A stretch of DNA of 64,000 nt. Origin: Bacteroidota bacterium. Lineage in GTDB: Bacteria; Bacteroidota; Ignavibacteria; Palsa-1295. A program made the position numbers and the translations under genes. The notes under the pieces were generated by a model. That model was not told the DNA's origin. It saw only the letters and a list, made by a program, of their open reading frames with translations, and did not search any database. Of this stretch, positions 1 to 64,000 are shown in pieces. Where the stretch lies: contig JAUZNX010000005.1 of the NCBI GenBank assembly GCA_030706745.1, positions 1 to 64,000 on the forward strand, read 5' to 3'. Numbering within the stretch: the stretch's first letter is position 1; every line of letters starts with the position of its first letter.

Positions 1-2
1 AC

Positions 3-539
3 GAACCGTTCGTCACAACGCAAGCCGGAAGTGTTGTGCAGCATGTTGCGAGCTTGGGAATTCACATCGCGCCGGTGCCAACGGACTCTGTGCTTGCAAC
101 GCTCCACTTCTCGGCATTCCTTTCGCAGTATCAGCAAACGCGGTTGTCAGTCGATGGCATCACATTCTCAGCCCAACCCGCGCGGCCATCGGATTGCATC
201 GCGCTCGCGCAGATGGATACGAGCGCGTTCACGCTTCGCACGCTTTGCGGCAGCTCCGAAATATTGCAGGAATTGAATGGCCTGCCGCTCACATTGGACG
301 CCATCGTGCCGAATCCCTCGCACCACGAAGTGATACTCTACTATACACTGACAGGTATGGGGAGTCTTCCTGAGAACATAACGCTCGAGGACGCACTGGG
401 CCGAACACAGCTCAAGCGATGGGTCCAACTGGAGCCTGGACCAAGAATGAGCGTGACACTGGACCTGAGCGGAGTTGCCTCCGGCATGTATTCCATACGG
501 CTTGGAGCAGGTCTCGCGAGACAAGTGGTGAAGGAATAA
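3..539 (+). CDS. C-terminal part of a secreted protein with T9SS-type sorting domain (partial)
   Basis: The frame is open from base 3 with no start, so the gene begins left of the window. The last ~85 residues look like a type A T9SS sorting domain: a VPNPSHHEV segment (the usual P-NP-S/A motif), a middle strand with ALGR, then a SGVASGMYSIRL segment and a short basic end (RQVVKE). Such domains carry proteins across the outer membrane by T9SS and are cleaved for surface attachment or release. The visible upstream part is too short to show what the exported protein does. It ends 81 bases before the thioredoxin-like gene on the same strand. Confidence 0.75.
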   Translation, partial: EPFVTTQAGSVVQHVASLGIHIAPVPTDSVLATLHFSAFLSQYQQTRLSVDGITFSAQPARPSDCIALAQMDTSAFTLRTLCGSSEILQELNGLPLTLDAIVPNPSHHEVILYYTLTGMGSLPENITLEDALGRTQLKRWVQLEPGPRMSVTLDLSGVASGMYSIRLGAGLARQVVKE

Positions 540-620
540 TCACCGAATACAACTATACTTGTATGGGCAGAACTTTCCGCACACGTCGGCGATTATCCGG
601 GTAGCACAAATCTGCCAGAC

Positions 621-1154
621 ATGAAGATTCGCACTCCGTTAGTTATTTTTGCCTTTCTGCTCCTCGGCCGCGCTTCGTTTGCGCAATCGGCTACTGACTC
701 CGTTCACATTCAGGACAATCTCAAGTTTACGGTCAAGACCGTTCAGGGTGACGAAGTTAATTTCAAGGACTATCTCGGTAAGGGACCAGTCCTGATCGAT
801 TTTTGGGCGCTCTGGTGCGAGCCGTGCAAACAGGAGATGAAGGCATTCAAAACGATCCAGGAGAAATTCAAGGCCGAAGGTGTGAACCTGATCGCGATCA
901 ATACCGATCAAGTTCGGAATCTCGCGAAAGTTCGCGCGTACATCACGACCCAGGGCTTTCAGTTTCCGGTGCTGGTCGATCCGGATGGCTCGATCGCTCG
1001 CGATATTTTCTCGATGGAGTCGCTGCCCTTCAGTCTCGTGCTGATGCCGGATGGTACAATTTATCGGAAGCACATTGGCTACACCGCCGGCGATGAAAAA
1101 GTCGCCGAGCAGGAAGTCATCGAGTTGATTGACAAGCTTAAGAAGAAGTCGTAA
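621..1154 (+). CDS. TlpA/ResA-like periplasmic thiol-disulfide oxidoreductase
   Basis: 177 residues. An N-terminal signal peptide (basic start, hydrophobic stretch, cleavage near SFAQ, about residue 21) is followed by one thioredoxin-fold domain. The redox motif is W-C-E-P-C (Cys66, Cys69) after FWALW, and the cis-proline loop is SLPF near residue 137. TlpA/ResA proteins keep cytochrome c or other exported thiol proteins reduced; the specific partner cannot be told. The sequence TATACTTG at 554-561 is one base off the TAnnTTTG -7 consensus and lies 60 bases upstream, a weak promoter candidate. The stop codon touches the first unit of a heptad repeat array. Confidence 0.9.
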   Translation: MKIRTPLVIFAFLLLGRASFAQSATDSVHIQDNLKFTVKTVQGDEVNFKDYLGKGPVLIDFWALWCEPCKQEMKAFKTIQEKFKAEGVNLIAINTDQVRNLAKVRAYITTQGFQFPVLVDPDGSIARDIFSMESLPFSLVLMPDGTIYRKHIGYTAGDEKVAEQEVIELIDKLKKKS

Positions 1155-1224
1155 GTGCTGAAGGCTGAAGTACTGAGGTGCTATCGTGCTTGGCTTGCGG
1201 TCTTATCGGTCCTATAAGTGCTAT
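1154..1224. repeat. Heptad/nonamer repeat array between convergent genes
   Basis: Left part: 7-base units AGTGCTG (1154-1160) and AAGGCTG (1161-1167), then a slipped unit and AGGTGCT (1176-1182). Right part: three 9-base units, CGGTCTTAT, CGGTCCTAT and AAGTGCTAT (1198-1224). The tlpA-like stop codon (1152-1154) touches the left units. The stop codon of the minus-strand lamin-tail gene (1221-1223) lies inside the last nonamer. The word AAGGCTG recurs in the array flanking the four-helix-bundle gene at 26727. Unlike the other elements, the two halves are not clearly inverted copies of each other. Confidence 0.55.
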
Positions 1225-3395
1225 TTTCTTTTTCCTGCTATGGCCACTCCAATGACTTTGCTTAGTAGTCTGATTGGGTTTTGTGAAGATAGCTCGATGA
1301 GCGCGGTGTAGAGTCCCGGCGCGAGCATTTGACCACGGTCGTTTTTTCCATCGAACAACACTTCTGAGCCTCGAAAGAACGTGCCGGCATCGGCCAAAGT
1401 CCGCACTATCCTTCCATGCGTGTCGTAGAGCCGAACGCGTATGGCATATGACAAATCTTCGCCACTCTCGATCGTAAGCGTGGACTCATCCTCGAAGCCA
1501 TCGCCATCTGGCGAGAAGGGATTTGGCGAGAATGATGCGGCGAATATTCCACTCCTATTCGTATCTGCAAATCGCCCGGTCGAGTTCATCGCAAGCGGTG
1601 TCGCACCGGATGGGTCGGAGGACGACTTCCAGTTGCGTGGATCGTTACTCGCCTTGTTCCACGCTACACGTTCGAGCGAGATGCCGGTACGATCTGTCTG
1701 GGGTGTTGTGTGCCAGGAGCTGTGATAGTTGACAGAATCGATGATTGTCATATCTGCATTTCTGAGAATGCTATTCGAGGAGTCATTCGAGAGTTGCAGG
1801 GTAGTGGTGCCAAATAGCACGATGCCCGTGCTATTCCGCAAGGCAGGATTGGCGGCGAAGAGTATGCTGTCTGCCGCAAGCAATGCGAACGAGCGCGGCA
1901 GAATTAACAATGTATCGCTGACATTGAAAGAGTGAAGCACAGCCTGGCCGGTCTCAAGTGTAAGGCTGTTTATGGCAATGGAGCGCGATGAAGGATTGTA
2001 CAACTCGATCCACTCGCAAGATCCGGGAAGTGGTTCAACCATAATCTCATTAATGATGAGGCTGTCGGCAGGAATGTCGATTGATACCGTGGTGCGAATG
2101 GTGTCGTTCGTGTGGCGCTCATCGAGAGGATCGGCGAGGAATACCAGTGCGTCGATCATGCCGAAGAAGCTTGGCGACATCGGAATCGATGATCGTATGG
2201 AGTCGCGCGGTGGTATCCGCTTTACAATGACCGCAAGCGTATCAAGTCCCTCACGAATCACGACAAGTGGACTTGCTCGGGCACTGTCGCGTCCAACATT
2301 GATGATGGTTGCTGTAATGGTCGAATCAGTCGTCTCGACATTTACGACCGCGAGGTCGTGTGGCAAAATGCGAACAGAATTGGGCCTGAGAATGGTCGAT
2401 CTGCTTGCATCCTCGCAAGCCTTCCAGTTCGAGGCATCATATCCTGGTCGGATGGGATCGATTCGCTCGATAGAGATCCCATTATTCGGAATCCAACTTC
2501 CATCATAGCTCATACTATCGATGGTATTTCCGCGCAAATCCTGCAACGCGATTTGCGAGCCGGAATTGCTCAGAGAGCCGAGCGGCACCGGGATAATTCG
2601 AGAGCGTGATACGCCACTCGCCTCAGCCAGCACCGAATCGGATACGGTTAGAATCATGAGCGAATCCGGCGGCACGAGCAGAGAGCTAACGGGAATTGAC
2701 TTGGGACTGTCATGACCCACAAGGATTTGCCAGCCACCGATATCCAGCGTGTCTTTGGTCGTGTTGAGAATTTCAATCCACTCTGGCTCGGGCTTGATAG
2801 GCGCGAACATTACTTCATTGATCACCATCGCCAAAGGTGGGACACCGGAGGAATTGACGCCATTCGGCGCGCCAGGTGTAGCGCCGGTTGATGAACTGGA
2901 GGTACTCCAATTTGTCTTGTCCCACCCGGGCTTTGAAGCATCGATTCGCTCAAGCGAGTGTCCGCTTTTGCCGCCCCAGGCAGGCTGGTAGGGGACGCTG
3001 TCATTCAGGACACTCGTCGAATCCGTGAAGACAATCGCGTCTCCCGTATTTCGGAGAGTTGGCAGCGCAAGTTGAACGAGAGCATAGGCCCCTGGCCGCA
3101 ACTGTCGGAGCTTTGCCGAATCTTTCGTCAGAACGACGAATCTCCCCGCAGCGAGCAGTGATTTCGGAAGTGTGACGGTTTTCGAACCGACTTGAAGTCT
3201 CCAGCCGGTCATGTCCAGCCTTAAAGAGGAGTCCGGATTGAAAAGCTCGATCCATTCCGGCTCGGGACTGACGGGCGCATACATTATCTCATTAATCGCA
3301 ACGCGATGCTGCGCGTGGAGAAAATGCAGCGGAAAGCTACCCAATGTCGCCACAGGGAGTAATAGTACGCATAAACGACCCAAGGGAGGAAACAT
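1221..3395 (-). CDS. Secreted protein with three lamin-tail domains and a FlgD-like C-terminus
   Basis: 724 residues from ATG 3395; an alternative ATG is at 3416. I chose 3395 because it gives a compact signal peptide (MFPPLGR, hydrophobic run, cleavage near LHAQ). Three lamin-tail domains begin with the hallmark INEIM/INEVM followed by EWIEL/EWIEI (near residues 30, 200 and 465). Between the second and third lies a CARDB-like adhesion segment (about 345-450). The C-terminus has NPFSPDGDG and a FlgD-like fold ending in APGLYTALIEL, a form seen in exported Bacteroidota proteins. It is divergent from rimO across 73 bases. The likely role is a surface or extracellular binding protein; the ligand is unknown. 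Confidence 0.8.
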   Translation of the reverse strand: MFPPLGRLCVLLLPVATLGSFPLHFLHAQHRVAINEIMYAPVSPEPEWIELFNPDSSLRLDMTGWRLQVGSKTVTLPKSLLAAGRFVVLTKDSAKLRQLRPGAYALVQLALPTLRNTGDAIVFTDSTSVLNDSVPYQPAWGGKSGHSLERIDASKPGWDKTNWSTSSSSTGATPGAPNGVNSSGVPPLAMVINEVMFAPIKPEPEWIEILNTTKDTLDIGGWQILVGHDSPKSIPVSSLLVPPDSLMILTVSDSVLAEASGVSRSRIIPVPLGSLSNSGSQIALQDLRGNTIDSMSYDGSWIPNNGISIERIDPIRPGYDASNWKACEDASRSTILRPNSVRILPHDLAVVNVETTDSTITATIINVGRDSARASPLVVIREGLDTLAVIVKRIPPRDSIRSSIPMSPSFFGMIDALVFLADPLDERHTNDTIRTTVSIDIPADSLIINEIMVEPLPGSCEWIELYNPSSRSIAINSLTLETGQAVLHSFNVSDTLLILPRSFALLAADSILFAANPALRNSTGIVLFGTTTLQLSNDSSNSILRNADMTIIDSVNYHSSWHTTPQTDRTGISLERVAWNKASNDPRNWKSSSDPSGATPLAMNSTGRFADTNRSGIFAASFSPNPFSPDGDGFEDESTLTIESGEDLSYAIRVRLYDTHGRIVRTLADAGTFFRGSEVLFDGKNDRGQMLAPGLYTALIELSSQNPIRLLSKVIGVAIAGKRK

Positions 3396-3468
3396 CCGGG
3401 TACAAATATCGCACATTTGTCTGGCCGTCGTTCGGAACCGCCTTTTGTGCGGGGTGTTAGGGCCATCG

Positions 3469-4821
3469 ATGAAGCCTTTAACGCCTGCCGGAACAGTCTC
3501 CGTCGTTACCTTGGGTTGCGAAAAGAATACCGTGGACTCGGAAGTCCTGATGGGGAAGCTACGCCGTCGCGGATTGCGTCTGGTTGCCGATCCCGAACAA
3601 GCGGAGACCATCATTGTCAATACTTGCGGTTTTATCGACCATGCAAAGAAAGAATCAATCGATGCGATTCTGGAGGCAACGGAGTTAAAGCGCGGTGCGG
3701 CCAAGGACGGTCGCACAACCCGTGTACTCGTCGCCGGCTGCCTGAGCGAACGATACCGCTCTGAGTTGGAGACAGAGATTTCTGAAGTCGATGGCTACTT
3801 CGGCACGCAGGATTTCGAAAATATTCTCTCATCGTTCGGCCCGGAGGAAGCACTTTCGCTCGGCTTCGATCCTAAACTCGATCTCATTAGTGAGCGCGTC
3901 CTCACGACGCCGAAGCATTTCGCCTATATGAAGATCTCGGAGGGTTGCGATCATCCGTGCTCGTTCTGCGCGATTCCCATCATGCGCGGCGGACACCGCT
4001 CGCGATCTATTGAAGAGCTGGAATTCGAAGCAATGATGCTGGCCTCGAACGGGTTGAAAGAGCTTGTGCTGATTGCGCAGGACTCGACCTATTATGGTCT
4101 CGATAATTATGGCAGCCGCACGCTTGCGAAACTGCTCGAGCGGCTCTGCCGCGTGAATGGGATAGAATGGATTCGTTTGATGTATGCCTACCCCGCGCAG
4201 TTTCCGCTCGATGTGCTGGATGTAATGGCCGGTGAGGAGAAAATTGTGAAGTATCTCGATATGCCGGTGCAACATGCCTCGACCAATGTGCTCAAGCACA
4301 TGCGTCGCGGCATTACACGGCGTGCGACGGAAGAGCTTGTCGCCCAAATTCGGAATCGCATTCCTGGCATTGCATTGCGCACGACGCTTATCACCGGATT
4401 CCCAACGGAGTCCGATCAGGAGTTCGAAGAACTGGAGCAGTTTGTAGGCGAGATGCAATTCGATCGCCTCGGAGTGTTCACCTATAGTCAGGAAGAGGGA
4501 ACGAGCGCTCATCCACTTGGCGATCCAATTCCGCAAGCCGAAAAATTTCGTCGCCAGCGACGACTCTATGAATTGCAGGAAGAAGTCGCTCAAGAAAAGC
4601 GACTTACTCGGATTGGGAGCATGGAACGAGCGCTCATCGAACGAGCGGAAGGTGAATTCTACTTTGGTCGCACTCGCTATGATGCACCGGAAGTCGACGA
4701 GCATGTTCGCATCCTGGCTTCCGGAAATGACACCATCGCCGTTGGTACGTTCGCAGATATTCAAATCACCAGTGCGGCAGATTCCGATGCCGAGTATGAG
4801 CTCGAATCAGTCCTCTTGTAG
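3469..4821 (+). CDS. rimO: Ribosomal protein S12 methylthiotransferase RimO
   Basis: 450 residues. An N-terminal UPF0004 domain carries the auxiliary-cluster cysteines (Cys17 in LGCEKN, Cys53 in NTCGF, Cys91 in AGCLSE). The radical SAM domain carries the C-x3-C-x2-C motif in SEGCDHPCSFC (Cys160, 164, 167), and a TRAM domain follows at the C-terminus. RimO adds a methylthio group to the conserved aspartate of S12. RimO rather than the tRNA enzyme MiaB is favoured by VVTLGCEKNTVDSE near the start and by PIMRGGHRSRS after the cluster motif. The frame is open further upstream, but that part overlaps the divergent lamin-tail gene; the ATG at 3469 sits right at the family's usual N-terminus. Confidence 0.95.
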   Translation: MKPLTPAGTVSVVTLGCEKNTVDSEVLMGKLRRRGLRLVADPEQAETIIVNTCGFIDHAKKESIDAILEATELKRGAAKDGRTTRVLVAGCLSERYRSELETEISEVDGYFGTQDFENILSSFGPEEALSLGFDPKLDLISERVLTTPKHFAYMKISEGCDHPCSFCAIPIMRGGHRSRSIEELEFEAMMLASNGLKELVLIAQDSTYYGLDNYGSRTLAKLLERLCRVNGIEWIRLMYAYPAQFPLDVLDVMAGEEKIVKYLDMPVQHASTNVLKHMRRGITRRATEELVAQIRNRIPGIALRTTLITGFPTESDQEFEELEQFVGEMQFDRLGVFTYSQEEGTSAHPLGDPIPQAEKFRRQRRLYELQEEVAQEKRLTRIGSMERALIERAEGEFYFGRTRYDAPEVDEHVRILASGNDTIAVGTFADIQITSAADSDAEYELESVLL

Positions 4822-4836
4822 CGAAGGGTAAACGAC

Positions 4837-6237
4837 ATGCAGAGCAGCGTTCGTTATCTTCTGTTTTTTGTGAGTTTGGTTTTTGCCACCACGCTGTACG
4901 CCCAATCGGGCGCCCAACGTGGCATGCCAGAGTTAATGCATGAGGAGGCGCCGCTTACGTTCGACATTCTCTCGTTTGCCCCGTTGCCTGCCGTTGGTCC
5001 AGACACCGTCCGCGCTGATCTCTACTTTGCTGTTCCGTACTCCGCGATGGAATTCCTGCGCAATGGGAGTAATTATGTCGCCCGGTACTCGATCAACCTG
5101 ACAATTGTCGACAGCGCATCTGGGATTACCGTACTCGATCGGTTCATGAGCTATGATGTGCGCGAGCCTTCGGTCGAGCACGAATCGCGGATCGAGGCTG
5201 GACAATCGCGAGCGGACGCGGAGCAAATCTCATTGCCCTTACCTGCCGGCGCGGCATTCCGTATCCATCTTATCTTTCGGGATCTGAACTCGCGGCATGA
5301 GCGGGATACCGTGTTCCCTTTTGTCACAAAGGCATTTCGCAATTCGAAACCTGCTCTGAGCGATCTTATGCTCTATCGTTCGCGACGTGGCCAGCGAATT
5401 GTACCCTCGATCGGCTCGGATGTGGCTAATCTCGGTAACCCGGATGCCGGAGTATTCTGCGAGGCATACAATCTTCCGGCGGATTCGCTTCTGGGTATCC
5501 TCGCCGAGGTGCTGCCGGTCGAGCAGAGCGATGGGACTCCCGAGGTTCTTGCCCGCTTTACTGGCTCTGTAAGGACTCCGTCAGTACAAACGAGGACTAT
5601 TCCGATCTTTCAGAATGTAAACTTTACCGATCTCTGGTCGGGGTATTATCGTTTGCGCTTCTTTCTTCTGCCGCGTGTCGAAGACACGTCGCTCGCCGGT
5701 CAATCTCAACTTGCTAAGCGCGCAATTGCGACAAGCGAGCGCGGCATTACCGTTAGCGGCGTGCATGGGATCCCGTTGACAAATGCGAATCTTGATGAGG
5801 CGATCGAACAGCTTCGAATTATTGCCACCTCTTCCGAGTGGGACTCACTCACTTCGGCCGAAAGTACTCGCGAAAAACGCGAAGCCATTCTGGAGTTCTG
5901 GCGGAAGCGCAACCCTAATGAGTCCGAACGCCTGGACCAAAGATCGCACACGAACCGGCCGATGCAAGTATTTTATTCGAGGATCGATTACGCGAACGCG
6001 CATTTCCATGCGGGATTTCAGTCTGGCTGGAAGAGCGATCGCGGCCGCGTATATATTGCGCTGGGGCCACCCGATGTTCTGGATCGGCATCCCTATGAAG
6101 CCAACCAGAAGCCTTACGAAGTGTGGGACTATTCTGTCCCCATGCACATGCGCTACGTCTTCGTCGACTCCTACATGCTTGGCGATTATCGTCTAACCGG
6201 AGCGGCCCCGCCGCAAGGGACTTTTGTATGGCAATGA
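4837..6237 (+). CDS. GWxTD domain-containing secreted protein
   Basis: 466 residues with a signal peptide (cleavage near LYAQ, residue 23). The C-terminal ~140 residues match the GWxTD family: an ARIDYANAHF-like segment (here SRIDYANAHF), GWKSDRGRVYIALGPPD (the GW-x-[TS]-D-x-G-R-x-Y signature), then YEVWDYS. The preceding region is beta-rich and resembles the usual companion domain. The molecular function of the family is not established to my knowledge; members occur in Bacteroidota, Acidobacteriota and related groups. It starts 15 bases after rimO, so the two may be cotranscribed. Confidence 0.85.
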   Translation: MQSSVRYLLFFVSLVFATTLYAQSGAQRGMPELMHEEAPLTFDILSFAPLPAVGPDTVRADLYFAVPYSAMEFLRNGSNYVARYSINLTIVDSASGITVLDRFMSYDVREPSVEHESRIEAGQSRADAEQISLPLPAGAAFRIHLIFRDLNSRHERDTVFPFVTKAFRNSKPALSDLMLYRSRRGQRIVPSIGSDVANLGNPDAGVFCEAYNLPADSLLGILAEVLPVEQSDGTPEVLARFTGSVRTPSVQTRTIPIFQNVNFTDLWSGYYRLRFFLLPRVEDTSLAGQSQLAKRAIATSERGITVSGVHGIPLTNANLDEAIEQLRIIATSSEWDSLTSAESTREKREAILEFWRKRNPNESERLDQRSHTNRPMQVFYSRIDYANAHFHAGFQSGWKSDRGRVYIALGPPDVLDRHPYEANQKPYEVWDYSVPMHMRYVFVDSYMLGDYRLTGAAPPQGTFVWQ

Positions 6238-6242
6238 GGATT

Positions 6243-6337
6243 GGCGAATTGCGAATTACGAATTGAATCTAAACAAAAGTGAACGACATCTCGATGGACT
6301 TTATTTGCCATTCGTAATTTGTCATTCGTAATTAATT
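6243..6337. repeat. Mirrored heptad element (95 bp)
   Basis: Left arm: three 7-base units in register, GGCGAAT, TGCGAAT, TACGAAT (6243-6263). Right arm: five units, ATTTGCC, ATTCGTA, ATTTGTC, ATTCGTA, ATTAATT (6303-6337). The reverse complement of ATTCGTA is TACGAAT, and that of ATTTGCC differs from GGCGAAT by one base, so the arms are inverted copies of the same word set around a 39-base spacer. The element fills almost the whole gap between the GWxTD gene and the glycerate-kinase-like gene, whose ATG follows 4 bases later. A folded transcript could form a long imperfect hairpin. Confidence 0.75.
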
Positions 6338-6341
6338 TCCG

Positions 6342-7427
6342 ATGTCCAAGATAATAATTGCGGGGTTGCCAATCGGTGGGCTCAGTTCGGGCGAAGCGAC
6401 CTCCCGGCTCACCCGTTCCATTCGTGCATGCTGGCCTGCACTACCCAGCGAGCACATTGTGCAGCTTCCGCTCGCCGATGGTGGCGAGGGTACAATCGAT
6501 TTGCTGGTCACGCAATCGCTCGGCTCGTTTCTCGAAGTTGAGGCGACAAGTGCAACCGGCGAGCCCGTCGTTGTGCCACTAGGGTTTGCCGGGGAAGATG
6601 GTAAGCTTGCGATCATTGAAATGCAACGCGTAGCGCGGTCTAATGAGCAGCGCGGGACCTCCTATGGCGTTGGCGAATTGATTTTGGATGCGCTCGATGA
6701 AGGCGCGTTCTCCGTACTGCTCGGCCACGATGAACCGCTCGCGGGTGATGCGGGGCTGGGTGCCGCCGCCGCACTCGGCGTGAAATTCTTCGATAGCTCC
6801 GGGCACGAACTTAATATGAAGGATCCGGCGAGCGCCCTGTCCCAGGTTGCTCGGATCGATGCGACCGGGCGCGCATTCGAAATTCTCAGTTCGCGCTTTT
6901 ACATCGCTCGGTCTGCGAAGACGCTCGGGACACTACCATCAGAGGAACTTCGGACAGAGTTGCTCCGACTGAGTGAGATCATTCGACGCGATACAGGAAT
7001 TCCGGTTTCTACCGAGCATCTCAGTGCGAGCGCGGTTGAGTTTGGGCTGATAGCATTCTGCGGTGCCGAAGTTCGGGATGGGATGTCACTCGTCATCGAG
7101 GCAACCGGAGTTGAAACGATGATGAAGCGGGGAGAGATTGGCACGTTCATCTTGATCGCAGAATCTCCGCAGGCCATATCTGCCGATGCGGTAAAGAACG
7201 TGCTGGAGTCTGCTTCCACATCAGGAGCGCGCATCATCCTGATTGTCTCACACAATCCAACTGCTGCCGAAAAAAAGAAGCTTCCGGCACGCGTTACGAT
7301 TCGCTCGCTCGCCGATGCAAGACTCTTTGCGGCTCCGATCGGAGTGGATGCGGCGATGGATGCGATTCGTCGCGATACGCTACTTCGGATCGAAAAGATC
7401 GCGCCGGAATTGGGAATCACGGAGTAA
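6342..7427 (+). CDS. Degenerate glycerate kinase (GlxK/GarK family) homologue, probably not catalytic
   Basis: 361 residues, slightly short of the usual ~380. The fold is recognisable from the start (SKIIIAG), PLADGGEGTIDLLV near residue 46, the VGELILDALDEGA segment, and GLIAFCGAEVRDGMSLVIEA. The functional motifs known from the family are lost: the PDSFK-type start is GLPIGGL, the glycine-rich GIGGSATNDGG loop is replaced by LLGHDEPLAGDAG, the ACDVTNPL segment is absent, and the ITGEGRLD motif reads LIAESPQAI. No premature stop is seen, so the frame appears maintained. I infer a non-kinase role. It is followed 3 bases later by an unknown secreted protein gene. Confidence 0.7.
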   Translation: MSKIIIAGLPIGGLSSGEATSRLTRSIRACWPALPSEHIVQLPLADGGEGTIDLLVTQSLGSFLEVEATSATGEPVVVPLGFAGEDGKLAIIEMQRVARSNEQRGTSYGVGELILDALDEGAFSVLLGHDEPLAGDAGLGAAAALGVKFFDSSGHELNMKDPASALSQVARIDATGRAFEILSSRFYIARSAKTLGTLPSEELRTELLRLSEIIRRDTGIPVSTEHLSASAVEFGLIAFCGAEVRDGMSLVIEATGVETMMKRGEIGTFILIAESPQAISADAVKNVLESASTSGARIILIVSHNPTAAEKKKLPARVTIRSLADARLFAAPIGVDAAMDAIRRDTLLRIEKIAPELGITE

Positions 7428-7430
7428 CAA

Positions 7431-8123
7431 ATGCGACTCAGGAGTCAGACTCAGCGATTCTGGATCTGCTTTATCCTCTTGCTGGCTTCAGGGTCTCTCT
7501 CTGCACAAGAACGCAATCCGCTGGAGACTGCCGAGGAGCGAGCAAGATTAGAAGCCTCGACGCCGGTTTCGTTTCTCGTCCCCGATGGCATCCGGGAGGG
7601 TTACCTGATGCGGGCCTACCTTCGCTCCGAGGAGTTTGGCCGGTTCAGCGCTTCCGTGACACCCGAGGAGAGTTTTGACGAGATTTACTACACCGCGGTC
7701 TGCCTTGCTCATGGCGATATTTCCACCGCCAGTCTGGCAGCATCCTTTGGATGTCTGGAGCACGAATATCTGCCATTTGCGCTATTCGGCGCTGAACTAA
7801 GGATTCCGATTACGAGTGAGACTCATTCGGAATTCGAACGTCGTTGTGCACATCTTCCACAGCATTTGTATCATTTGGCGGAAGATGATCGGGACAAGCC
7901 TCAGCATTTTTTCGCAAGCGCCTGGCTCAAGTCCTGGGTGTGCATGGATTGGCTTGTCGATCTCGCCGGAGAGATGGTCGAAGCCGGCGAAAATCTGCTA
8001 CTCGTTGGCGGCAGCCGGGATCCACGCGATATTCATGCGAATCAGGATGGTGCTCGCTTCGAGCCGCAAGCGGAATCGCGTCCTGCGACGCCGCCCTCAA
8101 TTTCTCTGACACCGAATCCTTAA
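7431..8123 (+). CDS. Unknown exported protein
   Basis: 230 residues with a signal peptide (RSQTQRFW, hydrophobic core, cleavage near SLSAQ, residue ~25). I do not recognise a family. The mature part is acidic and probably helical, contains three cysteines (CLAHG, FGCLEH, RRCAH) plus WVCMDW, and ends in a proline-rich tail. The gene starts 3 bases after the glycerate-kinase-like gene, so translation is probably coupled. It is followed by a strong bidirectional terminator. Confidence 0.65.
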   Translation: MRLRSQTQRFWICFILLLASGSLSAQERNPLETAEERARLEASTPVSFLVPDGIREGYLMRAYLRSEEFGRFSASVTPEESFDEIYYTAVCLAHGDISTASLAASFGCLEHEYLPFALFGAELRIPITSETHSEFERRCAHLPQHLYHLAEDDRDKPQHFFASAWLKSWVCMDWLVDLAGEMVEAGENLLLVGGSRDPRDIHANQDGARFEPQAESRPATPPSISLTPNP

Positions 8124-8126
8124 AAC

Positions 8127-8154
8127 GACAAACGGGCCGATCGGCCCGTTTGTC
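8127..8154. terminator. Perfect 28-bp palindrome, bidirectional terminator
   Basis: A perfect inverted repeat with 14-base arms centred at 8140/8141; the arm core is AAACGGGCC. It sits between convergent genes, 4 bases after the upstream stop codon and 24 bases before the PpiD-like stop codon. The minus-strand side is followed by GTTTTA, the plus side by a weaker ATTTCT tract. This geometry fits a shared intrinsic terminator. Confidence 0.75.
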
Positions 8155-8177
8155 ATTTCTCACTCGCTCAAAATCAC

Positions 8178-10298
8178 TCAGCGTTTGACGCGATTGTCAA
8201 CGATCGTTGCGGCGTCCTTTTGATTCTGCACCCAGTCCATCAGGAATCGCTGCTCGCGCTCCTGAAAGATTTCGCGCTGCATCAACGGGCGGACTGCTTC
8301 AAAATCCTTTTGCGTCGGAATGTGATTGCTATTCAGCTTCGCAATGTAATATCCGTTTTCACCCTTGAGAGGCGGTGATACTGCACCTGGCTGAGCACTG
8401 TATGCCCAATTGTTGATCACATACTCAGCGGACGGCAGACCGTTAACGGATTCCGCAGGGCCCATTAGCGTGGAAATCGGGACGAGTGAAGAGTCGCCCA
8501 AGGCGCGAGCGGCGGCATTCATATCGGCGCCCGTTCCGAGTGCGGCACGGACCTGCTGGGCACGGGTTGCCAGTGCGGCAACGGCCTCTCGTTTCGCGAC
8601 CTCCGGAGCAACGCGGCTCTTGACTTCTTCGAGCGGCGCCGGTCCTTCCGGAATAATATCCGTCAATTGTGCAACCAGGATCATGTGCTGCGCGGCCATC
8701 TTCATTGGCTGACAGATATCACCCTTCGATGCGTCGAAAATCCAATCAACAAACGCATGGCTGCTGAAGATCGGAGTGCCCTTCTTTTGGGCCGGTGGAG
8801 CATCCGTATACACCTTATAACCTGCCGCTTTCGCAGCCTCATCGAATCCTTGCTTGAGCGCCTGCTCCCGGAAGACGTTGGCCATCTGCTGATGCAACAG
8901 CAACGTCTGATGGCTCGGCTTAATATCGAACGGCACCGAAATGATTATCCACATTCTGCGCGACCGTCCGAGGATATCTTCGATGGCGAAGGTCGAGCCA
9001 GCTTCAAACGGACCTTCGATCGAGCCAATGGATCCATGAGCCACTTCCTTCCGAGCGCTTGGTGGGACCATCATTGTGTCGGTCCATCCCAAATCGCCGC
9101 CTTTAAGCGCCGTCCGCGGATCGGAGGAGTGTGCACGGGCCAGGGCGGAAAAATCGCCGCCAGCGCGGAGTTGCGCCATCACCTGTTCGGCTACCGCTCG
9201 AGCACTATCTTTTGCGTGCGGATCCGCAGGATTGAAATTGATCATGATCTGCCGAAGGTGGAACAGCTCATGACCACTATCGGAAGTTTCGAGCACGCGC
9301 ACCACGTTGAACTGACCTTTGATTCGAACCACAGCGACATCACCTGCTTTGGCGCTCATCAGCGTTGTGTCATCAACGAGGTCCGCCATGGAGATCGGAT
9401 GTGCTGGCCCATACGGCTTATCGCTATAGTCCAGAGCCAGTTCGCGTGCCACAGTATCGAGTTCCGCGGGTGAGGCTTCCTTCAGACGCCCGGCGATCGA
9501 GGCAGCCGCCTCTTTTGCCTGCGCGGTGTCTCGCGCATTCGGAGTTTGTTGGAAGGCGACGAACTTGAATTTCCTGCGCTCCGGCTGCTTGTATTGATAA
9601 GAGTGCTTCGTGTAGTAATCTTCCAGTTCCTTTTGCGGGATCTTCGCCAATTGCTCGGGTGTAGGCTGGGGTGCAATGAGCCGGACGATCTGCACAGCGG
9701 CTTTGGCGCTGTCATTAATGTAACGCTGATAGGCTTCTGAATCCGTTACGCGAATCGTCGAAATAACTGCCGCCTGCCACTTGACACGACGAAGCTGATC
9801 GCGAACGCTGGCTTCCATCGTCCGAACGATCGTGTCGTTCCTGGGATCGCGTAACGCTTTCACGTACCAATCTTGATGGAACACTCCCATGGAATCCGTG
9901 AAGTCTTTCTTCACTTGCGCCGGCGGGTTTTCGAAGATGGCATCGCGCACATCCTGATCGGTGACGGTAATCCCCATTCGGTCGACCGCCTGATCGATGA
10001 TAGACTCCGAGACGGCCTCATCCCATGCCTGATCTCCGGCCTGATCCTCTTCGACCTCGCTGAGGACGCCACGTTTGTTCTCGGATTTCATTTTGTCCAC
10101 GACGGCCTGGAAGATGCGGTCATACTGCTTCCGCGTAATCTTGTGACCGTTGACGAGTCCGAGTGTCTCCTGATCGGTATTGCGATTGAAAATGGATCCC
10201 TGACCACCCCACTCGAAGATGATCATTAAGAGAAAGATGACGGCGAGCGCGGCGAACACCACCGGCATCGAGTCCCGCATCTTAGTCATGACTGGCAT
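8178..10298 (-). CDS. PpiD/SurA-like periplasmic peptidyl-prolyl isomerase, membrane-anchored
   Basis: 706 residues. One N-terminal membrane helix (about residues 12-28, VVFAALAVIFLLMIIF) is followed by a SurA_N-like chaperone domain beginning with LGLVNGHKITRKQYD. A parvulin-type rotamase domain lies in the middle (FHLRQIMINF near residue 345, then GGDFSALARAHSSDP and GGDLGW), with a second, more divergent rotamase-like region toward the C-terminus. The size and single anchor are typical of PpiD, which assists folding of exported outer-membrane proteins. ATG 10298 is preferred to the ATG at 10289 because an AAGGAG ribosome-binding site lies 11 bases upstream of it. Confidence 0.88.
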   Translation of the reverse strand: MPVMTKMRDSMPVVFAALAVIFLLMIIFEWGGQGSIFNRNTDQETLGLVNGHKITRKQYDRIFQAVVDKMKSENKRGVLSEVEEDQAGDQAWDEAVSESIIDQAVDRMGITVTDQDVRDAIFENPPAQVKKDFTDSMGVFHQDWYVKALRDPRNDTIVRTMEASVRDQLRRVKWQAAVISTIRVTDSEAYQRYINDSAKAAVQIVRLIAPQPTPEQLAKIPQKELEDYYTKHSYQYKQPERRKFKFVAFQQTPNARDTAQAKEAAASIAGRLKEASPAELDTVARELALDYSDKPYGPAHPISMADLVDDTTLMSAKAGDVAVVRIKGQFNVVRVLETSDSGHELFHLRQIMINFNPADPHAKDSARAVAEQVMAQLRAGGDFSALARAHSSDPRTALKGGDLGWTDTMMVPPSARKEVAHGSIGSIEGPFEAGSTFAIEDILGRSRRMWIIISVPFDIKPSHQTLLLHQQMANVFREQALKQGFDEAAKAAGYKVYTDAPPAQKKGTPIFSSHAFVDWIFDASKGDICQPMKMAAQHMILVAQLTDIIPEGPAPLEEVKSRVAPEVAKREAVAALATRAQQVRAALGTGADMNAAARALGDSSLVPISTLMGPAESVNGLPSAEYVINNWAYSAQPGAVSPPLKGENGYYIAKLNSNHIPTQKDFEAVRPLMQREIFQEREQRFLMDWVQNQKDAATIVDNRVKR

Positions 10299-10591
10299 AG
10301 GCTCTACTACTCCTTAAATAAAAATCGTCTCGAAAGAATGACCGATCGACTGGACCGACCACCAACCACCCCTTCAAACAGAGCGGGGATTATTTGGAAC
10401 CACGCAGAACAGCCAAGTCCGCCCGAAAAGTGCGGACTAATTCGGATCTGATTGCCGATGCCCAATTTTCAATCGGGAATGCCGTGGCACTCTGTAACTT
10501 TAGACCGATTCAAGGGTTATTGATACCGAGCGGCTCTCCCGGAATCGGGTGTGCTGCGGCTCGTGTCTAAATTTTGATTTTTCCTGCGCCC
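10299..10591. promoter_or_regulatory. Divergent intergenic region with a hairpin
   Basis: A 293-base gap between the PpiD-like gene (minus) and the beta-propeller gene (plus). It holds a 7-bp stem, AGTCCGC at 10416-10422 with GCGGACT at 10432-10438 and a 9-base loop. Near 10568 the sequence TAAATTTTG is close to, but one base longer than, the TAnnTTTG promoter element of the plus-strand gene. Nothing else is convincing. Confidence 0.35.
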
Positions 10592-11875
10592 ATGATTCGA
10601 TTGAATTCCCTTGTTTCAGGACTTGCGATCATCATTTTTGCGACGACCGGCCCCAATCCGGCACAGGCGCAGCAATTCTGGACTCCGGCCAACATTGGTC
10701 TGGTAAAACCCGTGACATCGCTGGCAGTAAACAGTGCTGGAGTTCTTTTCGCCGGTGTTCCCGATGATGGCATTTATCGATCAACGGACGATGGCCAATC
10801 GTGGACGTTGCTCACGAACCCAGCCGGTTTTACGCTGGGTCCGATCCTGGGCATGAGTCCAGCCGATCATATTTTCGTGGGTGCGGGTTGGCAAGAATTC
10901 CGATCGACGACGAATGGCGATTCCTGGGAGACGATGCGACTTTCGCCACTGAGTTCTTACGATCCTCCCGTCATGGCCCTCACGTTCACTCCTTCTGGCC
11001 GGATGTTCATCGCCACCGGAGGCTCAGCACTTTATATTTCGATGGACGATGGGAAGCACTGGTCCGAGAACACTGGCGTCTTCTCGGACGGTAGCACCTA
11101 TCCGACGTTTGTCGCATGCGGACCGAGAGGTACGATCTTCGCGGCGGCGGCAAGCCTGCTAGATACTGCACTGGGTCTGGACGGCATGACCTGGGGCGCG
11201 GTCCCCGGCGAACCCGCCGGTGGCTTTGGAGAGAACATCGGCTTTGCGTACAATCTGAGTGGGGACATCGTCATGGCGGGGTCAAACGGTGTATATCGCT
11301 CCACGGATAATGGTGGTACATGGATGTCTCAGATCGGTCCGGCGGATCTGACGAGTAATTATTCCATTGCATTGGGAGCCAATGGTTATATCTTTAAAGG
11401 GCTTGGCTCAAGCTTCGGAGGATCGACCGGACTATCACTCTCGGTCGATCATGGAGCGAATTGGACGCCGATCAGTGCGGGCCTGCTCAGCGACCGAGTC
11501 TATGCGATCCGCATTAACCGGCACGGCTACGTATTCGCTGCGACTGATAGCGGAGTCTTCCGGTACATCGATCCAACAGGAGATGTAAAGTCTATGGCGA
11601 ACACCATCCCTGCAAATTGTTCGCTCGATCAGAGCTTTCCAAACCCCGCCACCTCCAGTGCGACTATTCGTTTTGGACTTGTAGAATCCACTCCGGTTTC
11701 GCTGGTCGTCTACGATGCGACTGGACGCGAAGTGGCCCAACTCGCGACCGGGGAGTACCGTGCGGGCACTTACGAGGCAGCGTTTGACACGCGAGGCTTG
11801 ACGAGAGGTGTCTATTATTACAAACTCCAGGCCGGAGCTTTTAGCCAAGCCCGGACGCTTATCATTGCGCCGTAG
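10592..11875 (+). CDS. Secreted beta-propeller (BNR/Ycf48-like) protein with T9SS sorting domain
   Basis: 427 residues from ATG 10592; the in-frame TTG at 10574 is less likely because the ATG gives a good signal peptide (cleavage near AQAQQ). Repeated blade motifs follow: IYRSTDDGQSWT, FRSTTNGDSWET, LYISMDDGKHWSE, VYRSTDNGGTW and LSVDHGANWT, a sialidase/photosystem-stability-factor type propeller. The last ~80 residues are a type A T9SS sorting domain (QSFPNPATSSATIRF, YDATGREV, GVYYYKLQAG). It is likely a surface or released protein. Its nearest relative here is the protein at 16646-17890. Confidence 0.85.
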   Translation: MIRLNSLVSGLAIIIFATTGPNPAQAQQFWTPANIGLVKPVTSLAVNSAGVLFAGVPDDGIYRSTDDGQSWTLLTNPAGFTLGPILGMSPADHIFVGAGWQEFRSTTNGDSWETMRLSPLSSYDPPVMALTFTPSGRMFIATGGSALYISMDDGKHWSENTGVFSDGSTYPTFVACGPRGTIFAAAASLLDTALGLDGMTWGAVPGEPAGGFGENIGFAYNLSGDIVMAGSNGVYRSTDNGGTWMSQIGPADLTSNYSIALGANGYIFKGLGSSFGGSTGLSLSVDHGANWTPISAGLLSDRVYAIRINRHGYVFAATDSGVFRYIDPTGDVKSMANTIPANCSLDQSFPNPATSSATIRFGLVESTPVSLVVYDATGREVAQLATGEYRAGTYEAAFDTRGLTRGVYYYKLQAGAFSQARTLIIAP

Positions 11876-11951
11876 GACCTCGCATTGCCTTTCAAAAGTA
11901 TCCTTTGCGGTCTTCAGTGATGTTGAAGGCCGATGATGGGGCGAAATCTTT

Positions 11952-11993
11952 TTTCACCTTTCGTCATTCTGCTCTCATTATCCCCCATTTGCT
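11952..11993 (+). repeat. Probable degenerate heptad array upstream of the outer-membrane barrel gene
   Basis: Seven-base units can be read in register: TTTCACC, TTTCGTC, ATTCTGC, TCTCATT, ATCCCCC, ATTTGCT (11952-11993), running into the ATG at 11995. The units resemble those at 13693 and 39066 but are more diverged, and no clear inverted partner arm is seen to the left. Confidence 0.35.
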
Positions 11994-11994
11994 C

Positions 11995-12840
11995 ATGAGA
12001 GTTGCCGCCTTCGCTCTGTTCTGCCTTTGCATTTCCACCCAAGTTCTTGCGCAAGCTGCTGACAGCACCGGCTATCAGCCGCCTGTCGATTCGACCCGCT
12101 CGTATGACTCGATTTATCGCGCACGAAAAGCCATGCTTGACACCTGGATTCGCGCCCAACGAACGGTGGCCCGACCGCAGGAGGATTTCATCAGCCTTTA
12201 TCTGATGTATGGCGGCTATTTGCAGGTCTTGCCTCGCGACATCAACCAGTTTTTTTCGGAACGCGCGCTACGACCAAGTCCGATGACGGACCGCGAAAAT
12301 TATGGCACAGTCGATCGCGCAATTTCCTTGGGAGCCGAAGCCCAACTCTCCAAGATGTGGGGCATTTACGTCGAATATGATTTCATGGCTAAGTATGCCA
12401 ATACGGTCATCGACAGCAATGCCTTCGCACTCAAAAATGCGGAGGAAGAGGTCGATCTCACCGAACATGCGTTTGTGGTCGGGGGAATGGTTGTGCTCTA
12501 TAGCTCACAATTCTATCGCCTGCGCGCGAATGGTGGAATCGGCGGTATCGTGGCGCTCGTGAGTGAGTCAGAAGCCGATAGTGGTGTTTCGCATACTCGA
12601 TCATCATCGGCGACGGGTTATCAGGTTAATTTCGATCTGCTGAATGATTTCCGCGTGATGGACCGGATGTCTTTCACACTCGATCTTCTCGCTCGCACTA
12701 CAACGACTGGATCGCTGAAGACCTCGGATGGTACCACCATTGAGAAGCCATTCGGCAAACGGGCCACTTCGCTCTCCATCGCACCCACCGCGACGAACGT
12801 CGTTTATGGCCTTGCAGCGGGATTGGTCTATTACTTCTAA
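11995..12840 (+). CDS. Predicted outer-membrane beta-barrel protein
   Basis: 281 residues. The ATG at 11995 gives a clean signal peptide (MRVAAFALFCLC, cleavage near VLAQAA); an open frame upstream would add residues encoded by a degenerate heptad array. The mature protein shows alternating polar/hydrophobic strands (VYVEYDF-like segments, FVVGGMVVLYSS, FYRLRANGGIGG, YQVNFDLLND, FTLDLLARTT) and ends in aromatic residues (GLVYYF), as outer-membrane barrels do for BAM recognition. No specific family is recognised. Its stop codon overlaps the next ATG by one base. Confidence 0.6.
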   Translation: MRVAAFALFCLCISTQVLAQAADSTGYQPPVDSTRSYDSIYRARKAMLDTWIRAQRTVARPQEDFISLYLMYGGYLQVLPRDINQFFSERALRPSPMTDRENYGTVDRAISLGAEAQLSKMWGIYVEYDFMAKYANTVIDSNAFALKNAEEEVDLTEHAFVVGGMVVLYSSQFYRLRANGGIGGIVALVSESEADSGVSHTRSSSATGYQVNFDLLNDFRVMDRMSFTLDLLARTTTTGSLKTSDGTTIEKPFGKRATSLSIAPTATNVVYGLAAGLVYYF

Positions 12841-13652
12841 TGTCCAGTCCATTATGGTGGAAGCAGTTTTACGCCGCTGAGCGGACATCACTCGGCAAAA
12901 AGTACTTAGAATCGCTGATTCTCGATGCTCCGTTACTGACATTGCCGGCTCGCGGCGCGCTGATCTTCCCGCATACTCGGCTTGCGGTTTCGGGTTATCA
13001 CACGGCCGCAGTGGCTCGTGCCGTAATCGAATCCGGCTGCGACATCATTCTCGCGCTTGGAGTTCTCCATGGAGTCCCGCGCAATCCCGAATTGCGCGGT
13101 ATCCATGGCCCCGGAATGCCGAATGATATGGCGATTTGGAGTGAGGAATTCTCACTCGACAATTTCGAAGTCATGCTGGAAACAGCAGCTCGAATCCTTT
13201 CGAAGCCGATGCCTCGCCTCATCATGCGGTATCCGTTGTTGACCGGCAGCGAACCTGCATCCTTGCCGCGATATGACGAACTCCTCAGAGAGGTGGCCAA
13301 TGGCGCGGCGCTCGTTGCCACGGCGGATATGATCCATCATGGAGTGGGTTACGATACACCGGTCGAAAATCAACTGGCGATCGGCGAAGAGGCTCTGGAC
13401 ATGGCCGATCGCATGATTCGACAGATGCTCGCCGACCTTGGCGTCCATGACTATACCGGCTTTCTGCGGCATTCGGAACAAGCTCGCTCCGATTTCCGTG
13501 ATGGCGGGCCGGTTGTTGCCGAGTTGCTTGGAAGGAAGTCTCTGAAATCCGAATTGCATGATCTCATGCTTGTCGATTACTCGGAGGCCCTTGGCTCGCC
13601 GGCCCCAATGTGGGTTGCTGCCGCATTGGCCTCGATGACAAATGACGAATAA
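12840..13652 (+). CDS. MEMO1/AmmeMemoRadiSam protein B-like protein
   Basis: 270 residues. The pattern resembles the MEMO family (class III extradiol dioxygenase-like fold): ALIFPHTRLAVSGYHTAA near residue 40 in place of the usual VPHAGYxYSG, ILALGVLHG in place of the ILGPSH motif, and LVATADMIHHG near residue 160 in place of SSDFSHYG. Histidines are kept at the expected places; the catalytic role of the family is unsettled. No AMMECR1 or radical SAM partner is present in the window. The last residues and the stop codon are encoded by the left arm of a heptad element (13637-13727). The gene is coupled to the barrel gene by a 1-base overlap. Confidence 0.5.
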   Translation: MSSPLWWKQFYAAERTSLGKKYLESLILDAPLLTLPARGALIFPHTRLAVSGYHTAAVARAVIESGCDIILALGVLHGVPRNPELRGIHGPGMPNDMAIWSEEFSLDNFEVMLETAARILSKPMPRLIMRYPLLTGSEPASLPRYDELLREVANGAALVATADMIHHGVGYDTPVENQLAIGEEALDMADRMIRQMLADLGVHDYTGFLRHSEQARSDFRDGGPVVAELLGRKSLKSELHDLMLVDYSEALGSPAPMWVAAALASMTNDE

Positions 13653-13727
13653 GTAGCCATCGTCTGCCCAACTGAACCGATTCTCTTCGCTAATTTGTCA
13701 TTCGTCAATCGTGATTTGTCATTGAAC
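13637..13727. repeat. Mirrored heptad element bridging two genes
   Basis: Left arm units GACAAAT and GACGAAT (13637-13650). Right arm units ATTTGTC, ATTCGTC, AATCGTG, ATTTGTC, ATTGAAC (13693-13727), exact 7-base register; ATTTGTC and ATTCGTC are the reverse complements of the left units. The left arm contains the stop codon of the MEMO-like gene (13650-13652 at its edge), and the last right unit contains the TTG (13722) that best starts the following membrane-protein gene. Confidence 0.75.
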
Positions 13728-15350
13728 ATAGATTACCATCAAATTCTTGCCCTCACGCGGTACGCGCTTCTTAGTGAGTGGCGGCAGGCCAGCACACGCG
13801 TCACGCGGGGGCGGCGGAAGTCGCGGCGTGGCTGGGCGTATGGTACGATCGCTCTTTATTTGTTCGTCGGTCTGTTTCTGATTCGATTGTTTTCGAGTAT
13901 CTACTCTGGTGAGTCGTTCATCGCGGCGGCAAGTCTCATTATTCTCTACGAGGCGCTCGTAACCGCGAGTAATATTTTCCTCTCCTTCGGTGCAGGCTTT
14001 CTCTCACCGGATGAAGCCCGCACGATTGCCCCGATGCCGGTCAGCAGCGAGACATTCTTTTTCTCGCGACTTGCGGTGCTGGTGATATACACGATGATCA
14101 TCACACTGACGCTCACACTCGCGCCGTTCATCGCATTGTTCTTCGTGCTGGATGCCGGTCTGGTCACGTCACTGTTGTTCTTACTCGCTTGCATCCTATC
14201 GAGCATCACCTCTGCCATGGCCGTCGTGGTGCTCTACGGTCTATTGCAGAGTCGTCTTTCGCAATCGGCACTCGCGAAGGCGATCGGCTATGTCCAATTC
14301 TTCGGCTCCTTCTTCGTGGCATTCAGCTTCGTCATCCTGCCACGCCTTGAAGCGCACCTGGACCTGGAGCGTCTGACGATTTCCGCACTGCCATGGCTCG
14401 CCTACTTGCCGTCGTACTGGTTCGGCTCACTTGCCGGATTAGCCTCTGGCAGTGCAAACCCAATACTTGCAGTGGCCGCGCTGGCCTTGCTTGTCGTGCT
14501 TGCGGTTGCGTGCTACGTCTTGCTTGCCAAGCACTACCAGGCACACGCCGCCGAACTTGCCATCGCGCAACCGCGTCTGGCAGGGAAGAAGCCATCGAAT
14601 ACACGAGACTCGAGAGTCTTCCAACTTTACATTCGCTTCGCGCGCTCGCATGAGGCTCGAGCTGTCTTCATGCTACTTCGCGCGCAGTTCCGATACGACA
14701 TGAAATTCCGCATGGCCATGCTGGCATCGCTGCCGGTCACGGTGCTCTATCTCATCGTGGCGCTACTGCAAGGTGGCATCCACGATCCGTTTGCAGGCGA
14801 TATTCGCTCGATCGCCGGAACGCAGTTCCTCTATATCTTCGCGCTCATCATGCCGCTTGTACTCATGCAGTCCGTCTCGCAAAGTGAGAACTACAAAGCG
14901 GCCTGGATCTTCTTCGCCGCACCGGTCGATCGCGCCAAGCTACTGCTGGCGGTTCGTAATGCGTTGCTCGTCTCGATGGTCCTGCCATACATGGCGCTGC
15001 TGGCGGTAACCTTCAGCTTCTTCATGCCCGCCGGACATGCTGTGCTTCACGTTCTCGTGCTCTCTGCCATCGCCGGACTCATCTTCCAAACCTACCTGAT
15101 GTTCTCCGCCAAGATGCCCTTCGCGCAGCCCCGACAGCAAGGACGCACCAGCGTCGCGACCTTCTTCGCCATCGCGTTCTTCGGACTCGTGCCGCTCGCG
15201 CTGCTGCTCGCCGAGATGTATTTCGGCTACCGAATGCCCGGCATGTTCTGGCCAAGCTTCGCACTCATCCTGACTCTCTCCGCGCTCATGGAGCAGACCG
15301 TCCGCTTCCGAATCCGAAAAAAACTCGACCGAGAAGAATTCGAAGGGTAG
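13722..15350 (+). CDS. Polytopic membrane protein, ABC-2 exporter permease-like
   Basis: 542 residues from TTG 13722 (NIDYHQILALTRY...). I prefer this to the TTG at 13695, which would translate the heptad repeat. A short cytoplasmic start rich in Arg/Lys (RRKSRRGW) is followed by about ten or more hydrophobic segments in two sets, separated by a soluble loop near residues 290-340 (RVFQLYIRFARSHEARAVFMLLRAQFRYD), and a basic C-terminus. The arrangement resembles ABC-type exporter permeases, but no ATP-binding subunit lies nearby, so it is either an orphan subunit or another kind of membrane protein. Confidence 0.5.
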   Translation: MNIDYHQILALTRYALLSEWRQASTRVTRGRRKSRRGWAYGTIALYLFVGLFLIRLFSSIYSGESFIAAASLIILYEALVTASNIFLSFGAGFLSPDEARTIAPMPVSSETFFFSRLAVLVIYTMIITLTLTLAPFIALFFVLDAGLVTSLLFLLACILSSITSAMAVVVLYGLLQSRLSQSALAKAIGYVQFFGSFFVAFSFVILPRLEAHLDLERLTISALPWLAYLPSYWFGSLAGLASGSANPILAVAALALLVVLAVACYVLLAKHYQAHAAELAIAQPRLAGKKPSNTRDSRVFQLYIRFARSHEARAVFMLLRAQFRYDMKFRMAMLASLPVTVLYLIVALLQGGIHDPFAGDIRSIAGTQFLYIFALIMPLVLMQSVSQSENYKAAWIFFAAPVDRAKLLLAVRNALLVSMVLPYMALLAVTFSFFMPAGHAVLHVLVLSAIAGLIFQTYLMFSAKMPFAQPRQQGRTSVATFFAIAFFGLVPLALLLAEMYFGYRMPGMFWPSFALILTLSALMEQTVRFRIRKKLDREEFEG

Positions 15351-15727
15351 CGGCTGCTATCCCCATCTCCTCCATTGTTCTCAATTATGAATTAATTTCT
15401 CTCTTGTATTTGATTTTAATGAATTATGCCAAATGTGATTCACAGTGGCCACTTTTCAAAATTCATTTTTCTCTCTTTTGAATTGTAATTGAATGAACTT
15501 CTTCTTCCAGCCAATCAATTGCCAATGAGCAATATAGATGCCCCTGAATGCACCTACTAATATAAGGCAAGAATAACCGGGATGCAAGAGGTAGCACAAG
15601 AAATCTGAAAATATTTCTGGTAGTCACTTTGCCGAAGCCATGAAGCTGTCGCACGTAGACAAGTCGATCTCGTCACTGTACCTAAATCATAAGTGTGGTA
15701 ACCTAATTTCGCCAATTGTGGCACCTG
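15351..15727. other. AT-rich intergenic stretch without convincing genes
   Basis: Markedly richer in A/T than the flanking genes. A 63-codon minus-strand frame (15463-15654) is open but has no recognisable features or ribosome-binding site. Together with 15810-16325 it forms an AT-rich island that may be foreign or decayed. Confidence 0.4.
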
Positions 15728-15732
15728 TTACG

Positions 15733-15774
15733 CCCGCGCAAGCGGGAATCCAATAGCTCGGACCGGATTCCCGC
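15733..15774. repeat. Extragenic inverted repeat of the GCGGGAATCC type
   Basis: GCGGGAATCC (15742-15751) and GGATTCCCGC (15765-15774) form a perfect 10-bp stem with a 13-base loop. CCCGC at 15733-15737 can pair alternatively with GCGGG. The words resemble the widespread extragenic repeat built on CGGGAATCC found in many bacterial genomes. Confidence 0.55.
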
Positions 15775-15809
15775 CTCGCCGGTTACGCTGGCCCGTGCAG
15801 TCGATTTCG

Positions 15810-16007
15810 TTAGTCGTTGAGCGGGAGTATCCGCTCCCAGGGTGGAGTATTATCTCGGAGCAACTGATTGAACCGTTCATCTCGGTCAATGAGAGACTGG
15901 TACGGATTTGCTGGTCGCGAACCGATGCCGAGCATCTCTTCAAGGCTCAGTACGTCGATGCCGTCGCCCTCATTAAAGTCAACATTTCCTGCATTTTCTG
16001 TTTCCAT
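15810..16007 (-). CDS. Small acidic hypothetical protein
   Basis: 65 residues from ATG 16007 (METENAGNVDFNEG...). The composition is protein-like and acidic, with SLEEMLGIG and a C-terminal RFNQLLRDN...PPWERILP segment. No family is recognised and no Shine-Dalgarno sequence is seen, though these are often absent in Bacteroidota. It lies in the AT-rich island and could be a small regulatory or antitoxin-like protein, or chance. Confidence 0.3.
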   Translation of the reverse strand: METENAGNVDFNEGDGIDVLSLEEMLGIGSRPANPYQSLIDRDERFNQLLRDNTPPWERILPLND

Positions 16008-16325
16008 AATGATATTATTGTTAAATAGAGACAGAATTGTCTCTGCTATGAAACATAAATACCTAAGTAATGGTTCTTGTCTATATAATAGCATATAGGG
16101 TTTGGGCTATAACCGCATTTTTTAAGCTAAAAAGCCACCCGAACCGCAATTAGATTGTAACAAAGTTGCAGGTTTTCCCCGATTTGAGAATGCTGGGGTA
16201 AAAACCTTCGTAAATTTACCATGATTAGGGACTAATTTATGACCTATTGTGACGTGTAACCAAACTCCCGGTGAGTGGTCTTCTTAGCGTGAGTTTCTGC
16301 CGAATAAGGCGTCAGGCTTCGATGG
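16008..16325. other. AT-rich intergenic stretch
   Basis: A 318-base AT-rich gap between the small protein and the XRE regulator. I see no gene, strong hairpin or repeat in it. Confidence 0.4.
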
Positions 16326-16550
16326 TCAATCAGATTTATCCGATTCGAGGATCAAGAGACGGTGAGGTTCAATCTTGAGCACCTTTGCGATTTGTTCGAT
16401 ATTATCAAGTGAAATGGTTCGTTCGGCACGCTCGACCCGCCCGATGAAATCTGGCGAGAGCTTCGCCTTCCAGGCAAGTTGTTCTTGCGTGAGTTTTGAT
16501 CTCGCGCGATACTTCCTGAGGTTATGGGCAAGGATGTCCCGAATTTTCAC
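16326..16550 (-). CDS. XRE-family helix-turn-helix regulator
   Basis: 74 residues, a single Cro/C1-type domain: NLRKYRARSKLTQEQLAWKAKLSPDFIGRVE (helices 1-3; TQEQLA starts helix 2, SPDFIGRVERAERTIS is the recognition part) and LDNIEQIAKVLKIEPHRLL at the end. Such one-domain proteins act as DNA-binding dimers, typically controlling their own and neighbouring promoters. It is transcribed away from the T9SS cargo cluster at 16646, and a short direct repeat plus a promoter lie between them. An antitoxin role is possible but no toxin partner is visible. Confidence 0.85.
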   Translation of the reverse strand: MKIRDILAHNLRKYRARSKLTQEQLAWKAKLSPDFIGRVERAERTISLDNIEQIAKVLKIEPHRLLILESDKSD

Positions 16551-16572
16551 GGGACGAAAATCGGACGCCCGT

Positions 16573-16596
16573 ACTATAAGTCGTGCGGACTATAAG
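16573..16596. promoter_or_regulatory. Direct repeat, candidate operator
   Basis: ACTATAAG occurs at 16573-16580 and again at 16589-16596, 16 bases apart start to start, between the XRE gene and the -7 box at 16619. Position and spacing would suit a dimeric HTH regulator repressing or activating either gene. Confidence 0.35.
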
Positions 16597-16618
16597 CCAG
16601 TGCCCCGAGTTTTTGTAT

Positions 16619-16626
16619 TATCTTTG
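16619..16626 (+). promoter_or_regulatory. Bacteroidota-type -7 promoter box TATCTTTG
   Basis: TATCTTTG matches the known Bacteroidota sigma-factor element TAnnTTTG and lies 20 bases before the ATG at 16646. A clear -33 element is not seen. It would drive the propeller, giant protein and subtilase genes. Confidence 0.5.
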
Positions 16627-16645
16627 TAACCGAAAGGAGATCACC

Positions 16646-17890
16646 ATGAAGCATCTCATAGCAGTTCTTAGCATTCTCACGCTTGCGGCCACCGCCCGAG
16701 CGCAGACGCAGCAGCAGCCCGATTCTGTCCCGCCCACCCAGGGATGGGTGCAAGCAGATACCACTGGCATATCGTTCGATCCCAGCTACCTAATCGATTT
16801 AAATACCTTACCATCCATTGAGACAGCTCGCGCAGGGTCCGTACCAATGGCATGGAGCATTAATAGCAACCTACTAAAATGGCAGCCTGCACCTCCGCCG
16901 AAAGGTGAGCCCTGGTTTTGGTCGAGTTCATACGGGTTCATACTTAGTAATTACACGATTCGCACGACCGATGCGGGACGAACATGGGATACCCTTGGCC
17001 ACGGACCGCAGTATACGGCACCTGGTTGCTTTGCCGCTCCATCGACCTTGTTCACCTGTGGCTCAAACTTCATAAGCCGAACGACGGACAGTGGGACAAC
17101 ATGGAGCGAGCAACAGATCAATTCACCTGACTTAAACGCGATTTCATTCTCCAATGCGCGAGAGGGATACGCCGTCGGAGCGGTCTATCTCGGAAGCGCA
17201 GCCTGCTTCCAAACGACCGATGGTGGCGATCACTGGAACCGGCTGGAAATCCTTGCGCCATACCCACTGACTGGCGTTTTTGCAATCGCTGGTACAAGAG
17301 AAGCCGTTGCCGTGGGATACAATGGGTACGTGACCCGAACACGAAACGGGGGCGCGTCGTGGGACACCATTGCAAAAGGACTCACCAAGCATGATCTCCG
17401 CAGCGTGGCATTCAAAGGGCAGTATGGAATTATTGTCGGCGAAGGCCCCACCATTCTCGCGACATCCGACTGGGGAGAAACCTGGGTAAATCAAAAACCG
17501 CCGACTACATCCGATCTTGACCGCGTTGTCATGTATGATAGTCTCCACGCGGTTGCCACTGGTGAGAAAGGGACCATTCTTGTTACCGCAAACGGCGGCT
17601 TATCCTGGGTGGGTCCGCCACCGAGCCAGGATTCGCTATCGGTGCAGGTGTTTCCAAACCCCGCTTCGGGCCAGACACAAATATCCTATTCGCTTCTGAA
17701 GCCTCAACACGTTACGCTGACGATCTTCGATGTGAGCGGCGTCGCTGTCGCGACGGTCCTCAACTATTCGTATCAAGCCGGACCGGAGACGGTCCCGCTG
17801 AACACGTCTGTGCTCGCGGCCGGGACCTATTTCTACCGGCTTCAAAGCGAGGAGTATTCGACCCAAGGTTCTTTCACGGTGATTCACTAA
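16646..17890 (+). CDS. Secreted Ycf48/BNR-like propeller protein with T9SS sorting domain
   Basis: 414 residues. ATG 16646 is fixed by an AAAGGAG ribosome-binding site 7-8 bases upstream and a clear signal peptide (MKHLIAVL..., cleavage near ARAQT). Propeller blades show TTDAGRTWDT, TTDSGTTWSEQ, TTDGGDHWNR, TRNGGASWDT, TSDWGETWVN and TANGGLSWVG. The C-terminal ~80 residues (VFPNPASGQTQISYSL, IFDVSGVAVATV, AGTYFYRLQS) are a type A T9SS sorting domain. It is 10 bases upstream of the giant secreted protein gene and probably cotranscribed. Confidence 0.88.
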   Translation: MKHLIAVLSILTLAATARAQTQQQPDSVPPTQGWVQADTTGISFDPSYLIDLNTLPSIETARAGSVPMAWSINSNLLKWQPAPPPKGEPWFWSSSYGFILSNYTIRTTDAGRTWDTLGHGPQYTAPGCFAAPSTLFTCGSNFISRTTDSGTTWSEQQINSPDLNAISFSNAREGYAVGAVYLGSAACFQTTDGGDHWNRLEILAPYPLTGVFAIAGTREAVAVGYNGYVTRTRNGGASWDTIAKGLTKHDLRSVAFKGQYGIIVGEGPTILATSDWGETWVNQKPPTTSDLDRVVMYDSLHAVATGEKGTILVTANGGLSWVGPPPSQDSLSVQVFPNPASGQTQISYSLLKPQHVTLTIFDVSGVAVATVLNYSYQAGPETVPLNTSVLAAGTYFYRLQSEEYSTQGSFTVIH

Positions 17891-17900
17891 CGGAGGAGTT

Positions 17901-20900
17901 ATGTCGCTCACAAAACTTTCTGTTCTGACCGTAGGCTGCTGTCTGATCACAGCAACGCTCTACGCACAGGCCCGCGATGCCGGGCAGATCGTCGTGCCGC
18001 GCGGGTACGAGAATGTCGATTCATTTCGCATCGGGCTGTTCGATATCGCGCGCACGGCAAGCGACTGCATCGGTGGTCCCGGGACGCGGCGGGACTCGCT
18101 CGTCAATCTCATGGCCGACAGCCTCCAAGCCACGATGGAGTTCAGTTGGTGGGGAGGTCTCGTCTCGAAAGGGGATACGCTCTATGGCAAGCGGAAGATG
18201 GTCGAGTTCGATGGGGCGGGTCCTATTTGCGATTTGACGCGCGGTATCAAACAGCGATATTATTATGCTCTCCCATACCCGCTGCCGACCTGGATGCAAG
18301 GCCCGCCGCCCACCCCGAGTTACTTTTGGAAGTATAACGCCGCGAATTTCGATACGGATGTCAAGTGGTATGATAATACCTACGATGCGAACGAGATTTC
18401 CCCTTATACGGAGTACCCGGCGAACGACTCGCTGGTCAAGGCGACGTATCATACAAGCCGCTTCAAGACCGACAGTTCGATCGTTGATTCTGTATTGGCA
18501 TACGGTGATGATGGCAAACCGATCCTTGCATATTCCGATGACAGGCTTGCCGCATCGCTTCTTCGGACCGATAGCCTGTCTGCTCTGAGCCGTCCGGATG
18601 GCTCGCTCGACGTGGCGCATGACTTTTCGACCACGCTCGAGTTCAATATCGATACATCGAACATCGATACCGCGAATTTGGATGGAAGAAGTTTAGACGA
18701 TCTGCCGCTTTTGAGATTGCAGGTGCTTTTTAAGCAAGGGGATCAGCCTGCTCACGATACAGTGCTTGCCTTGGATGGTTGGCCCGTCCAGCCCTTCACA
18801 CCGTTTCGGGATGCGGCCCATGCGAATACCTCCGGCGCTGGTTGGTACAGAGTCACGGACGTGATCGTAACAAAGCGGCTATATCGCGCACTCGACAGTT
18901 GTTGGCGCAAGCAGGACTGGTTAGAGAATGGTTCGCTTACGCATCCCGGATGGAATTTCAAGCAACTGCACGTTCTCTTCCAGGACATTCCACAAGCGAT
19001 GAAGAATCTTATGATCGCGAACAAGACCGTCACGGATGCCAATGGTGTTCACTCCGGGCCAGATGTTGATTGGGGAGGTCCGGACGTGGGTTGGGGTTCA
19101 CCGTCGGACACCACAAGAATGTGGAGCGAAACGCAAGCAGACTCCATCGTGAGCTACGCTGACCACAAAGCAGATAATCTACTTGAATTCCGCATATTCT
19201 CGACGTACCGCGCCAAGATTCGTGTGCGCGGACTGGCCTTCGAGGACACAATTGCGGACAAATTCTTCTACCGGAAACGGCTCTCGGCTGTCTCCACTCA
19301 CTCTCTCAATCCCATTGACATCACAATGGGGAAAGGCGAAGTAGGCGGGTTGGACGACGCTGTCGATTCGCTCTTCGCATACATCGCGCCCGACGAGGGT
19401 GGCCCGGGAGAATTTGGACTGAACGACACAGATTCTCCAATCGGAGGCACCAATAGTACGATGTCACACGCGATGATGGGCTACATGGACTATATGGGTG
19501 CAAAGAGGCGTTGCGCACCGCATTATCGCGAGCAGGAGGGGGATGGCGCGAGCGTGGCGCATTTCCGGCGCAACCGCCTCGGGTACGATGGCAAGCCGCC
19601 ATCGCTGTTTGCGAACCAGTCGGGAATATTCTGGTCGGGCAATGTTCCGTTCCCGCGTGATTATGTTGCGTTGGCCCCGATGCCTTCCGACACTACCTAC
19701 GACTCGACCCGCCCTTTCAAGCATTACAATCTGCAGGGAATGCTGATCCTGACCGACTCTGGGTCGGGCGATCTGGCAGGATACAAGTATTATTCGAACG
19801 TCATCCGCGGTCTTCGGATTGGCTCGGCCATTCTTCCAGGTACGCGGGCCGCGCTTCACCATCCTCCAGATCGCCGGATGGCTTATGAATACAGCCTGAT
19901 CGGCGGATTCCCTGGGGCCGGTGCATCCTGGGCTTGGATGCCGGACAGCGGCACGCTCGAGTTGAAGCATGGGAGTTTCGATACCGTGCGCCATTTTTCG
20001 CCCTCATCTCGCTATGCCCGCTATATGCACACAGTGTTCAACTATACGGACACCATCTCGGATACTATTTATATCATCCATCTAACGGCGGTGAAATGGT
20101 TCGATACGACCGCTGGACCGCGCTACGCCACTCGCCCAGAAACGCCAGAAGAGATTTCCGGCGTGTTCTTCACCTGTGTTGCGGCAGGTGTGTCGGCGAT
20201 CGATCAATGCCAGCCGCTGGATTATGCTTTCCTCTTTCTTCCGTGGAAGGATGGAATTGGCCCTCGATTCAGCTTTAGCAAGCAAGGTGCGGAAGGAATT
20301 CCGGGAGGACTCTTTGGGATGGACTATATGCGCACCGGTTCAGACGTTCAGAATTACGATCACTACCGCAATTTCGGACACGAGTATACTTCCAATGCCG
20401 ATTCGCAAACTTGGACGCTCCCGGATACCAATGACATAAACGGTAATTTGCCGTATTTTTATCTTGGCTATGCGAATAGCTGGCGCGCATGGGCACGGGC
20501 CTCCGATCGCATCAATCAAATATACGATTCGACCAATGGACGAAAGTCGCCCCACCCACTTCGAAGAATGACCTGGCTTGATGGGTACGCCAACGCAATG
20601 ACACATCCCGGTGAATTGCGGGTCGTCTCGTTTCCGCAGGATGGATACAATGGATCGTTCATTTCACCGGGGGATTCTATTGCACGAAATATGGCATTCC
20701 TCAAGATCGATAGCACTGTCCTCGTCAAACGTTGGAGTCGCGCGCGTGGTACCGGCCCATTCACCGACAGCGTAGACAGTGGCAGACTCGTCAAAGATGA
20801 CGACACCGCTTCCTACGTCCAGGTCGGTCTCTTCAAAGATAGCACTGGTTATGCCGCGATGGTCGTCAACACTCGCACGTATCCCTGCCATGATTCCATC

Positions 20901-23465
20901 GATAGCGTCTATTACAACTCCGGCCTTGCGCTGAAGGACCAGATGAAGCCCCTCCTCGGCGACATCGACGTTCGCAAGTTGTATATGAAGCTCGACTTAA
21001 CCAAAACCGATCCAACGTTCGGAGCATGGAACTACTATGTCGTGCGCGATCTCTGGCATCCCGATTCGACATGGCTACTACATCGCGATTCCACGTTTGC
21101 CGTTTATATCAAGCCGGGCGATGCGAAGTTCCTATACTTCGAGCCGGATATTTCCGTGAATGCCGCGGCTCGAACTGGAACAGACATCGGCAAGACCAGG
21201 CTGGCTGAATTCTGTTTCAATAACGGTCGGCGCGTCGCAGAAAGGTTAGGTGGTACCCACTCGGTAGTTACCTATACCCGGAATAACAAGCTATATGTAT
21301 CTTATCCTGCGGCGGGAGCGACGTTCGGAGGAAGCCCGGATGCATCGTCTGGGGACAATATCCTAACGGGGAATGAGCAAGCATTAGACACGTCGCATTT
21401 CTGCGCTCGTCCATCGATTTGCCCCGCCTCCAACGACACGGCAGTCGCACTCGCTTACTGGTACCGGACCAATGGCGATACAGGGAAAATCGTGGCTGGA
21501 TTTCAACGTGCTCCAGACTCGGTGTGGCAGTTTGCGACCTTCAATACTCTGACATTTTACGATAGCACCTCCGACTTTCACTGGGTGACACCCGTTTTGA
21601 CACCCGTTAACGACACGACTTGGCTTGTTGCAGCAGGCTACCACAGTCCAGCTTTCAGCGGTGCGATCCAAGGCCGTCTTTTTGTCACGCCACGATCGGG
21701 AACACCGTATTTCAAAACGGGTCTTTCCCAGCCACCGCTTGCTTTTGATACCACGATAGGCGGTGTTAAGTACCCCGCGCTCTTTCCAACTTTAGCATCC
21801 CGACCTATTGCGGATAGCCTATGGCCAATTCGCTTTGCCTTCCAGCGTCCGACAAAACCGAATCATCACGAGATATTCTATGGACGGAGGCAGCATGTCA
21901 TGGATACTGCGGTTTCCGACACAATGTTCTGCGTATCAAGAGGTTTAGCCGCGTGCGACAACGTCCATCCCTCGTTGGCGTTCGGTGCGGTAATGCAAAA
22001 GGAAGTTCTCTTCAAGCGATGGTATTTGGTGACCATCGTTGATTCCGTTTGCTTTGACGATCATTTGACCTGGGAAGCAAAGATTCAAAATGCTTCCCTC
22101 AACACCGGCAGCAACTACTGGCCGATTGTTCGGGCAAGGCATGAGCACGAAATCCCAACGCATAGGCCTGGCTTCTGGGGTGCATACTGTGTCGAGAAAC
22201 TCGATGTTGGTTGGCATGGCTTCCACTATCCAGTGGTGGCAACGGAACCCCGATACTTCGATTATTCGAACTGGTTTGACCAGAGTGCGAAAGATGTTCA
22301 CGATTTTATTCGGGTCGGTTACCAGAATAAGGGCAAGGTCTTGTTGCTTGCGTGGGCGCCGGATTGGCTGATTTCATACATCCCGCAGCCTTATGGTGCG
22401 CTGCCATCGTTAGCGCAGTCGACGACACCGATGTCGCCATGGCGAGATAGTGCGATGGTCCCTCGCTCGTTCGTGATGCTTAAGAATGCCAGTGACACTG
22501 GCGTTCAGAGCGTAAAGATTACGAATGGTTGGCTCAATGGGATCGATTGGCTGACTGGAATCGACGGTCATATTATCGTATACAATGGCAGCAAGGATAC
22601 GGCTTCATGCTCGGGTATTATTGGGGATGTTCTCGTTAACAAAGGACGGACCATTCCAAGCAACCCTTCGTATGACCCGCAGGCTGTTGGTGTGGTCCGA
22701 ATGGACCCAACGCAATACGGAGTGGATGATGATTGGCCAAGTCCGCCGCGCGTTGCTTCTGAGATTCAGACAAATGAGTTCGCGGTGCATCCTGGCGATT
22801 CCATTATCGTTGCTCGAAAGATCGTCACCATTGACACCCTGGCTATTCAGAGTGCATTGAGTGGTTCGTCAGACTATCTCACCTTCCGTGTTCGCCTCAT
22901 GCACTATCGAGATTCGATTCCAATCGTCACAATCGACTCGATGGCAATAACACGAGCAGAAGTACTTTGGGCCGGAACTGGAAGTCCATTTTCTTCCTCA
23001 TTCGATCCCGATTCGATTCGATACCAATTACCCGGTTCGATCTCAGACGACTCCGCGTTTTTGTCCTTTGAGTTGCTGCGCGGAGATGTACAAGATACAC
23101 TGGAGCGATCGTACTTGGAAGTGTACTCAATAGATACTGTGAATGATGGTCCTGCCGCCAAGCGATCATCTCAGCGGCCAGAAGCTGTACCAAACCCCCA
23201 ACCAATCATGCTGACCGTCCATCCGAATCCAGCCCAAGACCATGTGCTCATTTGCGTCGATGCTCTGTCGGCTGGTGAGCCGTTCGTCGCGGAAGTCGTA
23301 AGCGTGACCGGCGAGCATATCGCTACGCTCTACGATGCAACGCCCGAGGCCGATTTCGGTCTGTGCTACCGTTTGGATTGCTCGCACCTCGCAACCGGGA
23401 TCTATTACGTCCGTGTGGCGAATTCGACGCAGGGCCGGACGGTGAAGTTCGAAGTGGTGCGGTAA
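17901..23465 (+). CDS. Giant secreted T9SS cargo protein of unknown function (1854 residues)
   Basis: A GGAGGAG ribosome-binding site precedes ATG 17901, and a signal peptide is cleaved near LYAQA (residue ~23). The protein has no catalytic domain I can name. It is rich in Asp, Ser, Thr, Tyr and Trp, with many DST/DSI segments typical of extracellular beta-rich proteins, and contains a Gly/Met-rich stretch (TMSHAMMGYMDYMG, near residue 525) and several YYxxVxxL-type segments. The last ~80 residues form a T9SS sorting domain (LTVHPNPAQDHVLICV, VTGEHIATLYD, TGIYYVRVANS). It lies between a propeller cargo gene and a subtilase; the trio is probably one transcription unit controlled near the XRE gene. 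Confidence 0.8.
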   Translation: MSLTKLSVLTVGCCLITATLYAQARDAGQIVVPRGYENVDSFRIGLFDIARTASDCIGGPGTRRDSLVNLMADSLQATMEFSWWGGLVSKGDTLYGKRKMVEFDGAGPICDLTRGIKQRYYYALPYPLPTWMQGPPPTPSYFWKYNAANFDTDVKWYDNTYDANEISPYTEYPANDSLVKATYHTSRFKTDSSIVDSVLAYGDDGKPILAYSDDRLAASLLRTDSLSALSRPDGSLDVAHDFSTTLEFNIDTSNIDTANLDGRSLDDLPLLRLQVLFKQGDQPAHDTVLALDGWPVQPFTPFRDAAHANTSGAGWYRVTDVIVTKRLYRALDSCWRKQDWLENGSLTHPGWNFKQLHVLFQDIPQAMKNLMIANKTVTDANGVHSGPDVDWGGPDVGWGSPSDTTRMWSETQADSIVSYADHKADNLLEFRIFSTYRAKIRVRGLAFEDTIADKFFYRKRLSAVSTHSLNPIDITMGKGEVGGLDDAVDSLFAYIAPDEGGPGEFGLNDTDSPIGGTNSTMSHAMMGYMDYMGAKRRCAPHYREQEGDGASVAHFRRNRLGYDGKPPSLFANQSGIFWSGNVPFPRDYVALAPMPSDTTYDSTRPFKHYNLQGMLILTDSGSGDLAGYKYYSNVIRGLRIGSAILPGTRAALHHPPDRRMAYEYSLIGGFPGAGASWAWMPDSGTLELKHGSFDTVRHFSPSSRYARYMHTVFNYTDTISDTIYIIHLTAVKWFDTTAGPRYATRPETPEEISGVFFTCVAAGVSAIDQCQPLDYAFLFLPWKDGIGPRFSFSKQGAEGIPGGLFGMDYMRTGSDVQNYDHYRNFGHEYTSNADSQTWTLPDTNDINGNLPYFYLGYANSWRAWARASDRINQIYDSTNGRKSPHPLRRMTWLDGYANAMTHPGELRVVSFPQDGYNGSFISPGDSIARNMAFLKIDSTVLVKRWSRARGTGPFTDSVDSGRLVKDDDTASYVQVGLFKDSTGYAAMVVNTRTYPCHDSIDSVYYNSGLALKDQMKPLLGDIDVRKLYMKLDLTKTDPTFGAWNYYVVRDLWHPDSTWLLHRDSTFAVYIKPGDAKFLYFEPDISVNAAARTGTDIGKTRLAEFCFNNGRRVAERLGGTHSVVTYTRNNKLYVSYPAAGATFGGSPDASSGDNILTGNEQALDTSHFCARPSICPASNDTAVALAYWYRTNGDTGKIVAGFQRAPDSVWQFATFNTLTFYDSTSDFHWVTPVLTPVNDTTWLVAAGYHSPAFSGAIQGRLFVTPRSGTPYFKTGLSQPPLAFDTTIGGVKYPALFPTLASRPIADSLWPIRFAFQRPTKPNHHEIFYGRRQHVMDTAVSDTMFCVSRGLAACDNVHPSLAFGAVMQKEVLFKRWYLVTIVDSVCFDDHLTWEAKIQNASLNTGSNYWPIVRARHEHEIPTHRPGFWGAYCVEKLDVGWHGFHYPVVATEPRYFDYSNWFDQSAKDVHDFIRVGYQNKGKVLLLAWAPDWLISYIPQPYGALPSLAQSTTPMSPWRDSAMVPRSFVMLKNASDTGVQSVKITNGWLNGIDWLTGIDGHIIVYNGSKDTASCSGIIGDVLVNKGRTIPSNPSYDPQAVGVVRMDPTQYGVDDDWPSPPRVASEIQTNEFAVHPGDSIIVARKIVTIDTLAIQSALSGSSDYLTFRVRLMHYRDSIPIVTIDSMAITRAEVLWAGTGSPFSSSFDPDSIRYQLPGSISDDSAFLSFELLRGDVQDTLERSYLEVYSIDTVNDGPAAKRSSQRPEAVPNPQPIMLTVHPNPAQDHVLICVDALSAGEPFVAEVVSVTGEHIATLYDATPEADFGLCYRLDCSHLATGIYYVRVANSTQGRTVKFEVVR

Positions 23466-23493
23466 GTTGGGGTTAATTGCAGTATAACGGAGC

Positions 23494-23514
23494 CCCGGAA
23501 GAAGTCCTTCCGGG
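23494..23514 (+). terminator. Hairpin after the giant protein gene
   Basis: CCCGGAAG (23494-23501) and CTTCCGGG (23507-23514) form a perfect 8-bp stem with a 5-base loop, 28 bases after the stop codon. Only a weak T-rich stretch follows, so termination may be partial. Confidence 0.4.
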
Positions 23515-23659
23515 CGCTCGTTCGTTTCCCTGCCTCCGCTTCACGAAACCCTCCCCGCTCCGCAGCCGTTTGGCTGAGTTCGAATTCATCCCTTGGCACC
23601 CGCCATGCGGCAAGCGCTGCGCGGCGCTGGCCGAACGACCCAATCAATCTCGAAAGATT

Positions 23660-26600
23660 ATGATCTCTTCCCGTTCCGCTCGCTCGATCGTTATCGGTGG
23701 GCTGCTCTTTGCCGCGGCCGCACTATTCGCGCCGCTCCCGATCGCTCACGCCCAGTCGGCCGCGTGGGACGTATCCTATCCGCACCGCGTGCCCGGTGTA
23801 GTTTACGCGCAGTTCCGCGAGGGCTACAATCCCGTGTTCGAGCATGACGCCGCGAGCGCCCAGCTCGATGGTGTCCAGAAGATCCTGCGCGAGATCGGCG
23901 TGACCAAGATCGAGCCGTTCGATGCCGATGCATACAAGGATGCAATCTCGCACAAGCTCGGCATCGACCGGATGTATGTCATTTATTACGCCTCGGAGGC
24001 GCACCCGCTCGGCGTGACGCTCCGTTTGCTTCAAACCGGCCTGGTGCAAACCGCTTCTCCACGCTATATCTTCGAGCCTCAAAAGCATCTTCCAAACGAT
24101 CCGCTCTATACCAGCGGCAGCGAGTGGTTCCTCGATACGATCCATTGCCCAGAAGCATGGGACATCACGAAAGGCAGTCCGTCGGTCATCATCGCCGATG
24201 TCGATGAAGGCGTCAATTACAACCACGAAGATCTTGCGGCCAATATGGTCGATCACGGTTGGAACGCGGCTTCGAATACACCGGACGCCATGCCGCATTT
24301 AGGTGCCAACGAAGGCGAGCACGGCACCGAGACGACCGGTTGCTTCGGCGGCATTATGGATAATGGCATCGGCATGGCCGGTGTCGCGCCGCTCTGCAAA
24401 ATTCTTGCGGTCCGCATTGCCAACGATGCAGGACAACTTACTGCAGGTTACGAAGGCATTCATTACGCTGCTACGCATAACGCTAACGTCATCAACTGTT
24501 CGTGGGGCGGGACCATCGACCCATCGGCGCTGGCATTCGAGCAGACCTTTGCGGATGAAGTGACGGCCCGTGGCGAGGTGCTCGTGGCGTCCGCCGGTAA
24601 TTACTCGAAGAATAACGACATCACACCGTTTTATCCAGCCAATCTCGATGGTGCACTCTCCGTTGGCGCGACCGACCCACGCGGCTATCCGTCATCGTTC
24701 ACGCACTACGGCAGGTCCGTTCTGGTCTTTGCGCCTGGTGTCGATATTATGACGACGACGCTGAGCCCCGGAAATTCGTCCTATACGAGTGATCCTGGCG
24801 TCGATGGCACGAGCTTTTCCGGCCCAATCACCGCCGGTATTTGCGGACTGCTCATGTCGCAAGATGCAACGCTCCCGCCCAGCGCCGTGAAGAGTATTAT
24901 CATCGAAACCTGCGATCCGGTTCGCGGACAGGAAAGCAATCCGGACTATCATGGCCGCGTGAATGCACTGGCGGCACTCAATCAAGTCAAGACTCCAAGC
25001 CATCCGAACGTGTCGATGGTGGGATACCAGGTTAATAGTGTACCGAGCGATTCGCTCCGAGGAGTTGGAGCATACGTAAACCTGTCGGTAAACTTCGTTA
25101 ACTCCGCGGCTCCGGCTACCAATACCATATCCGCCACGCTCCAACCTGGGCCCGGATATTCATGGCAGAACTATCAGCCGCAATTTCCGAGTCAATGGCC
25201 GAACTTCGACTTAGGACCAATGGACCAGCATGGAACACGCGTGGGGCAGTTTCCGAATGTATTCCGCACCAGGCAGTTCTCGGAAGGAACGGTCCCAATG
25301 AAGTTCTTTATTACGGACCATAACTTCTATTCGGATTCACTCATTGTGAATGTTCCGCTGACTTCTATTCCCGGCATGAAGCATCGTCTCGTTTCTGGCC
25401 ATGCTACCTGTGTCAAGCAGGTTGATTCGAAGATCGGCTGGGCCGGCTTTGGATATTTTGAGAAAATACACAACCCCGAATCCGGTAATGATACGATCTT
25501 TCGGGTCACGCAATACGCTCGCCGCCGATTCTTTGGTCCCGTTGCGTCACGCTGGGAATATTCTCCGACCGATCTTCCGGCCGAAGTACCGGCGCTCAGC
25601 ATCGATGCGCTCGACGATCAGACCGCTTGCTTTGGCGGTCAGGACCCGATCACCGGAGCATCGCAAGTGATCATGACTGCCGATGGCGGCGCGGATTGGA
25701 ACGTGGTTGACGTCCTCGTTCCCCCGCGCTCGATCCATCTTACCAGTGCCACGAGCGGGTGGTTTATCAGCGACGCCGTGAGCAAGAGCTTCCAATTCTA
25801 CCAGACCAACGATGGTGGGCAGAGCTTTACAAAAGGCACCGGCATTTCCGCAGCCACAACATCCGAAAAGACATTCTATAATGGGCTGTTCTGGGATGGG
25901 GCGTTCGGAATTTTCGGAGGCAATGCTGGCGCGGTCCATATTACGACCAATGGCGGTTCGACCTGGCTGGTTTCTGTCCCGATCGGAGGTACTGCCAAGC
26001 AGAACAATGTCCGATCGATCGCTTTTAGCGCGGGCCAGCACATCGGTTTTGCCTGCGTGCGCGGTGAAGGCACGAATAAAGATAGTGCCGGACTCTTCGT
26101 CTCGCTCTCGAAAGGCCGTACATGGGCGAATATCGATATGATTGATCCAAACACCGGCCAGCCGGACCCCTACCGCATTCCGTACTCTGTGACCTTCAAA
26201 CCGGGCACGGATACCGCGATTATCACCACGAATCAAGGGGTATTCCTCGTGGCACAATCCGGTACTTCGACCTATAGCTGGAGTTATTATTCCGCCCCAT
26301 CCTCATGGGATCCAACGTTCAGCATGGTTAGCGCATCCGGAAATCAGGGCTCCTATACGATTAGCGCCGTGAGCGAAGGATCAGGTATCGTCGATTTCTC
26401 GACCGAAGCTCTGGCCGGCGTTCAATCCCAATCGAATGCTTCGCAACTGCAAATGCTGGCCGCGCCGAATCCTACTTCGGGTGACGCGCAGATCTATTTT
26501 TCACTGCCAAGCGAGGACCATGTGACGATCAGGCTCGTGGATGTGCTTGGCCGCACCATCAGCGAAGTATTCTCCGGGATTCTTGGCGCGGGCGACCATG

Positions 26601-26704
26601 CCATTCCTGTGGCTGTCGGAGCTGTCACACCGGGCGTCTACCACTGCCTGCTCGAAACGGCTTCGGGCATTTCGAGCCAAACAAGCCTGGTGCTTATGAA
26701 ATAA
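23660..26704 (+). CDS. Secreted subtilisin-like (S8) protease with T9SS sorting domain
   Basis: 1014 residues from ATG 23660, which gives the signal peptide (cleavage near AHAQS, residue ~32); the open frame upstream lacks one. A propeptide of about 110 residues precedes the S8 domain. Catalytic residues are Asp182 in ADVDEGVNYNHE, His221 in EHGTETTG and Ser385 in DGTSFSGP, with the oxyanion Asn314 in SAGN. A beta-rich region follows, then propeller-like repeats (TADGGADWNV, TNDGGQSFTK, TTNGGSTW) and a type A sorting domain (LAAPNPTSGDAQIYFSL, VDVLGRTISEVF, GVYHCLLET). It probably degrades extracellular protein or processes other exported proteins. Confidence 0.93.
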   Translation: MISSRSARSIVIGGLLFAAAALFAPLPIAHAQSAAWDVSYPHRVPGVVYAQFREGYNPVFEHDAASAQLDGVQKILREIGVTKIEPFDADAYKDAISHKLGIDRMYVIYYASEAHPLGVTLRLLQTGLVQTASPRYIFEPQKHLPNDPLYTSGSEWFLDTIHCPEAWDITKGSPSVIIADVDEGVNYNHEDLAANMVDHGWNAASNTPDAMPHLGANEGEHGTETTGCFGGIMDNGIGMAGVAPLCKILAVRIANDAGQLTAGYEGIHYAATHNANVINCSWGGTIDPSALAFEQTFADEVTARGEVLVASAGNYSKNNDITPFYPANLDGALSVGATDPRGYPSSFTHYGRSVLVFAPGVDIMTTTLSPGNSSYTSDPGVDGTSFSGPITAGICGLLMSQDATLPPSAVKSIIIETCDPVRGQESNPDYHGRVNALAALNQVKTPSHPNVSMVGYQVNSVPSDSLRGVGAYVNLSVNFVNSAAPATNTISATLQPGPGYSWQNYQPQFPSQWPNFDLGPMDQHGTRVGQFPNVFRTRQFSEGTVPMKFFITDHNFYSDSLIVNVPLTSIPGMKHRLVSGHATCVKQVDSKIGWAGFGYFEKIHNPESGNDTIFRVTQYARRRFFGPVASRWEYSPTDLPAEVPALSIDALDDQTACFGGQDPITGASQVIMTADGGADWNVVDVLVPPRSIHLTSATSGWFISDAVSKSFQFYQTNDGGQSFTKGTGISAATTSEKTFYNGLFWDGAFGIFGGNAGAVHITTNGGSTWLVSVPIGGTAKQNNVRSIAFSAGQHIGFACVRGEGTNKDSAGLFVSLSKGRTWANIDMIDPNTGQPDPYRIPYSVTFKPGTDTAIITTNQGVFLVAQSGTSTYSWSYYSAPSSWDPTFSMVSASGNQGSYTISAVSEGSGIVDFSTEALAGVQSQSNASQLQMLAAPNPTSGDAQIYFSLPSEDHVTIRLVDVLGRTISEVFSGILGAGDHAIPVAVGAVTPGVYHCLLETASGISSQTSLVLMK

Positions 26705-26726
26705 GGATAAGGCATTCTTGGGGACA

Positions 26727-27167
26727 AAGGCTGAGGGATGAAGGCTGAGGGAAAGCGGGGATGGCACCAGCGCGCGAGAAGACCTGCGCCACCGGACGGT
26801 GCGCTATGCTCTCGGTGTAATGGACTTTTCCGAGTCAATTCCCAACAATCCTCGCGGTTGGGTTATTTCGAAGCAGATACTGCGCTCTGGCACTTCCGTT
26901 GGGGCGCAGTACCGAGAAGCTCGCCGGGCAAAATCGAACGCGGACTTCATTAGCAAGTTAGAGGGTTCTCTGCAAGAACTTGATGAGACCCTCTATTGGC
27001 TTGAGCTAATCGAGGAGTCGAAACTTGTTGCCCACCAGCACATTGATACCCTGAAGAATGAAACGGGTCAACTCATCGCGATCTTTACGACCATCGTCAA
27101 GAAAGTGAAGAAGTACTAAGGCATTCGTTTTTCCTTCAGCCCTCATCCTTCATCCTTCATCCTTACC
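26727..27167. mobile_element. Heptad-flanked element carrying a four-helix-bundle gene
   Basis: Left arm: 7-base units AAGGCTG, AGGGATG, AAGGCTG, AGGGAAA (26727-26754). Right arm: CCTTCAG, CCCTCAT, CCTTCAT, CCTTCAT, CCTTACC (27133-27167), exact register. The reverse complement of CCTTCAT is ATGAAGG, a word also found across the left-arm units, so the arms are inverted relative to each other around ~380 bases that hold little but the four-helix-bundle gene. A 10-base direct repeat, TAAGGCATTC, occurs at 26708-26717 and 27117-27126, but the right copy lies inside the right arm, so it is not a simple target-site duplication. Calling this mobile is inference from structure. Confidence 0.5.
26799..27119 (+). 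CDS. Four-helix-bundle protein (23S rRNA intervening-sequence protein / S23 family)
   Basis: 106 residues from GTG 26799. The core matches the family well: WVISKQILRSGTSVGAQYREARRAKSNADFISKLEGSLQELDETLYWLELI, then a last helix ending in KKVKKY. Members are found inside 23S rRNA intervening sequences, as free genes in many genomes, and as the Avd accessory protein of diversity-generating retroelements; their usual function is unknown. The start is odd: in-frame codons upstream of the GTG still encode family-like sequence (DLRHRT before VRYALGVM), but no ATG, GTG or TTG precedes them before the stop at 26739. An ATG inside the heptad arm (26738) is in another frame. The start may be frameshifted, or use a CTG. 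Confidence 0.8.
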   Translation: MRYALGVMDFSESIPNNPRGWVISKQILRSGTSVGAQYREARRAKSNADFISKLEGSLQELDETLYWLELIEESKLVAHQHIDTLKNETGQLIAIFTTIVKKVKKY

Positions 27168-27170
27168 CCC

Positions 27171-28481
27171 TTGCTTGCAACTGTAGCTATTCTTGGTCGG
27201 CCGAACGTCGGCAAATCGACGCTCTTTAACCGGCTCGTCGGCGAGCGCCGCGCGATCACGGAAGCGGTCAGCGGCGTCACGCGCGATCGCCACTATGCGC
27301 AGGCGGAGTGGTCGGGTTACACATACGATCTCGTCGATACTGGCGGCGTCGTACCCGATTCCGAGGACATTTTCGAGCGCGCCATCCGCGAGCAGGCTGA
27401 ACTTGCTATCGAGGAGGCGGACGTCCTGATCTTTGTCGTCGATGTCACGAGCGGTGTCCATCCACTCGATCAGGAAGTTGCCGAAATCCTTCGAAAAAGC
27501 GGTAAGCCTGTCCTTCTCGCGGTCAACAAGACCGATAACCTTAAACGAGAGCAGCAGGAAGTCGCCGAATTCTATTCGTTAGGGCTTGGCGAGCCAATTC
27601 CCGTCAGTGCCATTAGTGGCCGCGGTGTCGGCGATTTTCTCGATCTCGTCATTGCCAGATTTCCGGCCAAAGCGCCAGAGCCAGAAGGCGAGCAGCCGAT
27701 CAAGATCGCAATTCTTGGCAAGCCCAACGTCGGCAAATCGAGCTATATGAACTCGCTGCTCGGATTCGACCGTGCGATCGTAACGCCGATCGCGGGCACG
27801 ACGCGCGACACGCTCCACACAAATTACACCTACTACGGCTCGCCGATCACGCTGATCGACACTGCCGGGCTCCGCCGCCGCAAATACATATCGAGCACGG
27901 TCGAAATGTACTCCACGATCCGCACGATGAAAGCGATCGAAGAGTGCGACGTCGCGCTCGTCCTGCTCGATGCAATGCAGGGGCTCGAAAGTCAAGACGC
28001 GAAAATCGTCAATGAGGTCATCGATGCACGCAAGGGCGCAGTCCTGGTCGTCAATAAATGGGACTTACTGGAAAAGGACACGATGACGTCCGCGCGATTC
28101 GAAAAGTCGATCAAAGAAACATTTCGGACGTTCGATTATCTGCCCGTCGTCTTTATCAGTGCACTGACCAAACAGCGCCACACAAAGCCCATTGAACTCG
28201 CAATAAAAGTTGCTGCCGAACGCAAGAAGCGCATCGATACCAACGAGTTGAACACCGTGTTGATCGAAGCCCTCGAGCGGACGCCACCACCGAACGTTCG
28301 CGGTCACGATCTCCGCATCAACTACATCACGCAAGTCAAGATCGAGCCGCCGGTCTTCGCATTCTTCTCCAATTTCCCTGAGGAGATTCCGGAGCATTAT
28401 AAGCGATTCTTAGAGCGCACCCTCCGCGATAAGTACGGCTACGAAGGGACGCCGATCTCATTTATTTTTCGAAAGAAGTAA
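27171..28481 (+). CDS. der: Ribosome-assembly GTPase Der (EngA)
   Basis: 436 residues with two tandem GTPase domains and a KH-like C-terminal domain. G-domain 1: GRPNVGKST (residue ~9), DTGG, NKTD. G-domain 2: GKPNVGKSS (near 183), DTAG, NKWD. The C-terminus includes PPPNVRGHDLRINYITQ and PPVFAFFSN, typical of Der. It works in 50S subunit maturation. The start is TTG 27171, directly at the N-terminus expected for the family; no in-frame ATG lies upstream. The TTG sits in the run-out of the heptad array that ends the four-helix-bundle element, so this essential gene abuts the element. Confidence 0.95.
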   Translation: MLATVAILGRPNVGKSTLFNRLVGERRAITEAVSGVTRDRHYAQAEWSGYTYDLVDTGGVVPDSEDIFERAIREQAELAIEEADVLIFVVDVTSGVHPLDQEVAEILRKSGKPVLLAVNKTDNLKREQQEVAEFYSLGLGEPIPVSAISGRGVGDFLDLVIARFPAKAPEPEGEQPIKIAILGKPNVGKSSYMNSLLGFDRAIVTPIAGTTRDTLHTNYTYYGSPITLIDTAGLRRRKYISSTVEMYSTIRTMKAIEECDVALVLLDAMQGLESQDAKIVNEVIDARKGAVLVVNKWDLLEKDTMTSARFEKSIKETFRTFDYLPVVFISALTKQRHTKPIELAIKVAAERKKRIDTNELNTVLIEALERTPPPNVRGHDLRINYITQVKIEPPVFAFFSNFPEEIPEHYKRFLERTLRDKYGYEGTPISFIFRKK

Positions 28482-28669
28482 TGAAGACTACGGTCTTGGT
28501 AATACTCGCATCGCTGATGGCTCTAGTGGGAGTCATCTGGATTGGCCAAGGGATTGGATGGATCGGTGGGAGCTTTATGACCAACCAGACTCGCTGGGCC
28601 GTGATCGGCACGATCATGATTCTCGTCGCGGCAGGTATGCTGTGGTTCGCCCTTTCTCGCAAAGCGTAA
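28481..28669 (+). CDS. Small two-helix membrane protein
   Basis: 62 residues. Two hydrophobic segments (about residues 4-28 and 38-57) are separated by a short loop (MTNQTRW). Its ATG overlaps the der stop codon by one base, so it is probably translationally coupled to der. No function is recognised. Confidence 0.6.
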   Translation: MKTTVLVILASLMALVGVIWIGQGIGWIGGSFMTNQTRWAVIGTIMILVAAGMLWFALSRKA

Positions 28670-28718
28670 CGATCCCATCATTACGATAGTCGAAAGCTGA
28701 ACAACCCCTGAGATCTTC

Positions 28719-29744
28719 TTACTTCGCATGAAGATCATATTCATACGCATACTCATCGACCGAGCTCGGCTTGTCTTTCCCGTCGATGGTGGCGACTATC
28801 TCCTTTTCGAGTCCATTCGCGCTGTATGTCGTGATGTTCTTCAGGCGACCGATATCTTCGTACACACTGATTCGACCGTAGTTATCATATCGATAGCGAT
28901 AGTGCGGTTTGCCGTCTTTTCCGAAGTCTTCATCAACATGATGCTGAGGATCGGAAATGCTCGCTGGGAGGGTCGGCCCCTGAACGCCGTCCTTCCAAAC
29001 TGATTCGGAATCAGTCCGGATACGGCCGGCGCCATCAAACGCGGATACTAACACTTTTTTGGTCCGGGGACTGGAGTCGCAACAATTTCCGGAATCGCCA
29101 ATGACATGATACTTGATTGCCACAGTACAGGAGGGACGGCCGTGATTATCGAAACTACACACAGTACTGGCCGCGCGATGACCGTTGACCCGACTTTCCC
29201 AACTCATCTGATGTCCGGATGGGTCGAACCGGTACAGCGCAGTCCGAATGCCGGATGGCTCCTTGTGACTGGAATCGAGTGTGCCGGCAATTGCCGTCCA
29301 TGCCACGGTATGATTGGCGTCGTCATATTGATAAGCCTGAATTCCGCCGTTGTGATCTGCCAGCCGTGCCACGCGATCGAACGGATCATATACTGTGGTA
29401 TCCCTCGACGGGCCATCGACAAACCACATTGTTCGGACCTGCGTCAGTGTATCACCGCTCAGGAGCGCATATCGGAATTCGCACTTAAAGGTATCGGTCG
29501 GTTCTCCCGCCGGATTAAACTGAATCATACGGACGAGTTCGAGGCTGACGTGGTTTGCCCGCCTGAGATAGATTCTCGCTCGGTCGACGCTGTCAAGCGA
29601 CATCGTGTGACTCCCATAGTGCGGAGGTGGAATCGCCGACTGATGCGATTTACAGCCGGAGATTGCAAGAAATAGGAAGATGGCCATCCACGATACAAAT
29701 GAAGTCGGGACAGTAGGTGTGGAGCGCAAATGTTGTCTTCTCAA
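28719..29744 (-). CDS. Lipoprotein with YD/RHS-like repeats
   Basis: 341 residues from TTG 29744. A hydrophobic segment (SWMAIFLFLAISGC) ends in a lipobox, with the lipidated cysteine at about residue 31. The start is uncertain: the TTG lies inside a 17-base tandem repeat, and ATG 29687 would give a very short signal. The body shows YD-repeat-like turns (VYDPFDRVARLADHNGGIQAYQYDD, FDNHGRPSCT, FDGAGRIRTDS, YDNYGRISVYEDIG), resembling RHS-type strands but far too short for a toxin shell. It is probably an outer-membrane-attached protein of unknown role. Confidence 0.6.
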   Translation of the reverse strand: MRRQHLRSTPTVPTSFVSWMAIFLFLAISGCKSHQSAIPPPHYGSHTMSLDSVDRARIYLRRANHVSLELVRMIQFNPAGEPTDTFKCEFRYALLSGDTLTQVRTMWFVDGPSRDTTVYDPFDRVARLADHNGGIQAYQYDDANHTVAWTAIAGTLDSSHKEPSGIRTALYRFDPSGHQMSWESRVNGHRAASTVCSFDNHGRPSCTVAIKYHVIGDSGNCCDSSPRTKKVLVSAFDGAGRIRTDSESVWKDGVQGPTLPASISDPQHHVDEDFGKDGKPHYRYRYDNYGRISVYEDIGRLKNITTYSANGLEKEIVATIDGKDKPSSVDEYAYEYDLHAK

Positions 29745-29774
29745 GAGGTGGTGGTAATCAAGAGGTGGTGGTAA
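29741..29774. repeat. Two perfect tandem copies of a 17-base unit
   Basis: The unit TCAAGAGGTGGTGGTAA stands at 29741-29757 and again at 29758-29774. The first copy overlaps the TTG start of the YD-repeat lipoprotein. Confidence 0.8.
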
Positions 29775-29840
29775 ATTTTGGAGGGAATCACAACACTCGT
29801 TTCACTCCGTCCGTCCCATGAGAATTGCCTGGAATTCCAA

Positions 29841-29900
29841 CCATCCCCTCCTTGAAAAGGAGGGGATGGCTAAGCATCCCGGCACGGGTGGGAAGATGCT
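29841..29900. repeat. Two consecutive strong hairpins in a gene-free stretch
   Basis: First hairpin: a perfect 13-bp stem, 29841-29853 with 29857-29869, loop GAA; the arm core is CCCCTCCTT. Second: AGCATC (29873-29878) with GATGCT (29895-29900). They lie between a lipoprotein start and the end of the VOC gene, both on the minus strand. The arrangement resembles repetitive extragenic palindromes and could also terminate VOC transcription. Confidence 0.65.
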
Positions 29901-29923
29901 AAGGAAGGTGAACTTCGAAACGC

Positions 29924-30361
29924 TCACATCCCCGGCTGCGGATTGACGCTTTGCATTACGCCAAACGTATTGCCCTCAGTATCGAGGCAATAGGCGAAAT
30001 ACCCGACATCCGGGATCAGATCCTTCGGCATTTTGATCTTGCCGCCAGCCGCGACGACTTTCGCGAGATACGCGTCGATGTCCGGCACGTCGATGGTGTT
30101 CACAGTCCCCGCGCCGGGCTCCGGACGCATGAGCATACCGCCGTTAATGCCGGGCCATTGGGCATTCGTGGCAGTATTGGCGGGTGCGCCATTGGCGGGT
30201 GCGCCGGCACTTGTGCCGCTCTTGGCATTGTCCGTATTAACGAGCCAGTACGGCATTGGGCCGTCCCATTTTGTGATTTGCCAGCCGAATACGTCCGAGT
30301 AGAATTTCGTCGCCCGGTCGGCATTGTCCATTGGAATTTCAAAGTGTACGATGCGTGGCAT
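29924..30361 (-). CDS. VOC (glyoxalase/bleomycin-resistance fold) family protein
   Basis: 145 residues with the two beta-alpha-beta-beta-beta modules of the vicinal oxygen chelate fold: RIVHFEIPMDNADRATKFYSDVFGW at the start, and VNTIDVPDIDAYLAKVVAAGGKI with FAYCLDTEGNTFGVMQ in the second half. The family includes glyoxalase I, dioxygenases and resistance proteins; the substrate cannot be assigned. A short Ala/Gly/Pro/Asn insertion (GAPANGAPANTATNA), encoded by a small direct DNA repeat, sits in the loop joining the modules. Confidence 0.88.
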   Translation of the reverse strand: MPRIVHFEIPMDNADRATKFYSDVFGWQITKWDGPMPYWLVNTDNAKSGTSAGAPANGAPANTATNAQWPGINGGMLMRPEPGAGTVNTIDVPDIDAYLAKVVAAGGKIKMPKDLIPDVGYFAYCLDTEGNTFGVMQSVNPQPGM

Positions 30362-30442
30362 AAAGTGCTCTTTCTAAGAATCGTTAGGTGAATACGATAA
30401 TAGGTGCCCATCAGGGGCGCCATCAATATACGACAAAATCTT

Positions 30443-30569
30443 GTGGTTAGTTGAGAGTGGACCGTGGAAGGATGAGTGTGCGGATCGATGATTCGAGATT
30501 ATGAGGCCGGTCCATATTCATTATTCACTCTTCAACTGTCAACTATCCACTCTCAACTATCCACTATCC
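30443..30569. repeat. Mirrored heptad element upstream of the OmpA-like gene
   Basis: Left arm: GTGGTTA, GTTGAGA, GTGGACC, GTGGAAG, GATGAGT, GTGCGGA (30443-30484). Right arm: eight contiguous units, ATATTCA, TTATTCA, CTCTTCA, ACTGTCA, ACTATCC, ACTCTCA, ACTATCC, ACTATCC (30514-30569). The 14-base word at 30448-30461 is the exact reverse complement of 30547-30560. It is the longest contiguous heptad array in the window. It occupies much of the 245-base gap between the VOC and OmpA-like genes. Confidence 0.8.
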
Positions 30570-30606
30570 CGCTGTTACCGGAATCCCGTTTACCCGTAGT
30601 GCGGTT

Positions 30607-32511
30607 ATGCCAAGCACACAGATGGCCAAACGAACCGGTCTGCTCTTCTTCTCACTTTTCCTTGTCGCTTCAGGTTTGCGGGCGCAGCCTGCACGGTTGG
30701 TGCGCGACACCATCGTGCCGAATCCCGGCGGCAACGTGCTGGTTGCGGTGCCGGCACAATTGCCCGACCAGGACTCTGCCGACGACCGCCCCTGCTTTTC
30801 GCTGGATGGCCGCACCATGTACTTTGGCTCCCGGCGTCCCTCCAAGGACCCCTGGCGCAAGCCTGACCCGAATCCCAGTTGGAAATGGGATAGCGACCTC
30901 TGGTATCGAAAGCTTACAGATTCCGGCTGGTCGGCCCCGATCAATGTCGGCGCGCCAATCAATAACTCTGGTGGTCAACTCAACCCAACAGTCTCACCCC
31001 GTGGGGATGTGCTTTATTATGTTAGTGGAGGTCCTACGCTTTGGATGGCGAGGATTGCTCGCTCTGGTCCTGGTGCCACGACCATTTCCAAGATAAAAGA
31101 GAAAGCAAGTAGCTTTCGAAGTCGGAAATCTATGGCTCTGGTCCGACAAGCTGATACGGCTATCAGTCAGCAGTTCCAGTCGCCGACGCCCGTTGGTGGA
31201 ATGCTGAACTACATCTACCAAAGGCAGATGCAGGTAATGGCTCAGTTTCACGATTCGATTTGGAATGTTGTCAACCGGGAGATGTTGCCGGATTCGGATC
31301 TTAAGTATCGCGCACCCGATGCCTGGAATCTCCATTTTATCGAACGGCTGACGCAGCATCTCAAGACGTCGCAGAACGCCGATTTTTACTCCATGCTGAT
31401 CCGCTGCGAATCGACCATCACGCCGGATGGCAAGGCGGCGATTATCAGCGAGAATTTCGGTAAACATGGCGAGTATGGCATGGATGGAGAGGGTGGCGAG
31501 GATTTATGGCTCGTGACGATCGATGCCAAAGGAGGATGGGATACCGTCAAGTATCTCGGCGGTCACATTAATTCGCCATACGATGAGACCTACCCCTTCC
31601 TTGCTGCCGATGGTGTGACGCTCTACTTCACCTCGAACCGTCCGTGCAAGACGTGTCTGCTTGGCACCAGTGGCGCGCAGGACTTATACCGTGCGCAATG
31701 GAATGGCACGACGTGGAGCGATCCGGTACCACTCGGTCCGCCATTCAATTCTGCCTCGGACGATTATGGGTTTTCGATCGGGCCGGACGGCAAGACGGCG
31801 TATTTCGTCTCGAATCGCACGGGGAAGTCGAGACTATATCAAGTGAGTCTTTCGCCGACAGATTCCACGATTGCGCCGAAACCTGTCGTCGTGCTGCAAG
31901 GGACTGTCACGGATGCGAAGACGCATAAGCCGCTCGCCGCCGAGATTTTCGTGGACGATCTTTCGGCGGATAAAGCGAGCCAGAGCGTCATGAGTGATTC
32001 CGTTTCCGGAGCGTACATGCTTGCCGCCCAGCGTGGACATCGTTTCGGCGTGCAGGCTATCGCGGATGGGCACTTGCCGCATTCGGAGCGATTCACTGTG
32101 CCGCAGGAAGGCTCGTTCGATCGCACCAAGCTCGATCTCGAACTGGCCGCGACCGAAGTTGGCGCGAGGGCCGAATTGAAAAATGTCTATTTCGAATTTG
32201 GCAAAGCCGATCTTCTTCCCGAGAGCAAACTGGAACTCACGCGCATGGCGCAATTCCTCCGCAAGTCCAACAAGACGACACTCGAGATTGATGGGCACAC
32301 CGATGATGTGGGCACCCTCGCAGCAAACCAAACGCTCTCAGAGAATCGGGCAAAGGCCGTACTTGAGTATCTCGCGCTCATCGGCATTAATCGAGCGAGG
32401 ATGAAGGCCGTTGGCTTCGGAAAGACTCGTCCCCGGGTAAAAGGAACTTCCGATGAAGCCCGCGCCCAAAACCGCAGGGTCGAGATGACGATTACGAGCG
32501 AGAGCGATTAG
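30607..32511 (+). CDS. OmpA-family protein with propeller and carboxypeptidase-regulatory-like domains (PorE-like)
   Basis: 634 residues with a signal peptide (MAKRTGLLFFSLFLVASG, cleavage near LRAQP); ATG 30622 is an alternative start. PD40-type propeller repeats follow (DDRPCFSLDGRTMYFGSRRP, YPFLAADGVTLYFTSNRP, SIGPDGKTAYFVSNR), then a carboxypeptidase-regulatory-like domain (LQGTVTDAKTHKPLAA...) near 420-510, and an OmpA peptidoglycan-binding domain (NVYFEFGKADLLPES, IDGHTDDVG, NRAKAVLEYL, NRRVEMTI). This is the domain order of PorE, the T9SS protein that ties the machinery to peptidoglycan, but the N-terminal TPR region and lipobox of PorE are absent. Convergent with the DUF4249 gene, 2 bases apart. 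Confidence 0.85.
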   Translation: MPSTQMAKRTGLLFFSLFLVASGLRAQPARLVRDTIVPNPGGNVLVAVPAQLPDQDSADDRPCFSLDGRTMYFGSRRPSKDPWRKPDPNPSWKWDSDLWYRKLTDSGWSAPINVGAPINNSGGQLNPTVSPRGDVLYYVSGGPTLWMARIARSGPGATTISKIKEKASSFRSRKSMALVRQADTAISQQFQSPTPVGGMLNYIYQRQMQVMAQFHDSIWNVVNREMLPDSDLKYRAPDAWNLHFIERLTQHLKTSQNADFYSMLIRCESTITPDGKAAIISENFGKHGEYGMDGEGGEDLWLVTIDAKGGWDTVKYLGGHINSPYDETYPFLAADGVTLYFTSNRPCKTCLLGTSGAQDLYRAQWNGTTWSDPVPLGPPFNSASDDYGFSIGPDGKTAYFVSNRTGKSRLYQVSLSPTDSTIAPKPVVVLQGTVTDAKTHKPLAAEIFVDDLSADKASQSVMSDSVSGAYMLAAQRGHRFGVQAIADGHLPHSERFTVPQEGSFDRTKLDLELAATEVGARAELKNVYFEFGKADLLPESKLELTRMAQFLRKSNKTTLEIDGHTDDVGTLAANQTLSENRAKAVLEYLALIGINRARMKAVGFGKTRPRVKGTSDEARAQNRRVEMTITSESD

Positions 32512-32513
32512 TG

Positions 32514-33395
32514 CTATCGCCTGTATGTCATGCTCACTTGCGTCTTCGCCTCACCGATGAAGATGCCAATACCATCGCCGGAGACGTTCCACTTAGGGTT
32601 CGTGCCGCTGGAGCCGAAAATATCCCCGCCGTTGTCATAGTGTTCATACGTTCTGAGGAAGTCATAGTAGGCTCTATCGTAGCCCGCGATTGTCAATTTG
32701 GCGGCAAAGCCATTGGTGTCCATCCGCGACAAATAGAACGAATAGGTTAAAGAGATCAGCCGTTCGGATGAGGTGTCATTCGGGAGCGTGTAGTCCTGAT
32801 AGGATCGATAGTAATCTGAGGAGGATGAGTGATAACTGGAGTCATTCCAGACGGAGTCCGCAATGACACGATACACTTCATTCGTCTTTGAATCGATCGA
32901 AACACTGGCGGTTGCAGACACGCTGACGAATGTGTCTGGCGTATACCCGTTAATAAGAAAATACTGTGTATCGAATTGTGGTGGAAGAATCATTGCGTCC
33001 TGAATCGTGAGACTACTCGGTACTAGTGTCGAGGCCGTAGCGTGAAGCCCATTCCACCGAACGTCGATCGAATATGTCTTGCCGGCCTGCACCGTGTCGT
33101 TCATCGGATCGCCAAAGTCGCCTTGTCCGAGATACGAAAGTGGTATCTCTTTCCCGTCGACCATAATCATCACTATCGCATCGGGTATTGCAGCCGCAGT
33201 TGGAGTATAGGTTACATTGAGCGGTAATGTGTGCGTGATTGAAATACTATCGATCGGCTCACCAGCAACGAGAATACCCTTGATGACGATCTGATCGACA
33301 TATGGCAGTCCATCGGCAGGCACGACCTGTTCGCAGCCAGCGACGAAAGCCAAGCTGCCGAATAGAAGAAGTGATGATATGAATTTGCTGAGCAT
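32514..33395 (-). CDS. DUF4249-family lipoprotein, partner of the upstream TonB receptor
   Basis: 293 residues. The signal peptide ends in a lipobox (SLAFVAGC, Cys21). The family start is clear: VDQIVIKGILVAGEPIDSISITHTLPL, then IPDAIVMIMVDGKEIPL and AGKTYSIDVRWNGLHATASTLVP, a beta-rich Ig-like outer-membrane lipoprotein. DUF4249 genes typically follow TonB-dependent receptors in Bacteroidota and are thought to cap or assist them. Its ATG overlaps the receptor's stop codon by one base. Confidence 0.88.
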   Translation of the reverse strand: MLSKFISSLLLFGSLAFVAGCEQVVPADGLPYVDQIVIKGILVAGEPIDSISITHTLPLNVTYTPTAAAIPDAIVMIMVDGKEIPLSYLGQGDFGDPMNDTVQAGKTYSIDVRWNGLHATASTLVPSSLTIQDAMILPPQFDTQYFLINGYTPDTFVSVSATASVSIDSKTNEVYRVIADSVWNDSSYHSSSSDYYRSYQDYTLPNDTSSERLISLTYSFYLSRMDTNGFAAKLTIAGYDRAYYDFLRTYEHYDNGGDIFGSSGTNPKWNVSGDGIGIFIGEAKTQVSMTYRR

Positions 33396-35809
33396 TAGAA
33401 TTTGCAGCTTAGCCCAAATGTCGGAATGATCGGAAAGAGTGTGATCTGGTGCAGCGAATATGGCGGCACAGTCGTGTTGCTGTAATTGTAATTGCTGTAA
33501 TCACGCTCGACGTACTCGGCAAAGACATTCTTTTGATTGTACGCATTATATATATTGATCGACACTTGCCACGGCAACGAGAACCACGAGAATGAATGCG
33601 TGAAGTTCAAATCGAGTTTGTGAAAGGCCGGAAGTCTCCAGCCGTTGCGCGAAGAATATTCGGTGTTATTCCCGTATTGATAATTGAATGAGTTTTGCGG
33701 ATCGGGACTAAACCCGTATTGTCCCGTTGGCATCGTGTAGGCCTGCCCGGTCGAGTAGGTCCACGTCGCGCCGAACTCCCAGGTCTCGCCAATGCGATAC
33801 GTGAAAACGGCCTGAATATCGTGCCGCTCATCATAGCGCGGATAAAAGGGAAGGCCATTGTTGAGTTCTGGAAATAGCCGCGACGTCCAGGAGAGCGTAT
33901 ATCCGAGCCAACCCGTAAAGGGTCCGATCTGTCGGTTGAGGAAGAACTCGATGCCATACGCTTCGCCGGTTCCACTGGTGAACGCGGACTCGAGTGGTAC
34001 ATCGAGCGAGAACGATGCCGTATCCTTATACTCGTACAAGTTTTTCATCGACTTGTAGTATCCTTCGACCGAAAAGAAATACTCGTTATCGAACAGATGG
34101 GTTTGCACGCCAAGCACGTATTGCGTTGCTTGCTCTGGTTTAATTTCTTTCGTCGAAGGAAACCACACGTCAGTTGGCAGCGTGATATCGTTGCGGGTAA
34201 TCAGATGTAAAAACTGATTGCCCATGGAGAACGCGCCGGTCAGTTGTACGTCTGAAGTCAGGTTATATGCCAGCGCCACACGCGGCTCGACGCGGAAGTA
34301 TCCGCCATCCTGAAAATAGTAAAGTCGCGTGCCAATGTTGCTCGAGAGTGCGGGCGTGATCTTCCATTCGTCCTGCCCATAAAGGGCGGCATCAATTGAA
34401 TTGAAGATCGTCGGCGTCTGATCGATCCGGGCGAAATCGCCGATGCTGGCCGAAGCATCAGCGCGGAATCGGTGCTCGGTCGCCTCAAGACCAAACTTCA
34501 TCGTATGCTCATCGCTCGGGAAGTATTGCGCTTCGCCACGCAGCATGTAGTCCCGCACGCCCGAAACCGACTTGAAATTATTATCGCTCGGCGCGCCGAC
34601 ATGCGTATCTTCCAAGTCGGCGTTGAAAACATAATCGGTATAGATCGCGCTGAAGTTTGTAAACAGCGATGGGCTCATGATGTGCCACCAGCGGATATTC
34701 GCGGTAGAGTTGCCCCAGAAAATATCGGAGACTAACGAATCCTGTGGTGCCGAGAACACATCGCGTCCAAAGTACCCGCTGACGAACAGATGATCGGTCT
34801 CGCCAAGTTTGAAATTGATTTTACCGTTGAGATCGTAAAAATAATAGTCCGGTGTAATGGTATTCGGATCGGGTTTCGGTGCGAGCGCGAGCAAGAGATC
34901 CAAATACATACGCCGGCCCGAGAGCATGAACGTCGAGTTCTCACCCAGTGGTCCTTCGACCGTCAGCCGCGAATTGATCATACTGACGCCCGCTGTGCCC
35001 GAGATTTTCTCTTTTGTCCCTTCTTTCATCGTGAGATCGAGCACGCTCGAAAGCCGTCCGCCATATTCCGCCGGGAATGCGCCTTTGATAAGGTGGATGT
35101 CTTGAATCGCATCCGAATTGAACGTGCTCATGAACCCGGCCAGATGCGAGGGATTATAAACGATGACGCCATCGAGCAAATTGAGATTCTGGTCCGGCGA
35201 GCCACCGCGTACATAGAGTCCGCTTGAAATCTCGCTCGATTGCTTGACGCCCGGCAGCAGTTGCAGTGCGCGAAAGATGTCCGTCTCACCACTGAGCGCG
35301 GGTAAATGCTGGAGCATCTCCGGCTTAACATCCACGGAGCTGATCCGCTGCGTCGGCTTTGGCTCTCGGTCGCCGGTCACGACAATCTCCTTTTCTTTCA
35401 CTTCCAGATCGAGGTGGATATCGATGCGGAGCGATTGGTCCGCAATCGTGACACGGCGGGTGTCCCGCTTGTATCCGAGCGCCTTAATGACGAGGAAGTA
35501 ATGTCCCGGCGGGACCTTCGCCAGCGAAAAAAATCCGAACTTGTTCGTGATTGCTCCACGGATCGGGTGTTTTAGTGCGTCGGCAACAGGCAGCGGACTT
35601 GCGACGGAAGTCGTATCGAGAAAGATCATCACCGCCGTCCCAATGGATGCTTCGCCGGACGTTCGGTCGGTAACGACACCGGCAATGGAGAAGGCCTGAG
35701 TTTGTGCCGATGCAGTGCTCATATCCAGACCGGTACTGACGAAAAAGATCGAAAGTACCAGGACTGCTGGAAGCATCGGAACATATTGCCATCGCATGGT
35801 TACAATCAC
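33395..35809 (-). CDS. TonB-dependent receptor with carboxypeptidase-regulatory-like domain
   Basis: 804 residues. Signal peptide, then a carboxypeptidase-regulatory-like domain (FSIAGVVTDRTSGEASIGTAV...), a plug domain (LSGETDIFRALQLLPGVKQSSEISSGLYVRGGSPDQNLNLLDGVIVYNPSHL, AEYGGRLSSVLDL) and a C-terminal 22-strand-type barrel ending in an aromatic residue (SCKF). This FecA/SusC-like class takes up large ligands through the outer membrane using TonB energy; the ligand is unknown. The start is either GTG 35809 or the ATG four codons later. It is coupled to the DUF4249 gene by a one-base stop/start overlap. A paralogous pair lies at 38176-41363. Confidence 0.93.
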   Translation of the reverse strand: MIVTMRWQYVPMLPAVLVLSIFFVSTGLDMSTASAQTQAFSIAGVVTDRTSGEASIGTAVMIFLDTTSVASPLPVADALKHPIRGAITNKFGFFSLAKVPPGHYFLVIKALGYKRDTRRVTIADQSLRIDIHLDLEVKEKEIVVTGDREPKPTQRISSVDVKPEMLQHLPALSGETDIFRALQLLPGVKQSSEISSGLYVRGGSPDQNLNLLDGVIVYNPSHLAGFMSTFNSDAIQDIHLIKGAFPAEYGGRLSSVLDLTMKEGTKEKISGTAGVSMINSRLTVEGPLGENSTFMLSGRRMYLDLLLALAPKPDPNTITPDYYFYDLNGKINFKLGETDHLFVSGYFGRDVFSAPQDSLVSDIFWGNSTANIRWWHIMSPSLFTNFSAIYTDYVFNADLEDTHVGAPSDNNFKSVSGVRDYMLRGEAQYFPSDEHTMKFGLEATEHRFRADASASIGDFARIDQTPTIFNSIDAALYGQDEWKITPALSSNIGTRLYYFQDGGYFRVEPRVALAYNLTSDVQLTGAFSMGNQFLHLITRNDITLPTDVWFPSTKEIKPEQATQYVLGVQTHLFDNEYFFSVEGYYKSMKNLYEYKDTASFSLDVPLESAFTSGTGEAYGIEFFLNRQIGPFTGWLGYTLSWTSRLFPELNNGLPFYPRYDERHDIQAVFTYRIGETWEFGATWTYSTGQAYTMPTGQYGFSPDPQNSFNYQYGNNTEYSSRNGWRLPAFHKLDLNFTHSFSWFSLPWQVSINIYNAYNQKNVFAEYVERDYSNYNYSNTTVPPYSLHQITLFPIIPTFGLSCKF

Positions 35810-36026
35810 ACGAGAATGGGGTTAAGTGTGGCACCGGGATCCTTGGGGCCAGGAGCTACAATCCGGAAATTTATCTTAGAATTCCGGGTTTCTGCCATGG
35901 CATCAGTGTCCTGCATCGCCCCGTTCGAGTGTCTAATCGTTAGGGAAGGTGGTTGATTCTGCCGGACCAACGTGGACTATCCTCATTTTTGCCGTTCTTT
36001 TGTCATTTTTTAGGAATTTTGTCGTA

Positions 36027-37475
36027 ATGTTTTTTCCAAAAGCTTTCCGCGTCTCGGCGGTACTTCTATTTTCGGTCTTTCTTTTCCTTGCGGCATATTC
36101 CGTGAATCAGGTCATCGCGACCTCCTCGGGAGTCATTGGTCAATCACGCATTGGTTGCAGCGGCCTGGGGTGTCATGGCGCGGTATCGAGCGCAACCATC
36201 GTGAAAATCTGGACGGACTCCAGCTCGATTGTCGTCGGTCAGACCTATATATTTCATTTTTCGGTCGCAAATCCATCCGAGCGTGGCGGAGGATGCGATA
36301 TTTCGGTCGATAATGGCGCAAAGCTCGCAACCTCCGGCACCGGGTTGCAACTCTATAGTAACGAGTTGACACACTACTCGCCCCGGACGTTCAGCGGCGA
36401 CTCGGCGGTCTGGACCTTCAAATATACGCCGACGAAAACGGGTACAGCGCACATTTATGGCGCCGGTAATGCCGTGAACCTGAATGGGAATGCGGATGCT
36501 AACGATCATTCCAACATCACGATCTTTACTCTGACGGTGCAAGCTCCCGCGGGGCCACATGCTGTATTGCCAACGGTCCTTCGCGATACGGTCAGGGTCG
36601 GCGACACGGTCACCAATACGGTTTGGCTGCATAACACGGGTACGGCTCCATTGATGATCAATCACTACGGACTCAAATTCGGGGCGATGTACTCCTTGCT
36701 CGATACATCCGCGCGAACGATCGCGGTTGGCGATAGTGCTCCGATTCGTCTGGAGTTTCATCCGCAAAGCCGGGCTACGTATGCGGATTCGCTTCGTATC
36801 TATAGCAACGACGCGTTAGGCGTGACCGAAATGTCATTGGCTGGCATCGGCACGGCAGGAAAGCTGCAGTTCGATGCTACCCTAATTCAATTCTGGCAGG
36901 TTCCACTGTCAGCGTTTAGTATCCAGCACGGTCTCATCAAGAATGTTGGCAACGGGCCGCTTACAATTGCGAGCATCACTGTTGCATCACCGAGCGGCGC
37001 GTTCAAATTTGTGGGACTCGGTGAATCTCGCGACTTTCCCACTACGCTCTCATCTGTTGGATTGGGGAATGCCACTGCGGACACATTCAGCTTTTCACCA
37101 GTATCGCTTTCTCCGGATACCGCGATTGTCACATTTCACTTTTTTGAAACCGCTATCGCGCGAGATACGACGATCATGCTGATCGGGAGCGGCAAACCGC
37201 AAGCTGCGGTCGCTGTTCCAACGACACCCATCGCGGAGTTACTGATCTCGCCCAATCCCTCAAATGGAGAGTGTGTCGTTCGAACAACTGCGGATTTGGG
37301 TGAGTCTGCGATCGAAGTTCTTGACTTCGCGGGGCATAGTGTATTCAGTGAATCCATTCACTTGAATGGGGCGGTTCCTCTGGATCTTTCCGTCCTCCCG
37401 AATGGGGCCTACATCGTTCGGATTCGTTCGACAACCGGCGCAGTTTCCGTTCGGCGAATAGTAATTGAACGGTAG
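36027..37475 (+). CDS. Secreted choice-of-anchor-type protein with T9SS sorting domain
   Basis: 482 residues from ATG 36027, chosen because it gives a compact signal peptide (FFPKAFRVSAVLLFSVFLFLAAYS). The mature start SRIGCSGLGCHGAVSSATIVKI, with paired cysteines and a CHG motif, resembles the choice-of-anchor V region. One or two ASH/Ig-like domains follow (RVGDTVTNTVWLHNTGTAPLMI; LIKNVGNGPLTIASITV). The C-terminus is a T9SS sorting domain (LLISPNPSNGECVVRT, VLDFAGHSVFSE, NGAYIVRIRS). A surface structural or adhesion role is likely. Confidence 0.75.
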   Translation: MFFPKAFRVSAVLLFSVFLFLAAYSVNQVIATSSGVIGQSRIGCSGLGCHGAVSSATIVKIWTDSSSIVVGQTYIFHFSVANPSERGGGCDISVDNGAKLATSGTGLQLYSNELTHYSPRTFSGDSAVWTFKYTPTKTGTAHIYGAGNAVNLNGNADANDHSNITIFTLTVQAPAGPHAVLPTVLRDTVRVGDTVTNTVWLHNTGTAPLMINHYGLKFGAMYSLLDTSARTIAVGDSAPIRLEFHPQSRATYADSLRIYSNDALGVTEMSLAGIGTAGKLQFDATLIQFWQVPLSAFSIQHGLIKNVGNGPLTIASITVASPSGAFKFVGLGESRDFPTTLSSVGLGNATADTFSFSPVSLSPDTAIVTFHFFETAIARDTTIMLIGSGKPQAAVAVPTTPIAELLISPNPSNGECVVRTTADLGESAIEVLDFAGHSVFSESIHLNGAVPLDLSVLPNGAYIVRIRSTTGAVSVRRIVIER

Positions 37476-37553
37476 GGCGCTCAACGCTCAGCACTTCTGG
37501 CCAAATGACCATGACTGCTTTGGAAGGCTCACATTTTGCATAAGGGTCGCACG

Positions 37554-38126
37554 ATGATACTGAAGTCAACCTTATTCCTAATACTCATCCTTAGCGGAGC
37601 GTGCAAAATGAACTCGCAGCAGCGATCCTACGCCGACACATCGGCGACTATGGTGATGGCGCAGACCATGACGATGACATCGAATGCCTTCAAGAACGAC
37701 GAGAGTATTCCACAGCGATACTCCTGTCAGGGCGATAATCTTTCACCGGCTCTTTCATGGGGCAACACCCCGAACGGCACCAACAGCTACGCACTCGTGT
37801 GCGAAGATCCCGATGCGCCACACGGGACATTCATTCACTGGGTCGTCTACAACATTCCGGCTGGCGAGCACGGACTTGGTGAGAATATTCCGAAAAAAAA
37901 TGTCCTTCCGAATGGCACGCGGCAAGGCAAGAACGGTGCCGGACAGACCGGCTATTCAGGACCATGCCCACCGGCAGGCAAAGCGCACAGATATTACTTC
38001 CGATTGTATGCGCTCGATAGCCATATCAACATTGCCGGTGATGTTACTCGCGATAAGCTTATGAGTGCGATCGAAGGCCACGTTCTTGGTGAAGGGGAGA
38101 TCATGGGGACTTACCAGCGGCAGTAA
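37554..38126 (+). CDS. YbhB/YbcL-type PEBP-family lipoprotein
   Basis: 190 residues from ATG 37554, giving a lipoprotein signal (LKSTLFLILILSGAC). The phosphatidylethanolamine-binding-protein fold is shown by SPALSWGNTPNGTNSYALVCEDPDAPHGTFIHWVVYNIPA (DPDAP-x-F-x-HW motif) and TGYSGPCPPAGKAHRYYFRLYALD (GPCPP...H-YYF). Bacterial YbhB/YbcL proteins have an anion-binding pocket but unclear function; most are cytoplasmic or periplasmic, so lipid anchoring is a variation. Three 7-base units (GCGCTCA, ACGCTCA, GCACTTC) can be read just after the preceding stop codon, too few to be sure. Confidence 0.88.
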   Translation: MILKSTLFLILILSGACKMNSQQRSYADTSATMVMAQTMTMTSNAFKNDESIPQRYSCQGDNLSPALSWGNTPNGTNSYALVCEDPDAPHGTFIHWVVYNIPAGEHGLGENIPKKNVLPNGTRQGKNGAGQTGYSGPCPPAGKAHRYYFRLYALDSHINIAGDVTRDKLMSAIEGHVLGEGEIMGTYQRQ

Positions 38127-38175
38127 ATCCTGAGCACTCATCGTTTCAATAACCGATGGGTGAATAGGTTGGTGT

Positions 38176-39003
38176 TTACTTTAGATAGACCATTTTCGAA
38201 GCCCGTGCTGCGCTTCCGAAAATCCCAAGGCCGCCAGTAATGTGCAATGTGTTGTTATTGAATTGCGAGCGAGCAAGGTAGAGTCCAAGGACATATTCTT
38301 CGAAATTTCTATCGAGCGCAAGCGCCCGGATCACGTTTGGCCCAAAATACATATACTGCTGCCAGACGACTTGCTCATCCGTTGAAAGAATAAAAAAGCG
38401 GTACCGGGCCTGTGCAAGTGTGTCGCTGTTCAGCGAGGCGCGACCGAGAATGCGATCCGATGTATCGAGCGAGAGTGCTTCGGTCCCATAGCCGGCTGAG
38501 TTGGGACTTGCCGACCAAAAGAGATGAATCCCAGGACTTGTTAGACTGTCTATATCGACTGTTCCCGGGTAAATAATCGAATCAACATCGGTGAGTGAGA
38601 GTCGTTGCCCGCGGAATGTTACCGAATCGAGTCGGATCGCATCCGGTACCGTTGTCTCTGACGTCGCGACTTGTCCGAGCGCCTCAACGCGGAGCCGGTA
38701 AGTTTTCCCGGGCTGAATCACGATCGGTACATTAGAGATATAGCGACCGTGGACAGGGCCAGCGGCTTCGATAAGCGGATAGGTGCTGTCTCCGTTAGCG
38801 AGCGTGACTCGCGCGCCGCTCACGCGATCATCCCCGCTCGATTCCCTGACAGCGATAGTTCGGCGAACCACAATAGAATCCACCGGTTCATTCGCATACA
38901 GAAATCCCTGCACCACGATTTGTGGCGTGAACGTCGATTCTGTCACCGACAAGCAACCGGACAGAATGAGTAACATGGATAAATGACGAATGACAAATGA
39001 CAA
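38176..39003 (-). CDS. DUF4249-family lipoprotein (second copy)
   Basis: 275 residues from TTG 39003, which yields a lipoprotein signal (SFVIRHLSMLLILSGC) with a basic n-region; the ATG at 38976 would leave only seven residues before the cysteine. Family features: TPQIVVQGFLYANEPVDSIVVRRTIAVRE, SGARVTLANGDSTYPLIEA, PGKTYRLRVEALGQVATSETTVPDAI. The n-region and TTG start are encoded by the heptad element at 38985-39086 that separates it from its TonB receptor. An even longer frame exists upstream but only translates the repeat. Confidence 0.8.
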   Translation of the reverse strand: MSFVIRHLSMLLILSGCLSVTESTFTPQIVVQGFLYANEPVDSIVVRRTIAVRESSGDDRVSGARVTLANGDSTYPLIEAAGPVHGRYISNVPIVIQPGKTYRLRVEALGQVATSETTVPDAIRLDSVTFRGQRLSLTDVDSIIYPGTVDIDSLTSPGIHLFWSASPNSAGYGTEALSLDTSDRILGRASLNSDTLAQARYRFFILSTDEQVVWQQYMYFGPNVIRALALDRNFEEYVLGLYLARSQFNNNTLHITGGLGIFGSAARASKMVYLK

Positions 39004-39086
39004 ATAGAATAGCTTCGGATCGGCGGAGGCATTTGCTGTGCCCGATACGCAGTTTGTCATTCGCAATTTGTCATTTGTCATTAGTA
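38985..39086. repeat. Mirrored heptad element between a TonB receptor and its lipoprotein
   Basis: Left arm: GACGAAT, GACAAAT, GACAAAT (38985-39005). Right arm: GTTTGTC, ATTCGCA, ATTTGTC, ATTTGTC, ATTAGTA (39052-39086), 7-base register; ATTTGTC is the reverse complement of GACAAAT. The spacer is 46 bases. The receptor's stop codon (39081-39083) lies in ATTAGTA and the lipoprotein's TTG (39003) lies in the left arm. The paralogous receptor/lipoprotein pair at 33395 has no such element and overlaps by one base. Confidence 0.8.
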
Positions 39087-41363
39087 ACTGACCTCCATTC
39101 CAAGCGTCGGAATAATCGGTAGCAGCAATACATCCGAGATTTCGGGTGGCTGTTTCTGCGTATCGACGACGCGGAACCACACGTTCCGGTGGCTGTAGAG
39201 ATTAAAGACATCAAGCGAAGCCTTGGCAGGTTTGCCAAAGAATGAAAAGGAATATGTTAGGCTGGCATCTGCGCGGTGATAGTCCGGCAATCGCAGGGCG
39301 CCCATCATACCCGGAATATCGAGATTGCCTTCATACCCCGTCTCGTCGAATCCTACGTGATAATAACCCAGCACGGATGTATATGCCTGCCCGGTTGCGT
39401 AGCTCCACGTAGCGCCGATTTGCCAGCGGTCGGAGAGTTTATAGTTAAGGACGAGCTGAATATCGTGCCGCTGATCGTACTTCGGATAAAACGCTTGTCC
39501 ATTGTTGAGTTGCGGGATCTGTTCGGTGACCCAGGAGAGTGTGTATCCGATCCAGCCATTGAGGTCGCCGACTTGCTTGCGGAAGAGCAATTCCAGTCCG
39601 TATGCTTCGCCGGTGCCGCGCGGGAAAAGTTGCGTGATGTCGTTGGTCAGAAATTTCGTCTCGTCATATTCCACGATGTTCTTGAGTCGTTTGTAGTACA
39701 ACTCGCACGAAGCGAAATATGCATCGCCTATAACATCCGGGACTGGATATCCGCTGATTCCCAGGATGTATTGCGTGCTCTGGCTCGGAGGCAGCGGCGA
39801 AGTACCCGGCACCCAAAGATCGAAAAAGGTAAATTCGCCTGCAGTTACCAGATGCAGAAACTGATGGTACATTCCAGTCGAAGCCTTCAGCGTCCAGAGA
39901 GGACTTAACTGATACGCGATCGTCAATCGTGGATCGATCGTGATTGCGCTGGCGACATCGAGCCACTCAGCTCGCATTCCACCGGTCGCCGTAATCTTGT
40001 CATTCGGTTTCCACTCATCCTGCGCGTATGCCGCAAGATAATTAGGGACGCCGCCAGTATCATTGAGCGGCTTGTTGGTCGTCCCAAGCGTATTGAAGAA
40101 TGTAAACTGAAATCGTGACACACTGGCGCCCATGCGGATATCGTGCTGATTATTTAGCCGCCAATCCAAGTCTTCCGAAATGGAAAACTCTTGAATGCCA
40201 TTGTCGAACTCGAACGGACTGGAGGTCAGATTGCCAAGTGATTGCGAAGAGTATGCGGAGTAGCCAGCAAAGGTCCGGGCAAATAGCGTCGGCGAAAAGA
40301 TGTGTGTCCAGTCGGCGCTGGCGAGTTGGTTACCCCATGTGAGCGTAATATCGACAACACCATTAGATGGCACGTGTAAATGATCGGCACCCAGGTACCC
40401 GGAGATACTCAGCCGGTCCTTTGGGCCCAAATCCTGATCGATTTTCGCATTCAGATCATAAAAATAATAGCGCGGAAGCTGGATCGAATCACTGAAGAGC
40501 TTATCGGCGTGCGTGAGATTCAAAAACGCATCGACGTAGGTGCGCCGTCCGCTGATAAGCGCCGATCCATTCAAGAGAGGAAACTCAAGCGTTTGCCGAG
40601 CGCTGATCAGACTGATCGAGGTCTTCCCATGCAGCGCATTGCGATCTCCTTCGCGTGTCGTCACATTGAGGACGCCGGTGAGTCTTCCACCGTATTCCGG
40701 TGGGTATCCGCCCTTTATCAGATCGACATCCTTAATTGCATCGGTATTGAATGTGCTAAAGAATCCGAATAAGTGTGAGGGATTATACACGACATTATGA
40801 TCGAGCAGGATTAAGTTTTGGTCGGGCGCACCCCCGCGGATGTAGAGTCCACTCGAGACTTCGCTGAGGGCCTTGACTCCGGGCAGCAGCTGGAGCACCC
40901 GAAATAGATCGCTCTCGCCGCCGATGGCCGGTACACTGGAGATGATCTGCGGAGTGAGCATAATCCGGCTTACGCTCGTCCGCTCGGCCTCTCGCTCCTT
41001 CTCGCCTTGCACGATCACTTCTTTGCCTTGCACGTTTTGGGTTCGCAGCCGGAAGTTCAGGACGCGCCGTTCACCAGCCACGAGCGTGATTGTTCGTGCT
41101 TCGACTGCATACCCGAGCAGGTGCACTTCGACGCCCAGTACTCCCGATGGCAAATTATCGATGTGATAATTGCCTGCCGTGTCGGCAATCGCTCCCGTAT
41201 GGAGCGATCGAAGCTCGATGCGAGCGCCTGCCAGTGCCTCGCCTGTGGTGGAATCGCGAACGCTGCCCTGAAGCGTTGCCGATGACTGAGCGCGGAGAGT
41301 TGTCTGCATCCAGAGCAGAGCAATCACAGAAACAAAAGCTAATCTCGCGGTCATCAACCTCAT
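39081..41363 (-). CDS. TonB-dependent receptor with carboxypeptidase-regulatory-like domain (second copy)
   Basis: 760 residues. Signal peptide (cleavage near LRAQS), carboxypeptidase-regulatory-like domain (LQGSVRDSTTGEALAGARIELRSL), plug (SVPAIGGESDLFRVLQLLPGVKALSEVSSGLYIRGGAPDQNLILLD, PPEYGGRLTGVLNV) and barrel with the typical TWSYATGQAYT segment near the end, which is also present in the paralogue at 33395. Its ATG overlaps the stop of a GT-C membrane protein (ATGA), so the receptor is translationally linked to the glycosylation locus, which suggests a glycan-related ligand (inference). Confidence 0.92.
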   Translation of the reverse strand: MRLMTARLAFVSVIALLWMQTTLRAQSSATLQGSVRDSTTGEALAGARIELRSLHTGAIADTAGNYHIDNLPSGVLGVEVHLLGYAVEARTITLVAGERRVLNFRLRTQNVQGKEVIVQGEKEREAERTSVSRIMLTPQIISSVPAIGGESDLFRVLQLLPGVKALSEVSSGLYIRGGAPDQNLILLDHNVVYNPSHLFGFFSTFNTDAIKDVDLIKGGYPPEYGGRLTGVLNVTTREGDRNALHGKTSISLISARQTLEFPLLNGSALISGRRTYVDAFLNLTHADKLFSDSIQLPRYYFYDLNAKIDQDLGPKDRLSISGYLGADHLHVPSNGVVDITLTWGNQLASADWTHIFSPTLFARTFAGYSAYSSQSLGNLTSSPFEFDNGIQEFSISEDLDWRLNNQHDIRMGASVSRFQFTFFNTLGTTNKPLNDTGGVPNYLAAYAQDEWKPNDKITATGGMRAEWLDVASAITIDPRLTIAYQLSPLWTLKASTGMYHQFLHLVTAGEFTFFDLWVPGTSPLPPSQSTQYILGISGYPVPDVIGDAYFASCELYYKRLKNIVEYDETKFLTNDITQLFPRGTGEAYGLELLFRKQVGDLNGWIGYTLSWVTEQIPQLNNGQAFYPKYDQRHDIQLVLNYKLSDRWQIGATWSYATGQAYTSVLGYYHVGFDETGYEGNLDIPGMMGALRLPDYHRADASLTYSFSFFGKPAKASLDVFNLYSHRNVWFRVVDTQKQPPEISDVLLLPIIPTLGMEVSY

Positions 41364-43093
41364 TTGCGCAAAAGAATCCAGGAGCCTGCCCGGACTGAAT
41401 CCATCGTAGTATCGGCGGTAAGAGATAGCCCCTCGGGCCGGAAGGTCCGATAGACTTGGAAGCGGTCGAGTGGAAGCCGCGTAAACGAGGGTGGAAGTTG
41501 TTGCGTGTCAATCGGCTCGAGGATGGGTTCACCTTGCACGTCACGCAAGCCGCATTGCATGATGAGAATATCTCTGCTGTGCAGCGCTGTGCTGGTGAAG
41601 TAGTCCATCGAACCAATTCGTGGGGCTTCAACAGTGTCACGCCACGCCATGGCGGCGCGAATAAATGCACCGGGCATCGATGCGAGACGGCCAACACCCC
41701 ATTGGCGCGCCAGCCTTCGAACCTCCAATACGCTGTAGGGAGTTCGCTCGCCGGAGTAAGGCTGTGCGGAGAACTCGAAATGGTTGAAGTCCGCAAGTGA
41801 GTCCTGAGCATCGATACCGGCGGCACGCGAGTAATACTGCGAGAAGCCCAAATAATATGCGCCAATCGGCTCTGGAATGAGCCAGTAGCCATGGCGGCCG
41901 TCATGTTCGAGATCGGTCACAGTTCTCGCGATCGCGGAAGCGTCGGTATCGTTTTTCAGGTAAGTCCAGTACGACCGGTAGGACTTGTATGCTCCCATCA
42001 GGAATATTCCTATACTCGCTCCCAACACAAGCGCAATCCCTGCCCGGAGCCACCGGCGCTTTGCGGCAATCAGCTCTTGAATGGCGTAAGCCGAGAGTCC
42101 TGCCAGGAGCATGCACCCGAGTGGGACACAGACAAGTAAGTAGCGTTCAAATGTTCGTCCAAGAAAGATCACAGTGACGAGATAACCCAAGATAAAGAGA
42201 GCGCTATGACCGAGCGACTGCGCGCGCATTTCCCTCGCTCGCAGCGCAATTGCGATGGCTGCGAAGAGTATCACCTCGCTCGCTCCGAACAATACAAGAT
42301 GCAATTTCGACTCGAAGTAGAACGCCGAGAGCGTGACATTATAACTGCCCCCTTTTTCGAGAAACGCGGAAAGCCAGATTGGGGCATCATACGGCCAAAT
42401 TGCGAGTGTGGCAATTGCCCCAAGCGCCATTGCCGCGAGGCAGGCGACCGCCGGCCCAACCCGGTATCGTCCCGCGAGAACTCCCGCCAGGAGCCAAAGG
42501 GCGCCAGGGACCACCGCATTGTACTTAGCCAGGAATGCGAGTGCCCAGATCAGTGCCACAATGCTCATGTTCCGGATTCCAGGCCAACCCGAGGTTTTCG
42601 AGAACAGGATCCGATCAAATGCCAGCCATCCGCAAAGAATAAAGAATACTTGGAACGGATCGGAGAAGAGAACGCGGCTAAAAGCCACTGCGAACGGATG
42701 CAGAGCATACAGGATCGCGCTGGCCGATGCGACACGTGCGCCAAACATTCGGCGTGTGAGAAAATACAACGGAATGATCGTCGCCACTCCGGCGATCGCG
42801 GCTGGTAACCGGAGGAGCGTCGGATCGGCAAGACCTCTCAGGCCAAGCAGTTGGCCGACGCTCCAGACGAACGGTGCATTTGAAATCGCATCCCACATCG
42901 GCGTGTGATTTCGCAGTATGTCCCGCGCGCCGACGGCAACAAACGCCTCGTCGATCAGTAGCGAGTGTGCACCCAACATCCAAAGCCGCACGAAGGCACC
43001 TGCCAAGAGCGCGATTCCAAGCAGCCAGGGCGTTCCTCCCGTCAGAGCGGGGGCCGGTTTTGGCAAGATGTGCTTAGAAGCGCGCATTTTCAT
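41360..43093 (-). CDS. GT-C fold (GT39/ArnT-like) membrane glycosyltransferase
   Basis: 577 residues with about ten or more membrane helices. The first periplasmic loop has the acidic pair expected for GT39/PMT-type catalysis (SLLIDEAFVAVGARDI, Asp-Glu near residue 49), followed by TLLRLPAAIAGVATIIPLYFLTRRMFG, a classic segment of the ArnT/PMT_2 family. The C-terminal ~150 residues form a soluble periplasmic domain. Such enzymes transfer sugar from polyprenyl phosphate to lipid or protein acceptors; the acceptor is unknown. It overlaps the TonB receptor start by 4 bases and lies only 25 bases from a divergent GT-C gene. Confidence 0.85.
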   Translation of the reverse strand: MKMRASKHILPKPAPALTGGTPWLLGIALLAGAFVRLWMLGAHSLLIDEAFVAVGARDILRNHTPMWDAISNAPFVWSVGQLLGLRGLADPTLLRLPAAIAGVATIIPLYFLTRRMFGARVASASAILYALHPFAVAFSRVLFSDPFQVFFILCGWLAFDRILFSKTSGWPGIRNMSIVALIWALAFLAKYNAVVPGALWLLAGVLAGRYRVGPAVACLAAMALGAIATLAIWPYDAPIWLSAFLEKGGSYNVTLSAFYFESKLHLVLFGASEVILFAAIAIALRAREMRAQSLGHSALFILGYLVTVIFLGRTFERYLLVCVPLGCMLLAGLSAYAIQELIAAKRRWLRAGIALVLGASIGIFLMGAYKSYRSYWTYLKNDTDASAIARTVTDLEHDGRHGYWLIPEPIGAYYLGFSQYYSRAAGIDAQDSLADFNHFEFSAQPYSGERTPYSVLEVRRLARQWGVGRLASMPGAFIRAAMAWRDTVEAPRIGSMDYFTSTALHSRDILIMQCGLRDVQGEPILEPIDTQQLPPSFTRLPLDRFQVYRTFRPEGLSLTADTTMDSVRAGSWILLRK

Positions 43094-43118
43094 CCTTGGT
43101 TACTCGTTACATATCGGT

Positions 43119-44603
43119 ATGAGTAGTGAAACACCGCGGACGGGCCTTATTCGTTTCGCGCCGGCGGCATATTCGGCGTTACTCGTGGTTGCGGCAATCC
43201 TCTCGCGATTTGCGGTGCTCTCGAACGATAGCTTCCCACTTCGCTGGCAGGCCGATCATTTGTCGCTCGGCGATCCGGCTACATTCTATAACGGATTTTT
43301 CCCAGTTGGTTACCCGCTCCTGCTCCGAATCGCCGGTTTTACCCGGGAGCCATTTGCTGCAACGGAGATCATTCAGGCGCTCATTGCGGGGTTCTATGCG
43401 ATTCTGGCCATCCGTCTGTTCGAACGGTTTCTCGGCAAGATGGGCGTTTGGACGGCAATTGTAGTCGTCTTATTGAATCCCTCTGCTGTGCGTGCCGCTC
43501 TCAGCGTTACGCCAGATTTCCTGGCCGCACTTGCGGCCCTTCTGGCCTTCCTCGCGATTTCGAAGCGAGACTACGGCATTGCTGGCATTGCTTTGGGTAT
43601 TGGCGCGCTCCTGCGAACGCACATGCTTGTCATGATCGCTGCATTTGCGATCGCAGTGCTGATATTCGAGCGCGATCAAGGTTTTCGGCAATCATTGCGC
43701 CTTTGTTTGGCCGCACTTCCTATTGTTTTGCTGCAAGGCCTCGTTCAAGCCTGGTCGGGCCACGGAATGTTCGAGTCATCACAGACATTGAATGTCTATC
43801 GGATGATGTATGGCATCGACTGGAATCATCCGCCTGCCATCCTGGACAGCAGTATGTTCGCTCTTGTTGCGAGCGATCCGCTCCGGTTCTTTAGTGCATA
43901 TCTTTCACACGTATTGTCAGTAGCCGATTACCTACTTCCAATTCTCGTATTGGGAGTATGGCAATTCAGAACGGGATCTCGGGACTCACGGCTCATGGTG
44001 CTCCTTACTGCCTCCATACTCTATCTTGCAGCGATTACAGTTGGCTATAGCCCGCGGGCCGTCCTTCCCATCTGGCCAGTGGCAGTACTCGCAATCGTGT
44101 TGCTAGCGCGTGGGCTTGCCAAGAGGGTCTTGCCCACTGGCATTCTCCAAAATTTGCAAATGCGACCGTGGATACCGGCAGTGCTTCTGGCGATAGTCGG
44201 TGCCGGAGTCATCGAGATATTCCTCGGCGCCAATCATGCTGCGATGAGAGTCCGCGAGTACGAAAGCATCGAACGAGATCTTGGCATTCGAAGCACGGAA
44301 GAAGCGAAACGAATCTATACTGATGATTTTGGACTCTATTTTCCCAATCTGTACGATGCAACTCCTCGAACATCGGGCGGTTGGGCGGAAGTCGGACTAC
44401 CCCGATATTTGCGAGAACAGCAGCATATCATAGATTCCAGTGCGGATAGCTTCAGAGAAAGTCTTCTCCAAGCCAGTATTCGAACGGCAATCTTTGCCAT
44501 TCCGCCGTTCAATGCGCGGGCCTATGCCATCGTGATTTCCGATACAGGGCATTATAGATTCCAGTTTCGCACTGTGCATGAAGCCGTGTATGCGATTCAC
44601 TGA
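43119..44603 (+). CDS. Polytopic membrane protein, GT-C glycosyltransferase-like
   Basis: 494 residues from ATG 43119 (SSETPRTGLIRFAPAAYSALLV), chosen over an open frame that reaches into the divergent gene. The first loop is WQADHLSLGDPATFYNGFFPVGYPLLL, matching the pattern of GT-C proteins that start with an acidic loop and an FPVGYP-type turn. At least nine hydrophobic segments follow and a C-terminal soluble domain with no recognised motif. It is the only plus-strand gene in the 41-62 kb glycosylation locus and overlaps the converging gene by 7 bases. Confidence 0.7.
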   Translation: MSSETPRTGLIRFAPAAYSALLVVAAILSRFAVLSNDSFPLRWQADHLSLGDPATFYNGFFPVGYPLLLRIAGFTREPFAATEIIQALIAGFYAILAIRLFERFLGKMGVWTAIVVVLLNPSAVRAALSVTPDFLAALAALLAFLAISKRDYGIAGIALGIGALLRTHMLVMIAAFAIAVLIFERDQGFRQSLRLCLAALPIVLLQGLVQAWSGHGMFESSQTLNVYRMMYGIDWNHPPAILDSSMFALVASDPLRFFSAYLSHVLSVADYLLPILVLGVWQFRTGSRDSRLMVLLTASILYLAAITVGYSPRAVLPIWPVAVLAIVLLARGLAKRVLPTGILQNLQMRPWIPAVLLAIVGAGVIEIFLGANHAAMRVREYESIERDLGIRSTEEAKRIYTDDFGLYFPNLYDATPRTSGGWAEVGLPRYLREQQHIIDSSADSFRESLLQASIRTAIFAIPPFNARAYAIVISDTGHYRFQFRTVHEAVYAIH

Positions 44604-46102
44604 GAGAATACGGGTGGCGGCGAAAGGAAACTGCCCGTCGTTCGAATGCGCACGGCGATTGAATCGGAGAGATCCGGCCATGGAGTATTCTTGTTCAGGA
44701 ATAGTACGAGCCGATACGGAAAGACCACAAAGCTTCCAACAGGCTGAAACGATGAATCGGGCGCTGTGCCGTAGCCATCTTCCACTAAGACCGAACGGCC
44801 ATCGGAAGTTTGAACTGGCAATAGGAGCAAATCCGGTCGCTGATCTCGCACGATGGCTGCCCGATCTTCCCGAGTTCTCGCATGGGCGATCCGGGTATCA
44901 TTCAGGCCAACGAGATCGAGATGGCGAATCCCACTCTTGTAAACAACATATCCGGCATCACCATACGCCAGCATAAGTGAATCAACGTGTGGCAGCAATC
45001 GAAGTTCAGTCACGATTCGGTCCATACTCGCATCCCATATTTCTTCATGTGCCGCGAGCGATTGTGTCGTTCGGGGACTTCGAAGCATGACGACAAATTG
45101 AAGAAGGATGATTCCCCACGGAAGCGCCCGGATTTGCAGTCGCTCCGAGAGATAGCTGATTCCCAACGCTCCAGTAATACAGAATGCAGCAAAGTCTGGC
45201 CATAGGAAGCGGTCGTACAGTCCCTCCAACGGCGTGACAAAAAGGTAGAATATTGGAAGCGATATGGCCCATAGAGCTGTCGCCAGTAAAGCAGGGCGCG
45301 CGCGCCAAACACGAATACCAAAGCCAGCTACGACGAGTGGAAGAATGCTGACTACAAATAAGCGAGCATATTGGAGGCCCGGCAAAAACTTCGCCGGTTC
45401 GCCGACCTTCACATAAAATGAATTCGGAAGCAACGTGCCGAAATAGAAATACTTCCACACCGCATAAACCATGAATGGAACAGCGAACCCCATTGCTGCT
45501 TTCGCATAACTCCAGAAGGCATTACTCGTCCCGTCTCGCATTTTGCCGATGAGTGTAAGCGATAGAATCCCACCCAGCATCGCACCTTCGGGTCGGGTGA
45601 GGGTCGCCAGAAAGCAAGCGCCAAATGCAAAGAGGAGCCGCTCCTTCGCGAATAGGAAGAGCGACAGGAGCACGAAGAATACGAACAGGCTCGTTTCCAT
45701 CCCACTGAGCGCGTTGATCCACGTCAGCGGCATCAGCCAAAAGAGGGAGGCCGCGACAATCCCGGCGATTGCGTCACGCAGATGTGTTGCGAGCTTAAGG
45801 AGCAAGATTCCCGAACCGATCGTCGCCAGCAAACCGATCATTTGCGAGGGAGCGAGCAAATCGCTCGAGACGAATCGGACCAGGGCCAGCATAACGACGA
45901 AGAGAAAATTGGTATAACCTTCCGTCGGTGGCCCGCCAATGTTCCAAACTAATCCATTGCCAGACGCAAGATGCTCTGCATATCGGAATGAAATGAAGGC
46001 ATCGTCGAATGGGAATCGGAGCCGGAATTGCCAGACGATACATGCAACAATGGTCGCACCAAGTGCAAGCAATACCTCACTTCGCTTCCAAAGGGACTTC
46101 AT
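44597..46102 (-). CDS. GT-C membrane glycosyltransferase, AftB-like type
   Basis: 501 residues from ATG 46102; the upstream in-frame extension overlaps the preceding gene. The first loop is FPFDDAFISFRYAEHLASGNGLVWNIGGPPTEGYTNFLF, closely matching the DDA-ISFRYA-N-A-G-GLVWN-G---EGYTNFLW signature of the AftB-like GT-C group, with the catalytic acidic pair at FDD. The C-terminal half of ~180 residues is largely soluble and contains YAGDAGYVVYKSGI-like sequence (AYGDAGYVVYKSG), also typical for the group. One base separates it from the stop codon of the tandem paralogue array, so it is likely cotranscribed with it. Confidence 0.85.
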   Translation of the reverse strand: MKSLWKRSEVLLALGATIVACIVWQFRLRFPFDDAFISFRYAEHLASGNGLVWNIGGPPTEGYTNFLFVVMLALVRFVSSDLLAPSQMIGLLATIGSGILLLKLATHLRDAIAGIVAASLFWLMPLTWINALSGMETSLFVFFVLLSLFLFAKERLLFAFGACFLATLTRPEGAMLGGILSLTLIGKMRDGTSNAFWSYAKAAMGFAVPFMVYAVWKYFYFGTLLPNSFYVKVGEPAKFLPGLQYARLFVVSILPLVVAGFGIRVWRARPALLATALWAISLPIFYLFVTPLEGLYDRFLWPDFAAFCITGALGISYLSERLQIRALPWGIILLQFVVMLRSPRTTQSLAAHEEIWDASMDRIVTELRLLPHVDSLMLAYGDAGYVVYKSGIRHLDLVGLNDTRIAHARTREDRAAIVRDQRPDLLLLPVQTSDGRSVLVEDGYGTAPDSSFQPVGSFVVFPYRLVLFLNKNTPWPDLSDSIAVRIRTTGSFLSPPPVFSQ

Positions 46103-46103
46103 A

Positions 46104-47732
46104 TTATTCAGGCAACTTAAAGAGGAGCAGCGTATCCTGCCACTCCGATCGTCCAAAATAATTGCGGCCAATATCGCCGGAGCGACCCGCTTCGTACGCG
46201 ATGAGCGTACCAATGCGCCTCACAGTCCGATAGAGCGAGTCAACACGCGCACGGTCCTTCGGGAATTTTGGCGAATTATAGAGCACCGCATAATTCACGT
46301 GTTCTTGTCTCAGGAATGAATCAGTTGGTATCTCTCGCTCGGAGAATGAGATGAAGTGATCGGTCATTACCCGCAAGTTTGGATATTGCGACATACGTTC
46401 GAGTGCCGGAGGTTCGACAAGAATAAGCGGGGCGCCTGGACGGTGCCAGCTTGTATCGATATGGCTGGCGATCGCAGAAATCGCACTCGCGTTAGACCGA
46501 TCGATCACATGAGCATTCGCGCTGGCCCTCAGCATATCTTGTCCGCTGATGCCGATGAAAACAATGGCGATCGCCGCCGCAGCATATTCGATGACTTTAT
46601 TTTTGGAAGATATGCGCGAAAGCGCCAACGCAATAGCCAGGAATATGACTGGCACCACTTGCATGAGGTAATTAATTTCAGCACCTTCAAAGAGGAGCCA
46701 GGACAGGAAGATGATTACCAGCGCGATAAGAAGGGAACTTGCTTTGGCACGCTGCTTTGAGGACTGCCACGCAAATGGCGTCAGCAGTACCAATAGAAAT
46801 ACGGCAGGGGCTTCTGCGAAAAACTGTTTGAGCCGAATTAGGATGTTGGCCGATTGCACCGAGCGCGAAAGTGGGCGAAGAATTGGGATCGATGAGAGAA
46901 CATCCTGAAACTGGTGAGCACCCGGTGTGAATAGCGTGAGTGTCCCGTTAGTGAGCCACGATACGATCGTGAGCAGAACGAGAGTCGATAGTGCGCCTAT
47001 AATTGTGGCGAATGCCAACCGGAATGTCCCGAAGCCGCCGAATCGCCAGGCCAGAAAGATCGCTACCGGTCCGAGCAATGTCAGCAAGTGGATTGATGAG
47101 CTCACAGCAAGGAATACGACGACGGCTCCGTACCCGATCCACCAGATTTGGGATCGTTCCTTCTGTATGGCAAACAACTGTGTCATGCTGGAAAGGAACA
47201 GCAGTACGACGAGTCCGGCCAGCAGATCCGTACGGCATGAATGGCTCGAAAAGACAAATGCACGAGTGGAAGCAAGTAACGCCACGCCGATGAGCGCTGC
47301 GAGAGATGACGCACCGAGCGCTCGAGCCGATCGATAGGCGGTCACAAGAAGAATCGCTGCGAGCACTGCAGTTACGACGCGGCCAACCGCAACAGGATCT
47401 GCTGTAACAGCCGCGGCAGGCAGTCCATAGAGCACCGCCGAGAGCCATGTCATGCTAAGCGCGAGACCTTTGGAGTGATCGAGTGTTGAACCGATGGCCA
47501 GCGGATACCGCACCGTGCCGGTCGTGATTTGTGTCTTCGCTTCCGACATGAGCCAGGTCTCATCGCCATACCACCGTAAAGAATTCGGCTGGGGGAACAC
47601 AAATAGTGAGGAGCACTGCAATGCAAAAAGTGCAATGACCAACACGACAAGCGCAAAGCTTGCCCATCGTTCAATACGTATCGTCAGCCTACTACTCACG
47701 GATCTTGTAAACTCGGAGTGTATCATGGCCAC
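46104..47732 (-). CDS. Tandem GT-C-like membrane protein, paralogue 1 of 5
   Basis: 542 residues; GTG 47699 is an alternative start giving a shorter overlap with the upstream gene. The shared signature of the five-gene family is present: FPQPNSLRWYGDETWLMSEA in the first loop (acidic WYGDE pair), IGSTLDHSKGLALSMTWLSAVLYGLPA, and FSSHSCRTDLLAGL. About ten hydrophobic segments are followed by a C-terminal soluble part that contains LRVMTDHFISF, also shared by the five. The GDE loop is consistent with GT39/PMT-type catalysis, but no exact family is recognised. Last gene of the tandem array. Confidence 0.75.
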   Translation of the reverse strand: MAMIHSEFTRSVSSRLTIRIERWASFALVVLVIALFALQCSSLFVFPQPNSLRWYGDETWLMSEAKTQITTGTVRYPLAIGSTLDHSKGLALSMTWLSAVLYGLPAAAVTADPVAVGRVVTAVLAAILLVTAYRSARALGASSLAALIGVALLASTRAFVFSSHSCRTDLLAGLVVLLFLSSMTQLFAIQKERSQIWWIGYGAVVVFLAVSSSIHLLTLLGPVAIFLAWRFGGFGTFRLAFATIIGALSTLVLLTIVSWLTNGTLTLFTPGAHQFQDVLSSIPILRPLSRSVQSANILIRLKQFFAEAPAVFLLVLLTPFAWQSSKQRAKASSLLIALVIIFLSWLLFEGAEINYLMQVVPVIFLAIALALSRISSKNKVIEYAAAAIAIVFIGISGQDMLRASANAHVIDRSNASAISAIASHIDTSWHRPGAPLILVEPPALERMSQYPNLRVMTDHFISFSEREIPTDSFLRQEHVNYAVLYNSPKFPKDRARVDSLYRTVRRIGTLIAYEAGRSGDIGRNYFGRSEWQDTLLLFKLPE

Positions 47733-49293
47733 TCATGCTGGTATCAAAATAGGAGCGGCCGACGTCGGTCAGAATGGCCGAAGTGCGTTCCCACACAAGC
47801 GTACCGGCGCGTTTAGCGGCATTCGTGATCGGCTCTACTTCTCGCATGTAATCGGGCTTGAGAGCGCTTCTGTAAACCAAAACGTACCGGACATGTTCAG
47901 AGCGAAGGATAGAATCGACCGGGACAATCGAAATGGGAAATTCAATGAAGTGTGTCGTCATCAGGCGAATAGCAGAATCGGTCATCAGACGGTGCACGGC
48001 AGGATTGAACGCGAGGACCAGGGGATGTGTGGTGTCCTGCTCGATTTCAGCACTGGCGGCGCCGATCGCATCGTCATTAGCGCGCGTGAGCAGCAAACCG
48101 TTCTTTCGCGCTTGCCAGGAGTCATGGAATGCGAAATAGAACATTGCTGCGCTGCACAGAACTACTATTGACGATGCAATTCCTTTTGACGTCGTTGCTT
48201 TCAATGTGAGCGCAATGCCGAGGCTTAACACCGGCAGGATATAGATCAGATAACTTGTCGGAGCGGCGCTTTCGAGCTCGAGCCACGAGAGAAGCACTAT
48301 AACAATCAGCCACGTCCAAGCTGGAATATTCAACCGACCGGATTTGCGAATACCTCGAACGACTGTGAGAAGTAGCACTAACGCGGCAAGGATCACGTAG
48401 CCAAATGCAAAGGATGTAATGGTACTCCAGCGCTGCAATAGGTTTGCGATTTGAACCGAGCGCGAGAACAACCGCAATGCTGGAATGTCGTGAATATTTA
48501 GTGCAAATGAGCCGGAGGTTGTGTTAACGGAAGGAATCCCGATAATGTGAGATAACAGGTAAAGAATAATGCCAATGGTAGCGACTCCCAAAAGGAAAAG
48601 CCCTGTACTCCAGGCCTTCGCCTGTGATCGGACGTGGACAACAACCAGAGCGGCAAGACCAAGGGCAAGAACGACATGAACACTGATCAGTAAGGTTGCT
48701 GCTATACTCAGTCCCGCGAGAAAGGCGCTCCGCTTTCCTATATGAATGTGCAGGTGCATCATGGCCATTGCTACTCCGACAAGAATCGCGAGCGCACTCA
48801 AGATATCATAACGTGCGGAATGGCTTGTCAGTAGAAATGACCGCGATGTGACGAGTACGATCACTCCGAATAACGCGAGCAGACGCTCGCCACTCAGTTT
48901 GCGAATACACTCGTAGAGTACAAATGCCAATGTGACCGATAGCAGCGCTGTGACCGTTCGGCCAATCATCACGACATCGCTTGACTTCGCAAGAGTGGCA
49001 GGCAAGCCATAGAGCGCTGCCGTAAGCCACATGTTGCCGAATATGAGGCCGCTACCATGTGCGAGGCTCGAGGAGAGGGCATACGGATGACGAAAGACGC
49101 CGGTCAGCATTTGAGTCCGAAACTCGGTCATCAGCCACGACTCATCGCCCCACCAGAGATAGGAGTCCGCAATTGGCGCGACAAAGAGTGATGTCAACTC
49201 AAACATCAGGAGCGCACTGGCTGCTAGCAACAACCCGAAGAAGATCAGATCTTCCCACGAGGTTCGGAGATATGACAAGAGCTTATCGAGCAC
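47692..49293 (-). CDS. Tandem GT-C-like membrane protein, paralogue 2 of 5
   Basis: 533 residues. Signature segments: ADSYLWWGDESWLMTEFRTQML (first loop), LSSSLAHGSGLIFGNMWLTAALYGLPA, LLTSHSARYDILSAL, and LMTTHFIEFPISIVPVDSIL in the C-terminal part, where the paralogues share a TxHF/L motif followed by a conserved DSxLRxEHVRY segment. The first loop has lost the FPxPDS start (VAPIADS here) but keeps WGDE. It overlaps its neighbours on both sides (41 and 11 bases at the longest starts), pointing to tight translational coupling. Confidence 0.75.
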   Translation of the reverse strand: MLDKLLSYLRTSWEDLIFFGLLLAASALLMFELTSLFVAPIADSYLWWGDESWLMTEFRTQMLTGVFRHPYALSSSLAHGSGLIFGNMWLTAALYGLPATLAKSSDVVMIGRTVTALLSVTLAFVLYECIRKLSGERLLALFGVIVLVTSRSFLLTSHSARYDILSALAILVGVAMAMMHLHIHIGKRSAFLAGLSIAATLLISVHVVLALGLAALVVVHVRSQAKAWSTGLFLLGVATIGIILYLLSHIIGIPSVNTTSGSFALNIHDIPALRLFSRSVQIANLLQRWSTITSFAFGYVILAALVLLLTVVRGIRKSGRLNIPAWTWLIVIVLLSWLELESAAPTSYLIYILPVLSLGIALTLKATTSKGIASSIVVLCSAAMFYFAFHDSWQARKNGLLLTRANDDAIGAASAEIEQDTTHPLVLAFNPAVHRLMTDSAIRLMTTHFIEFPISIVPVDSILRSEHVRYVLVYRSALKPDYMREVEPITNAAKRAGTLVWERTSAILTDVGRSYFDTSMSGHDTLRVYKIRE

Positions 49294-50905
49294 CGTGAAG
49301 TTTATAAAGTATCATCGTATCGGGCTTAATCGAACGGCCATTTGCTTCAAAATAATTGCGATGCACATCGAAAAGGAAGCCCGTCCTGATCATGAGGACT
49401 GTCCCTATGCGATCGCCAACAGGCCGAAGTGCAGCATAGTCGTCACTGTATCGCGATCCGTCACCCGTTGCATACAGCAGCAGATAGCCGGCACCGGTTT
49501 GTTCAATTTGAGCGGCGAGTGGCGCATTCCAAATCGGAAAACTGACAAGGTGGGCAGTCATCACGCGAACACTCGTATCATGTTCCAAGTAAGCAATCGC
49601 CGGATTCTGAGCAAGCACCATCGGACGGGCATTCTTCGAATCTGTTGCGAGTGCCTGGATAGCATCATGAATCGCGGATCGGTTATCCCGTTCGATTCGG
49701 GAAGCCAGGGTGCTAGCCAGCGTCACATCATGACAGCCATAAGCCAGTAATAGGAATGCGCAAAATACAATCGCGACTGCCACTGCGTTCGACGCTACGA
49801 GCCGATGATGAATCGAAGCTATTAGGCCAACGAGGAAGAGTGGAAGCACCTGGACATAATAGTACAATGCCGGACTCTCGAAAAAGAGCCATGCGATGAG
49901 TATTACAACGGAGGCTCCAACTATAAAGGATTCAGCTTCTGAACGTTTGTCCTGACGACGACGCAGTAACAGCAGTACAAGCGTAATGAGGACAAGAATC
50001 ACCACTTGTGGAGCTTCCATCCAAAGACCGTTGATGCGTTCAATAAGATTCGCGATTTGCACAGATCGCGAAAGCGGCCGCAAGATCGGTAGCATACTGG
50101 AGACACTCTGAAATTGATTGGGCAGAACAGATGGACTAAACATCGAGATCGGCGCGCCACTCAGTGCGTAAATGCCATAGAGCATGGCGAGCACGCCCAT
50201 CGCTCCGCCAAAAGCAGCAATCAGAGCTATCGGCTTGCGCCAAACCTGATAGCGCCAAAGCATATACACCGAGAGCGTACCAAGGAGTGTCAACAAATGA
50301 ATAGACAGTGTCGCGAAGAGCAATGCGATCGCCCCATAGGCGAAGTACCAGATCATTGTTGGCTGCCATTCGAGTTGTCGCAATCGTCGATAGCGACTGG
50401 CGAGATAGTCAACGAAGAGCAATAGGCTGAGTCCTGCTGCGATGTCGAGCCGTGCTGCATGACTCGCAAAGAAAAAGGCTCGCGTTGAGACAAGAACCAG
50501 CACACCGAGCAATGCGAACAGGGGAGGCACTCTGAGCAAGCGCATCATTCTGTACATCATGAAGCACAGCACCAGTGAAAGCAAAAACGTGATCGTGCGG
50601 CCGATGGTGACAAGGTCGAGACGGGCGGAAAGCAAAAGTGCCGGTAGCCCATATATAATTGCTGCCAGCCACGAGTTGCCGCGTACAAGCCCGTTCGTGA
50701 TTGCGAGACTTGATCCGTGAGCGGGTGGAATATGCGCATAACCGGTCTGTAGTTCCGCGCGGAGTTCGAGCATTTGGCCGGTTTCGTCGCCCCACCATCT
50801 GGCGCTATCGGGTTGGGGGAATGTATAGAGCAGACCGAACTGGACTACCAGAAGAACGGCAATCGAAGTTGCGAGCAAACCAAAAGCAATCCGTTCGAAC
50901 TTCAT
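49283..50905 (-). CDS. Tandem GT-C-like membrane protein, paralogue 3 of 5
   Basis: 540 residues; the first membrane helix starts about six residues after the ATG. Signature segments: FPQPDSARWWGDETGQMLELRAEL, GSSLAITNGLVRGNSWLAAIIYGLPA, FASHAARLDIAAGLSLL, and VRVMTAHLVSFPIWNAPLAAQI toward the C-terminus. The overlap with the paralogue 4 stop codon is 4 bases (ATGA). It can be taken as the reference copy because its N-terminus is the plainest of the five. Confidence 0.75.
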   Translation of the reverse strand: MKFERIAFGLLATSIAVLLVVQFGLLYTFPQPDSARWWGDETGQMLELRAELQTGYAHIPPAHGSSLAITNGLVRGNSWLAAIIYGLPALLLSARLDLVTIGRTITFLLSLVLCFMMYRMMRLLRVPPLFALLGVLVLVSTRAFFFASHAARLDIAAGLSLLLFVDYLASRYRRLRQLEWQPTMIWYFAYGAIALLFATLSIHLLTLLGTLSVYMLWRYQVWRKPIALIAAFGGAMGVLAMLYGIYALSGAPISMFSPSVLPNQFQSVSSMLPILRPLSRSVQIANLIERINGLWMEAPQVVILVLITLVLLLLRRRQDKRSEAESFIVGASVVILIAWLFFESPALYYYVQVLPLFLVGLIASIHHRLVASNAVAVAIVFCAFLLLAYGCHDVTLASTLASRIERDNRSAIHDAIQALATDSKNARPMVLAQNPAIAYLEHDTSVRVMTAHLVSFPIWNAPLAAQIEQTGAGYLLLYATGDGSRYSDDYAALRPVGDRIGTVLMIRTGFLFDVHRNYFEANGRSIKPDTMILYKLHGAR

Positions 50906-52521
50906 CTCGATTGGTACAGTCGAAGCGTGTCGATGTCATCCCATCGGGGATCGCAGTAACTTCGGGCCTGATCTGTCAGATGACCGGTCCGTTCTCCAAT
51001 TACCGTATAGAATGAATCCGCGATGGGACGCAACTGGCTTTGCCAGCGAACTGTAGAATAAAGCAAAAGATATCGGACGTTGTGGTCGCGAAGAATCTCT
51101 GCTGGCGATCTATTCTCTGCTCCAAACAAGAGGAAATGTTTGGTCATTAGATGAAGATTCGAACCGGCGTGACTTCGTTCATAGTAGGCAACTTCATTAA
51201 GTGCCGGTTCATCCACGAGAATAAACGAATCATGTGCAGACTCTAGGAATGACTCAAGCGAATTCTCGCGGGTAATCTTCTGAGCAACACGTCCATAACT
51301 TTCCTGCCGCATGATGGTCAAGACTGCGATCGCGACCATTCCAATCGTGGCAAGAATAGGAGTCAAGCGCATTTGCAGTAGTGGACCGAGCGTAACTGCA
51401 CAACAGACCGCTACGACTGGCAAGATGTGGATATTATAAAACACGGCTGGTCCTTCGAATGCACACCAACCGACGAGCGTGAGCGCTGAGAGCATGAGCC
51501 AGTCTACCTGACTTGCAGTGAATCGATGTCGTTTCCAGATTCTGAATAGCACACCAATAATCATCAATAATACCAGCGGCCAGGCGACTTGCCAAACCTG
51601 GACGGCGCGGTCAATGGTATTAATCTTCTGGACTTGCCACGAGAATGGATGGAGAATAGGCAAGGAGTTCGCAACATTGTAATACTGATTGTATCCATGG
51701 CCCAATAGATCAACCGACCCTGTTGTCGCCCAATAAGCGCCAACGAGGATCATGGAACCGCCCAGCAGCCCAGCCAACGCCGATAGCAAACATCGCCAAT
51801 TTCGAAGGGCATCTATGCGCCATAATGCATAGAGTGCCGGCAATGCAATCAGGGTGGGCACATGAACATATATGGCGAGAGAGAGCACACCCAGAAACAC
51901 GATCGCAAAAGAAGTTATTGGTTTCGTGCTCTTTCCTCGCTCAAGAAGGCGCCACAAGAAAACAAGATATGCCAGTGTTGCCAGCCCCGTAGCGGTATCA
52001 AAACGTGCCGAGTGGCTGGAGAATGCGAACGCATCGCATGAAACAAGGGCAAGCACAGAGAGAGAGACCGCGATGCGGTCCTCGGTAAGCAATCGTGAAG
52101 CTCGAATGGATATCAACAGGGTAACGATTGAAAGCAACATCGTCATGCTTCGTCCGATCGCAACTGGACTCGCAAGCAAGGCAAGAAAAGTCGCCGGAAT
52201 CCCATAGAGTAATCCGGTGATCCAAATTGAACCGTTGATCAGACCGTTCGAGTATGCCAGCGAGGATCCAATCGCTTCAGGCATGTGGGCGACGCCGGTT
52301 GCCGCGAAGGCACGGGCTGTCAGCATCGTCCAGCTTTCATCGCCGAACCACATACCGGTATCCGGGACTGGATAAGTGAAGAGGAAGCGTGATTGATCGA
52401 TTAAGAGTAGGAGAATGAGCACAAGAAGCACGCTATGAATCACGACTGACGAACTTCGAATGTGGGACTGAGAATTTGTCATTCGTACTTCAGCATTCGA
52501 CACTTCAGAACGCTCACTCAT
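50902..52521 (-). CDS. Tandem GT-C-like membrane protein, paralogue 4 of 5, N-terminus encoded by heptad repeat
   Basis: 539 residues from ATG 52521. Signature segments: YPVPDTGMWFGDESWTMLTARA, IGSSLAYSNGLINGSIWITGLLYGIPA, FSSHSARFDTATGLA, LHLMTKHFLLFGAENRSPAEIL. The first ~28 residues before the first helix (around SNAEVRMTNSQSHIRSSS) are encoded by the heptad element at 52441-52508 and have no counterpart in paralogue 3, so the true start may be the internal ATG at MTNSQSH. The gene overlaps paralogue 5 by 8 bases. Confidence 0.75.
   Translation of the reverse strand: MSERSEVSNAEVRMTNSQSHIRSSSVVIHSVLLVLILLLLIDQSRFLFTYPVPDTGMWFGDESWTMLTARAFAATGVAHMPEAIGSSLAYSNGLINGSIWITGLLYGIPATFLALLASPVAIGRSMTMLLSIVTLLISIRASRLLTEDRIAVSLSVLALVSCDAFAFSSHSARFDTATGLATLAYLVFLWRLLERGKSTKPITSFAIVFLGVLSLAIYVHVPTLIALPALYALWRIDALRNWRCLLSALAGLLGGSMILVGAYWATTGSVDLLGHGYNQYYNVANSLPILHPFSWQVQKINTIDRAVQVWQVAWPLVLLMIIGVLFRIWKRHRFTASQVDWLMLSALTLVGWCAFEGPAVFYNIHILPVVAVCCAVTLGPLLQMRLTPILATIGMVAIAVLTIMRQESYGRVAQKITRENSLESFLESAHDSFILVDEPALNEVAYYERSHAGSNLHLMTKHFLLFGAENRSPAEILRDHNVRYLLLYSTVRWQSQLRPIADSFYTVIGERTGHLTDQARSYCDPRWDDIDTLRLYQSR
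52441..52508. repeat. Mirrored heptad element inside the 5' end of a coding region
   Basis: Left arm: CACGACT, GACGAAC, TTCGAAT (52441-52461). Right arm: ATTTGTC, ATTCGTA, CTTCAGC, ATTCGAC, ACTTCAG (52474-52508), 7-base register. TTCGAAT reverse-complements to ATTCGAA, close to ATTCGAC. The words overlap with those at 13693 (ATTTGTC, AATCGTG) and 6310 (ATTCGTA). The spacer is only 12 bases. The element is translated as the N-terminal tail of the minus-strand paralogue 4. Confidence 0.65.
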
Positions 52522-54247
52522 TTTCTCCCGGACCGTTACGTGTTACTTGATAAAGTGTCAGCGTATCGATCTCGCTCGTTGTATCATGGAAGTAATCGAC
52601 GGTGCGATCGAGCAGCGTGCCCGAACGAGCAAAGATGGGAGTGGCCGTTCGGACGGCCGCTTGATAAGCTGTCGTCATTGGCCGGTTATAATCGATAATA
52701 TAATTCACGCCCTCACGTGCAATTGTGGAGTCCGGAAGTTCATCACGCTCGGGGAAAAAGAGAAAGGACTCCGTCATAAGGCGGATCGTCGAGTTGCGAA
52801 GGAGTTCGTGGACAGCCGGCCCCTGAGCGAGTACGAGAGGTTTGCGCAAGTCGGCTTGCCAGACGCGACTTTCTTGTTCGATAGCGGCCTGGACGGCGGT
52901 GGTGTTTGCTTCATTGATGCGCTTACCCATCCGTCCGGCATTCCGAAGTTCGGGAATGGACACGAAAATCAATTGTGCAGCAAGTGCAAGCGATGCGGCG
53001 GCAATCAGTGGCCGCATCCATAGTTCGTCTCTCCAGGCATTCAAATGAACGGCAAGCGTCAGCGCTGCGAGTGGTAGAAGGTGGATCAAGTAATACGGAA
53101 GCGTGCTCTGGAAGTAGATCGCACCTACCACTACTCCCGCCAGAGATAAAGTGACGAAAATCAACTGCTCGTTGAGCCGCTTGAAGACAAGAAGGAGAAT
53201 GCTCGAAATCAGGAGCAATGGAAAGATGACAGCAAACGGCATTGCTTCGTGCGAAAGATAGTAGCCCTTCGCCCATAGTTGGTGGCTTTGGGCGGACCAG
53301 GAGAACGGATGCACGATTGGCAGATTGCTGAGATAAGAGCCAGCCTGATTGTGCTGGAAAAGCGCACCTCCGATCGAGACGTGCTGGTTCGCAGCCATAT
53401 AGGCTCCAATCAACACTGCAATCGCAATTGCACCACCGCCAAGGAAGGAAAAGATACCATTCCGGGTTCGTAGAACGCCGAAATACCAAGCGGTGTAAAG
53501 TGCCGGCAAGAATAATAGCGCCAGAAGGTGCGGACTAATGGTAAGCGCCGCGAACATTGATCCCAGACCAAGCCAGAATGCAAAGAGCCTAGTTGGGCGC
53601 GCGCGTTTCGCTGACAAGGGAATACGAACGGCGAACAGTGCGACGAATGTCACAATGGCGAAACCAGTCATCATGTCATAGCGCGCGCTATGCGAGGCGA
53701 AGGTAAAGCTTGGCGTTGTCAGCAGCAATGCAAGCGATAACATTACTCCCGCGGTTGGCAGCCTCATCCGAAATCCGGCCCAGCTCATTACCACGACGGT
53801 GGTAAGGGCGAAGCACATCGTGACCGTGCGTCCAATCGTGATTGGATCGATATCCGCGGAGAGGATCAATTGTGGCAGACCATAGATGACCGCCGGGACC
53901 CATGAGGAGCCGAGGAGTAATCCCGGTGCATGTTCGAGTGTGGAACCGAGTGCAATCGGAAGCGTGAGCCGACCGTGCGCCAGAAGATTCTTCCATCCGA
54001 GCAGCATCCAGGTCTGCGTTTCATCGCCATACCACCGGTAACTGTCGGGGACTGGAAAAATATAGATTGTGCGAAGCGAGTCATAGAAAAAAACGAGCAC
54101 AACCACAATGAGCACGAAGACCGCAAAGCCTTCAAGCCGAATCGGGACGGAGGGCGTGAGATTGGCGCGCTTCTTCAGTGATATTCGACCTTTCCTGTCT
54201 CTGTCATGATGGGGACGTGCCGCATCCATAGCTGCTTTTCCCACCAT
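52514..54247 (-). CDS. Tandem GT-C-like membrane protein, paralogue 5 of 5
   Basis: 577 residues if started at 54247, but that overlaps the upstream dehydratase by 73 bases; ATG 54229 or a non-AUG codon near the dehydratase stop (54175) would fit better, since the first membrane helix begins around residue 40. Signature segments: FPVPDSYRWYGDETQTWMLLGW, LGSTLEHAPGLLLGSSWVPAVIYGLPQ, FASHSARYDMMTGFA, IRLMTESFLFFPERDELPDSTIA. First gene of the array in transcription order. Confidence 0.72.
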   Translation of the reverse strand: MVGKAAMDAARPHHDRDRKGRISLKKRANLTPSVPIRLEGFAVFVLIVVVLVFFYDSLRTIYIFPVPDSYRWYGDETQTWMLLGWKNLLAHGRLTLPIALGSTLEHAPGLLLGSSWVPAVIYGLPQLILSADIDPITIGRTVTMCFALTTVVVMSWAGFRMRLPTAGVMLSLALLLTTPSFTFASHSARYDMMTGFAIVTFVALFAVRIPLSAKRARPTRLFAFWLGLGSMFAALTISPHLLALLFLPALYTAWYFGVLRTRNGIFSFLGGGAIAIAVLIGAYMAANQHVSIGGALFQHNQAGSYLSNLPIVHPFSWSAQSHQLWAKGYYLSHEAMPFAVIFPLLLISSILLLVFKRLNEQLIFVTLSLAGVVVGAIYFQSTLPYYLIHLLPLAALTLAVHLNAWRDELWMRPLIAAASLALAAQLIFVSIPELRNAGRMGKRINEANTTAVQAAIEQESRVWQADLRKPLVLAQGPAVHELLRNSTIRLMTESFLFFPERDELPDSTIAREGVNYIIDYNRPMTTAYQAAVRTATPIFARSGTLLDRTVDYFHDTTSEIDTLTLYQVTRNGPGENE

Positions 54248-55200
54248 GCGCGGTTATTGCTATACCATTCGATGGTCTGTTCCAAACCGGCTTCGAACGA
54301 CCGACCGGGTTCGATGCCAAGAATCCGTGCGGACTTTTCAGTCGAGGAGATATGTCGATCGACCTGTCCGGGCCGGTTGCCGATGTGTGAAATCAGATCC
54401 TCGGGCTTCTTAAGAATTTTGAGTACCAGTTGAGCGATGGAGAGTACATCGAGCTCGAATCCGCTACCGAGATTGAAGACTTCTCCTTTGATCGATTCGA
54501 TCGGTGCATGCATTACCTTATCGATCCGCATGCAGGTATCTTCGACAAAGAGCCAATCGCGGATCGCGCCACCTGTGCCGTGCACGGTGAGCGGCTCGCC
54601 AAGTAATGCACTCGTGATGAAACGCGGCACGACTTTCTCCAGGTGCTGCTTCGGTCCAAATTGGTTGAATGGCCGAAGGATACAAGCCGGAATACCATAG
54701 CTCGCGATGTAGGAATAGACGAGGCGATCCGCGCCGGCTTTTGCACTTGCATACGGAGAGAGCGGATTTAACGGGTGTTCTTCGGTCATCGGTGCGGTGT
54801 GCGCCGTGCCGTAGACCTCGCTTGTCGAAATATGAATGAATCGATCGAGCCCTTTATGACGCGTTGCTGCGTTGGCAACCGCCTGCGTACCGAGCACGTC
54901 CGTGACATAGAAAATCTTGTTGTCGAAGATCGAACGCGCGACGTGACTTTCGGCCGCAAAATGGACAATGATATCCGATCGCGAAACCAGTTGGCTCACG
55001 AGATCGTCATTGGTCACGTTGCCGTACCAAAACTCGAACCGCTTCGATCTTTTGATCTCGTCGGGGATATTATCCGGCGAGCCAGCATACGTCAGCGCAT
55101 CAAGGACGATAAGATGGTAATCGGGATACTTCCGATAGAGGTAACCCAGGAAATTGCTGCCGATGAATCCGGCGCCGCCGGTTATAAGGATTGTCTTCAA
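54175..55200 (-). CDS. NAD-dependent NDP-sugar 4,6-dehydratase/epimerase (extended SDR, RmlB-like)
   Basis: 341 residues from TTG 55200, exactly where the family starts (KTILITGGAGFIGSN); a longer TTG start at 55254 adds an unrelated segment. Rossmann motif GGAGFIGS, catalytic Tyr/Lys in YASAKAG, and STSEVYG where dTDP-glucose 4,6-dehydratase (RmlB) has T-D-E: the aspartate is replaced by serine, as in several NDP-sugar dehydratases and decarboxylases. Later segments (LRPFNQFGPKQHLEKVVPRFI, GGAIRDWLFVEDTC, GEVFNLGSG) are typical. It makes a modified nucleotide sugar for the locus; the exact product is uncertain. Confidence 0.82.
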   Translation of the reverse strand: MKTILITGGAGFIGSNFLGYLYRKYPDYHLIVLDALTYAGSPDNIPDEIKRSKRFEFWYGNVTNDDLVSQLVSRSDIIVHFAAESHVARSIFDNKIFYVTDVLGTQAVANAATRHKGLDRFIHISTSEVYGTAHTAPMTEEHPLNPLSPYASAKAGADRLVYSYIASYGIPACILRPFNQFGPKQHLEKVVPRFITSALLGEPLTVHGTGGAIRDWLFVEDTCMRIDKVMHAPIESIKGEVFNLGSGFELDVLSIAQLVLKILKKPEDLISHIGNRPGQVDRHISSTEKSARILGIEPGRSFEAGLEQTIEWYSNNRAWWEKQLWMRHVPIMTETGKVEYH

Positions 55201-55283
55201 GCTTGGTTCTAAGAAGTAACGGGCAAGATGTAGCGCATCCGGGCAAATAAACAATTACCCGTTGTGTGCCAGGCACTCACTCG

Positions 55284-57245
55284 CTACGATGGTGTCCAGT
55301 GTAGTGTCGTAAAGCTTTCAAGCATGCCACCGCCGGCGTGCAGCCAGGAATTGATAACACGGTTTGTCGAGCCTTGGGTTTTGGTAATCAGCCCTGCGCC
55401 ACCGGCATTTTGAACATATTCAAATGCGGCTCTGATCAGGGCGCGATAGACTCCGCGGCCTCGGGCTTCGCTGGCCACTGCATTCAGGGAGTCGCGCCAC
55501 CAGACGAGGCCGTCGAACGGTGCCATCGGTTCGAGTGCGATATAGCCTGCAGGTTTGCCATCGAGTTCCGCAACCAAAACGCAAGCCTGATCCGATTGAG
55601 CCTTCCGCGAGAGGTTCAAAAACCACTCCCGGAACAGGACTTGCGAACGTTCGTGTGAAATTGCCGGCTCCAGAAAGAACCGGTCCTGGATCGCGTGAAA
55701 ATCTCCAAAGGCATCGTAAGAGATCTGAGCTAACACAGCCTCCTCAGAGGACTGCATGGGGCGAATCGAACTCATTGGATTTGCATGCCCATCTCTGGTA
55801 ATTCGCTCAAGGGCCGAACGATCAGCTCCAAGTGTGACGAGGGAATCGACCGTGTGAAATCCTTCCGCTTCAAATGCGCGAGTCAGGAATTGGTCCTTGC
55901 CGGAGACGCGGGCATCGATCAACTGGATGCCGCGAGAACGCGCGTTTGCCAGACAGGCTCCGAGCACCCTCCGCAATGCATTGGCTCGCGAATTGCTCAC
56001 CAGAGATTCGCGCTCCTGAGATTCACACAGTGCATTCGCATAGTGGATTCGTCCGGCCTTTACCCCGAGAAGTTTCGAATCCCATGCAAGCTCCTCGAAG
56101 ATACAGACTACCTTAAAGCCATCTCGCGCCTCGGAAATCACTTTGACACTTTCCCGATTCCAGGATTGCAGGTGGTAATTGGCCAGCGCATCACTATTCG
56201 GATGATGGAAAACATGCGCAAGCGGAAGCTCTGGATCGAGCGCCATCACCTCCCAGAGATCCTCGATGATGGCGGGACGAAGGCTGGTCGATGGCAACGT
56301 GGATTCCGGAGCGGTGATGGAGCGCGAACCGAGATCTCGCAACAGATACAACGGTCGGCCTTGCGCCTCGCGGTAAATTCGGCTGACATACTCGCCCATC
56401 AGCCCGATAACGATCAGTTGCAGAGCTCCAAAAACAAAAATTGCGATCATGACGGATGCATACCCTGGTACAGTATATACCCCGGTAAACTTCCGCGCAA
56501 GGATGTATAGGACAAACAGTACGGCAATCGCGGCGGTGATCATGCCGGAGACGGTCGCCAGTTGAAGGGGTGCAGTGCTAAAACTGGTGGCCGTGCTCAG
56601 TGCGAGCTTGATGAGCCGCCATAGAGAGTATTTCGTTTCTCCAGCGAAGCGTGCGCCATGTTCGACCGGAACGCTCGTCTCCCGATATCCAAGCCAGCTT
56701 ACGAGACCGGGTAGATAGCGCGCTTGCTCGCGCATTTTGCGGAGATCGTCCGCCACCGGACGTCGCATCGCGCGGAAAATACTCGAGTTCAACGGTACCT
56801 CCGAACGCGCCACGCTATTCATCAACCAGAGGAACATCCGGCTCGAGAGGTTTTTATACCAGGAAAATTGTCGCGTTGCACGCTCGCCCCAAACGACATC
56901 GTAGCCTTCCTCGAGTTTTGCAAGTAACTTCGCGATCTCTTCAGGCTGGTCCTGAAGATCCGCGTCCATCATGATGACGATGGCTCCCTCAGCCTGATCC
57001 AGTCCCGCAGTCAGCGCGATATGATGGCCGAAATTACGCGTGAAGGAGAGCGGCCGGACATGCTGTGGGTCAAGGGTGCGAAGTTCCTGCATGATCGCCA
57101 GCGATCGATCGCGCGAGCCGTCATCCACGAGGATGATCTCGTAGGTCTTGCCGCTTATTTGGAGTGCAGCCGAGAGCCGCCGGTGCAGCTCACGTAGCAC
57201 GGCTTCTTCATTATATACAGCAACGACTATCGATAATTCAGTCAT
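55284..57245 (-). CDS. Fusion: GtrB/DPM1-like polyprenyl-phosphate glycosyltransferase plus WecD-like GNAT acetyltransferase
   Basis: 653 residues. Residues 1-~235 are a family 2 glycosyltransferase (LSIVVAVYNEEAVL, LVDDGSRDRS, MMDADLQDQPEEI, RNFGHHIALTAG), followed by two membrane helices (about 235-300, GALQLIVIGLMGEYVSRIYREAQGRP), the GtrB layout. From ~315 an extra ~330 residues include FEELAWDSKLLGVKAGRIHYA, like the LPWDS-FFG signature of dTDP-fucosamine acetyltransferase WecD, then a GNAT core (CVLVAELDGKPAGYIALEPM, VASEARGRGVYRALIRAAFEYVQ, TQGSTNRVINSWLHAGG). It may load a sugar on lipid and acylate an amino sugar. Two TATCTTTG boxes lie upstream. Confidence 0.85.
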   Translation of the reverse strand: MTELSIVVAVYNEEAVLRELHRRLSAALQISGKTYEIILVDDGSRDRSLAIMQELRTLDPQHVRPLSFTRNFGHHIALTAGLDQAEGAIVIMMDADLQDQPEEIAKLLAKLEEGYDVVWGERATRQFSWYKNLSSRMFLWLMNSVARSEVPLNSSIFRAMRRPVADDLRKMREQARYLPGLVSWLGYRETSVPVEHGARFAGETKYSLWRLIKLALSTATSFSTAPLQLATVSGMITAAIAVLFVLYILARKFTGVYTVPGYASVMIAIFVFGALQLIVIGLMGEYVSRIYREAQGRPLYLLRDLGSRSITAPESTLPSTSLRPAIIEDLWEVMALDPELPLAHVFHHPNSDALANYHLQSWNRESVKVISEARDGFKVVCIFEELAWDSKLLGVKAGRIHYANALCESQERESLVSNSRANALRRVLGACLANARSRGIQLIDARVSGKDQFLTRAFEAEGFHTVDSLVTLGADRSALERITRDGHANPMSSIRPMQSSEEAVLAQISYDAFGDFHAIQDRFFLEPAISHERSQVLFREWFLNLSRKAQSDQACVLVAELDGKPAGYIALEPMAPFDGLVWWRDSLNAVASEARGRGVYRALIRAAFEYVQNAGGAGLITKTQGSTNRVINSWLHAGGGMLESFTTLHWTPS

Positions 57246-57286
57246 CCTTCAGCCCAAAGAACGCGCCAGGGCGGCAAACATTTATG

Positions 57287-57310
57287 CAAAGATACGAATA
57301 TGCAAAGATA
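57287..57310 (-). promoter_or_regulatory. Two tandem TATCTTTG -7 boxes upstream of the GT2-GNAT gene
   Basis: On the minus strand TATCTTTG occurs at 57310-57303 and 57294-57287, as part of a 16-base unit repeated twice (57284-57315). It matches the TAnnTTTG element of Bacteroidota promoters and lies 42-65 bases before ATG 57245. Duplicate boxes 16 bases apart would give two start points or fine control. Confidence 0.5.
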
Positions 57311-57317
57311 CGGAAAG

Positions 57318-58790
57318 TTATTTCGGGATATACACATAATTGGGCCGTGAGGCCTCGCTCCCAAAACGAGAGAGCATGACATTCGGCTCCAAAAGCATGC
57401 GGCCATCGAGCATATAATGGGCAATAGAATCACATGGAATACGCGGGCATTCCTCCATGATGATGGCACTGAAGCGATGGCAGGCAAAGGCCGAATCGAG
57501 ATCGCGTTGCAGGCGAACAGCGGTGCTATCGTGCGTGCGGAGCACATCGATAGTGGCCAGAATGTTCGCATGAGAAGGTTTGCCCGCTAGTCGCGTGATG
57601 AACCCATGATAAGGGATATAGACATCTCCGGGCATTGCGCGAAGCTTCTGCATGAATGCATCGCCGCCCGCACGCTGGTGCGGACTGGCAATCAGCATTT
57701 TTTCCGATGACGGATTAAAATAGAACGCGGCCAATTGAAAAAGTACTGCGAGCCAGGCATACCGCTCCATTGTTGGCCAGTGGCTTTGGACTTCCTCGAC
57801 TGTAATTGGCAACATTGGCACGGCGAACGCGGCGAAAGGCATCATGACATTTGCATAGCCGCCGTCATTGCCGAGGCTCATTGCGCCGGCAATAAGGCCG
57901 GCAATACTCATAAGACATAGTAGTCCGGTCGAAGAAGTCCAGCGAGACTCATAAGACTCTTGAGTCTTATAAAGACGTATCATAAGCCCGATGGCCGCCA
58001 ACGATGATACGGCAAATGTCCCGAATACGTATGTGGGCAACACCTCTATCGCTCGCAGCCACGACAGATCTGAAGTTTTGGCCGACGGGATATGGAAAAG
58101 ATAGTAAAAAAGCCAGCCATCCGAAGCATGATTCCACATCCAAAGCACAAGAACGGTAAGACCGACGGCAATCACCGCAAATACAGCACTCTGTTTTTTT
58201 GATTGGATCCAAAACCATACTGCCAGTGCCGGGAAGAAGAAGATGGCTTGCTGCTTTGTTAGAAACGCGAGCGCGAGCAGCAGCCCACTGAGGCTAGCGC
58301 CAGCAAGGCCGTCCAATTTGATTGCCACCGCCGCCGAACCCACGAGAAGCAGCGTGAAGAACGCGTCGTTGCGGGCAATGTCGAAATAGAATCCTGTCGC
58401 ATGATAGGTTGCAAGATACAATGCGAACGTCAAAAGTGCAAGGGCAGGTCTTTGGGTGATTCGGCTAACGATCCATCCCAGAAGCCCTGCCGTCACCAGC
58501 GTCGAACCGAAGGATACAACTCGTCCGGCGAAAAATCCAACGCCAACGATCTTCATTGCTCCGGCAACGATGTAGTAGTACAGGGGCGGGTAGAGCCATG
58601 GGACGAAATCGATCGTGGGTGCAGAATAGAGTGGCAAGCCGTCAAGGATCCGCATCGAGTGGTCCATCATCGCGCCTTCCATCCACTCCACCTCATATGG
58701 ATATGCAAGCCGAAGATAGGCGAGCAACACAATCAGCGCGACAAATCCGCACGCCGCAACTGCTACCAGCCACTTTGTCGCGCGCATCAT
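57318..58790 (-). CDS. GT-C membrane glycosyltransferase, mannosyltransferase-like
   Basis: 490 residues from ATG 58790, which overlaps the methyltransferase stop codon (ATGA, 4 bases); the longer upstream frame is not needed. First loop: LAYPYEVEWMEGAMMDHSMRILDGLPLYSAPTIDFVPWLYPPLYYYI, the EWMEG...G-PLY-P...YPPLYY signature common to a large GT-C group of uncharacterised membrane glycosyltransferases. About nine hydrophobic segments; the C-terminal ~120 residues are soluble. Confidence 0.8.
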   Translation of the reverse strand: MMRATKWLVAVAACGFVALIVLLAYLRLAYPYEVEWMEGAMMDHSMRILDGLPLYSAPTIDFVPWLYPPLYYYIVAGAMKIVGVGFFAGRVVSFGSTLVTAGLLGWIVSRITQRPALALLTFALYLATYHATGFYFDIARNDAFFTLLLVGSAAVAIKLDGLAGASLSGLLLALAFLTKQQAIFFFPALAVWFWIQSKKQSAVFAVIAVGLTVLVLWMWNHASDGWLFYYLFHIPSAKTSDLSWLRAIEVLPTYVFGTFAVSSLAAIGLMIRLYKTQESYESRWTSSTGLLCLMSIAGLIAGAMSLGNDGGYANVMMPFAAFAVPMLPITVEEVQSHWPTMERYAWLAVLFQLAAFYFNPSSEKMLIASPHQRAGGDAFMQKLRAMPGDVYIPYHGFITRLAGKPSHANILATIDVLRTHDSTAVRLQRDLDSAFACHRFSAIIMEECPRIPCDSIAHYMLDGRMLLEPNVMLSRFGSEASRPNYVYIPK

Positions 58791-59539
58791 TTCTTCCGAA
58801 GCACTATGAAGAGTGATACTCCAAATGGTGGATGAAACCACAGCGCTTTGCTCGGCTCGACAAAGAGCTTCATCATCAACGCATTCACTCGTGGCGAGGG
58901 AATCTTGTCTTCAGCGCGCGATGTGAGCCGGACAAGTCGCGCCACTTTCCGATACAGCCAGATGGCCGGAAATGCGAATACATTAATATAATCGAGATAG
59001 ACGACCTCGTATGGTGCCGGACGTAGCTGGGCTTGCACGCGATCTCTGAATTTCCGTTTCGTGTAGCGCCGGAAGTGTCCTAGCGAGACGTCCCAATCGC
59101 TCCACAAGCTCATAAACGCCGGCACATTGATGATGAGAAGGCCGCCCGGTTTTGTTATCCGCAACATTTCCGCGAACGCTCGCGCATCTTCTTCGACATG
59201 TTCCAGGACATCGAGAGCGATCGTGACCGCACAACTTTCATCGCGCAGAGGTAAGTCAAGAATAGAGCCTTCGAGCAAGTCGGTCCCTTTTCGCTCGCGC
59301 GCGAGCCTCCGACCCTCAGCAGAGTACTCGATTCCAATAACAGAAATTCCTTTGTGTTCGTACATGCCGCCTAGTTCCCGCACTAACTCTCCGGTGCCGG
59401 CACCAGCATCCAGAATGCGGTCGCCAGCATCAAGATGTGCGGCGCGTTCGATCCACCAGCGCACGAGCAGACGCTTGCCTTTATAAAACCAATGTTCGCG
59501 CTCGACTCTTTCGAGGGCGTCGTATTCGGCGATCTGCAA
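58787..59539 (-). CDS. Class I SAM-dependent methyltransferase
   Basis: 250 residues. The start is TTG 59539, followed by a YDALERVEREHWFYKGKRLLVRWWI N-terminal helix seen in many polysaccharide-locus methyltransferases. SAM-binding motif I is ILDAGAGTGELV (residue ~43), the acidic residue after strand 2 is in GIEYS, and the later strand is ALDVLEHVEED, with LRITKPGGLLIINVPAF. It probably methylates a sugar or a lipid carrier for the locus. The TTG lies in the last unit of a heptad array, and the upstream GT2 gene stops 5 bases away in the same array. Confidence 0.82.
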   Translation of the reverse strand: MQIAEYDALERVEREHWFYKGKRLLVRWWIERAAHLDAGDRILDAGAGTGELVRELGGMYEHKGISVIGIEYSAEGRRLARERKGTDLLEGSILDLPLRDESCAVTIALDVLEHVEEDARAFAEMLRITKPGGLLIINVPAFMSLWSDWDVSLGHFRRYTKRKFRDRVQAQLRPAPYEVVYLDYINVFAFPAIWLYRKVARLVRLTSRAEDKIPSPRVNALMMKLFVEPSKALWFHPPFGVSLFIVLRKK

Positions 59540-59570
59540 TGTGCTATGTGCTAAGTAAAGTGTGCTGAGC
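59536..59570. repeat. Five-unit heptad array at a gene junction
   Basis: Plus-strand units GCAATGT, GCTATGT, GCTAAGT, AAAGTGT, GCTGAGC, contiguous in 7-base register. On the minus strand the array encodes the last residues and stop (59544-59546, in GCTATGT) of the GT2 gene and the TTG start (59537-59539, in GCAATGT) of the methyltransferase gene. No mirrored arm is seen, so this may be a half element. Confidence 0.6.
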
Positions 59571-60536
59571 TACAACGCCCGGGACCAGCTCGCTCGAGGT
59601 CGTGATAATCTCGTTAATGACGTAGTGCGGCCGCTGCTTCACTTCGTCGTATATGCGGCCGAGATACTCGCCGAGAATCCCAATGGAAATCAACTGAATG
59701 CCACCGAGCAAAAGAATGGCAACCGTTGGAGTGGTGAAACCGGGAACGACATCGATATGAAATACGCGTAGGATCAGTAAGTACAGGGCGTAAGCGATCG
59801 AGAAAATACTGACAATGAACCCAAGCGTCCAGATCGCTCGCAACGGTTTCAGGCTAAAGCTGAAGATCGCATCGAAGGCATATCGCACAAGTCGGCCAAA
59901 GGTCTGTTTGGGCTCACCCGAGGCACGCTTTTCGCGGTCGTAAATCACATCGGCTTGCTCATACCCGACCCAGGAGCGAAGTCCCGGGAAGAACCGGTTG
60001 CGCTCACGCAATCGTATCATTTCATTTGCGACCCGTCGATCGATCAATCCGAAGACGCCACTGCCCGTTTCCATTTTGAGATCACTCACGCGTGCGAGCA
60101 TCGAATGGAATAGCTTGAAGAGCATCCCCTTGAGTCCCCGCTCGGCACGCGACCGTCGCTTGGCCACGACAACCTTGGGTCCGCGGAGCCAGGTTCGGAC
60201 CAGATCAGGAATCAGTTCGGGGGGATCCTGCAAGTCCCCATCCATAATAATAATGGCATCGCCATGCGCATACTCGAGACCGGCCTGGATTGCCGGCTGA
60301 TGTCCGAAATTTCGAGAGAGATCGATCACTGCGAGCCGGGGATCCTTCGTGGCATATCCGCGAAGGATTTCCAATGTCCGATCATGCGAACCATCATTTA
60401 CAATGACCCACTCACCAGCAAGGCCAGTGGATGTTTCGAGTCCGTTCAGAACCCGCGTCATTCGGTCGAAGAGTTCGCTCAGGAGCGATTCTTCGTTGTA
60501 GATCGGCATCACAATCGAAACAGTGCGGCTTGGCAT
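59544..60536 (-). CDS. GtrB/DPM1-like polyprenyl-phosphate glycosyltransferase
   Basis: 330 residues. Family 2 glycosyltransferase domain: VSIVMPIYNEESLLSEL, VIVNDGSHDRT, RNFGHQPAIQAGLE, IIIMDGDLQDPPELIPDLV (the D-x-D metal motif), then two membrane helices (LRAIWTLGFIVSIFSIAYALYL and TPTVAILLLGGIQLISIGILGEYLGRIYDEVKQRPHYVI), the complete GtrB layout. It transfers a sugar from a nucleotide donor to polyprenyl phosphate at the cytoplasmic face. The last eight residues (VAQHTLLST region) come from the heptad array. Confidence 0.9.
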   Translation of the reverse strand: MPSRTVSIVMPIYNEESLLSELFDRMTRVLNGLETSTGLAGEWVIVNDGSHDRTLEILRGYATKDPRLAVIDLSRNFGHQPAIQAGLEYAHGDAIIIMDGDLQDPPELIPDLVRTWLRGPKVVVAKRRSRAERGLKGMLFKLFHSMLARVSDLKMETGSGVFGLIDRRVANEMIRLRERNRFFPGLRSWVGYEQADVIYDREKRASGEPKQTFGRLVRYAFDAIFSFSLKPLRAIWTLGFIVSIFSIAYALYLLILRVFHIDVVPGFTTPTVAILLLGGIQLISIGILGEYLGRIYDEVKQRPHYVINEIITTSSELVPGVVAQHTLLST

Positions 60537-60585
60537 CGGCCTTCAGGATTTGGTGCGGAGTGGAGTAGGGCTCACTCAATACTCC

Positions 60586-62184
60586 TTAATTATGAATTAC
60601 AACTCTATATAAAGTAAAAGCGCCGATCTTCGTTTCAGCATAATAATTTGAATCGAGCCACGCGCCAAGTTCGCGGAAGTCCTCTCGAAGAATCTCATGG
60701 CCCAGTCGGCCACCATAGTACTGACGGAATGCTTCCGGCGCATCGCAAACGATGAAGTACTTTGGGTGCTTCTGACGCATATCGGCCAGATACTCACGCC
60801 GCCATCGCTGTTGAAACGGCATGAGCGTATCATTGCCCCGCATCGCCAGCGCATGAATCGTCTGGAAACGGCTTGCGCTCGTTAGCCGAGCATGGTATTG
60901 CGGATAGCTGTATGGGCCAAACATTTGCACCGTGTCGCCGGGCTTTGTGCGGGATATCAGGTATTGGCTACACGCCAGTTGGGCCGGATAGCCGAATTCC
61001 TTCGAGGGTTCATATTGTGCATACGAATCATCGAATGATCTGATTTCGCCTTGCGCGATCCCGATAAGAACGTGCTGGACAGTATTACCACGAAGGGTTT
61101 GGAAAACAAAGAAAAGTACGACTCCTGCCGTCAGAGTCTGCTTTGCCCATGCGTTCCATTTTGTCCACTCTATCACTCTCGTCCAGCCAATGGCGGACAA
61201 TAGGATGAATAGCGTCATCGCCGGATGGTAATGGTAGACGCTGTGACGGTATAGCAGGATCAGCGAAATAAGGCTAGCCGCGAATAGGCCGGTCCATACA
61301 TACAAAGCCGGTCGGTTCGTTTTCCAGAGATAATGAGAGCCGGATGCCACTGCGAATGATGAAATCGCGTAAAAGCGGACGGGCTGCCAGAAGTCAAATG
61401 ATGTTCCGGTGCCGCCGTAGACCCTCATATTGAAAAGGAAAGTGGCTTCCCAAAAATCGCGGAGCCCGCCGAGTGGCAAATAGACAAGAAGAAACAAAAC
61501 AAAAGGAAGCGCCGCCCCGATAATTACAAGTAGCGCACTTCGGAGCCGCGTGCCCGAAGGCTCGCGCAGAAAAGCCATGAGAAAGACCGGTGCATACAAA
61601 CCGTATGTCGGGCGAAGGAGAAGGGTCGAGCCAGCCAGGAGTCCAATCCAGAAACGATGTCCCTTCGGCTCGCAGAGCCAAAGAGAGAATGCTGCTAGCA
61701 GTAAGATGGTGACATAGGTATCGCGCTCGCCAGCCATCCATAATCCCTGTTGCACATAATAGAGCGCCCCAAGGATGGCGGCCAGCGCTCCGGCGCGCGA
61801 ATCGAGCAAGAACGTGCCTATCTTATAGAGTAGGGCACTGCCTATCAATTGAATCAGAATGTCGAAGGCATGAAAGGCGAGTTGAGAGTGACCGCTCGTT
61901 ACAATTTGGAATGCATGGATGAGCACGATGCCCGGATAATTTTGGTCCCACGATCCGATATAGGGGAGATGGCCATGCAAGAGCAGGTCCCCCATATAGG
62001 CATATAGCGCGTTATCGTTATTGAAGGGATAGGTGAGCGTGACGGAAAAGATTATCCCGCAGAGAATCAGCGACAGCGCGAATTGGCGGGAACGGGTGGC
62101 GGGCAAGGTCTTTTGATTGGTGGCCCCAGTGCTAAGTCCGAAATTGCCAAAAGTGTTTCTTGGAGTCCGTCCACTTGAGGTCAC
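60586..62184 (-). CDS. GT-C (GT39-like) membrane glycosyltransferase
   Basis: 532 residues. An N-terminal cytoplasmic tail of ~30 residues precedes the first helix. First loop: NNDNALYAYMGDLLLHGHLPYIGSWDQNYPGIVLIH, with a catalytic-type acidic D-x-D/ND pair; then LDSRAGALAAILGALYYVQQG and WMAGERDTYVTILLLAAFSLWL, typical of PMT_2-like proteins. About ten hydrophobic segments, and a soluble C-terminus containing FGPYSYPQYHARLTSASRFQT. Likely the first enzyme gene of the minus-strand locus, 22 bases downstream of the TerC stop in genome order (i.e. TerC lies upstream). Confidence 0.8.
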   Translation of the reverse strand: MTSSGRTPRNTFGNFGLSTGATNQKTLPATRSRQFALSLILCGIIFSVTLTYPFNNDNALYAYMGDLLLHGHLPYIGSWDQNYPGIVLIHAFQIVTSGHSQLAFHAFDILIQLIGSALLYKIGTFLLDSRAGALAAILGALYYVQQGLWMAGERDTYVTILLLAAFSLWLCEPKGHRFWIGLLAGSTLLLRPTYGLYAPVFLMAFLREPSGTRLRSALLVIIGAALPFVLFLLVYLPLGGLRDFWEATFLFNMRVYGGTGTSFDFWQPVRFYAISSFAVASGSHYLWKTNRPALYVWTGLFAASLISLILLYRHSVYHYHPAMTLFILLSAIGWTRVIEWTKWNAWAKQTLTAGVVLFFVFQTLRGNTVQHVLIGIAQGEIRSFDDSYAQYEPSKEFGYPAQLACSQYLISRTKPGDTVQMFGPYSYPQYHARLTSASRFQTIHALAMRGNDTLMPFQQRWRREYLADMRQKHPKYFIVCDAPEAFRQYYGGRLGHEILREDFRELGAWLDSNYYAETKIGAFTLYRVVIHN

Positions 62185-62206
62185 CCGGTGCAGTCTGAAT
62201 ACTGCC

Positions 62207-63088
62207 TTATTGTTTTTCGCGTATAGTTACCGATAGCAGGATCGAAGTCAGCAGGACCGCAGTGACCACCGCAAGCGCCAGGGTATTCGTGATGAGTAGA
62301 TTAGGCCATACCGCCGGCAAGAGCATCTTGATCCCGATGAACCAGAGTATCACTCCAACGCCCTGCTTAACAAAACGAAACGCTTCATGGACACGGACGA
62401 GTAAGAAATACATCGAACGGAGCCCAAGCACCGCGAGCATATTCGAAGCATAGATAATGAACGGATCGCGGGTCACCGAAAAAATCGCCGGGATGCTATC
62501 GACAGCAAAGATGATGTCCATCACTTCGATCACGGCTAAGACCAGGAACAAGGGCGTGGCGATCAGACGCGTACGATGGCGAATCTCCGCGCGAACAAAG
62601 AAGCGGGTCCCGTGAAAATCCGGAGCGATCTTGATCATCTTTGAGACGAGCCGGATCGTCCGGCTCGTCGCTGGATCGAACTCGTGCGAGGAACCGCGGA
62701 GCATCACAAACCCGCTGTACAAAACGATAGCGCCAAAGGCGTACATCAGCCAGTCGAATTCATCGACAAGAGCCACGCCGACGAAGATGAGCACGCCTCG
62801 CAGGACGAGCACTCCGATTATTCCATAATTCAGCGCGCGCCGCTGGGCCGATGCGCTCACGCCGAAATGCGTGAAGAGCATCAAGAAGATGAAGAGGTTA
62901 TCGAACGAAAGCGACTTTTCGAGTAAATAACCGGTGACGAATGCTTCAGCTTGGTTCGGACCGGCATAATAATAGATGCCGATGGCGACAAGCAGAGAAA
63001 GGCCGATCCAGAACAGACTCCATGCGAGTGCTTTTTGGAAGCTCATGGTGCGCTTCAACAGAAGCACATGAGGATTGGTAGCAACCAT
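62207..63088 (-). CDS. TerC-family integral membrane protein (Alx-like)
   Basis: 293 residues with about seven to nine membrane helices. TerC signatures: VTGYLLEKSLSFDNLFIFLMLFTHFG (residues ~50-75), RRALNYGIIGVLVLRGVLIFVGVALV, and VMDIIFAVDSIPAIFSVTRDPFIIYASNMLAVLGLRSMYFLL. TerC/Alx proteins are linked to manganese efflux and to metalation of secreted proteins; some members are tellurite-related. I looked for a manganese (yybP-ykoY) riboswitch upstream and saw none. The start could also be an internal ATG at residue 15 (MSFQKALAW). Confidence 0.92.
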   Translation of the reverse strand: MVATNPHVLLLKRTMSFQKALAWSLFWIGLSLLVAIGIYYYAGPNQAEAFVTGYLLEKSLSFDNLFIFLMLFTHFGVSASAQRRALNYGIIGVLVLRGVLIFVGVALVDEFDWLMYAFGAIVLYSGFVMLRGSSHEFDPATSRTIRLVSKMIKIAPDFHGTRFFVRAEIRHRTRLIATPLFLVLAVIEVMDIIFAVDSIPAIFSVTRDPFIIYASNMLAVLGLRSMYFLLVRVHEAFRFVKQGVGVILWFIGIKMLLPAVWPNLLITNTLALAVVTAVLLTSILLSVTIREKQ

Positions 63089-63378
63089 TTTTCGGTGCGC
63101 GTCCAGATTCCACTCTGCGCCACCATTCTTGATTGTAGCAGCAATGATCCGATCGTGTGAAGATTACTCGCACCATGTGTTACAACTCGAATTGGCTATC
63201 CGGCACGCAATTTTTTTGGCCGAAAAATCCCCAATTTCTTGCGTATTGGATTTAAATGTCCTATATTCGTAGGCATGGATTCGAGCAGGAATCCCATTGG
63301 CCGCACGGCCGGATCTTCCCGAAAGAGAAGAATCTGGTCAATTCGGTTGAAATTCGCCGATTTCTGCACTTTTCTATA

Positions 63379-63471
63379 CGGCATCAGGTCTATTCTTGAT
63401 GCCGATCGGGTGGATCAATCCGCCCACAAGTTTTTCTTTTACTGCTATTGCGCGGCTTGCGAGCGCAATAG
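63379..63471 (+). promoter_or_regulatory. Structured leader with three consecutive hairpins and a terminator-like step
   Basis: Hairpin 1: CGGCATCA (63379-63386) with TGATGCCG (63397-63404). Hairpin 2: GGGTGGAT (63408-63415) with ATCCGCCC (63418-63425), one G-T pair, followed after 5 bases by TTTTTCTTTT (63431-63440), which looks like an intrinsic terminator. Hairpin 3: CTATTGCGC (63445-63453) with GCGCAATAG (63463-63471), perfect. The 3' edge is 120 bases before the ATG of the last gene. This could be an attenuator or simply a terminator plus hairpins. Confidence 0.4.
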
Positions 63472-63591
63472 TAAACCACCCTGCAGTTTGGGGGCCGAGA
63501 CGGTTCGTATTCGGACTTCGCGCTGCAGGATTGGTTGAAGTTTATCAACCGCTTGCGATTGCAATTTTTTTAATTTCAAGGAGACGTTAGT

Positions 63592-64000
63592 ATGAAATCA
63601 CGCCGTTCGTGGTTAATGGGCTTAGCTCTTGGAGTAGCTCTCAGCTTTGGGGCGCCCTCGCTCTATGCACAGACTTCAGTTTTGGGAAGTGGCCCTCGAC
63701 TCATCTCGTATCAGGGCCTGATGGTGAATACCGCCGATGGACAGGCTGTAACAGGACAGCACGTGGTAAAAGTAGATTACTACGATGCTTCATCTGCAGG
63801 CAATTTGCTCGGTTCAGAGACTTTTAAGTCTGTGACGTTTACTGCGGGAGTTTTCGATCTAACACTAGGCTCGGGATTCGTGCCACCGCAGTTTCCTGCG
63901 TCCATGAGATTCAATGCCCCATACTGGATTCAGATAACCTATGATCCAGGTGCGACCGACGAGAAGGTGTTTGATAGACAGGAGATGCTTTCCGCTCCAT
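63592..64000 (+). CDS. Secreted tail-fibre/collar-like surface protein (partial)
   Basis: The first 136 codons are visible; the gene continues past the right edge. An AAGGAG ribosome-binding site lies 9 bases before ATG 63592. A signal peptide (KSRRSWLMGLALGVALSF, cleavage near SLYAQT) is followed by PRLISYQGLMVNTADGQAVTGQHVVKVDYYD, LLGSETFKSVTFTAGVFDLTLGSG. ISYQG-L...G-PV-G----V-YD and G-F-V-LGSG are the pattern of large Bacteroidota exported proteins whose repeats resemble phage tail fibres. It probably ends in a sorting domain outside the window. Confidence 0.7.
   Translation, partial: MKSRRSWLMGLALGVALSFGAPSLYAQTSVLGSGPRLISYQGLMVNTADGQAVTGQHVVKVDYYDASSAGNLLGSETFKSVTFTAGVFDLTLGSGFVPPQFPASMRFNAPYWIQITYDPGATDEKVFDRQEMLSAP

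Follow-up and report, generated by a model that had tools for sequence, protein, structure and literature searches.

In REPIN-RAYT systems a single gene is flanked by inverted repeat copies, and many mirrored copies without an open reading frame (ORF) are dispersed through the genome. The presence of the repeat is coupled to the presence of the gene. The IVP/S23p gene, which encodes a four-helix bundle, is common and is annotated without a function in many bacterial genomes. In Xanthomonas, S23p is a toroidal homopentamer according to work cited in PMC4990558. In Coxiella, the intervening sequence (IVS) of the 23S rRNA gene carries GACAGAT heptamers ahead of the IVP ORF (PMC4990558). Heptamer repeats have also been described on their own. 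The TAACTGA repeats of Beggiatoaceae have a 7-base unit, are mostly intergenic and mix related words; they are described as direct repeats, inverted in a single case, without any gene linked to them, and heptamer repeats are distributed patchily across Cyanobacteria, Bacteroidetes and Beggiatoaceae (PMC4679880). In Nostoc, heptamers form the P6b stem in the group I intron of trnL(UAA), with words of Class I (TDNGATT) or Class II (NNTGAGT) (PMC4476775).

Here, we analyze a window of 64,000 nucleotides from an Ignavibacteria genome together with 800 kb fetched from the same genome (864 kb in all). Eight gene junctions of the window had been predicted to carry degenerate 7-base units in exact register, six of them as mirrored elements. 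Four junctions are solid (6243, 26722-27162, 30443 and 38981; elements A to D in Table 1): their mirrored arms have a matching word set and keep the exact register inside the arms. The junction at 13637 is a weak remnant whose left arm contains the gene stop. The runs at 1154 and 59536 are one-sided, and the element proposed at 52441 does no better than chance (fold z -0.2 for 52430-52515). TRF and a lag scan of the window return the arrays 6244-6265 with 6303-6333, 27131-27172, 30531-30569, 38981-39005 with 39053-39082, and 59535-59553. Spacers were expected to measure tens of base pairs and to be far longer in the gene-bearing element, which is what we find (about 377 bp in the latter). The window also contains perfect tandem duplications of 17 bp and 15 bp at 29741-29774 and 30176-30205 (TCAAGAGGTGGTGGTAA twice and ATTGGCGGGTGCGCC twice), which are unrelated to the heptamers.

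Table 1. Heptamer features of the window. Fold z is the RNA folding z-score against dinucleotide shuffles, with the folded interval in brackets.
Feature	Start	End	Strand	Description	Remarks
Heptamer run	1154	1187		imperfect, one-sided, without mirror	fold z -0.5 (1150-1225)
Element A, left arm	6244	6265		7-mers GCGAATT/GCGAATTAC	ORF-less; fold z -2.4 (6236-6341)
Element A, right arm	6303	6333		ATTTGCCATTCGTA units	
Weak remnant	13637	13702		GACAAATGACGAATAA ... GCTAATTTGTCA, two units per arm	fold z -2.0 (13630-13702)
Element B, left arm	26722	26754		GGCTGAGGGATGAAGGCTGAGGG	arm score 21
IVP gene	26799	27119	+	23S rRNA intervening-sequence protein (PF05635)	GTG start as listed
Element B, right arm	27130	27162		TTCCTTCAGCCCTCATCCTTCATCCTTCATCC	
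Element C, left arm	30443	30475		GGTTAGTTGAGAGTGGA	ORF-less; fold z -3.5 (30436-30575)
Element C, right arm	30531	30569		CAACTATCCACTCTCAACTATCC	
Element D, arm	38981	39005		AAATGACGAATGACAAATGAC	ORF-less; fold z -4.6 (38973-39090)
Element D, other arm	39048	39082		CGCAATTTGTCATTTGTCATT	
Heptamer run	59535	59553		GTGCTATGTGCTAAG, one-sided, without mirror	fold z +1.0 (59530-59585)

The arrays extend through the genome. With a lag-7 self-match of at least 17/21, the 864 kb hold 44 arrays compared to about one in order-3 Markov sequence. At lag 14 there are 19 arrays (one in Markov sequence), at lag 9 ten, at lag 18 eight, and at most other lags about one to five. These lag spectra rule out chance or low complexity as the origin of the arrays. 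Score thresholds are our choice; a looser one gives 53 arrays, about half of them with an inverted partner nearby. The original prediction had named the lack of a lag-7 excess over control sequence as a refuting condition, and the excess is clear. Its view of one family, constant in period and mirrored layout and variable in words, holds genome-wide.

Element A sits at the junction of a GWxTD gene and the glycerate kinase gene, and its right-arm array recurs in the same or nearly the same form elsewhere in the genome (27 pattern matches). Element D (38973-39090) lies inside the 5' end of a DUF4249 ORF on the minus strand, and the frame stays open. Besides DUF4249, the host encodes T9SS-like sorting ends, and together these features suggest a lineage of the Bacteroidota type.

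Element B carries a gene. Pfam assigns this gene to PF05635 (E 4e-17), it matches PDB entry 2rld (E 8e-21), and the whole element sits between two protein genes, an upstream gene and der, not inside a 23S rRNA gene. In the IVP gene of the window no ATG is in frame: ATGGCACCAGCG.. is shifted by one base relative to the conserved REDLRHRTVRYALG start. This copy may have suffered a 1-nt slip near the N-terminus, or its start may be the GTG further downstream. PF05635 genes number four in the genome, all beside short-period arrays. Two go with 7-mers, and two encode a longer protein and go with 9-mers; for one of the latter, locus L014, the arm score of 11 is below the threshold of the 350-bp test described below and the period-9 arrays were judged by eye. 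The long-form IVPs of loci L318 and L296 (184-266 aa) have partly self-complementary period-9 arrays, for example AATCGGTCAGATCAGACCG, and one such array falls within the C-terminal part of its own ORF. At L294 (1499-1542) there is a second array with another word family (AATGACGAATTACG), some 350 bp away from an IVP element whose arms consist of GATAGTG.

A comparison with relatives directly shows gain or loss of elements, reuse of sites, and states with and without the gene; the direction of these changes is what we infer. The predicted presence/absence variation between close relatives, whose lack was the other refuting condition of the original prediction, is seen at three junctions. At the glycerate kinase junction, the element is absent in five congeners. 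Upstream of der, our genome has arms and IVP, while G001 (Der 91% identical) has the same arm words around a spacer of about 18 bp and no gene, G003 has other words, and G005 and G006 are empty. Nothing occupies the DUF4249 junction in G001, G002 and G005. G003 has a mirrored element of unrelated words there, and G004 a half array; every occupied case begins at a TAATG stop-start overlap. The arrays of G003 and G004 at this site precede the signal peptide and also appear to be in frame. G001 carries a remnant of another word at the 30607 junction. Sites are reused in another genus as well: at the paaA-paaB junction, five species carry one of two different types of IVP with arms, and four species have no element. 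In the occupied species (L195-L203) the end of the right arm seems to supply the paaB start codon, and they lack the AAGGAG ribosome site that the empty form has. No consistent target-site duplication is found at the few empty and occupied sites inspected by eye. One candidate duplication, a repeated GTTACT next to the element of the DUF4249 junction, could be due to chance.

The architecture of element B is widespread. The IVP loci compared here come from 61 genomes of the class, from 80 named GTDB loci (Acidobacteria, Verrucomicrobia, Bacteroidetes, Chloroflexi, Planctomycetes, Proteobacteria and others) and from nine plasmid loci. IVP is present in 49 of the 61 genomes and in none of 14 control genomes. 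When the left and right 350-bp flanks are compared as inverted complements (score at least 16), 89% of 107 loci match. The corresponding values are 12% for cross-paired flanks of different loci, 11% for flanks compared in direct orientation and 0.4% for other parts of the same loci. Grouped into 54 synteny-independent clusters, 85% have mirrored arms (6% when cross-paired) and about 15% have no clear arms at this threshold. A lag-7 array lies within 350 bp of IVP in 55% of cases (control 6%). All nine plasmid IVPs, from cyanobacteria and a spirochaete among others, have mirrored arms. Four cyanobacterial plasmid IVPs (L280, L281, L282 and L286) lie beside or inside defence operons, with cas1/cas2, DISARM drmD and BREX pglX, or Swt1-HEPN. 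Because IVP genes of many phyla are framed in the same way, the family is not peculiar to this lineage; the original prediction had missed the identity of the gene and with it this wider occurrence.

Inside the arms, autocorrelation is highest at lags 7 (0.64) and 14 (0.58), compared to 0.25-0.31 at most other lags. It also reaches 0.36 at lag 8 and 0.41 at lag 15, the latter because arms of Bacteroidales mix spacings of 7 and 8. The modal arm length of 33-35 nt corresponds to about five units. The 5' arms share a common unit, nnGA(T/A/G)(T/G)(G/T), beyond what column-permuted and strand-randomised controls give, but some elements break the rule of GA in the 5' arm, for example those of Nostoc and Dolichospermum. 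IVP is in sense with both neighbours in 34 clusters and antisense in four, and elements lie between co-directional genes such as hisB-hisH, hemF-hemB and those of a sugar-kinase operon. We had suspected that syntenic Bacteroidales loci lie inside 23S rRNA. Rfam gives no LSU rRNA match in 20 IVP loci, and one of the syntenic Bacteroidales loci is a sugar kinase / hexonate epimerase operon.

Protein and repeat are coupled at several levels. A pattern with GA every 7 bases has 0-3 matches in 12 genomes without IVP and a median of 23 in the 49 genomes with IVP. Heptamer arrays can match the reversed pattern too, which makes it invalid as a control; therefore forward and reversed matches are used together as the array count. 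Across the 61 genomes, co-occurrence of IVP and arrays has a p of 5e-7 and a Spearman correlation of 0.60, statistics that ignore phylogeny. Some relatives (G041, G050, G043, G023 and G017) have hundreds of matches, up to 968. In fetched DNA, array density is 2.7/Mb in IVP-less genomes, 21/Mb in IVP-rich genomes (a small sample) and 59/Mb in our genome. The last value is a counter-point to an IVP-driven element, as our genome has only four IVP genes and yet exceeds the IVP-rich genomes. Among non-syntenic loci, IVP identity predicts the similarity of arm words (GC-controlled Mantel r 0.31, p 0.001). This includes cross-phylum pairs such as L163 and L119; since taxon names come largely from MAGs, as do many of the loci, single cross-phylum cases could be binning errors. 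The period changes with the protein: 61 of 108 short-form loci have a lag-7 array and two a lag-9 array, whereas 18 long-form loci show period 9 in eight cases and period 7 in one (Fisher 3e-8 against the short form). IVP is under strong purifying selection, with a dN/dS of 0.01-0.17 in nine pairs, orthologous or close, for which dS is finite (up to 2.1).

How do these elements relate to the described systems? Element B is not a 23S IVS, but it is built like one. The 23S IVS with an S23p/IVP ORF in Coxiella and Leptospira encode the same protein family, have inverted terminal arms that form a hairpin around the ORF, and insert where continuity of the RNA is dispensable. The elements here differ in lying between protein genes and inside operons, in their many ORF-less copies, and in arms built throughout from heptamers or nonamers, with words specific to the element. 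The Coxiella copy is decaying (PMC4990558), whereas selection maintains the IVPs studied here.

The elements share with REPINs their dispersed, mirrored, ORF-less copies and their presence/absence between relatives. However, the cognate gene is IVP, without a Y1 (HUH) tyrosine transposase domain, and the repeat is a short-period array of variable words instead of one conserved palindrome. A MITE of a DNA transposon would have a constant terminal inverted repeat and a target-site duplication; our arms share period and unit pattern, not sequence, and no consistent duplication is seen at the few empty sites mentioned above. Like STRR repeats, the arrays are tandem degenerate 7-mers in intergenic DNA. 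The original prediction was right to see this likeness, but incomplete: the AATTCGT heptamer arrays on plasmids of Nostoc and Dolichospermum, an STRR type, are themselves the mirrored arms of IVP genes. TAACTGA repeats differ from our arrays, which are mirrored and tied to IVP. The P6b words fit the GA-every-7 unit and one class replaces another at a single site; P6b differs in that the stem lies inside an intron loop, for which the P6b passages of PMC4476775 report no gene. The original prediction knew of no description of the mirrored form in this lineage. Elsewhere, a mirrored heptamer stem is known from Nostoc P6b (PMC4476775), and heptamers beside an IVP ORF are known from the Coxiella IVS (PMC4990558).

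To explain these observations, we propose with moderate confidence that the mirrored heptamer elements are copies of a mobile IVP element and its ORF-less derivatives, comparable to REPINs or MITEs. Such an element would consist of two inverted arms, each of about five degenerate 7-base words, that enclose the IVP gene in the full form and a short spacer in the reduced form. IVP probably recognises the repeated words, because the period that changes with the subfamily, the words that track the protein and the arrays that track the presence of IVP all point there. Recognition could take place on DNA or RNA, perhaps with one unit per subunit of the reported toroidal homopentamer. IVP would then act in cis and in trans, inserting or maintaining the element and its ORF-less derivatives, a role that would parallel that of RAYT for REPINs. 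We know of no catalytic domain in IVP, and for this reason movement in trans is a step that we infer. The full-form elements that survive would mostly be those in sense between cistrons. The probable reason is that the gene is transcribed there and that a hairpin does no harm, as for an IVS in a 23S rRNA helix.

The arms could instead function in RNA, as a hairpin of the polycistronic mRNA that is cut by RNase III like a 23S IVS, with IVP as an accessory. The preference for sense orientation between cistrons and the strong predicted hairpins would fit, and the Coxiella IVS is indeed excised by RNase III (PMC4990558). Yet selection on RNA pairing would give an excess of G-U pairs over A-C mismatches, and there is none: 93 elements, read in the sense of IVP, have 100 of the former and 120 of the latter. 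We therefore reject RNA pairing as the selected property. In the orthologous Bacteroidales set, the fixed ATTTAC / GTAAAT is kept in both arms, and the variable base of the word forms a pair in only about 12 of 32 cases (a hand count, among the arms listed), so it is the word rather than the pairing that is kept. Whether a gap is tandem, divergent or convergent also makes no difference to the occurrence of ORF-less elements in our genome, and overall we consider an RNA-level function unlikely. A neutral process, in which STRR-type slippage and template switching grow the arrays and IVP is a bystander that tolerates repeats, is less plausible still. It would account for array lengths that differ between loci, for a word at the DUF4249 junction that resembles the host TAATG in three species, and for the mirrored order of units that template switching gives, although the permutation test for this order is biased by segment choice and carries little weight. 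However, slippage does not tie arrays to the presence of IVP or arm words to its sequence, nor does it explain why one word recurs at many sites in the same genome. It cannot fix one period across phyla or switch it to 9 with the protein subfamily, and this last coupling largely refutes it.

Other enzymes might move the arrays. A Y1 transposase of the IS200/RAYT type would do so as for REPINs, and with seven Y1_Tnp genes in our genome and the family common in relatives, candidates abound. But their number predicts arrays less well than IVP does (Spearman 0.29 against 0.60), genomes with Y1 and no IVP have 0-3 matches while those with IVP and no Y1 have 1-189, and none of five examined Y1 genes of our genome has a heptamer array within about 600 bp. 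With this weak correlation and no linkage, we reject Y1 mobilisation as very improbable. We give hardly any credence to retromobility, in which IVP would partner a reverse transcriptase of the diversity-generating or group II type as Avd does. PF05635 resembles Avd of diversity-generating retroelements (PMC10053308), but our genome, 99.5% complete and rich in arrays, has no RVT_1 (PF00078) domain, and a retroelement that depends on reverse transcriptase is rejected on this ground.

Returning to the IVP element, the simplest picture is a ring in which each subunit reads one unit, a hypothesis suggested by the reported toroidal homopentamer of the family and by arms that hold about five units. 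A stronger version can be offered as a tentative possibility, which on balance we lean against. IVP might be a TRAP-like ring that reads repeats: five subunits would each bind one arm unit, the period would be set by subunit size, at 7 in the short form and 9 in the long one, and the ring would build, copy or insert the arms without a transposase. Its footprint would then be the heptamer repeats that have gone unexplained for decades.

The open-access literature that we searched describes the parts separately; we find no account in it of a general coupling between IVP and heptamers, and the coupling appears to be undescribed there. It joins two old and separate puzzles, the heptamer repeats (STRR, TAACTGA and trnL P6b) and the orphan, ring-shaped IVP/S23p. 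IVP gains a first candidate substrate, and the repeats gain a candidate cause. For STRR-type heptamers no partner gene had been reported (PMC4679880), and the IVP element explains at least part of them. The coupling also suggests a reason for the period of 7, as the longer subfamily goes with 9. If IVP is a ring-shaped reader of repeats that builds, copies or inserts arms without a transposase, then these elements would be a new kind of mobile element.
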